Notes: generated from the sequence alone by a model not told the origin. A stretch of 37,245 nucleotides of DNA from Gammaproteobacteria bacterium (GCA_030040715.1 JASHTF010000089.1:1-37245), one strand, 5' to 3'; counted from the stretch's first letter, positions 1-37,245 are shown. Numbers and translations: made by a program.

Positions 1-54
1 CCGAGCAGTGCGTGCTATTGTACCGGTACGCCCCGCCGCGCTGGTTACATTGAA

Positions 55-2061
55 ATGAGATTACTCAGCGAGCGTCTCGTCGGTGTCGGAGACGCAGCCC
101 GCTTGCATCGCCTGCAGCTCGGCGTGGCGCTGTTCGGGGTGCTGGTGATGCTTGCCTACGCGAGCGCGTCCGGTTACGACTCCTGGCGGTCGCATCGCTA
201 TGCGCTCATTGCTACGCATCGCGAGCTCGGCAACACCGCTACGGCATTGGCCGAGCAGACCTCCTGGACCCTGCAGGCCGTTGATGTCCTGCTGCTCGAT
301 ACGGCGCAGTGGTATCAAAGTGAGGGCTACCGACTGCCCCGGAATGCGATCGAGGCGGCGCTGGCGGCGCGCAACGCCGGTGTACCCCCGGTACGCCAAG
401 TGACCATTGTGGACGCAAGTGGACTGCCTCTGTATGGCTCGCGACCTCTGCCCATACACCCGTTCAGTGTCTCCAGCCGGTCATACTTCGTTGCGCAAAG
501 GGATGATCCTGCGGGCGGACTCCTGGTAAGTGATCCACTGGTGACGCGCACTACCGGCATCACGGTTGTCGTCCTGTCGCGCCGGATCGATGACGGCCAA
601 CATCACTTTGCTGGTGTCATCACAGCCTCCGTTGATCTCGATCATCTCAAGCAGCTCTATCAGGCCGTCGATATCCAAGACGGCACCGCGATCCAACTGT
701 TGCAGGACGACGGCACACTGCTGGTGCGAAACCCGCTCAACGTGGACGCGATAGGACGAAAGTTCGCCGCGCTGGTAATGCCACCAAGCAGTCCATACGC
801 GCAGCTCGGCAATCCGCTCGACGGACACAAGGATTTCATTGCGATCGCACCGATCCGAAATACCCATCTCAAACTCGCCGCGACCCGTGTTGCGGCGGTC
901 GCACTTCAGCCCTGGCGCGATGAGACCATTCGGCTCGCCGTGCGTACACTGATTCTTACGCTGATCGGAACAGTCACGATCGCGGTGCTGCTACGGCAGT
1001 TTCGCCGGGTCGCCACGGGCGAGCGGGCCCTGCGCCAGAGTGAGCAGCGCTACGCGCTGGCGATGGAGGGTGCCAACGAGGGACATTGGGATTGGGACAT
1101 CGCCAGCGATCAGTTGTTTCTTTCTCCGAGAATGAAAGTGCTGAGCGGCCTGGCGACACAGAGCAACGTGACCTCGCATGCCACCTGGCTAAGCAAGATC
1201 GAAATGCCTCCCGAGGACCGGACGCTGTTCGAAGACCGGCTGGCCCAGCACTTCCGGGGACTGACGGGCCGCTTCGAGTGTGAATACCGCGTTCGCCAGC
1301 CGGATGGCAACTGGTGCTGGCTGCTGGCGCGCGGCCGTTGCTTGCTCGACGCAGGCGGAACACCGCAGCGATTCGTCGGATCGGCCGTCGATATTACCGC
1401 TCAGAAGCAGGCACTCATCGAAAAGGAGCGGCTTGAGAAACAGCTGAGACAATCGCAGAAGATGGAGGCCATCGGTACCCTGTCCGGTGGTATTGCCCAC
1501 GACTTCAATAACATCCTGGGCTCGATTCTGGGCTATGCCGAACTAGCGCTGGAGCATGTCCCCGAAAGCGGTACCCTGCATCGCTACTTGAATAATGTCA
1601 TGCATGCAACAGAGCGAGCCAAGATGCTTGTTCAGCGCATCCTTGGCTTCAGTCGCAGCGGCCTCAGAGACAAGGTACGGTTTGACGTTCAGTCGGTGGT
1701 GAGCGAGACCCTGGAGCTGCTCGAGGGCTCTCTGCCGGTCGGCATACGGCTGCAGAAGCAGCTCGGCGCCGGCACCGCCGCGGTCATAGGTGATCCGACA
1801 GACCTACATCAAGTCACGATGAATCTTTGTACCAATGCCATTCAAGCGATGGAGCACACTGGTGTGCTCGATGTGACTCTTGAGCGCTGTGAATTGTCAC
1901 GGCGTCGAACGCTCGCGCAGGGCGTGCTGGTACCAGGACCCTACGTCCGGCTCACGGTCAGCGATACCGGGGGCGGCATTCCGGCGGACATCCTGGAGCG
2001 CATATTCGATCCGTTTTTCACCACGAAGGGCGTAGGGGAAGGCACCGGATTGGGCTTGTGA
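55..2061 (+). CDS. Membrane sensor histidine kinase (Cache-like sensor, PAS, HisKA, HATPase), ended by an in-frame TGA inside the G2 box
   Basis: H-box GGIAHDFNNILGSILGYAELAL; N-box NLCTNAIQAM; G1 VSDTGGGIP; F-box FDPFFTTKGVGEGTGLGL then TGA at 2059-2061. The same frame continues LVHGIVSDLGGAIDVAS into the next ORF. Confidence 0.85.
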   Translation: MRLLSERLVGVGDAARLHRLQLGVALFGVLVMLAYASASGYDSWRSHRYALIATHRELGNTATALAEQTSWTLQAVDVLLLDTAQWYQSEGYRLPRNAIEAALAARNAGVPPVRQVTIVDASGLPLYGSRPLPIHPFSVSSRSYFVAQRDDPAGGLLVSDPLVTRTTGITVVVLSRRIDDGQHHFAGVITASVDLDHLKQLYQAVDIQDGTAIQLLQDDGTLLVRNPLNVDAIGRKFAALVMPPSSPYAQLGNPLDGHKDFIAIAPIRNTHLKLAATRVAAVALQPWRDETIRLAVRTLILTLIGTVTIAVLLRQFRRVATGERALRQSEQRYALAMEGANEGHWDWDIASDQLFLSPRMKVLSGLATQSNVTSHATWLSKIEMPPEDRTLFEDRLAQHFRGLTGRFECEYRVRQPDGNWCWLLARGRCLLDAGGTPQRFVGSAVDITAQKQALIEKERLEKQLRQSQKMEAIGTLSGGIAHDFNNILGSILGYAELALEHVPESGTLHRYLNNVMHATERAKMLVQRILGFSRSGLRDKVRFDVQSVVSETLELLEGSLPVGIRLQKQLGAGTAAVIGDPTDLHQVTMNLCTNAIQAMEHTGVLDVTLERCELSRRRTLAQGVLVPGPYVRLTVSDTGGGIPADILERIFDPFFTTKGVGEGTGLGL

Positions 2062-2064
2062 CTG

Positions 2065-2574
2065 GTGCACGGCATCGTGAGCGATCTGGGTGGGGCAATA
2101 GACGTCGCGTCGAAGGTGGGGCAGGGAACGCGGTTCGATATCTGGCTGCCGGTGGCAGGCGAGGCGGCAACGCCGGCCCTCGAGCCGTTCCGCGCAGTGC
2201 CTCTTGGCCATGGACAAGTCGTCATGGTTGTCGACGACGAGCGCGCGCTGGTGGGGCTCGCCGAAGAGAGCATCGCTCGACTCGGCTACGAGCCAGTCGG
2301 ATTTGACTCCAGTCTGGCGGCGCTGCAGGCGTTTCGAGCCGCTCCGCATCGCTTCGACGTGGTCCTCACCGACGAGTCGATGCCAGATCTGGTCGGTACC
2401 GAACTCGCAAAAGAGATCCGGACTCTTCGGCCGTCCGTGCCGATCATTCTGATGACGGGATTTGGCGGCGTACAGCTCGCCAGCCGCGGAGCCGATGTGG
2501 GTGTCAACGAGATCCTGCGCAAGCCGCTGCGCAGCCGTGACCTCGCCGAGTCGCTTGCGCGCGCGTTGGCGTAG
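2065..2574 (+). CDS. C-terminal part of the same hybrid kinase: end of HATPase plus receiver domain
   Basis: In frame with 55..2061. VHGIVSDLGGAIDVASKVGQGTRFDIWLPV is a typical HATPase end, followed by a receiver (VMVVDDE, VVLTDESMPD, ILRKPL). Confidence 0.8.
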   Translation: MHGIVSDLGGAIDVASKVGQGTRFDIWLPVAGEAATPALEPFRAVPLGHGQVVMVVDDERALVGLAEESIARLGYEPVGFDSSLAALQAFRAAPHRFDVVLTDESMPDLVGTELAKEIRTLRPSVPIILMTGFGGVQLASRGADVGVNEILRKPLRSRDLAESLARALA

Positions 2575-2579
2575 CGCAG

Positions 2580-3326
2580 GTGACCTCAGTCGTGAGCAGT
2601 TTGGATGTGGTCCGTCCGCGCATATTGGTCGTTGATGACGACCCGCAAATTCGGGCGTTGTTGACGGAGTATCTCGGAGAGAGCGGTCTACGCGTCAGCT
2701 CCGCAGCCGACAGTCAGCAAATGACTCAGATCTTGACCGACGAGGCGATCGATCTGGTGGTTTTGGATCTGCGTCTCGGGGGTGAAGATGGCATGGCGAT
2801 CGCGCGCTGTCTGCGTAGCCAGAACGCGATCCCGATCATCCTGCTTACGGGGTTACGAGATGAGGCCGATCGCGTGATCGGGCTTGAGCTCGGTGCCGAC
2901 GACTACGTGACCAAACCCTTCAGTCCGCGTGAGCTACTGGCGCGCATTCGCGCAGTACTGCGGCGCGCCGGGGGCGCTGGCGCAGGTCCAGAACAGCGCG
3001 AGCCTCGAGCGTACCGATTTGGAGAATTCGAGCTCAACGTACGTACCCGGCGGCTTAAGCGAGCGGATGGTCGAAACTTGTCCCTTACCAACGGCGAATT
3101 CAATCTGCTCGCTGCTCTGGTGGCAGCTCCGCAGCGCGTTCTGACGCGAGATCAATTGCTCGAAGCGAGTCGTGTGCACGACAACGAAGTCTATGATCGC
3201 GCGATCGACATTCAGGTGCTGCGATTGCGACGCAAGATAGAGACAGACCCCGCACAGCCGCAGTATATCGTGACGGAACGTGGCGTCGGCTATATCTTCA
3301 ACGCCGCAGTGGAAGTAATCTACTGA
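2580..3326 (+). CDS. OmpR/PhoB-family response regulator
   Basis: Receiver ILVVDDDPQIRALL / LVVLDLRLGGEDG / GADDYVTKPFSPRELLARIRAVLRR plus C-terminal winged helix (LTNGEFNLLAALVAAPQRVLTRDQLLE, VLRLRRKIETDPAQPQYIVTERGVGYIF). Confidence 0.93.
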   Translation: MTSVVSSLDVVRPRILVVDDDPQIRALLTEYLGESGLRVSSAADSQQMTQILTDEAIDLVVLDLRLGGEDGMAIARCLRSQNAIPIILLTGLRDEADRVIGLELGADDYVTKPFSPRELLARIRAVLRRAGGAGAGPEQREPRAYRFGEFELNVRTRRLKRADGRNLSLTNGEFNLLAALVAAPQRVLTRDQLLEASRVHDNEVYDRAIDIQVLRLRRKIETDPAQPQYIVTERGVGYIFNAAVEVIY

Positions 3327-3500
3327 ATGCAGCGCGGAGGATATCAGTTTCATTGGATTGTTTGTCGGTCTGCAGCAGCCGGTCCGGAAACAATCTGGTC
3401 GGTAATTGTCCGAGCGAGATCGTCAATCGAGCGATCGGACGCCACCCCCATCCGCCCCCACGTCCATGGCAAACAGGTTCTCGAAACAGGCGGAGGTGTG

Positions 3501-4004
3501 ATGCAGCCTTGGACACAATTTTACGCCGCGATCGGCACCGCCTCTGCGGCGCTGCTCGGTCTTTTGTTTGTTGCGGTCTCAATCAACGTTTCAGCGGCAT
3601 TTGGCCCTGACGAGGCGGTTTCCAGGCGACTGACGGAACAGGCCTTCCAGAATTATCTTGCGGTAATGATGGTGGCGTTTTTGGCACTGTTTCCCGGCAT
3701 CGAAACGACGACCTTCGGTATGGTCACCCTGATCACCACGGCCGGTTGGTCAATCTGGGTGGTGATCAGATTTTGGCAGACGCTCGCCCAACGTCTGGAA
3801 CGGCGGTCATGGATCTACTCCGTACGACGACACGTGGCGTCACTGAGCGGGTTTGTGATCCTGTTGGTCGCGGCGTTTCGCATGGCCCTGAACCGAGGTG
3901 CGTCCTACGACCTGCTCGCGTCCGCAACCCTGGTCCTGTTGTTCTCGGCGACTACGGTGTCCTGGGAGTTGCTGAGGCGCATCGCAAAGCGCCGCTCGGG
4001 GTAA
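3501..4004 (+). CDS. Small integral membrane protein, unknown function
   Basis: ORF 3327..4004; likely start ATG 3501 (MQPWTQFYAAIGTASAALLGLLFVAVSI) after GGAGGTGTG. Several hydrophobic segments. Confidence 0.7.
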   Translation: MQPWTQFYAAIGTASAALLGLLFVAVSINVSAAFGPDEAVSRRLTEQAFQNYLAVMMVAFLALFPGIETTTFGMVTLITTAGWSIWVVIRFWQTLAQRLERRSWIYSVRRHVASLSGFVILLVAAFRMALNRGASYDLLASATLVLLFSATTVSWELLRRIAKRRSG

Positions 4005-4178
4005 TGCCCAGCTCAGGCACTGACTGCCTGGTCTGCGATCACTCGGAGCCACGAAGACGCGGCCGACTGGTCGGGGTCAGACAGTGCTACGCTTCACGGA
4101 GCGTGGGGCCGCATCGCAGTGCGACGGCGCTGCGGGCGCAAGACCCGCGTACTGTCTCTTCGGCTTGAGGACTGTCGC

Positions 4179-4898
4179 ATGCCCGATGTTAGCGCGCGCA
4201 ATTACCCTGTCGGTACGCTCAACCGTGTGAAACGCCGTCCGGATCGGGGCCATTACGATCACGAGACGGTGCACCGACTGCTCGACGCGGCGGCTCTCGC
4301 TCACGTGTCTTACGTCGTCGACGGCTGGCCGTTTTGCACGCCCACGCTTTTCTGGCGCGAGCACCAACGGCTTTACTGGCACGGCAGCAACTCGAGCCGG
4401 ATGCTGAAGAGTGTCTCCAGCGGCCAACGTGCATGCCTCACGGTCACACACTTTGACAGCCTCGTGCTCGCGCGCTGTGGTTTCAACCATTCGGCCGACT
4501 ATCGGTCGGTGATGGCATTTGGTTGCGCGCGTCTTGTCGACGACCTTGCCGAGAAGCGACAGGCGCTCAAAATGATGGTAGATCGGCTGTTCCCGAATCG
4601 GACGGCCTTGCTGCGCCAATCGACCGAACAGGAGATAAACGCGACGACGGTGGTAGCGATGGACATCGAGCGGGCCTCCGCGAAGATCCGGTGCAAAGGC
4701 GTCGTCGATGAGGAGGGTGACTATGCTCTGCCGATCTATGCGGAGCGCATCCCGCTGACGCTCGTCTGCGGTGTTCCGGAGCCCTGTCCGCGCCTGCTAC
4801 AAGGCGTGCAGCGCCCGATCGGCCTCGAACAGTATCGTGACGGTAACCCGCTTGAGACCGCGGTGCTCGCCGCGCACCGGTCAACATACCGTGACTGA
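4179..4898 (+). CDS. Pyridoxamine 5'-phosphate oxidase-family (FMN split-barrel) protein
   Basis: VKRRPDRGHYDHETVHRLLDAAALAHVSYVVDGWPFCTPTLFWREHQRLYWHGSNSSRMLK matches the nitroimidazole-resistance/PNPOx-like pattern. Start ATG 4179. Confidence 0.85.
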   Translation: MPDVSARNYPVGTLNRVKRRPDRGHYDHETVHRLLDAAALAHVSYVVDGWPFCTPTLFWREHQRLYWHGSNSSRMLKSVSSGQRACLTVTHFDSLVLARCGFNHSADYRSVMAFGCARLVDDLAEKRQALKMMVDRLFPNRTALLRQSTEQEINATTVVAMDIERASAKIRCKGVVDEEGDYALPIYAERIPLTLVCGVPEPCPRLLQGVQRPIGLEQYRDGNPLETAVLAAHRSTYRD

Positions 4899-4983
4899 GA
4901 AACCCCGCAGGCGTGGATCATGACGAGAAGCGCACCAGCGTATTGGTCTGCGTCGGGGATAAACAGTGCGGCCGCCACCGCGC

Positions 4984-7194
4984 TCAACGTCTACGCCGCA
5001 GCGCCTTTGCGCGCCTGCGAGCGCTACGGCGAGGCGCCGCCGGCGTCCGCGGTAGACCGGTGTGCTGGGTGCGGAAGGGCCGGCTGTTCGCGGGCGTGCG
5101 GTGACCTTCGCCTTGCCGGTCGGTACCGGACGGCCGGTGGGCGGGTACCAGCTGATGCTTACCGCTGCCGATCAGATCCGCGCGCCCCATGTGGCGCAGT
5201 GCTTCGCGCAGAACCGGCCAGTTATTGGGGTCGTGATAGCGCAGGAACGCCTTGTGCAGTCGCCGCACCCGCAGTCCCTTCGGTATGGCTACGGTCTCAC
5301 TGTCCCGCGTGATACGCCGGAGCGGATTCTTGCCGCTGTGGTACATCGCGGTCGCGGTCGCCATCGGCGACGGTAGGAACGCCTGCACCTGATCGGCGCG
5401 GTAGCCGTTGCGCTTGAGCCATAGCGCGAGCTCGAGCATGTCCTGATCGCTCGTGCCCGGGTGCGCGGCGATGAAGTAAGGAATCAGGTACTGCTCTTTG
5501 CCCGCATGCTTGGAATAGCGATCGAACAGCTCCTTGAAGCGGTAGTAGCTGCCGACCCCAGGCTTCATCATCTTCGACAGCGGCCCCTCGGCGATGTGCT
5601 CGGGCGCGATCTTAAGATACCCGCCGACGTGGTGCTCGGCGAGCTCGCGCACGTACTCGGGCGATTCGACCGCCAGGTCGTAGCGCACGCCGGATGCGAT
5701 CAGGACTTTCTTGATGCCGGGCAGTGCGCGCGCCTTGCGATAGAGCTCAATCAACGACGAGTGATCGGTGTTCAGATTAGGGCAGATGCCCGGAAACACG
5801 CACGACGGCCGGCGGCACGCGCTCTCGATCTCGCGACTCTTGCAGGCGAGCCTATACATGTTCGCGGTCGGGCCGCCGAGGTCCGAGATCACGCCGGTGA
5901 AGCCCGGCACCGTGTCGCGGATCTGTTCGATCTCGCGCAGCACCGACGCCTCCGAACGGCTCTGAATGATGCGACCCTCGTGCTCAGTGATCGAGCAGAA
6001 CGTGCAGCCGCCGAAGCAGCCGCGCTGAATCGCGACCGAGAAGCGAATCATCTTGTAGGCGGGGATCTGGGCGCTGCCGTAGCTCGGATGCGGCCGACGC
6101 TGGAACGGCAGGCCATAAACCCAATCCATCTCCGCAGTCGTCAACGGAATCGGGGGCGGATTGAGCCAAACGTCCTGGGAGCCGTGCCGCTGCACCAGTG
6201 CGCGCGCATTGCCCGGGTTCGACTCGAGATGCAGGATGCGCGAGGCGTGTGCATACAATACCGCATCGTTCGCCGCCTGCTCGTAGCTCGGCAGGCGAAT
6301 CACGCTGCGCTCGCGCTCGCTGTTGCGCACGCGGCGCATGAAGCGCACAACCTGTGCGCCCGAGGCATCCCTCGCTGCCGGTGCCGCTGACACTCCAGCG
6401 TCAGGGGCGAGCGCAGGACTCACAGCGTACGGATCTACGGGCGGCGCCACGGGCCCCGGCGCCTCGAGGTGCGTCGAATCGATCTCGATCCACGCGCCGT
6501 CCAGTCGGCGCCCGGCAAATACGGTGCCGCGCACATCGCGGATGTCCTCGAGGCGCTCACCGGCCGCCATACGCCGGGCGATCTCACAGATCGCGCGCTC
6601 ACCGTTGCCGTAGACCAGCAGGTCCGCCTTGGCATCGAGCAGCACCGAGCGCCGTACTTTCTCCGACCAGTAGTCGAAGTGGGCAATGCGCCGTAGCGAG
6701 GCCTCGATGCCGCCAATCACCACCGAAACGCCGCGATAGGCTTCGCGTGCGCGCTGCGCGTAGACGATCACCGAGCGGTCCGGCCGCCGCCCAGCCTCGC
6801 CACCGGGCGTGTAAGCATCGTCGCTGCGAACGCGCCGGTCCGCTGTGTAGCGATTGACCATCGAGTCCATGTTGCCAGCCGTGATACCAAAGAACAGGCG
6901 CGGCGGCCCGAGCGCGCGAAATGCCTCGGGACTGCGCCAGTCCGGTTGCGCGATGATGCCAACGCGTAGCCCCTGCGCCTCGAGAACGCGGCCGATGATC
7001 GCCATACCGAAGCTGGGGTGGTCCACATAGGCGTCGCCGGTGACGATGATCACGTCGCATTGGACCCAGCCGAGGGCAAACATTTCGGAGCGCGACATGG
7101 GAAGGAACGGTGCTGCAGCGTCTCGGCGCGCAACGGCGTTGGGACGAACGTCATCCGGGATATGGAGACTGCGCAGATCAGGTGCTGGGAGCAT
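4984..7194 (-). CDS. ygiQ: YgiQ-family radical SAM protein
   Basis: CxxxCxxC motif in [20 protein letters not shown]-terminus [34 protein letters not shown] and [19 protein letters not shown] typical of YgiQ/UPF0313. Confidence 0.93.
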
Positions 7195-7214
7195 CGGAGG
7201 GGATTATAGAAGGT

Positions 7215-7669
7215 GTGCACGCCGCAGTAATGAGCGCCTGGATCGCGCTCTATATCCTGTAAACGGGTCCAGTGGCCTCCGGTAACGTGACGCTACATCG
7301 GCGCCTTGGCGCAGCGTGGATGGCTTTCTCGACACTTTTCCTGCTTGCCGTGCTATGGCGCAAGCGCCCCGAATTCCATCGACGCTTCATGTTTCTGGCG
7401 ACCTGGTGGCCTGACGCACGCTGGTTTTGCGCGCTTCCCGCTGCTGGATTCTTGGCCTGACTTTTGCGCAGTTTTACGTCGGGGTGGATGCTCTCGTGCT
7501 CATCGCAATGGTGCGTGATGTCATCGTTCAGCGCCGAATACACATCGTGTACTGGGTAGCACTGCCCCTGATTGTCATCAGGCAATTGCTTGCCTGTGGG
7601 TTGACACGAAGGGGCGCCGTGATGGGCGGCGGACGGAGGATCAGCAGGTACTTGGCTGTTTGTCTGTAA
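7215..7669 (+). pseudogene. Decayed small membrane-protein gene (one in-frame stop, two frame changes)
   Basis: Continuous homology-like text over three frames: VHAAVMSAWIALYIL*TGPVASGNVTLHRRLGAAWMAFSTLFLLAVLWRKRPEFHRRFMFLATWW (frame of 7272), then ARFPLLDSW (frame of 7306), then GLTFAQFYVGVDALVLIAMVRDVIVQRRIHIVYWVALPLIVIRQLLACGL (frame of 7427). TAA at 7260-7262. Confidence 0.7.
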
Positions 7670-7967
7670 ATCGAACTTCTGCTTCGCGGGCTTTTTTCAA
7701 GTACGCTCGCAGCGCCTCAGCCTTATCGCGGATACCCTTGGCGGCATCTACGCGATGGCACTCGGGCTTGTCATTTGCGTCGCTACCGGAATCTGGTGAA
7801 TGCGATACGCCGCCGCCATCGGTTCCCGAACGCCCGCGCTCATCCCCGCCCTCGGGCAGCTGCGCGATCACTTGCTCACCGGCCAAGTATCGAGCGATGA
7901 GATCCGGATCATGCCCCAACGACAATTCCGCACACCGCTTCAGGTAACGGCGTTTTCGCGGGGTCAT
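7641..7967 (-). CDS. Hypothetical protein; C-terminal helix resembles plasmid/phage-type DNA-modification or ParB-like accessory proteins
   Basis: RVDAAKGIRDKAEALRAYLKKAREAEVRF resembles the 'irdKA.AL.aYarqA' segment of mobile-element proteins; weak evidence. Confidence 0.35.
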   Translation of the reverse strand: MTPRKRRYLKRCAELSLGHDPDLIARYLAGEQVIAQLPEGGDERGRSGTDGGGVSHSPDSGSDANDKPECHRVDAAKGIRDKAEALRAYLKKAREAEVRFTDKQPSTC

Positions 7968-8252
7968 GTTGCTGTTCCCCTGTCAGTTGAGCCGCCTGCC
8001 AAGTGTAACTCGGTCGCATGGGCGTAAGAAGCCTTTGAACAGCGCCGCAGTGCAGCACGTCCTCGACAGTTCCGGCCGTGCAAGCAGCGGAACTTCAGGG
8101 TTGCCCGAGCCCCAGGGGGCCGGTTATCCGCAGCGCCACCGCTGGCTCAGCCGGCGCCGATGTGGGCCTGCAGCGCTCCAGCTGCTGTTAGCGCGCCGAT
8201 AGGGTTTCGGGGAGAAGAGCTTCTGTCGTCAAGAGCGGCACGCCACTCAAGC

Positions 8253-10160
8253 TTAGCCGGTAATAGCCCTTATTCGCTGCGTAGGCGTGCCATGGATGAT
8301 TTGGCGCGCACGCTGTAACAACTCGCGCGCCTGCTCCGCTGGTACGGGCTTGCTTAGATAAAAGCCTTGTGCGTCGTGACAGGCATGCTCCTGTAGGAAC
8401 AGGAGCTGCGGGCTGCTCTCGACGCCCTCCGCCGTGACGTTAATACTGAGCGACCGAGCCATCGCGATAATCCCCGATGCGATAGCCCGGTCGTCGCTGT
8501 GCTCGCTGATTCTCGTGACAAATGAGCGGTCTATCTTGAGGCGATGCACTCCAAACTGGCGCAAGCGAGCAAAGGTCGAATGCCCGGTGCCGAAGTCGTC
8601 GATCGCCAGCGAGACGCCCAACTGCTTCAACTCTGCGAGTGCTTTTTCAGTCCAGCGCTCATCGGCCATGACAACCGATTCGGTAATTTCGAGCTCCAGC
8701 TTCGACGCATCGAGACCGGTTTCGCGCAAAATGGCTGCGATCTGAGCAGGATATTCCGGCGACGCAAACTCTCGGCCTGAGACATTGACCGCCATTCTTC
8801 CGACCGGCAAACCCTCGTCCTGCCACAACCTGGCCTGGCGGCACGCGGTACGCAAGACCCACTGCCCAATGGTAAGAATCATTCCGGTTTCCTCCGCGAT
8901 CGGAATGAACTCTGCAGGCGGCACTGCTCCCAGCTCGGCGCTGCTCCAACGCAACAGCGCTTCCATTCCCGACACACTGCCGCTGCTGACGTCAAATTGC
9001 AGTTGGTAGTTCAATGAAAATTCTTTGCGCTCAATAGCGCCGCGCAGCCGATCCTCTATCGTAAAGCGCTGCAACGCGGCCGCATTCATGGCCCCATCAT
9101 AGTAGGCAAAGGTGCCAGAATTCTTGCGTTTGGCAAAGTACATCGCGAGGTCCGCATTGCGCAGCAGCGACTCGCCATCAGCTCCGTCTTGAGGGTAGAG
9201 CGCGATTCCGATGCTCGGCGTCACGACGAGGGAATTGAGCGCGAGCTGGATGGGCTGGCTCAGAGCTCGAATCAGCGCATCGGCCGCGGCGCCGGCCTCT
9301 TTGGCATGGCGCAAGCCGGGAAGCAGTATCAGAAACTCATCGCCGCCAAGACGCGCTATGTCACCTACGCGCCGATGTGTTTCGCTGTCCGAATCCGCCG
9401 GATAGATGTGCGGCAGTGAGTCGCACAGTCGCTGGGCAACCACGCGCAGCAGCTCGTCACCGACGGCGTGGCCAAGGGTGTCGTTTACGCGTTTGAAGTT
9501 ATCGAGATCCAGATAGAGTACCGCGAGGATCCTATCGTGCCGCTTTGCCGCTTCTATCGCAGAAACCAGGCGGCTGCGGGACTGCTCGCGATTGGGCAGT
9601 CCTGTCAGCGTGTCGAAATACGCTAGGCGAACGATGTGCCGCTCGGCGCGCCATTTGCTTCCCAGAGCGATCGTCATTTGACGCACTTCATGCGGATGAA
9701 ACGGCTTATTTAGGTAGGAGAGCTTGTCCTCCGGTGGAACGAGACCGCCAATATCGGCGGGATCGACGTCGGAGTAGGCCGTACAGATGACGATTTCGAT
9801 CCCGGGATCGATCTCTCGGATGCGCGTGGCGGCCCAAACACCATCGCGTCCGGGCATACGCATATCAAGGAATGCGACTGCGACGGGTTGATCGCGCGCT
9901 AACGCATCCTGCACAGCGGCAACTGCCGCCTCCGCGTCCCCGCAGAAGATTGGATCAAAGGCTGCCGCGCGCGAAGCGGACCGAGGTTCGGACCGAGGAC
10001 CATCGCCCGTGCGGTTGAACAGACGACTGCGCAGGTCGTGAAAAGCCGCGATGTCTTGGCTTACATCAGTCTCGAGCAGGATCTGCCGATAGGCCTCTCG
10101 CACCTCGGCTTCGTCGTCGACCACCAGCACCCGTATCGGCGTCCGCCTTTGCTCTGACAT
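8253..10160 (-). CDS. Receiver-GGDEF-EAL cyclic-di-GMP signalling protein
   Basis: [26 protein letters not shown] start at 10160; receiver [70 protein letters not shown]. Confidence 0.92.
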
Positions 10161-10167
10161 CGGAACC

Positions 10168-12027
10168 TCATGCAGCGCCCGCAATCGGACGTATGTCGCG
10201 TGCGGGCAGGGGTACCGCGAAATGAATAGCAGCGCCTTTGCCACGACCCTCGCTGGTAGCCCATATCCGCCCGCCTAACGCCGCGATGGCATTGGCACAC
10301 CAGTTCAGGCCAATCCCACTATTGGTTTTTCGCGATTTAGTCGAAAACCCCTTGTCGAACAGTTTGTTGAGATTTTCATGGACAATACCGATGCCATTAT
10401 CCTCGCAGTGCAATTGCAAGCGCTCACCGTCAGCGTCGCGCGCGATCTCTGCTTTGACTAGCAGCAACCCGCCGTTCGTTGAGGCCTCGCGCACGGCATC
10501 CGCGGCGTTGATGATGATGTTCTGCAAGACGAGCCGTAGCACGGTGCGGGCGATGTGCACCACGCCCACGCGCTGCAACGACTCATCGATCTGAACCGAT
10601 AACCGGGTACGAGCGAGGTCGGGCACGATTTCCATTGCTTGTGTTACGAGCTCCGGGAGCCGTACCGCTTCGATCACATGCTCATTGCGCGCGGCGCGGC
10701 GTTGTTCGGACAGAATCGATTGCACCGCAGTGGTCTGGCGGGCAATGATTTCGACGTCCGCGGCGGCGGCGCTGACGGTGGAAGCTAATTTCTTCGAGGC
10801 CAAGCGAACGAATTCTCTCAGATCAGCGCAACGCTCAGGATCTGCAGGTCGACCCGAGAGCTCCGCTGCAGCCAGCTCCGTTTCTTCAACCGGCGCGCTG
10901 AGAAGGCGGTCGCGCAATCCGGCCAACCGGACTCCGACCGGAGTCATCGCGTTGCCGATATTGTGCAGCACGCCCTTGGCCATTTCGGCATAACCGGCTT
11001 CAAAGGAACGATCGACAAGTTGGCGGCGTGATTCGGCTAGCCGCATCACCATGCGATCGAGCTCGTGGGCTAGAATTCCCATCTCGTCAGCGCGAGCGAG
11101 ATTCAACTGCATCGTGAGATCTGTATCCTTGCCGATCGCGACCGCGTGTCGAGTAACCAGATCCAGCGGCCTGAGCACTACACGGTTCAACACGACGATC
11201 AGCAGAATGAGAAGCACCGCCAGGGCGCCGCTGAGATAGGTCGCCGCATAGGTCACCGCGGAATGTCCGCGCCGGGTAATCTCCCGCGGAACGTCCACGC
11301 GTACGGTCATGATCGGTCGGCCATAGATGTCCATGATTGGGTGATAGACCCGTGTGGCACTCTTGGTCGCGGTCAGCCCGTATGCAGCGCCTTGGCCCGG
11401 TGGCGGTAATATCTCGAGTTCGGTTTGCGCCTGCGCTCCGACGGTCCGGACCTCCTCGCTCGAAAGGAGCCGGCCCATCAATATCATGCCACGCACGGGG
11501 CCGCCGCCCTTGCCGTCGAGCACGGGTGCACCGGCCAACATGAACGTTCCGCGATCGCTGCGCACGAAACCCTTCAGGGATTGACCAAAATGCAAACTCG
11601 AAAGCCACGGAAAATCTTGGGGCAAGGACTTTCCACTCAGGAGGTTGAGGTGTGCGCGCTTTCCATCGGCCAAGGGGAGCTCCTTGACCAGAAGCAAATT
11701 GCCTTTGAGATCCAGGACGGCAAAGCAGTCGACCTCGAGCTGCTTGAGGGCGGCATCAGGAGCACTCTCTGCAGAGTAATTCGGATTTTTATCCTGCACG
11801 AAGCGGTACGTATCGGACCAATCACCCCAATCCCTCGCCGCCGTGGCCAGTCGGTCAAGGCGCAGCTCCAGGGCATACTGCACTCGTCGCATCGCGGTGC
11901 GAGCGTCCGCCTGTTCGAGATCGACGAAACTAGGCATTATCACTCTCTGCGCGACCAGGATTTCGGCTGCGGCCAGAATGACACATACGGCAGCGATCAA
12001 CGCCGTGACTTTCAGGCGTATGCTCAC
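10168..12027 (-). CDS. CHASE4-HAMP membrane histidine kinase
   Basis: N-terminal TM; CHASE4-like [24 protein letters not shown] region [44 protein letters not shown]-box [40 protein letters not shown]. Stops 7 nt before the 10160 start of the REC-GGDEF-EAL gene. Confidence 0.88.
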
Positions 12028-12485
12028 AACATAATCTTAAGTCCCTAGCCTTGCGAGCAAGGACGCGGCGTCTCAGATATTGGCTGAAGGCGCCGACGAA
12101 GAGCTGATAAAGTGAATCGCGTCACGAGCCGCGACGCTCGCTCGAACTCCCGCGACCCAGGATTTCGTTTACCAAATGATCCACTCGAGCGGATTGATCG
12201 TGGGCGTGTAGCCCCAATGGCTTGACCGCGTGACCAGGCCGCGGCAGGGGTCTGATGAAAACTGGCATGCTGAAGGAGCCACGCCGGAGCGTGATCTCGC
12301 TGCGTCCTGAGGAGGTCCAGCGCCTGGTCGAGGATGTGCCAGAGCTCGACCTGAGGTACACCTGAGCGTCGCGGCATGGTGGCACGTGCAGAGCGGGCCT
12401 CCGGATACCCGGCACTCCTGAAGAGTTACATCAGTGGAGGCCCGCGTCGAGATGAGGTCGAGTTCGATCGGCATACCGCTCGCAA

Positions 12486-12600
12486 GCTCGATAGACCGTC
12501 TCGTGCGACACGTGCATGCTCTCGTCGTCGGGGTGCTTCCGACTTGAGCCAGCTGCAAAGTCCCGCGAGCACCTGGCTTGAATGAGTCTGGCAGTCCTCA
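12486..12600 (-). pseudogene. IS30-family transposase relic, frameshifted and truncated at both ends
   Basis: Minus strand: ...SSQVLAGLCSWLKSE, frame change, HPDDESMHVSHETVYR, resembling IS30-family WLKR.YPDDESMRVSHETIYRSLF. The core HPDDESMHVSHETVYR lies at about 12488-12535. Confidence 0.65.
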
Positions 12601-12602
12601 CT

Positions 12603-12647
12603 GGGGCGCCTCCACGTAACCCCGGCGGGGATTCGTGGCGGCGCCCC
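12603..12647 (-). terminator. Hairpin just downstream of the TlpA-like gene
   Basis: GGGGCGCCTCCACG (12603-12616) pairs 13/14 with CGTGGCGGCGCCCC (12634-12647); the loop holds a nested CCCC-GGC-GGGG. No clear T tract. Confidence 0.45.
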
Positions 12648-12667
12648 TCAAAGCCGGCAAATAGAGA

Positions 12668-14029
12668 TCAGGAGGCGTTGTTGCGAGTGTCTGTGGAAGC
12701 GATCCCCTGTTCGGGCTTTTCGGCCAGCAGCTGCTCGATCCTGGTCGTGAACTCCCGCTTCAGCTGAACGTTGAACACCCCGCTGGCAGGCGATGCAAAG
12801 CCGGAATGAACCGCGCGGATGCGGCCGTCCCGGCCGATAAAAATGGTCGCCGGCCAAGTGTTGAGGTTTACCAGCTGCGGTACCTTCTCCCACATGTCAG
12901 ACGGCGCACCGGCGATGAGATAGGTGTACTTGACGCCGTATTTCTTCACGAAGGCGCGCTCGCGCTCGAAGCTTCCCTGCTGCTCCGGTTCCTCGAAATC
13001 CAGCGCTACGATAGCGAGTCCCTTATCGCGGTACTTCTTATCCAGCTGGACCAGGTATTGAGCTTCGTCGTGGCAGTTGGGGCACCACGTGCCGGTGACG
13101 ATCGCCAGTACGACCTTACCCTTGAACCGTCGGTCCTGGTTCGAGACCAGCTTGCCGTTCACGTCGGGGAAATTGAAGGCGAACTTCTCGTGGGGATCCC
13201 TGGCCGTGGTATGTGTCTGATAGTTGTCGGGCTCAGGGAGGCCTTTCGCCTGGGCCACATCCTCGCGATAGGCCGTCAACGTATCGGCATATCGGCCATC
13301 GGGCATCGCCTCTGCTCCGTAGGGCGAATCACTGGTGGAGGCTTTCGCCTGCGCGGGCCGCTCCACGTGCTGCTCGATCTGCAGCGTTCCGTCGCCCTTG
13401 AGTGACACCACGATCACCCCGGGACGCGAACCGTCGAAATGACTCAGGGTCCATTTGCCGTCTTTGTAGATACCGCTGTAAGCGCCGGTATCACCGTCCA
13501 CGCGGAGGATGGAGGCGGCCACTTCCGCGCCCTTCTGCTGCACGATGAATCGAAAGGCCTTTTCCCCCTTTGATGACGGGGTGTCCAGCGGTATTACCCA
13601 TGAGCCCTCGATAGTTGGGACGCGGTTGCTTGCGACCAAAGGCGCTACGTAGCGGGTCGCCTCGAAGCCGTACTGAGCGGACTGACCTCGATTTTGCATG
13701 TTTACCGTACCGACCAGCCGACCATCCTTAAGCGTCGCTCTGATTGTCGTCAGATAGTGCTCGACATTCAGCACCAGCTGGCCGTTCTGGAACGAAGCGG
13801 CCGTGGTGCCGTCGTAGGGCTGAAATCCGTTGTAAAAGGTACCCTTAAGCGATGCGCCAGAACCCGAAATGTCCAGGCGAAACGGAATGGCCGTGCCGTT
13901 TTGCGTCAGCTCAGCACTCCACCGACCATCCACCGCCCGTGCTCCATCTTCGGCGTGCGATCGTCCCGCCATTGCGAGACTCGCTGCCAAGAGAATCACT
14001 GCGCCAGCATTTGCAGTCCTTGTTCTCAT
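12668..14029 (-). CDS. TlpA-family thioredoxin-like (peroxiredoxin-like) exported protein
   Basis: Signal peptide MRTRTANAGAVILLAASLAMAGRSHA; KVVLAIVTGTWCPNCHDEAQYLVQLDKKYRDKGLAIVALDFEE (CPNC) plus a long N-terminal extension. Confidence 0.88.
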   Translation of the reverse strand: MRTRTANAGAVILLAASLAMAGRSHAEDGARAVDGRWSAELTQNGTAIPFRLDISGSGASLKGTFYNGFQPYDGTTAASFQNGQLVLNVEHYLTTIRATLKDGRLVGTVNMQNRGQSAQYGFEATRYVAPLVASNRVPTIEGSWVIPLDTPSSKGEKAFRFIVQQKGAEVAASILRVDGDTGAYSGIYKDGKWTLSHFDGSRPGVIVVSLKGDGTLQIEQHVERPAQAKASTSDSPYGAEAMPDGRYADTLTAYREDVAQAKGLPEPDNYQTHTTARDPHEKFAFNFPDVNGKLVSNQDRRFKGKVVLAIVTGTWCPNCHDEAQYLVQLDKKYRDKGLAIVALDFEEPEQQGSFERERAFVKKYGVKYTYLIAGAPSDMWEKVPQLVNLNTWPATIFIGRDGRIRAVHSGFASPASGVFNVQLKREFTTRIEQLLAEKPEQGIASTDTRNNAS

Positions 14030-14078
14030 AAGACTCCTCGCTTCGTTTCTGTACTAGAATCTCTAATCGTCTCAGATC

Positions 14079-15539
14079 CTAAGGAGCGCTCGCTCGAGGC
14101 ACGCCCACGCCGGCGAGCGCTGCACCTGCGACCTGGATTTGGTGGGCGGCGGCGTAGGTATGCCACTCCGGCGGCAAGCCGCTCTTCGTCGCCAGTAAGA
14201 TTTCCAATATGGCACGCCGATCTTCACCGCTGAGCTTTGAGAACGGCGCGCTTTGATCCTCACCCGTCAGGATCTCAAGCAGACGGTGATAGACGTAGCC
14301 TTTTGCCGGCTCCGGCAGCGCGTCGAAGGACTCGGAATAGATGAGATAGCTGCACGGATACCGGAACATGCGCCGGCTCAAGTCGAAGTCGCGTAACGAG
14401 CGTCCCTGGGCGTCACGCATACCGCGAGCCTCGAACTCCTTTGCGAACACCGAGGTCGCGATGATCTTCTGGCCATCGTTGCCGTCTAGCGGTGCTTCGT
14501 CCGAAAACAGCATGTACCGCAGTAGCTGCTCGGCAGGTTGCTCGAATTGCCTGCGTTCATAGGCGGACAACCCTGAATCTGCTTCACCAGCCGCACTCGC
14601 CGTTCGGTAGGTGTGTGTATACAGTGCGATTCTCGTCCGGTAGTTGGTCAGCGTGATCAGATTATGCATCTGCGTCTGATGCGCCAGAACGAGCTGCGCC
14701 ACCACATCGCTAAATGGCGACAGATAGGTCGACGCATTGAAGCGCGGTCGCAGCGGCGTCAGTTCGGAACTGGGGGTAGTAGCCGAGGCCGGTGCGACAG
14801 TAGTGCCATCGACCGCAGCGTTGCCCATGTTTGGGCCCCGGGGCAACAGCCCCGTAACATACCATCCACCCCACCGTTGACTGAATGGGCTTTGCTGATC
14901 GGTGATGAACGAATTCTTGTCAGGTACTAATGTGCCGCTAGTTGTCGGATAGACGGAGCGCAGCAGTACCCCCGGTATACCGCGAGTGCCGGCGGCTATG
15001 TGACACTGGGTGCAATCCAGTTCGGCACGCTGAAAGATTGGCTTCGGAAGCTGATGTTCGTCCAGCAAGTAGAAAATGGCACCCTGCATAGGATCAAAGG
15101 AGACGATCTCGATGGCTTTGCCGTCATGGACCGAGCCGACGTACACATCGTCATTGAAATAGAGCGCGCGCGGATGCTCGGGTGAAATCTTCGGATATTG
15201 AAAACTGGTTTTGGAGAACACCAAGGTCTGTGAATAGATCGGTATGTTCAATAGACTTAGGACCGACAGTAGGTAGCCGTGCTTCGGCTCGTACTGCAAC
15301 GTCGCGGCACCCTGATCGAGTCGCCGCTGTAAATTAGCGACCGGGTCATGTAGATCTTCCGAGCGATAGCTGATCGGAGGGTCGCTATAGGGCATGTAGC
15401 CCTGATTGCGCACGGCGAGCTGCGCATATCCCCGTACGGGTGTCACGAGAGCGACGAGTAGGGCGCACATCAGCATCGGTCGCGCGCGCCTTCGGGCTTG
15501 GAACGAGATGCTCACTGCAATGCACAGGGCTGGTCGCAT
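14079..15539 (-). CDS. Exported protein with a single CXXCH haem-binding-type motif, unknown function
   Basis: Signal-like N-terminus; LDCTQCHIAAGTRGIPGVLLRSVYPTTSGTLVPDKNSFITDQQSPFSQRWGGWYVTG. Confidence 0.75.
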   Translation of the reverse strand: MRPALCIAVSISFQARRRARPMLMCALLVALVTPVRGYAQLAVRNQGYMPYSDPPISYRSEDLHDPVANLQRRLDQGAATLQYEPKHGYLLSVLSLLNIPIYSQTLVFSKTSFQYPKISPEHPRALYFNDDVYVGSVHDGKAIEIVSFDPMQGAIFYLLDEHQLPKPIFQRAELDCTQCHIAAGTRGIPGVLLRSVYPTTSGTLVPDKNSFITDQQSPFSQRWGGWYVTGLLPRGPNMGNAAVDGTTVAPASATTPSSELTPLRPRFNASTYLSPFSDVVAQLVLAHQTQMHNLITLTNYRTRIALYTHTYRTASAAGEADSGLSAYERRQFEQPAEQLLRYMLFSDEAPLDGNDGQKIIATSVFAKEFEARGMRDAQGRSLRDFDLSRRMFRYPCSYLIYSESFDALPEPAKGYVYHRLLEILTGEDQSAPFSKLSGEDRRAILEILLATKSGLPPEWHTYAAAHQIQVAGAALAGVGVPRASAP

Positions 15540-15558
15540 TGGTAGGCTCAGAATTGTG

Positions 15559-16134
15559 TCAACTCGCCGGTCTGGATACTCGAGCGTTTGGCAACACCTC
15601 CACGGTGGCCGTCAGTTCCACCGTACGCGGCGGTCGGCATTCGCGTTCGCTGCAGCTTTGGAAGCGGATACTCACCGGAAGATTATGCGGACCGCCCGCC
15701 AGATCGCTTTTGATCTGCACCGGCACCCGTAGCTCGAATGTGCCGCTATAGGTTTCCGTGTCCAGATCGAAGCTTTGATCGTGCCTCTTCCGAGGCGTGG
15801 GAGCAGATATCCCGCCGACCGCGCTGACCACGTCATGGCTAGAATCGACTCTGACCTGGAGGGCCGTGGGCCCTCCAGGTGGTTGTGTGAGTGCGTACAC
15901 GTGCCACCCCGCCTGGATGTCAGCGTGAATCTCGAGGACTGCAGTGCCACCCGCCGAAAGCGCTGTCCCGGCAAGCAGCGTCGCGGTCCATCGAACATCT
16001 GAAACGTGCCCGCTTCCGTCCTCGGACGCGTTCGCACAGAGTACTAGGGCGAACGCCAAGACCCACGCGCCGAAGGTTCGCCTGTGGGTCGTGTGCGCCG
16101 CGCTGGCGGCCTGTGCGCGCAGCAGCAGAGTCAT
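15559..16134 (-). CDS. DsbD N-terminal-domain-like exported protein (stand-alone)
   Basis: IHADIQAGWHVYALTQPPGGPTALQVRV ... LPVSIRFQSCSERECRPPRTVELTATVEV; cysteine arrangement C-x4-C-RPP resembles the nDsbD C...CYPP segment. Confidence 0.8.
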   Translation of the reverse strand: MTLLLRAQAASAAHTTHRRTFGAWVLAFALVLCANASEDGSGHVSDVRWTATLLAGTALSAGGTAVLEIHADIQAGWHVYALTQPPGGPTALQVRVDSSHDVVSAVGGISAPTPRKRHDQSFDLDTETYSGTFELRVPVQIKSDLAGGPHNLPVSIRFQSCSERECRPPRTVELTATVEVLPNARVSRPAS

Positions 16135-16598
16135 GGCTGTCCGTCCGGATCGAAGCGCGGCGGGGTGCTATGTCCCTGATGGCAGTTGCCGCAGGTGACA
16201 AGCTCGGCGTATCTAGGGTCGCTAATCTGAGCCAGGTATTTGTTGTTGATGTCGTTGACCATGCGAATCATGACGCGCGCAGCTCCCTTTCTAGGGTTTT
16301 CATCGGACCTATAGTCGAGCCGCCGCGCTCGTGAATCCTGTGTGTGACAAAAGGAACACGTGACTCCTAACTCCTGCGTATAGCGCTCCATGAGTTCACG
16401 CATTTCTGCCGGGCTCGTGTCCTTCGGCAGCACCTGAAGATTCGTCGCAGAGATTTCGGCCCGCGGTCGAGGGTTGGACTCGCCGCCCTGTGACGGTGCC
16501 CTGAGCGTTGCGACCGCAGCAATGGTCCAGAAGAGGCCCAGCTTAATGCTCGTTCTCCCACCGCGTCCGCGGAACTGTTTGGCATCGTGCTCTGCCAT
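16131..16598 (-). CDS. c-type cytochrome (photosynthetic reaction-centre cytochrome/CytoC_RC-like), two CXXCH motifs
   Basis: NLQVLPKDTSPAEMRELMERYTQELGVTCSFCHTQ ... ARVMIRMVNDINNKYLAQ...ELVTCGNCHQGHSTPP. 4-nt overlap with 15559..16134. Confidence 0.85.
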   Translation of the reverse strand: MAEHDAKQFRGRGGRTSIKLGLFWTIAAVATLRAPSQGGESNPRPRAEISATNLQVLPKDTSPAEMRELMERYTQELGVTCSFCHTQDSRARRLDYRSDENPRKGAARVMIRMVNDINNKYLAQISDPRYAELVTCGNCHQGHSTPPRFDPDGQP

Positions 16599-16907
16599 CC
16601 ATTGACCGTGAGTAAATAGCTACTTCGCTCCAGCGTCGCGACGATTCTAACAATCAACTAAGATGATTCCGCGCGCAGTTGTCATCACCTTTGGTTATCT
16701 CACTAGATGAAAACGTGCCACGGCCGCCGGCGCGCGGTTATAGCCGGGTGACATTGGGCTAGTGCGATGGCATTCGTTGTGAGCCTAGATGCAAAAGTGA
16801 TGTCTGCTGGCGTGCAGCGGTGCCCATGATCAGCCTCGCGATCAATGCGATCGTCCTCCGCAAGATAGCCGCGGAGCTCGTTTCACTTAGAACGTCGAGG
16901 GAGTGCA

Positions 16908-17256
16908 ATGATTCAATCGTGGCAGCCCGCCGGTGTCGCCGTTTCGTTGTTGATGCTCATTAACGTCGCGGCCGCGGAGAGGCCTGGAAACCCTGAGCAG
17001 ACGGCAACAACGCGTCAGCGAACGAGACAGTAACGTTGAGCGAGGTGATCATCACGGGAACCCGGCAGGGCAACCGGACGGCCGACAGTAGCCCGGCACT
17101 CGATGCGGATCCATTTCAAGGGGGCGCTGGAACCGATCTCGACTTCATCCCAGCGAGGGCAATTGATCATATCGAAGTGCTCGCCGAGGTGTGGCAGTAC
17201 AGTACGGCTCGGACGCGATCGCGGCACCGACCAATATAATCCTGAAGAAGGACGCG
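16908..17256 (+). pseudogene. TonB-dependent receptor relic: signal peptide and plug fragments
   Basis: MIQSWQPAGVAVSLLMLINVAAAERPGNPEQ..., frame change, TLSEVIITGTRQGNRTADSSPALDADPFQGGAGTDLDFIPARAIDHIEVL, frame change, AVQYGSDAIAAPTNIILKKDA; the plug core is internally deleted and no barrel follows. Confidence 0.8.
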
Positions 17257-17413
17257 CCTGTCGCTGCGAGACACATCTAACCAGATAGTGACCGCAGTGC
17301 GACTGATTTCTCGCTGCAAACTCTCTATGCTCACGTTCAATAGACCTGGCAGGTGACACCACAAGGAAGGTGGGCAAACGCAGATCATCGCGGCAGATGA
17401 CCTGTGACCTGTC

Positions 17414-17512
17414 CGTCGCGAATGGACCGCCGCGGCGGGTGCGATCCGATGGTTCTGTACTCCCCCGAGCCCCTGGGTCGTGGTCCGCCGCGGCTGTCCA
17501 CTCGCAATGACG
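17414..17512. repeat. Imperfect inverted repeat, MITE/REPIN-like
   Basis: Left arm CGTCGCGAATGGACCGCCGCGGCGG (17414-17438); reverse complement of right arm (17485-17512) is CGTCATTGCGAGTGGACAGCCGCGGCGG. Includes the 12-bp palindrome CCGCCGCGGCGG (17427-17438). Confidence 0.55.
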
Positions 17513-17656
17513 CGGCGTGATTCAGTTCCGCACTAATTTGGTGAAGCTGGGCTGTAACTTTCGGCTAACGTGATCGCAACCGCTTTATAACGCTTCCGAA
17601 GCGTAGCATCCGATGTGTTGCGCATCAGACTCGTACTCCTCCAACAAGGGGCTATC

Positions 17657-18670
17657 TTGAAGTTACAGCAACTGCATTACTTATCGGCTGTGGTACGCAG
17701 CGAACTGAATGTGTCCTCGGCTGCTCGGCAGCTGCATACGTCGCAGCCCGCACTGAGCAAGCAGATCAGGCTGCTAGAAGAGGAGCTGGGTGCACGAATC
17801 TTTGCGCGCTCCGGCCGTCAGCTCACCGGTATCACGCCCCTCGGTCAGCAGATATTCAGCCGCGTTCAATCCATCCTGCGCGAGACGCGGTATATCGAGA
17901 CTCTCGCGCAGGAGCTGCGCGGCGAGGGTAGCTCGTCGTTGTCCATCGGCACGACACATACGCAGGCGCGCTACGTCTTGCCACAGATCATTCGAACATT
18001 CAGCAACTTATACCCAAAGATGAAGCTGCATTTGCATCAAGGTACGGCGGAGCAGATCTCCAGCATGGTGAAGTCAGAACGCATCGACCTCGCGATTGCT
18101 ACCGGATCCCGGGAACTATTTCCGGACTGGGTACTACTACCGTGGTACCACTGGTATCGCTGCATCGTCGTACCTCACCAGCATCCGTTGGCGGCCTTGC
18201 GACAGCCGTCTTTAGCGGATCTGGCGAACTATCCCTTGATCACCTACGCCTTCAGCCTCGCCGGTCCTGACGCCTTGCAGACCATATTCGCCGGGTCGGG
18301 TTTGCAGCCGAGGATCGCACTAACCGCCTGGGACGCCGATATCATCAAGACCTATGTACGGTGCGGACTGGGAGTTGGCATCGTCGCGGAGATGGCGCTC
18401 GACGTGGGGCCGAACGCCGACTTGGCGAGACTGGATGCGCGACACTTATTGCCGCGCCATACCACTTGGATCGGCTTTAGTCGGAGTGGCCTGCTGCGGG
18501 GCTGCATGTACGATTTCATGCAGCTGTGCGCGGCTCACCTGGATCGCGAAGCGGTCCTGAGCGCTCAGAAGTGCTCGGGGCCGGCGGAGATCGACGCCAT
18601 GTTTGCATCCCTGCCGTTGCCGCAATACGCGGCGGGCAAAATTGCGCCTGCTCCGTCGCATTCAATATGA
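17657..18670 (+). CDS. CysB-type LysR-family transcriptional regulator (copy 1)
   Basis: (TTG start) MKLQQLHYLSAVVRSELNVSSAARQLHTSQPALSKQIRLLEEELGARIFARSGRQL ... SIGTTHTQARYVLPQIIRTF ... DADIIKTYVRCGLGVGIVAEMA. The ORF is open from 17615. Confidence 0.92.
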   Translation: MKLQQLHYLSAVVRSELNVSSAARQLHTSQPALSKQIRLLEEELGARIFARSGRQLTGITPLGQQIFSRVQSILRETRYIETLAQELRGEGSSSLSIGTTHTQARYVLPQIIRTFSNLYPKMKLHLHQGTAEQISSMVKSERIDLAIATGSRELFPDWVLLPWYHWYRCIVVPHQHPLAALRQPSLADLANYPLITYAFSLAGPDALQTIFAGSGLQPRIALTAWDADIIKTYVRCGLGVGIVAEMALDVGPNADLARLDARHLLPRHTTWIGFSRSGLLRGCMYDFMQLCAAHLDREAVLSAQKCSGPAEIDAMFASLPLPQYAAGKIAPAPSHSI

Positions 18671-19788
18671 AGCGCAGCGCCGCGGGGCGGCGGCGATCGG
18701 GGATGAAGCTGCAGCAGCTACGCTGCTTGATTGCGGTCGCCGACAGCCAGCTCAACGTCTCTGCGGCGGCCAAGAACCTTCATACCTCGCAGCCAGCGGT
18801 CAGCAAGCAGATCCGTTTGTTAGAGCAGGAACTCGGTATCCGCATCTTCGCGCGTTCCGGTAGGCAGCTCGCGAGTCTTACGGCAGCTGGACAGCAGATG
18901 GTAGATCGGGCGCGACGTATTGTGCTCGAGGCCCAACGGTTGAGCGACATCGGTGTCAAGTTGCGCAACGACAGGGCTGGGGCGCTCGCGATCGGTACCA
19001 CACACACACAGGCGCGCTATGTTCTACCAACCGTCATCGGACAGTACTGTCGGTCACACTCGGCGGTTCAATTTCAGCTCCACGTGGGAACCGTGGAACA
19101 GACGGCCGAGATGGCACGCTCGGATCGGATTGACTTCGCTATCGCCACTGGAAACGCCGTGCCCTTCTCCCACTGGGTGCTGCTGCCATTCTATCGGTGG
19201 TACCGCTGTGTCATCGTGCCCCGCGGCCACGCGCTTGCGCGCTGTATACGACTCTCTCTGTCAGATCTGGCTCAATATCCGCTACTGACATATAGCTTCA
19301 GCCTGTCGACTCCGCCGTCGCTGTTGGCCGCATTCGCGCAAGATGGAGTAACGGCCGACGTGACGCTTACCGCTGGAGACGCTGACGTCATCAAGACCTA
19401 TGTACGCCTGGGCTTAGGCGTCGGCGTCGTCGCCGAGATGGCGGTAGACGAGTCCGATGCCGATCTGGTTCGCATTGATGCAGCGCATCTGTTTCCGGAG
19501 CATCGTACTTGGGTCGGCTTCAGCCGCAATGCTGTCATGCACCGCTACAAGTACGACTTCATCGCCACTTTAGCGCCGCATCTGAGCGAGCGGGTCGTCG
19601 AGCGCGCCCAGTCGTGCGGTAACCAAGCCGAAGTCGACGCGCTGTTCGATGCCGGCCATATCCCGCTCTATAGGCCGAGATCTCAATCGCAGGGCGCTCG
19701 CATCAGCGCTTTCAGACCGGTTCAGTCTAGTGCCGATAGCGGCGAATGCTGTGAGCGGCTCGTTTCCGGACCGCTACCCGGGTCCTGA
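18667..19788 (+). CDS. CysB-type LysR-family transcriptional regulator (copy 2)
   Basis: MKLQQLRCLIAVADSQLNVSAAAKNLHTSQPAVSKQIRLLEQELGIRIFARSGRQL ... IGTTHTQARYVLPTVIGQY ... DADVIKTYVRLGLGVGVVAEMAVD; ATGA overlap with the stop of copy 1 (alternative start 18703). Confidence 0.92.
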   Translation: MKRSAAGRRRSGMKLQQLRCLIAVADSQLNVSAAAKNLHTSQPAVSKQIRLLEQELGIRIFARSGRQLASLTAAGQQMVDRARRIVLEAQRLSDIGVKLRNDRAGALAIGTTHTQARYVLPTVIGQYCRSHSAVQFQLHVGTVEQTAEMARSDRIDFAIATGNAVPFSHWVLLPFYRWYRCVIVPRGHALARCIRLSLSDLAQYPLLTYSFSLSTPPSLLAAFAQDGVTADVTLTAGDADVIKTYVRLGLGVGVVAEMAVDESDADLVRIDAAHLFPEHRTWVGFSRNAVMHRYKYDFIATLAPHLSERVVERAQSCGNQAEVDALFDAGHIPLYRPRSQSQGARISAFRPVQSSADSGECCERLVSGPLPGS

Positions 19789-19891
19789 CCATCCCTCGAG
19801 CCGGGGATTTACCTCGCCTGTCACTGGCCTGCTACCGCAATGGCACCGGCGCGACATTAAGCTCTTGTCGGGCTTGCGGACTGGTGCATGC

Positions 19892-21334
19892 ATGATCGGT
19901 GAGCCACGAACCATCGCGATCGTTGGCGCCGGGTTCAGCGGCACGATGGTCGCCACGAATCTACTGAGACAGCCACGGCCCGAGCGATTACGAATTCTAC
20001 TGCTGGATCGAGCAGTTATTGCGCGCGGCACGGCCTATGCCGATCGCGGTTATCCGTACCTGCTGAACGTCCCAGCAGGTCGCATGTCATCGAATTCCAC
20101 CGCGCCTCTGGAATTCCTGCATTTTGCGCGGGACCGATTTCCAGATGCGACGCCGGAGGATTTTCTGCCTCGGGCACTGTATGGACAGTACCTTGAGTGG
20201 AAGCTGCACTCGGCGGAGCTCTCAGCGCCCCCACATCTAGACCTGGTCCGTGTGCAGGGAGAGGTGCGCGCTCTGAGACGTTACAATTCAGCCTCGCCTT
20301 TCAAGCTTCAGCTGGCAGACGGCCGTGTACTGGCCGCGCACGAAGTGGTTCTTGCTGCCGGCAATTCCCCCCCGGCGGAGCTGCCGGGGCTCGCAGCCGC
20401 GCTTGGAACCCAGCGGTACGTTGAGGATCCGTGGACTGCACCCGTGGCATTCGGCGCCGGTGATACTGTGCTCATCTTAGGTACCGGCCTCACGATGGTC
20501 GACATCGCGCTGGCCGCTGTGACCGCCACGCAAGGGAATATTGTGATCCATGCTCTCTCGCGCCACGGATGGCTGCCGGCGGCTCAGAACGTCCTTCCAT
20601 CGGCCGATCGCAGTACAGACAGCGAGCCAGTGCTCACGGCCGCCCGGGTCTCGGTCCGCCAGTTGTATCGCTCAGTTCGTAAGCTGGTAACCGATGTCGA
20701 GGCACGAGGCGGCGACTGGCGCGACGCGATTAACTGCGTGCGGCAATGCGCGCCCGCCATATGGCAACACCTGGCGATTGACGAACGCCGTCGCTTCTTG
20801 CGCCACCTGCGCACACTGTGGGAAGTTCACCGCCACCGGCTGCCGCGGAAATCATTTGCTGCGCTCAGTCAGTTGCGATCCGTTGGCGTATTGGAGGTTC
20901 ATGCCGGACGACTGCTCAATTGTGAGCTCCGCGACCGCTGCGTACGCGTCACGTGGCGCCGGCGTGGATCGGAAGACACTTCGCGCCTGACAGTGGATCG
21001 CATCATTAATTGCACTGGCCCCAGCCACAACCTGCTTCGTCTGCGCGACCCACTCTGGCGCTCGCTGCTGTCCCAGAAAATAGTGTCTGCCGATCCGCTC
21101 GGACTCGGCCTCCGTACCGGCGCGCATGGAGCGGTCATCGATGCTCGCGGTCAGATAGTCGATCACCTCTACTACATTGGACCCATGCTTCAAGCCAAGT
21201 ATTGGGAGTCCACTGCGGTGTTGGAGCTGCGTCGGCATGCCGAGGATCTGGTGCACCATCTGATTGCGTCAGGCGACAGGCCACTGGCTTACCCGGAGAT
21301 TTCGCACGAGCAATGTGGCGCTGTGGCGCCCTGA
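19892..21334 (+). CDS. FAD/NAD(P)-binding protein (NAD_binding_9-like)
   Basis: TIAIVGAGFSGTMVATNLLRQ ... GTAYADRGYPYLLNVPAGRMSSNS ... DTVLILGTGLTMVDIALA ... VDRIINCTGPSHNLLR. Start ATG 19892. Confidence 0.85.
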   Translation: MIGEPRTIAIVGAGFSGTMVATNLLRQPRPERLRILLLDRAVIARGTAYADRGYPYLLNVPAGRMSSNSTAPLEFLHFARDRFPDATPEDFLPRALYGQYLEWKLHSAELSAPPHLDLVRVQGEVRALRRYNSASPFKLQLADGRVLAAHEVVLAAGNSPPAELPGLAAALGTQRYVEDPWTAPVAFGAGDTVLILGTGLTMVDIALAAVTATQGNIVIHALSRHGWLPAAQNVLPSADRSTDSEPVLTAARVSVRQLYRSVRKLVTDVEARGGDWRDAINCVRQCAPAIWQHLAIDERRRFLRHLRTLWEVHRHRLPRKSFAALSQLRSVGVLEVHAGRLLNCELRDRCVRVTWRRRGSEDTSRLTVDRIINCTGPSHNLLRLRDPLWRSLLSQKIVSADPLGLGLRTGAHGAVIDARGQIVDHLYYIGPMLQAKYWESTAVLELRRHAEDLVHHLIASGDRPLAYPEISHEQCGAVAP

Positions 21335-21547
21335 TCGGCCCGACTCAGCGACCGCTGCGCTCCACCCAAACCAGATTGGCTAGTGCGCCTGCGGCATGAC
21401 TCCTGAATCAGACGCAGGTCTTACGGCGTGCATGGCGAGCGATACTGACCAATTTGTTACCGCTCTGCGACTGACATTGTCGCTGCGAGCTTCCTAGACT
21501 CTGCGTCAATGTCAAGCAGTGTTAGTGGGCCAATCCGGAGGTAAGTC

Positions 21548-21676
21548 ATGACAATTATTGGCTGGATCGCCGCGTACAGCATCTTGTCTTGCCTCGGAAG
21601 CCCATTGATCGGGAAATTCCTAGGTCGTGCCCTTGGGGAGGAGCCGGCAGTTGAACCAAAACAGGCCACCGACTAA
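21548..21676 (+). CDS. Small membrane protein, 42 aa
   Basis: MTIIGWIAAYSILSCLGSPLIGKFLGRALGEEPAVEPKQATD preceded by GGAGG; too short for the supplied ORF track. Confidence 0.55.
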   Translation: MTIIGWIAAYSILSCLGSPLIGKFLGRALGEEPAVEPKQATD

Positions 21677-21764
21677 GGACTACCGAAACAGAGTGGGTCA
21701 AAACACGGCCAAGAAACAATTCTCGTGCTGTAGCGTTTGCTAAGCGGTCGTTGGGACTACCCGA

Positions 21765-22097
21765 ATGCATCAGAGCAGCACCTACGTGGCCCATTTTGCA
21801 AGGTCGAACACCGCTCCAAGACGTTTCACACAGACCGCAAAGGGGGCGCTCTCGCGTGGTCTGCAGCGCCTATTCTTGGAGCATCCCTGTAGTATCGGTG
21901 AGACTTATTTTGAGCACCAACGTTCGGCTTTTTTGTTCGGAGGCATGATGCTTGTCGCTGGATTTGCATGCCTGCTTCACGGCGTGTTACCGGCATTGTT
22001 CCAACATACGGGCAGTCAAGCAGTGTCGAAGCTCTACAGGCGTATGCGCGCACGTCGCTCGGCCGCGAGGACTGCGAATAGGGACAAGAAGGTATGA
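21765..22097 (+). CDS. DUF6356-like small membrane protein
   Basis: LFLEHPCSIGETYFEHQRSAFLFGGMMLVAGFACLLHGVLPALF matches the 'EHP.SvGEtYfEH..fA..fg..ml.ag.aclvHglLPflf' pattern. Confidence 0.75.
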   Translation: MHQSSTYVAHFARSNTAPRRFTQTAKGALSRGLQRLFLEHPCSIGETYFEHQRSAFLFGGMMLVAGFACLLHGVLPALFQHTGSQAVSKLYRRMRARRSAARTANRDKKV

Positions 22098-22226
22098 ACA
22101 GTCGCCGATGGTGCCGCCGGTAGCGCGGCGGCAGCACGCGCCGTGACCTGCTGGCGGAGCCGCGGGCCACGATGTTTTGCTGTCCTTACTTCTTGCTGGC
22201 AAGTTCCCCGACTTTGAGGCCGCGAG

Positions 22227-23003
22227 CTATCCGGCCTGCGCGCTGGTCCGAAGGAGTTGCTTGAGCGCACGCAATTCCTGCCAACTGGTATCGGAGACGG
22301 CGCAGTAGTCGAGATCTCCCGCTCTCCAGAATGTCATGTGATACCCACTACGGGTGGTATCGGTAGGTAGGAGCGTTTTGGACGCAAGCCAGGCAAACAC
22401 ATTAATCACATGCCGCCCGTGCTGATACACAACAACCGCGGACCGCTGGCCTCCGAGGTAATCGGCACGACCGCCAATGAGGCGGTAACCGTCTCGCTCG
22501 AAATCTGCCACCACCGGTGAGACATCGGTGTGTCCCGCGAACCAGGGTTTCACCGTGTGCTGATCGGTTGACACAACATCGATCAGATGCGACGGCATCA
22601 GAGACCTCACCTGATCTACCGTCAGATCATGTAGTAGAGTGTCGCTTACCGACGGCGACATTGCCGGTACTGCAATAAGCGCTACCACTGCACTGGCTGC
22701 GACACCGCTAAAGGCACCCGTCCAAAACGGATTCCATCTCCATCGGGTGCGTTCCGAGACGGAACGACTTGCGCGAGCCGCTCGGTCCTCACGCTCTAGA
22801 ATGCGATCAATCTGCTCCCTTAGCGCCGTAGGCGCAGGCTCCGAAGGGATCTGGCGAGTCATTGTGCGCACGTGCTCTAGATCCTGAAGCCTGCCGCGGC
22901 AGCTCGGGCACCGCCCCAGATGGCGCTCGATCTCTAATGAGGAGCTCGCGTCGAGCTCGCCGTCGAAATAGGCCTGCGTGCGGAGTGACTCAGGGCAATC
23001 CAT
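22227..23003 (-). CDS. Anti-sigma factor (zinc-finger, single TM)
   Basis: AYFDGELDASSSLEIERHLGRCPSCRGRLQDLE then [24 protein letters not shown]; overlaps the ECF gene by 14 nt. Confidence 0.88.
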   Translation of the reverse strand: MDCPESLRTQAYFDGELDASSSLEIERHLGRCPSCRGRLQDLEHVRTMTRQIPSEPAPTALREQIDRILEREDRAARASRSVSERTRWRWNPFWTGAFSGVAASAVVALIAVPAMSPSVSDTLLHDLTVDQVRSLMPSHLIDVVSTDQHTVKPWFAGHTDVSPVVADFERDGYRLIGGRADYLGGQRSAVVVYQHGRHVINVFAWLASKTLLPTDTTRSGYHMTFWRAGDLDYCAVSDTSWQELRALKQLLRTSAQAG

Positions 23004-23559
23004 GGACGCCTCTCGGGACTTGCTCTTCCCAGTGACTCTTAAGCACTGCCCTGGCGCGAGCCAGCCGCGACATCACGGTGCCAATCGGCACACCAATGAT
23101 CTCCGCTATGTCGCGGTACCTCATGTCGTCGATCTCTCGCAACACCAGCACTTCCCGATGCTCGACCGAGAGTCGAGCCAGTAGGCGCTCCAGTGTACGC
23201 TCCTCATCTCGTTGCATAGTCAGACGCTCCGGATCCGCAGGTGCCGCCATCTCTGCATTCAGCTCGGGGGCATGATCTCGCTCGGACAGCTCAATGAAGC
23301 CTCGACGCTGTTCCTGCTGGTACGCCGTCGCATGGCAGTTGCGCACGATGGTCAGCAGCCAAGCCTTTACATCAGTACCGCGCAGTCCTTCAAAACCGCG
23401 GTAAGCTCGAAGCATCGCCTCCTGCACGATGTCCTGGGCGTCGCTCCTGGAATTCCCGAGCCAGCGCGCAAACCGATACGCAGCATCGAGGTGCGGTAGC
23501 ACCTGTGCTTCGAAGCGCTCATGCGTTGCATGCATTCGTGACATTTGACCGGAGTTCAA
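22990..23559 (-). CDS. ECF-family RNA polymerase sigma factor
   Basis: LPHLDAAYRFARWLGNSRSDAQDIVQEAMLRAYRGFEGLRGTDVKAWLLTIVRNC ... LSVEHREVLVLREIDDMRYRDIAEIIGVPIGTVMSRLARARAVLK. Confidence 0.93.
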   Translation of the reverse strand: MNSGQMSRMHATHERFEAQVLPHLDAAYRFARWLGNSRSDAQDIVQEAMLRAYRGFEGLRGTDVKAWLLTIVRNCHATAYQQEQRRGFIELSERDHAPELNAEMAAPADPERLTMQRDEERTLERLLARLSVEHREVLVLREIDDMRYRDIAEIIGVPIGTVMSRLARARAVLKSHWEEQVPRGVHGLP

Positions 23560-23956
23560 TTAGCTGCGGTCTGCTCGAGCCCAGCCGTCATGAAAGGGGA
23601 CCTCAGAAGCGTACATTTTATTCCACGTTCACGGGAAAGCTGTGAGGAATCCCTGGTGCTGACTCGGTCGAGCGGCTAGCCGCGGGGTAAATCGCGGACC
23701 GCACTCGGTCCAGTGCAGCGTTCGGTACGGCCGCGCGTCTACTACGGGACGTTCCGCCGCGCGCTCGTCGTGGTGTGGGAGGCCTCAGACGAGTGACCGC
23801 TGCTCGCCACGGCGGACGCCCGTGTCGAGTGCGGTCTCGCAATTCAATAGACAGAATCTATGGAAACGACTGATTCAATTCATTGGACCAGGCATCACCG
23901 GTGACGCACCATGACGCGCATGGACACTCTGGGCGTGCCCCTGCGTCAGGATCTGA

Positions 23957-26353
<2,397 letters not shown>

Positions 26354-26362
26354 TGAGGAGGT

Positions 26363-26407
26363 CCGGCGCACGCTGTTGATGCCCTTCCGCATCAACAGCG
26401 TGCCCGG
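26363..26407. terminator. Perfect hairpin between katG and the porin gene
   Basis: GCACGCTGTTGATGC (26368-26382) - CCTTCC - GCATCAACAGCGTGC (26389-26403), 15-bp perfect stem; CCGG flanks on both sides can extend it past a 1-nt bulge. No T tract. Confidence 0.6.
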
Positions 26408-26422
26408 TAGCGATCAACCGCA

Positions 26423-27202
26423 ATGGCTTCAGGTTCGCAGATGCGAAGGTTACAGGCCGCGATGCGCATGCGAGCCGCGAACCGCCACTATCTCGGCAGC
26501 CTGTTGCAGCTCATTGCCCTCACGGCTCTCCCGTGGTCCTTGTGCTCGGCCGATGGACCGTGGAGCGCCTCGATCGCTGCCACCACAGACTACGTTTTCC
26601 ACGGTATCTCCCAGACGTATGACCGCGGGGCGGTGCAGATCGGCGCTAATTACCAGGATCCGCAGGACTGGTTCGTTGGCATCTGGGGCTCGAACGTGGA
26701 CCCGTATCCGCTCGCGGCTTCGGCGGTGGAGTTGGATCTGTATGCGGGCATCAGCCGGCCGCTCGGCGGAGATTTCAACGCCACGCTCACCTACACACGC
26801 TACCAATACGTGGATGATCCGCGGCCGGCTCGATACGACTACGATGAGCTGCAACTGTCGGCGAGCTATCTGGATCGGCTCAGCGGGAGCATCTCCTATC
26901 AGCCTGACCTCACGCAGTACTCCGAGCTCGGCCTCGCGCAACACAAATCAAGCCTGGACTATGAGCTCGCCGCGCGATGGCCGCTGCCTATGGGATTAGC
27001 TGTCGGCGGTGGGATCGGCTACTACGATCTGCAGCGCCTGTTCGGGGTGAGCTATTGGGCAGCAGACCTCGCCGTGCGCTATGTCTATCGCCGCGTGAGC
27101 CTGGAGCTGACCCGGTTCTTTGCCGCTTCGAACGCGTCGCGCCTGTACGACGACGCCAGCGCGAATGGTACCTGGGTGTTGACGGCTTCGTTCCGGTATT
27201 GA
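26423..27202 (+). CDS. TorF-family (TIGR02001-like) putative porin
   Basis: WSASIAATTDYVFHGISQTYDRGAVQIGANYQDPQDWFVGIWGSNVD ... ELDLYAGISRPLGGDFNATLTYTRYQY ... terminal aromatic FRY. Confidence 0.85.
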   Translation: MASGSQMRRLQAAMRMRAANRHYLGSLLQLIALTALPWSLCSADGPWSASIAATTDYVFHGISQTYDRGAVQIGANYQDPQDWFVGIWGSNVDPYPLAASAVELDLYAGISRPLGGDFNATLTYTRYQYVDDPRPARYDYDELQLSASYLDRLSGSISYQPDLTQYSELGLAQHKSSLDYELAARWPLPMGLAVGGGIGYYDLQRLFGVSYWAADLAVRYVYRRVSLELTRFFAASNASRLYDDASANGTWVLTASFRY

Positions 27203-27307
27203 TGGGCGGCGGTGGGAGAATTCCTGCTGGTCATGAACCGGCGGGTCCCTTTGAGTAACTTACCGATGGTAGGCCGGCTTGCCTGCCGCGGGTGATGAGG
27301 TAAGTCC

Positions 27308-27910
27308 TTGAATTATGGTGACCTGAGTAGTGAAGCAGCCAGAGCGGGATCGATCGGCAACGATCTGGACCGCGAGCTGCTGCAACGCGTGAGCGCCGGA
27401 GATCGCAATGCGTTTCGCGACCTCTACCTGCGCTATCACCGCCGCTTGGCGCGGTTTCTCACCCGCTTGACGAAGCGGTACGAGGACGCAGAGGAAATCA
27501 TCAATGACACGCTGTTGGTTGTCTGGCAGCGCGCGGGGGAATTTCGCAACGCCTCACGCGTATCGACCTGGATCACGGGCATCGCCTACCGGCGTGCGCT
27601 GAACATGATCCGACGCGCCAGCACCCACGAGCGCGCGATGCGATTGGAAATTGCCGAGGAAGAACCCTCGGTGAGCGACAATGCTCAGGTACTCGAGCAG
27701 TGCCAGCTACTCGATTTCGGGCTGGCGCAGCTGCCACTCGAGCAGCGGCTGGTGCTTGAGTTCACCTACTACCTTGATCATTCGTGCGAGGAGATCGCGG
27801 AGATCATGGATTGCCCTGTCAACACCGTAAAAACCCGTATGTTCAATGCCCGGCGCAAGCTGCGAGCCATCCTCAGCGATGGGTCGGAGGCGGAGAGGCG
27901 CTATGGATGA
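27308..27910 (+). CDS. ECF-family RNA polymerase sigma factor
   Basis: RVSAGDRNAFRDLYLRYHRRLARFLTRLTKRYEDAEEIINDTLLVVWQRAGEFRNASRVSTWITGIAYRRALN ... LPLEQRLVLEFTYYLDHSCEEIAEIMDCPVNTVKTRMFNARRKLR. Confidence 0.93.
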   Translation: MNYGDLSSEAARAGSIGNDLDRELLQRVSAGDRNAFRDLYLRYHRRLARFLTRLTKRYEDAEEIINDTLLVVWQRAGEFRNASRVSTWITGIAYRRALNMIRRASTHERAMRLEIAEEEPSVSDNAQVLEQCQLLDFGLAQLPLEQRLVLEFTYYLDHSCEEIAEIMDCPVNTVKTRMFNARRKLRAILSDGSEAERRYG

Positions 27911-28601
27911 CTGCGCTGCGAATCGCCGATGCGATGACGAGGCGGCGCGGCTGCTGCCGTGGTACGTGACCGCGCGGCTGAATGCAGAGGATACCCAACG
28001 CGTCGCGCGCCATCTGGAGCGCTGCGCGATCTGTCGGGACGACCTCACCCAGGAACGCTCGCTGCGCGCACTGCTGAAATCAGCTTCTTCTCTGGACTAT
28101 GCGCCCCAGCCAGGATTGGCCAAGACGCTCGAGCGCCTCGGTGAGCTCGAGCGCGAGGCGCCGCTCGCTGCCCCCAGCGCCGTACGCCGCGCTCCGGTGC
28201 GAGCGCATCGATTTGGCGCTGTGCACTGGATCGCGGCCGCAGCGCTGGTCGAGGCCGTCGCACTGGGCGCCATGGGCACCTCGTTGCTGCATCGCTCCGC
28301 TCAGGTGGAGCAGGAACCGCGGTACACGACCATGTCCTCGGCTTCAGCACCCGTGGCACCTGGCTCACGCATCCGCGTGGTCTTCTCGTCCCGCATGTCG
28401 CTCGCCGCGCTGCAAAGCCTGCTGGCCCAGTATGGCCTGACCCTGGTTCGTGGTCCGAGTGATGCGGGGGCCTATACCCTAGCCTTCACCGACTCCCGCG
28501 CGGCGGCTCAGCGCCTGAATCCGACCGTTGCCGCGCTGCGCCGCGACGCACGCGTGACGTTTGCTGAACCCGCAGTGCTCGACGAGGGCGGTGGATGGTG
28601 A
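27903..28601 (+). CDS. Anti-sigma factor (zf-HC2, single TM) with a C-terminal protease-prodomain-like segment
   Basis: LLPWYVTARLNAEDTQRVARHLERCAICRDDL; TM WIAAAALVEAVALGAMGTSLL; C-terminal IRVVFSSRMSLAALQSLLAQYGLTLVRGPSDAGAYTLAF...VAALRRDARVTFAEPAV. Start overlaps the sigma stop. Confidence 0.85.
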   Translation: MDDCAANRRCDDEAARLLPWYVTARLNAEDTQRVARHLERCAICRDDLTQERSLRALLKSASSLDYAPQPGLAKTLERLGELEREAPLAAPSAVRRAPVRAHRFGAVHWIAAAALVEAVALGAMGTSLLHRSAQVEQEPRYTTMSSASAPVAPGSRIRVVFSSRMSLAALQSLLAQYGLTLVRGPSDAGAYTLAFTDSRAAAQRLNPTVAALRRDARVTFAEPAVLDEGGGW

Positions 28602-29851
28602 GAGGGCTCGCCGCCCTGCTCGCACTGTGTGCCGCAGCGTGCAGCTCCGGTCCGCCGCTGCGTTCGGGCGCCACGCTGCCCGCCGCGGCGCGCGACTCTC
28701 CGCAGCGCTACATCGTCGTCACGGTTCGAAATCCCGTGAGCATGTCCCGCGCCGCTTCCACGCCTCGGGGCTACGACGGCGCCGGTGCCTATACGGTGGG
28801 AGGCGTCGCCCGCTCGCTGAGCCGCGCCCTGGCCAAAGACTACGGGCTGAAGGAAAGCGCCAGCTGGCCGATCGCCCTATTGAGTGTGCACTGCTTGGTG
28901 TACCAGCTACCTGCCGACACCGATCAGTCGCGCTCGCTCGCCGCATTGAGGCGTGATGCGCGGGTGGAATCGGCACAACCGCTGCTCGTCTTCAAGACCG
29001 CGGGTGAGCGCTATAACGATCCGTATGCGAGCTTGCAACACAACGTGCAGGAAATGGGCGTCGCGGAAGCTCAAACCTTCAGCCGTGGGGCTGGAGTGCG
29101 CGTCGCGGTCATCGACACCGGCGTGCAGGTCGATCACCCGGATCTGCCGACTCACGTCGTCACACGCAATTTCGTCGATAACGACCCGCGCGCCTTTAGT
29201 GCCGATGCGCACGGCACGGCGATCGCGGGGGTGATCGCCGCCGTGCCCGACAATGGCATCGGCATCGTCGGCATTGCTCCCGCCGTCTCGCTGCTGGCGT
29301 ATAAGGCCTGCTGGCAACTCACAGCGGCGGGCGTGCAGGCGGCCTGCAATAGCTTTACCCTCGCCCAGGCGCTCGCTGCCGCGATCGAGGCGCGCGCTGA
29401 CGTCATCAACCTCAGCCTCGCCGGTCCAAGCGATCCGCTGCTGTCGCGGCTCATCAGGCGCGCCTTGGACTCAGGGATCATCGTCGTGGGCGCGGTTTCG
29501 TCAGACGGCGTTCGCAACGCCTTTCCTACCGGCATCGCGGGCGTCATCGCAGCGGATGCGATCGAGAACGGTCATCGGGGCACGGACGTCATACTTGCCC
29601 CGGGGCGCAGTGTCATGTCGCTCGCCCCGCAGGGCCACTATGACTTTTATTCAGGCAGCTCGCTCGCGACCGCGGAAGTGACCAGCGTAGTGGCGCTACT
29701 GCGATCGCAACGCGCTCACTTGAGCGGCCAGCAGGCGGCTGCGGTGTTGAGCGCGGCCGCTGCTGCTCAACCCGGCGCACAACCGCCCGTTCCCAACGCC
29801 TGTACGGCGCTCGATCTGCTGTTGCACAAGAACCTCTGCAGCGGCAGCTGA
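28595..29851 (+). CDS. S8-family subtilisin-like serine protease, predicted lipoprotein
   Basis: Lipobox-like LCAAACSS; Asp VAVIDTGVQVDHPD; His DAHGTAIAGVIAA; Ser YSGSSLATAEVTSVVALL. 7-nt overlap with the anti-sigma gene. Confidence 0.9.
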   Translation: MVRGLAALLALCAAACSSGPPLRSGATLPAAARDSPQRYIVVTVRNPVSMSRAASTPRGYDGAGAYTVGGVARSLSRALAKDYGLKESASWPIALLSVHCLVYQLPADTDQSRSLAALRRDARVESAQPLLVFKTAGERYNDPYASLQHNVQEMGVAEAQTFSRGAGVRVAVIDTGVQVDHPDLPTHVVTRNFVDNDPRAFSADAHGTAIAGVIAAVPDNGIGIVGIAPAVSLLAYKACWQLTAAGVQAACNSFTLAQALAAAIEARADVINLSLAGPSDPLLSRLIRRALDSGIIVVGAVSSDGVRNAFPTGIAGVIAADAIENGHRGTDVILAPGRSVMSLAPQGHYDFYSGSSLATAEVTSVVALLRSQRAHLSGQQAAAVLSAAAAAQPGAQPPVPNACTALDLLLHKNLCSGS

Positions 29852-30044
29852 CGAGCCTGCTGGCGCGGAGCGGAGGCTGCATCGAGATGCGGTGGAACCT
29901 GCGCCTCGAAGCGACGGCGCTGATCATCCATGGAGCGAACCAGACAGCGCGCGTTCACGGTGGTGGGCACCGGCTTCACCCTGTCCATAAGACTCTGAGC
30001 GCATCCGATTCATTGGGGACATAACAGCGGGCTACTCGCGGCCC

Positions 30045-30077
30045 AAAAGCGATGCCCCGCTCATGGCGGGGCATCGC
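30045..30077 (-). terminator. Rho-independent terminator for the minus-strand gene 30110..31330
   Basis: Minus strand: GCGATGCCCCGC-CATGA-GCGGGGCATCGC-TTTT, 12-bp perfect stem plus short T run. Confidence 0.75.
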
Positions 30078-30109
30078 CTGCTGGCCGAAAGAACTCGGGC
30101 CGTAGCTGT

Positions 30110-31330
30110 TCAGTTAGCGCCATAGGGATTGGCGGGCGGAGTCGGATTGGCGGTGCTCGTCATCGAGATACTGCCGAACACTCCATCGGTCTGGTCAGCA
30201 AATCCAGCCGTGTAGAACAGCGTGGTCAGAGGTTTGTCCGGATCACCATTGCCAAAGGTCAGACTCCAAAGGCCCGGAACGCTGAAAGTTCCGCCATTCG
30301 TGACCGAGAGGTGACCCTCATAGGTGGCGAGCGACCCATCGGGCGTGAAGATGTTGATGGTGCCGTCCCCGAAATTGCCGATCAGCACGTCCCCGGCGAT
30401 CGAGCCGAAGCCGGACGGTGCTACCGCGATACCCCACGGGGCATTGAGCGCACCGGCTGATGCAAATCTGCTGACAAAGTTACCGCTGAAATCAAATACG
30501 TCCACGTAGCCCAGACCAGCCCCCGTGACCTCATCGTGCATGGCCGCATCCTGCATGGCGAAAGTGACGTACAACTGCCCATTCACCGCCGCGATACCAA
30601 ACGGCACGAAGCCCGCCGGAATCGTGGGATCAATGAACTTACCCTGCATCGCTGCAGGCTTGGAGAAGCTGCTATCGAACACGTCGACTTTATTATTGTG
30701 CAGGTCGGTCGCATAGAGATAGGTTGCGCCGCTAACGGTGCCGATGGCGAGGCCCTTGTAGACCGCGTGCTGAGTGCCGTTGGAGAGGCCATCGTCATAG
30801 GCGGTGACTGCGGTAGCGCCGCTGTCCTGTGCCCAGGCGGCGATGGTTCCGCCCTCGCCGTCGAACATGAATAGCGCCGTCTCCGAGCCATTGGGGGTCG
30901 GAATGAGAAAGCCGCCGCTACCGTTGTAGACCTGACCAGTCGGATTGGACTGCACCCCGGCGGCCGAGGACGGAATCGTAATCCCGACGCTGTTGGAGCC
31001 GGTGACGGTGCCAGTCTCGATCTGTCCAGTACCACTGTAGAGGGTCGAGAGGTTACTGTTGTTGTCGGCGATCCAAAAGGGCAGTCCCGGAGCGACGGCA
31101 ATGCCCCAGGGATTCTGCAGGTTGGCGTCGATGGTGGTCGCGCTGGCGACCACGGTGGTGTTATCCGCTACCAATGCGGTGTCGGTGAACGATGAGGTGG
31201 CCGGGGGGTCCGACATACTGCTGGTAGTGCCACTGCCGCCGCTCCCGCCGCCGCCGCATCCGGCCACTGTCACGACGCAGATGACGCCGAGCGCGATTGG
31301 CGCTGCGGCTCTAATACGATGCAAGTTCAT
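30110..31330 (-). CDS. TIGR03118-family exported protein (beta-propeller-like, lipobox-like signal)
   Basis: MNLHRIRAAAPIALGVICVVTVAGCGGGG; LQNPWGIAVAPGLPFWIADNNSNLSTLYSG ... YLYATDLHNNKVDVFDSSF ... LNAPWGIAVAPSGFGSIAGDVLIGNFGDGTINIF. Confidence 0.85.
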   Translation of the reverse strand: MNLHRIRAAAPIALGVICVVTVAGCGGGGSGGSGTTSSMSDPPATSSFTDTALVADNTTVVASATTIDANLQNPWGIAVAPGLPFWIADNNSNLSTLYSGTGQIETGTVTGSNSVGITIPSSAAGVQSNPTGQVYNGSGGFLIPTPNGSETALFMFDGEGGTIAAWAQDSGATAVTAYDDGLSNGTQHAVYKGLAIGTVSGATYLYATDLHNNKVDVFDSSFSKPAAMQGKFIDPTIPAGFVPFGIAAVNGQLYVTFAMQDAAMHDEVTGAGLGYVDVFDFSGNFVSRFASAGALNAPWGIAVAPSGFGSIAGDVLIGNFGDGTINIFTPDGSLATYEGHLSVTNGGTFSVPGLWSLTFGNGDPDKPLTTLFYTAGFADQTDGVFGSISMTSTANPTPPANPYGAN

Positions 31331-31839
31331 TGTGCTCTCCATGGTTGAACAGAGTTGATCGCCCATGAGTAACACCTGACGAACGGAAGGTTCTTCGCGG
31401 CGCGCTAGGTATTTAGTGCTTCAGGATGCGGTCAGTCTGAAAGCCACCGCTGCACCTGTTCAGAGAACCATGGCGTCGGCCTGGTTGAACAACGAGCTAG
31501 AGGATAGGGTTAAATCCCGGGGCGCATCGATAGATGAGATTGTTCCATCGCAGCGATGTAACAGATCGATCGCGGTATTTGCGCTTTTCTCTCACGACCT
31601 GAAAACCTTGGCTGCGCGATCGGGTACTCATGACCGAAAGCGCAAGCTGCGCATCCTCTGTCGCCTCGGCTCGATCGTTTGTCGATCGGCCTTTACATCG
31701 ACGATGCCAGCCCCTCACGAGCCCGCGATGGCTCGCGTCACGATTCATTGTCAAATTATGTATGGCCGGAGTCGCGGGCCAAGGAATAAATATGTGCCAG
31801 GCGCGGTCCTCTGTGACGAAATCCCAAATGGAGCCTCCC

Positions 31840-32799
31840 ATGTCGAACGATCAGCCCAGTCGCTCCCGTCGCAACGCCCTTAAGTGCCTCGCCTATGGTG
31901 GGGCCGGTACGGTCTTCGCGCTCACGGGCGGTGTTTTAACCCCGATCGATCTAGCCGTCGCCGCTGACAAGACTCGTGGCTCAAAGATGGGGCGGCCCTT
32001 CTTTGTCCAGATCAGCGACACCCATATCGGATTCAATAAGCCTGCCAACCCGGACGTAGGCGCGACCCTGACGCGTAGCATCGAGCTCGTGAATTCGATG
32101 AGCATCCGGCCGCAGCTCATTATCCATACCGGCGACATCACTCATTTGTCGAGACCCGAGGAGTTCGATACGGCCGAGCAACTGCTCTCGCAACTGGCCG
32201 TATCCGAGCTGCACACGGTCCCAGGCGAGCATGATGTCGCCGACACGACCGTCTCCGAATACTTTAATCGCTTTGGCAAGGCCTCGAACAACAAGGGCTA
32301 TTACAGCTTCGATCACGCCGGTGTTCACTTCATGGCACTGATCAACGTGCTGCATTTCAAGCCGGGTGGGCTGGGTGCCCTCGGCGCCGAGCAGCTCCGG
32401 TGGGTGAACGACGACCTGCGCGGCCAATCTGCCAGCACGCCGATCGTCGTGTTCGCGCATATGCCCCTCTGGAGCATCTATGAGCCGTGGGGCTGGGGAA
32501 CCGGGGACGCTCGGCTGCTTATCGAGCAACTACGACGGTTTGGTTCTGTGACGATCCTGAACGGGCACATCCACCAGATCGTGCAGAAAGTGGAAGGCAA
32601 TATCACCTTTCACACCGCGCGCTCGACTGCCTATCCGCAGCCTGAGCCTGGCGTCGGCCCGGGTCCGGGTCCACTGGTGGTGGCATCTGACCAATTGCCC
32701 GCGCGGCTGGGCATCACAACCGTGTCATCGATCAAGCATCACCTGTCGCCGGGTGATAGCACGCTGGCGGACGCCTCAGGCGTCGCGGGTGGCGTATGA
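31840..32799 (+). CDS. Tat-exported metallophosphoesterase
   Basis: Tat-like SRRNALKCLAYGGAGTVFALTGG; FVQISDTHIG, HTGDITH, PGEHD, VFAHMPLW, LNGHIHQ. Alternative start 31828. Confidence 0.88.
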   Translation: MSNDQPSRSRRNALKCLAYGGAGTVFALTGGVLTPIDLAVAADKTRGSKMGRPFFVQISDTHIGFNKPANPDVGATLTRSIELVNSMSIRPQLIIHTGDITHLSRPEEFDTAEQLLSQLAVSELHTVPGEHDVADTTVSEYFNRFGKASNNKGYYSFDHAGVHFMALINVLHFKPGGLGALGAEQLRWVNDDLRGQSASTPIVVFAHMPLWSIYEPWGWGTGDARLLIEQLRRFGSVTILNGHIHQIVQKVEGNITFHTARSTAYPQPEPGVGPGPGPLVVASDQLPARLGITTVSSIKHHLSPGDSTLADASGVAGGV

Positions 32800-33140
32800 G
32801 GATTCCAAGGTCCCGCGTCGCACTCGCGTTCGTCGGAGCGCTGCTGCTGATTGTGGCGCTCTACACCCGAGTCGCAAGCGCTGATGAGACGGCGCCGGCG
32901 CAGATTGTGATGAAAGACTTTAAATTCACACCGATGTCCCTGACCGTCAAGGCCGGAACGACCGTGACGTGGGCCAACAAGGATGATGAGCCGCACACGG
33001 TTACGAGCGACAGTGGGCTGTTTCGTTCCGGGGCGATTGATACCGACGGCACCTACAGCTTTCGGTTCGAACGTCCTGGAACGTACCATTTTACTTGCTC
33101 GATACATCCGCAAATGGTCGGCACGCTCGTCGTGCAGTGA
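32796..33140 (+). CDS. Cupredoxin (plastocyanin/amicyanin-like) exported copper protein
   Basis: QIVMKDFKFTPMSLTVKAGTTVTWANKDDEPHTVTSD ... GTYHFTCSIHPQMVGTLVVQ (type-1 Cu His, Cys-x2-His-x2-Met). ATGA overlap with the metallophosphoesterase. Confidence 0.9.
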   Translation: MRIPRSRVALAFVGALLLIVALYTRVASADETAPAQIVMKDFKFTPMSLTVKAGTTVTWANKDDEPHTVTSDSGLFRSGAIDTDGTYSFRFERPGTYHFTCSIHPQMVGTLVVQ

Positions 33141-33390
33141 GTCGAAATCCGCAGTCGGATTCGGTGACCGGTTCGATTTCGAGCTCGGCGACGTTGCTTC
33201 CGTTACTCGCGTCGACAACGTACCAGGAGCCTAGGATGAAATCGGGCCGATGATACTCCGGTGCGGCGCAGGGATTCTTGTGTTGTTTTCCGGCTGCGCA
33301 CCGGCACCCGAAGAGAGAACGATCAGTAGTGCCAAGCGGTGCCGCAGCGTAGGTTGCAGCGGCCCCAGGCATGAGGGATAGTCTTCGCAT
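33091..33390 (-). pseudogene. Truncated DUF1579-like exported protein fragment
   Basis: MRRLSLMPGAAATYAAAPL...NPCAAPEYHRPDFILGSWYVVDASNGSNVAELEIEPVTESDCGF resembles 'Cs.peyrqfDFwlGdWdV.d..g..vg...ie.l..gC.l'; SD-like CGGAGGGAG upstream of ATG 33390; the 3' end runs into the cupredoxin gene. Confidence 0.45.
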
Positions 33391-33457
33391 AAACTGACTC
33401 CCTCCGGAGCGTTTTCGTACGTTCGTCAAGCGTAAGTATCGGGAAGGCAGCCACCCC

Positions 33458-35755
33458 ATGAGTACATCTGTTACACGACGTTCGCTGCTTCAAAACGCAG
33501 GGGCTATCACGGGGCTTGCCCTTTGCGTGCGCGTCTCCGGTGCGATCGCCGCCGAACCGGCACTCCCGTCGGACCAAAAGTATGGTGCCGCTGCAATGCC
33601 TGGTGGTGTAGTGGACGATCCGTTGGTGTTTATCGCGATCGATTCGGACGGCACAGTGTGGATCACGGTGCATCGCTCGGAGATGGGACAAGGCATCCGC
33701 ACCAGCTTAGCGTTAGTCGTGGCCGATGAGCTGGAAGCAGACTTTGCGCGTGTGCGCGTCCTGCAGGCCCCGGGCGACCAGGCTCGCTACGGCAATCAGG
33801 ACACTGATGGCTCGGCGAGCATGCGGCATTTCTTTGAGCCGATGCGTCGCGTGGGTGCCGCGGCGCGGCGGATGCTGGAAGCGGCCGCAGCGGCGCGCTG
33901 GACCGTACCGGTCGAGGAGGTCAGCGCCCAAAGTCACGAGGTCGTGCACGCTCGATCGGGACGCCGCCTGGGCTATGGTGCGCTGACCAAAGGGGCCTCC
34001 CGGATTAAAGTCCCGGATCGAGCCAGCCTCCGCTTGAAGGCTCCGAGCGCCTTCCGCTACATCGGAAAGGACGATCTTCCTCTGATCGATGCAGCAGACA
34101 TCGTCGACGGACACGCGGTCTACGGTATTGATTACGCGACGGAGGGGCTGTTGTACGCGGTGATTGCGCGCCCCGCAGTCCTTGGCGCCAGGCTCGCTCA
34201 CTATGACGCGACCGTAACGCTCGGAGTGCCGGGCGTGCTCAAAGTGGTGACAATTGATAGCATGCCGCCGCCCGCCCAGTTCCATCCTCTCGGTGGTGTG
34301 GCGGTGATCGCCACGAGTACGTGGGCCGCCATCAAGGGCAGGTCTGCGCTGCGCGTCGAGTGGGACGAAGGTGCGCACGCGAGCTACGACTCAGACGCTT
34401 ACAAGCGTACGCTTGAGGACGCGACGCATTCGGCCGGCAAGGTCGTGCGCGATACGGGCGGTGCGCTCAAGGCGCTCGCTACGAGCGCTCGACGCGTACA
34501 CGCCGACTATTACATGCCGCATCTTGCCCATGCCTCTATGGAGCCACCGGCGGCAACCGCGAGGGCGATCGGCAATCGATGCGAGGTTTGGGCGTGCGTG
34601 CAGTCGCCTGAGGACACGCGCGAAGCCATTGCCAAGCGGCTCGGCCTCAAGATCGAGAACGTGAAGGTAAATGTGACGTTGCTCGGAGGTGCCTTCGGCC
34701 GCAAATCCTTCCACGATTTCGCCGTCGAGGCGGCGCTGCTGTCCGAGGCCATGGACGGTCGTCCGGTGAAGGTGACCTGGACGCGAGAAGACGACATTCG
34801 GCACGACTATTATCACGCCGTCGCATTCGAGCACCTGGAGGGTGGGCTCGATGACGCAGGCAACACGATGGCGTGGTTGCATCGCAGCGCGGCACCTCCA
34901 ATCGGCTCCACGTTCAACGTCAGTGCCAGATTTCAGGGGCGCGGCGAATATGGAATGAGCGCGGTCAGCTTGCCGTTTCAGATCCCCAATTTTCGACTGG
35001 AGATCGTGCCGGCCGAGGCTCACTGTCGCATCGGCTGGTTCCGAACGGTGTCTAATTTACCGCATGCATTCGCCACGCAATCATTCGTCTGCGAGCTGGC
35101 TGCGGCCGCCAAGCGAGATCATAAAGAATACCTGCTAGATCTCATTGGTCCAGCGCGACAGATCGACCCACGTAAGCTGTCGGATGAATCGAACTATGGT
35201 GAGTCACCCTTACTATATCCGATCGATACGGGTCGCTTGCGGCGTGTGATCGAAGTAGTCGCGCGTGAGGCAAACTGGGGTCGCGCTCTGCCGCGCGGAC
35301 ATGGGCTTGGGCTCGCAGCTTCCTACAGCTCCCTTTCCTACACGGCCGTAGTCATCGAGGTGGCGGTCGAGCCTCATGCCCGCCTGAGGATTCCTCGGAT
35401 TGATCTAGCCTTCGACTGCGGTCCACAGGTCAATCCGGACCGAATACGTGCACAGTGCGAAGGTGCCTGTGTGATGGGGATAACCCTTGCCAAATATGGC
35501 GAGATTACTTTCACTCGTGGGCGCGTTGATCAGTCGAATTTCCACGATTTTCGAATCGCGCGCATGAGCGAGGCACCGCAGGAAATCCACATTCATCTGT
35601 TGCCCCAGGACTTCAATGTGCCGCTCGGCGGTGTCGGTGAGCCCGGTCTCACCCCGATCGCACCCGCGCTGTGCAATGCAATCTACGCGGCCACAGGGCG
35701 GCGCATCCGGCAATTGCCGATCGGTGACCAACTGTCCGACGTTGAAAACTTGTAA
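33458..35755 (+). CDS. Xanthine dehydrogenase-family molybdopterin-binding subunit (IorB-like) with Tat signal
   Basis: TRRSLLQNAGAITGLALCVRVSGAIA; VWITVHRSEMGQGIRTSLALVVADELEAD; LLGGAFGRKSFHDFAVEAALLSEAMDGRPVKVTWTREDDIRHDYYH; GVGEPGLTPIAPALCNAIYAATGRRIRQLPI. Confidence 0.92.
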   Translation: MSTSVTRRSLLQNAGAITGLALCVRVSGAIAAEPALPSDQKYGAAAMPGGVVDDPLVFIAIDSDGTVWITVHRSEMGQGIRTSLALVVADELEADFARVRVLQAPGDQARYGNQDTDGSASMRHFFEPMRRVGAAARRMLEAAAAARWTVPVEEVSAQSHEVVHARSGRRLGYGALTKGASRIKVPDRASLRLKAPSAFRYIGKDDLPLIDAADIVDGHAVYGIDYATEGLLYAVIARPAVLGARLAHYDATVTLGVPGVLKVVTIDSMPPPAQFHPLGGVAVIATSTWAAIKGRSALRVEWDEGAHASYDSDAYKRTLEDATHSAGKVVRDTGGALKALATSARRVHADYYMPHLAHASMEPPAATARAIGNRCEVWACVQSPEDTREAIAKRLGLKIENVKVNVTLLGGAFGRKSFHDFAVEAALLSEAMDGRPVKVTWTREDDIRHDYYHAVAFEHLEGGLDDAGNTMAWLHRSAAPPIGSTFNVSARFQGRGEYGMSAVSLPFQIPNFRLEIVPAEAHCRIGWFRTVSNLPHAFATQSFVCELAAAAKRDHKEYLLDLIGPARQIDPRKLSDESNYGESPLLYPIDTGRLRRVIEVVAREANWGRALPRGHGLGLAASYSSLSYTAVVIEVAVEPHARLRIPRIDLAFDCGPQVNPDRIRAQCEGACVMGITLAKYGEITFTRGRVDQSNFHDFRIARMSEAPQEIHIHLLPQDFNVPLGGVGEPGLTPIAPALCNAIYAATGRRIRQLPIGDQLSDVENL

Positions 35756-35842
35756 GTTCGCTCTCAAAGCGATCAACCCGCGTGCCCGTGACGGCCGCTT
35801 CCGGGGCTGAGAAACCCGTCGACACGCCTTTCCGTAGACTGA

Positions 35843-35965
35843 GTCTCTATCCGCGGGCACGAGGGCGCAGTCCGCTTCGTCCGCAAACCCTATGACCTGA
35901 AGCAGGTCGAGCTGTTACTGCGCTCAATGCTCTCCTCGCGCCCTAGGGTTTCGAGTAGCGCGTGA
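35843..35965 (+). pseudogene. Receiver-domain C-terminal relic
   Basis: Short frame VSIRGHEGAVRFVRKPYDLKQVELLLRSMLSSRPRVSSSA* containing the receiver 'G...F..KPYDL..L...l' tail; no phospho-acceptor half upstream. Confidence 0.5.
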
Positions 35966-36062
35966 AGATGATGGCGAGCTTCATGGCTTGGTCTGGCGAT
36001 CCGACCCGACGTTCCCTGCGAACTCACCGCTGCACATAGACAGAAAGGAATCGGAGCGCTGC

Positions 36063-36572
36063 TCAGAGGTCGGCGAGCGGTCTCCCGGCCGATTTCTCGT
36101 CGCGCAGGCGCAACTTCGCGATCACCTTTCGAAGTTGAGACGAAAGGGAATGCAGAATTGCATCGGGGAGTTCCGCTAACGCTTCCGGCAGCACGCCCTC
36201 TGCGGGCCCCGGAGCCTGCTTTAGCGCATCGGCCGCACCGGTCGTGAGCGTCAATCCGACCCGGCGCTGGTCCTGAGTTGACCGGCTCTTGCGTACATAC
36301 CTGCGGCTCACGAGCTTTTCAACCAGTTGACTGCAAGTGGTTTGATGGATCGAAAGTCTGCGGGCCAGCTCCGAGACTCCAATTCCGGGCGTGCTCTCAA
36401 TCTCTTGCATCAGCCACAGCTGAGAGCCCGACACGCCACAGGCTGCCTCGATTCGCCGGGAGTGCTGCCGCACAGATCCGTAGATCAGGCGGAATTGCTT
36501 CAGAACCTCAAGTGCGTTGCGCTGCCGGCGGGTTCCTTGCCTCTTGGTTTCGCGCGACTCTTGCCGTGCCAT
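36063..36572 (-). CDS. MarR-family transcriptional regulator
   Basis: GVSGSQLWLMQEIESTPGIGVSELARRLSIHQTTCSQLVEKLVSRRYVRKSRSTQDQRRVGLTLTTGA; likely start ATG 36572. Confidence 0.85.
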   Translation of the reverse strand: MARQESRETKRQGTRRQRNALEVLKQFRLIYGSVRQHSRRIEAACGVSGSQLWLMQEIESTPGIGVSELARRLSIHQTTCSQLVEKLVSRRYVRKSRSTQDQRRVGLTLTTGAADALKQAPGPAEGVLPEALAELPDAILHSLSSQLRKVIAKLRLRDEKSAGRPLADL

Positions 36573-36660
36573 ATACGGTCTAGGCGAATTCCTCACTGGA
36601 TAAATATAAATGATGCGAGTGCCCGTACGAAAGACAGATCCGCGCACAGGCCTGGTGCCC

Positions 36661-37245
36661 TCAGTCGGCATAAATGGAAGTACTCGTGGCGACCGAGTCG
36701 GCGACGTGCTCCTTGCTAATGATCCCGACCACGTCAGCTGCCCCTCCAGTACCGCCCTTGCGCACCACCACGGCCATCAATGCACTGTGACGCCACATGG
36801 ACCGGATCACTTCGAACAGGATCTCATCTTCTTGCACCACGATGAAATGGAAACTGGCGGCCTCTCGCATCGTGACGCCCGACTGTGCACTCGCCGATAC
36901 GTACCGGAGCGCAGTGTTGACGCGCGCGACGCCGACGATACGATCGCCCTCGGTGATGACCACGTGACGGATACGACGCGGTCCAGGGCGAGACAGAAAT
37001 TCCTCGACACTGCTCTGCGCAGGAGCAAACACGACGTCGCGGTCCATCACTTCGCTCGCCCGCTGCACCAGAAACATGTTCGCCTGGCGCGCCTTCGGTA
37101 CGGCGCGGCCGCGGCGGAAAAGCTTCAGGGTGTAGATGTTTTCCCGCGACAGCAGCCGCCGTACCCCAATGCTCAGAGCTACCGCTACGATCATGGGCAA
37201 CACGATCTCATAGTCGCGCGTCATCTCGAAGATCATTGCGACCGC
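36661..37245 (-). CDS. C-terminal part of ClC-type chloride channel with CBS pair (5' end outside the window)
   Basis: MIFEMTRDYEIVLPMIVAVALSIGVRRLLSRENIYTLKLFRRG is a typical ClC C-terminal helix, followed by CBS-like VMDRDVVFAPAQSSVEEFLSRPGPRRIRHVVITEGDRIVGV and AVVVRKGG...DVVGIISKEHVADS. Confidence 0.85.
   Translation of the reverse strand, partial: AVAMIFEMTRDYEIVLPMIVAVALSIGVRRLLSRENIYTLKLFRRGRAVPKARQANMFLVQRASEVMDRDVVFAPAQSSVEEFLSRPGPRRIRHVVITEGDRIVGVARVNTALRYVSASAQSGVTMREAASFHFIVVQEDEILFEVIRSMWRHSALMAVVVRKGGTGGAADVVGIISKEHVADSVATSTSIYAD

Follow-up and report, generated by a model that had tools for sequence, protein, structure and literature searches.

The ECF sigma factor, membrane anti-sigma factor, and S8 (subtilase) protease encoded at 27308–29851 of the window form a trio that is conserved across the Pseudomonadota and reaches the Acidobacteriota, and the anti-sigma factor ends, on its periplasmic side, in a domain that we take to be a homologue of the subtilase prodomain. 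The module probably acts as a sigma-release device: The S8 protein would be the dedicated site-1 protease, its anti-sigma substrate would mimic the pro-sequence of the enzyme, and cleavage would start the release of sigma. The window is the whole stretch of DNA that was analyzed (37,245 nucleotides from a gammaproteobacterial genome; GCA_030040715.1, JASHTF010000089.1:1-37245). The prodomain idea goes back to an earlier note on this DNA; the analysis adds to it a fourth component of the module and a likely site of cleavage.

Gene Layout and Distribution of the Module

The module comprises the following genes, domains, and sites.

26423–27202 (+): putative outer-membrane porin of the TorF/Gcw_chp family (TIGR02001, E 1.2e-26; PF09694, E 1.6e-18)
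27308–27910 (+): ECF sigma factor with Sigma70 regions r2 and r4_2, TTG start (Pfam PF04542, E 1e-12; PF08281, E 1.9e-14)
27903–28601 (+): membrane anti-sigma factor with a cytoplasmic zinc-binding domain, one transmembrane (TM) helix (approximately residues 106–135), a periplasmic linker, and a prodomain-like domain
28323–28337 (+): anti-sigma juxtamembrane motif Y141-T-T-M-S145 (P4–P1'), proposed site-1 cleavage site (motif conservation and protease-junction matrix)
28365–28574 (+): prodomain-like C-terminal domain of the anti-sigma factor, residues 155–224, β-α-β-β-α-β (AlphaFold, Foldseek, PF22148, hhalign)
28595–29851 (+): S8 (subtilase) protease with an exported or lipoprotein-like N-terminus (PF00082, E 5.2e-27)
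28700–28981 (+): the protease's own prodomain, residues 36–129, β-α-β-β-α-β (AlphaFold; aligned to the pro-subtilisin E propeptide)
28991–29005 (+): predicted prodomain/mature junction of the protease, F133-K-T-A-G137 (P4–P1'; alignment to pro-subtilisin E, aromatic P4)
29087–29764 (+): subtilase catalytic domain with the triad D174 (29114–29116), H206 (29210–29212), and S356 (29660–29662)

The sigma and anti-sigma genes overlap by 8 bases (27903–27910) and the anti-sigma and S8 genes by 7 (28595–28601), as the earlier note had reported. Its reading of the three genes as one unit is to be corrected slightly, in that the unit starts one gene before sigma, with the TorF/Gcw_chp gene. This putative porin is a conserved fourth gene of the module: In 55 loci it is the same-strand gene immediately 5' of sigma, and most of the remaining 44 have it at another place in the locus. 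In the Oxalobacteraceae loci it lies directly 3' of S8; near the alphaproteobacterial cassettes examined, it was not found. The window porin scores 93.8 bits and is above the TIGR02001 cut-off of 47.15; the true start of its gene is probably a few codons 3' of the called start. A search for an ECF promoter motif 5' of the module found none.

To describe the distribution of the module, we searched from both of its ends. The anti-sigma query found homologues in 44 of 148 related genomes, and all 26 of the fetched loci that are not cut by a contig end have the sigma gene upstream and an S8 gene immediately downstream. An HMM of the anti-sigma C-terminal domain alone matched 38 of 399 Pseudomonadota genomes (about 1 in 10), with an S8 gene adjoining in 27 of the 30 loci fetched, which gives an adjacent S8 gene in 53 of 56 loci for both anti-sigma-side searches together. 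From the protease side, a search with an alignment of the family over GTDB genomes returned 80 loci from the Gamma-, Beta-, and Alphaproteobacteria, the Acidobacteriota, and the Desulfobulbaceae, most of them with sigma and an anti-sigma factor carrying this C-terminal domain directly 5'. The S8 linkage of the prodomain-like anti-sigma factor is near-obligatory over a large phylogenetic distance; homologues of the anti-sigma C-terminus sit mostly beside an S8 gene, the outcome of the neighborhood survey on which the earlier note had staked its proposal.

Two of the loci lacking S8 (L150 and L155) have in its position a gene that, judged by eye from its sequence, is caspase-like (C14); the anti-sigma-type proteins and caspase-like genes are at 4165–5019 (−) with 4968–5612 (−) in L150 and at 4859–7213 with 4038–5198 in L155. 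These two proteins, together with the membership of the porin gene in the module, speak for a reading in which the anti-sigma domain is related to prodomains by descent and fold only and now senses a different cue, such as the TorF porin; S8 would then be a regulated effector and not the trigger. The near-obligatory S8 linkage over so large a phylogenetic distance and the site motif common to anti-sigma factor and protease (see below) both count against such a sensor, which we consider very improbable.

Further arrangements were observed in single loci and around the module itself. In L153, which has no sigma gene, the gene of a secreted S8 protease (3134–4906, −) adjoins that of a small protein (4944–5459, −) that stands alone, looks like a lipoprotein, and has a prodomain-like domain; this small protein is possibly a separate inhibitor or chaperone. 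In L103, two tandem S8 genes (458–2320 and 2251–4023) follow an anti-sigma factor with the domain; the S8 family may duplicate. The genome of the window has a second sigma/anti-sigma/S8 cassette, apparently divided between two contigs (L003 and L002). The window also encodes an unrelated second ECF sigma/anti-sigma pair (22227–23559, −) beside a katG-like gene (23975–26353), and the anti-sigma factor of this pair gave no prodomain-like match. Just 3' of the module, the genes of a calcineurin-like phosphoesterase and of a cupredoxin overlap (31630–33140); neither is a general neighbor of the cassette. A TIGR03118 family protein with a weak NHL repeat match (30110–31375, −, in the window) accompanies the cassette in 14 of the fetched loci, among them L002, L038, L082, L085, L086, L088, L093, and L097.

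A Prodomain-Like Domain in a Class I Anti-Sigma Factor

The anti-sigma factor is a class I (zinc-binding) membrane anti-sigma factor: It is encoded next to its ECF sigma, residues H37, C41, and C44 (H-x3-C-x2-C) are invariant, all 30 members match zf-HC2, and ChrR and RsiW are among its PDB profile matches. The zinc motif is missing from some alphaproteobacterial members. The window protein itself gives weak Pfam matches to zf-HC2 and to the fervidolysin N-terminal prodomain.

The earlier note had seen a resemblance between a segment of the anti-sigma C-terminus and one of the protease N-terminal region. The anti-sigma factor does contain the quoted VAALRRDARVTFAEPAVL and the protease the quoted LAALRRDARVESAQPLLVF; the two peptides correspond to the α2-β4 unit of a β-α-β-β-α-β fold. 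The resemblance goes beyond chance: When a profile of the anti-sigma C-terminal domains (30 sequences) is compared with one of the protease N-terminal regions (26 sequences), the match has a probability of 90%, an E-value of 1.5e-6, and a score of 36.6, against at most 21.5 for 100 column shuffles. Wider alignments (88 vs. 26) match over 59 columns with an E-value of 1.9e-6 (hhalign), shuffles reaching no more than 2% probability and the sigma and porin profiles used as controls giving no score.

The predicted structures agree with the profiles. AlphaFold gives β-α-β-β-α-β for each segment, where the earlier note had allowed that they might adopt unrelated folds. The anti-sigma elements (pLDDT mostly 84–98) are strands 156–161, 179–183, 190–195, and 218–224 and helices 167–176 and 198–214; those of the protease prodomain are strands 39–45, 86–93, 98–104, and 126–129 and helices 70–82 and 111–120. 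The top PDB matches of the anti-sigma domain in Foldseek include 3cnq_P (a subtilisin propeptide), the PC1/3 prodomain, pro-subtilisin E (3whi), and 1spb_P, and the five best structures are all subtilisin or convertase prodomains or pro-subtilisin. It should be noted that the E-values are weak (0.012–0.02), as expected for a domain of only about 70 residues, and that unrelated ferredoxin-like folds score nearly as well.

The Pfam family Fervidolysin_NPro-like (PF22148) matches 44 of 88 anti-sigma domains at E ≤ 0.1, with a best E-value of 1.9e-7; the domain of the window protein (E 0.0058) is below the cut-off, with 17.4 against 21 bits. With the anti-sigma domain as the sole query, the PDB profiles gave weak matches only, of which 8c4z (annotated as an extracellular serine proteinase) is consistent with the assignment and is not significant. 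From the profile match, AlphaFold, Foldseek, and Pfam, we take the periplasmic domain to be a subtilase-prodomain homologue, and the proposal of the earlier note is in this respect supported. A recent duplication of the neighboring protease's prodomain is not favored as the origin of the domain, given that PF22148 matches the anti-sigma domain and not the protease prodomain.

The match first noticed covers only about 18 residues, and a short alpha-beta segment might match by chance in GC-rich proteins full of Ala and Arg. Chance is already refuted by the shuffle, fold, and conservation controls, with shuffled profiles never near the observed score, folds that agree for both segments, and conservation over 88 divergent domains, and we regard its probability as negligible.

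A Juxtamembrane Motif Resembling the Predicted Protease Maturation Junction

The linker between TM helix and prodomain-like domain differs from member to member in both length and sequence, and a single motif in it stands out as conserved. Its strict form, [YF]-x-T-[LVMAI]-[ST], is found in 77 of 132 nonidentical linkers (mean 0.78 and maximum 4 for shuffled linkers), usually 11–16 residues N-terminal to the domain, and most of the other linkers have a looser form such as YRALG, FQTAS, or FEIAG. The motif stretch is modeled with low confidence by AlphaFold and is probably flexible.

By its residues, the motif is similar to the predicted maturation site of the protease itself, [FY]-x-T-L-[AGS]. 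The P1 position of this junction is 7 residues past the Q-P that ends the last prodomain strand; in a gap-free alignment it coincides with the C-terminal residue of the pro-subtilisin E propeptide. P4 is aromatic in 105 of 106 members, which could be a general property of subtilases of this kind, and is followed by x, mostly T/V/A at P2, L/M/R/Q/Y at P1, and A/G/S/T at P1'. A position matrix was built from protease junctions only, leaving out close relatives of each test case; with this matrix the anti-sigma motif region is the best match in the whole periplasmic part of 105 of 130 proteins, against some 11 that would be expected if only position counted, but column-permuted matrices also find the region fairly often (mean 40, maximum 89 of 130), so that part of the matrix signal is composition. 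The deep alphaproteobacterial cassettes fit the shared pattern less well, with YTLQQ at the junction and FEIAG in the linker.

The segment of the anti-sigma factor that would correspond in position to the protease junction is its C-terminal tail, which was considered as the inserted or cut segment and set aside as the principal site: The tail extends only 2–22 residues (median 7) past the last strand, is unconserved, and has no aromatic residue at the P4-equivalent position in any of 105 proteins. The cut site predicted from the sequences is likely the conserved juxtamembrane motif, on the opposite side of the domain from the tail; in effect, it would have changed sides, from C-terminal to N-terminal of the prodomain fold. 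Because first strand and last strand adjoin in a β-α-β-β-α-β topology, a site on either side of the domain could reach an active site.

The end of the tail corresponds roughly to that of a processed propeptide in the active site, which also fits a different function: The domain might inhibit or chaperone the protease in trans (as a stand-alone I9-like domain), in which case S8 binding would report the level or state of the protease to sigma and S8 would not cleave the anti-sigma factor. The prodomain fold of the domain is compatible with this, propeptides inhibit their cognate subtilases in trans (PMC10580911), and L153 offers a free-standing prodomain-like lipoprotein beside an S8 gene. Inhibition or chaperoning is nevertheless unlikely in our view: The tails are unconserved and without the aromatic P4, and the conserved juxtamembrane site, which copies the protease junction, would be left unexplained.

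Residue covariation between the anti-sigma and protease sites was also considered. It is strong in the raw and 55%-clustered sets; own pairs do no better than pairs with the nearest relative's protease, and the covariation was set aside as explained by shared ancestry.

An S8 Protease with an Intact Triad and an Altered Oxyanion Hole

The S8 protein finds its best PDB profile match in thermitase (E 5.7e-50), and its AlphaFold model is most similar to unprocessed pro-subtilisin E (3whi; Foldseek E 2.3e-23). The description as a lipoprotease in the earlier note is apt for part of the family, in which 47 of 108 members have a canonical lipobox, and less so for the window protein, whose lipobox (AAAC) is noncanonical. 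Of 108 members, about 105 retain Cys239 and Cys251, which may possibly form a disulfide; Cys100, in the prodomain, is retained in 101 of 111.

The catalytic triad is kept in every member covering the respective position (D174 in 108 of 108, H206 in 108 of 108, S356 in 107 of 107). The usual oxyanion-hole Asn is replaced in the window protein, which reads VVGAVSSDG against VVAAAGNAG (AAGN) in thermitase, and protease activity can therefore not be assumed. Almost no beta- or gammaproteobacterial member has this Asn. It occurs in the cassettes that are most distant (L103, L111–L114, and the alphaproteobacterial loci) and in an S8 paralogue from the window's genome that is not part of a cassette (L004). 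Because the distant cassettes keep the Asn, the association of the genes is probably older than its loss.

With the oxyanion Asn gone from most members, S8 could be a near-dead pseudo-enzyme, which would bind the anti-sigma motif as a pseudosubstrate and serve as a binding sensor, with another protease making the site-1 cut. This seems improbable to us, as D, H, and S are invariant in all members that cover them, unlike in typical pseudoproteases, and the most distant cassettes keep the normal Asn along with sigma, anti-sigma, and S8. In human PC1/3 without the oxyanion Asn, removal of the prodomain persists, at a slower rate, and activity on other substrates is abolished (PMC4182778). By this parallel, which is no proof, a protease specialized for and restricted to prodomain-like presentation is plausible. 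The invariance of the triad despite the loss of the Asn also speaks for the release model given below.

A Model for Sigma Release

The reading of the module as a sigma-release device, which we regard as the probable one, can be put as a series of steps. The anti-sigma factor would hold the ECF sigma at the inner membrane, with a periplasmic part that would mimic the S8 pro-sequence through a prodomain-like docking domain and a replica of the enzyme's maturation site (Y-x-T-L|S). These two would stand in reverse order, with the site ahead of the domain in the anti-sigma factor and behind it in the protease. S8 would mature by cutting its own F-x-T-L|A/S junction, in the window protein predictably behind A136, and then, as the mature enzyme, dock on the prodomain-like domain of the anti-sigma factor. 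From the shared site motif, S8 is predicted to be the site-1 protease of its cognate anti-sigma factor and would cut at the motif near the membrane; in the window's anti-sigma factor, the cut would fall after M144.

We infer that a site-2 protease such as RseP would then release sigma. RseP homologues score above the cut-off in 25 of 30 relatives; a search of the window's own MAG, which is 85% complete, did not find one. Without the oxyanion Asn, most S8 members would cut poorly unless the substrate is presented like their own prodomain. The TorF-like porin is probably either a sensor partner or a regulated output of the sigma system and would be the best candidate for the signal or the regulon.

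A more general formulation, which we offer tentatively and hold with less confidence than the release device itself, is that of a signaling protease narrowed to substrates presented like its own pro-sequence. The anti-sigma factor might then be a rearranged mimic of that sequence, sigma release might amount to zymogen maturation in trans, and loss of the Asn might be part of the narrowing.

If true, the model would add a widespread mechanism by which ECF sigma factors are released: A subtilase of the same operon would act on an anti-sigma substrate that imitates the pro-sequence of the enzyme. The cut site, being predicted to the residue, is directly testable. The module is also a natural case for what a subtilase can do without the oxyanion Asn, and it gives the uncharacterized TorF/Gcw_chp porin family a regulatory context.

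Comparison with Known Systems

The open literature that was searched holds no description of the module and no experiment on it; a group defined by genome context in a large ECF reclassification could still include it. The general scheme would be that of regulated intramembrane proteolysis of anti-sigma factors (PMC10202637). As in the DegS-RseA-RseP pathway of sigma-E, there is a single-pass anti-sigma factor with a zinc-type or class I domain, a periplasmic site-1 cut is proposed near the membrane, and RseP homologues are available. The proposed site-1 protease differs, being a subtilase of the same operon and not an S1C PDZ protease, and docking is proposed to occur via a prodomain-like domain instead of PDZ/RseB control.

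With subtilase prodomains and I9-type inhibitors (the subtilisin propeptide, fervidolysin/PF22148, POIA1), the anti-sigma domain shares the β-α-β-β-α-β fold and a sequence profile ending in L-x-x-D-x-x-V-x-x-x-E/Q. Unlike these, it is part of a membrane anti-sigma factor, whose periplasmic end it makes up, and its proposed cut-site motif is N-terminal to the domain, whereas the C-terminal tail is without the motif.

The nearest published statement concerns the ECF54-type sigma factors of the Actinobacteria, which have subtilase, carboxypeptidase, and CHAT genes nearby, for which proteolytic control was proposed, and which are described as acting without an anti-sigma factor (PMC8999054). Both systems encode an ECF sigma near a subtilase; the module described here differs in having a dedicated anti-sigma factor with a prodomain-like domain and in belonging to a mainly pseudomonadotal lineage. 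In the RsiV/sigma-V and FecIR-type systems, the extracytoplasmic domain of the anti-sigma factor determines the signal, as a direct receptor, and in the case of FecA the gene of an outer-membrane protein is linked. The module would share with them an extracytoplasmic anti-sigma domain that sets the signal, and it shares the linked outer-membrane protein gene; it is unlike them in its anti-sigma domain, which is similar to a protease prodomain, and in its linked gene, which encodes a TorF-like putative porin and not a TonB-dependent receptor.
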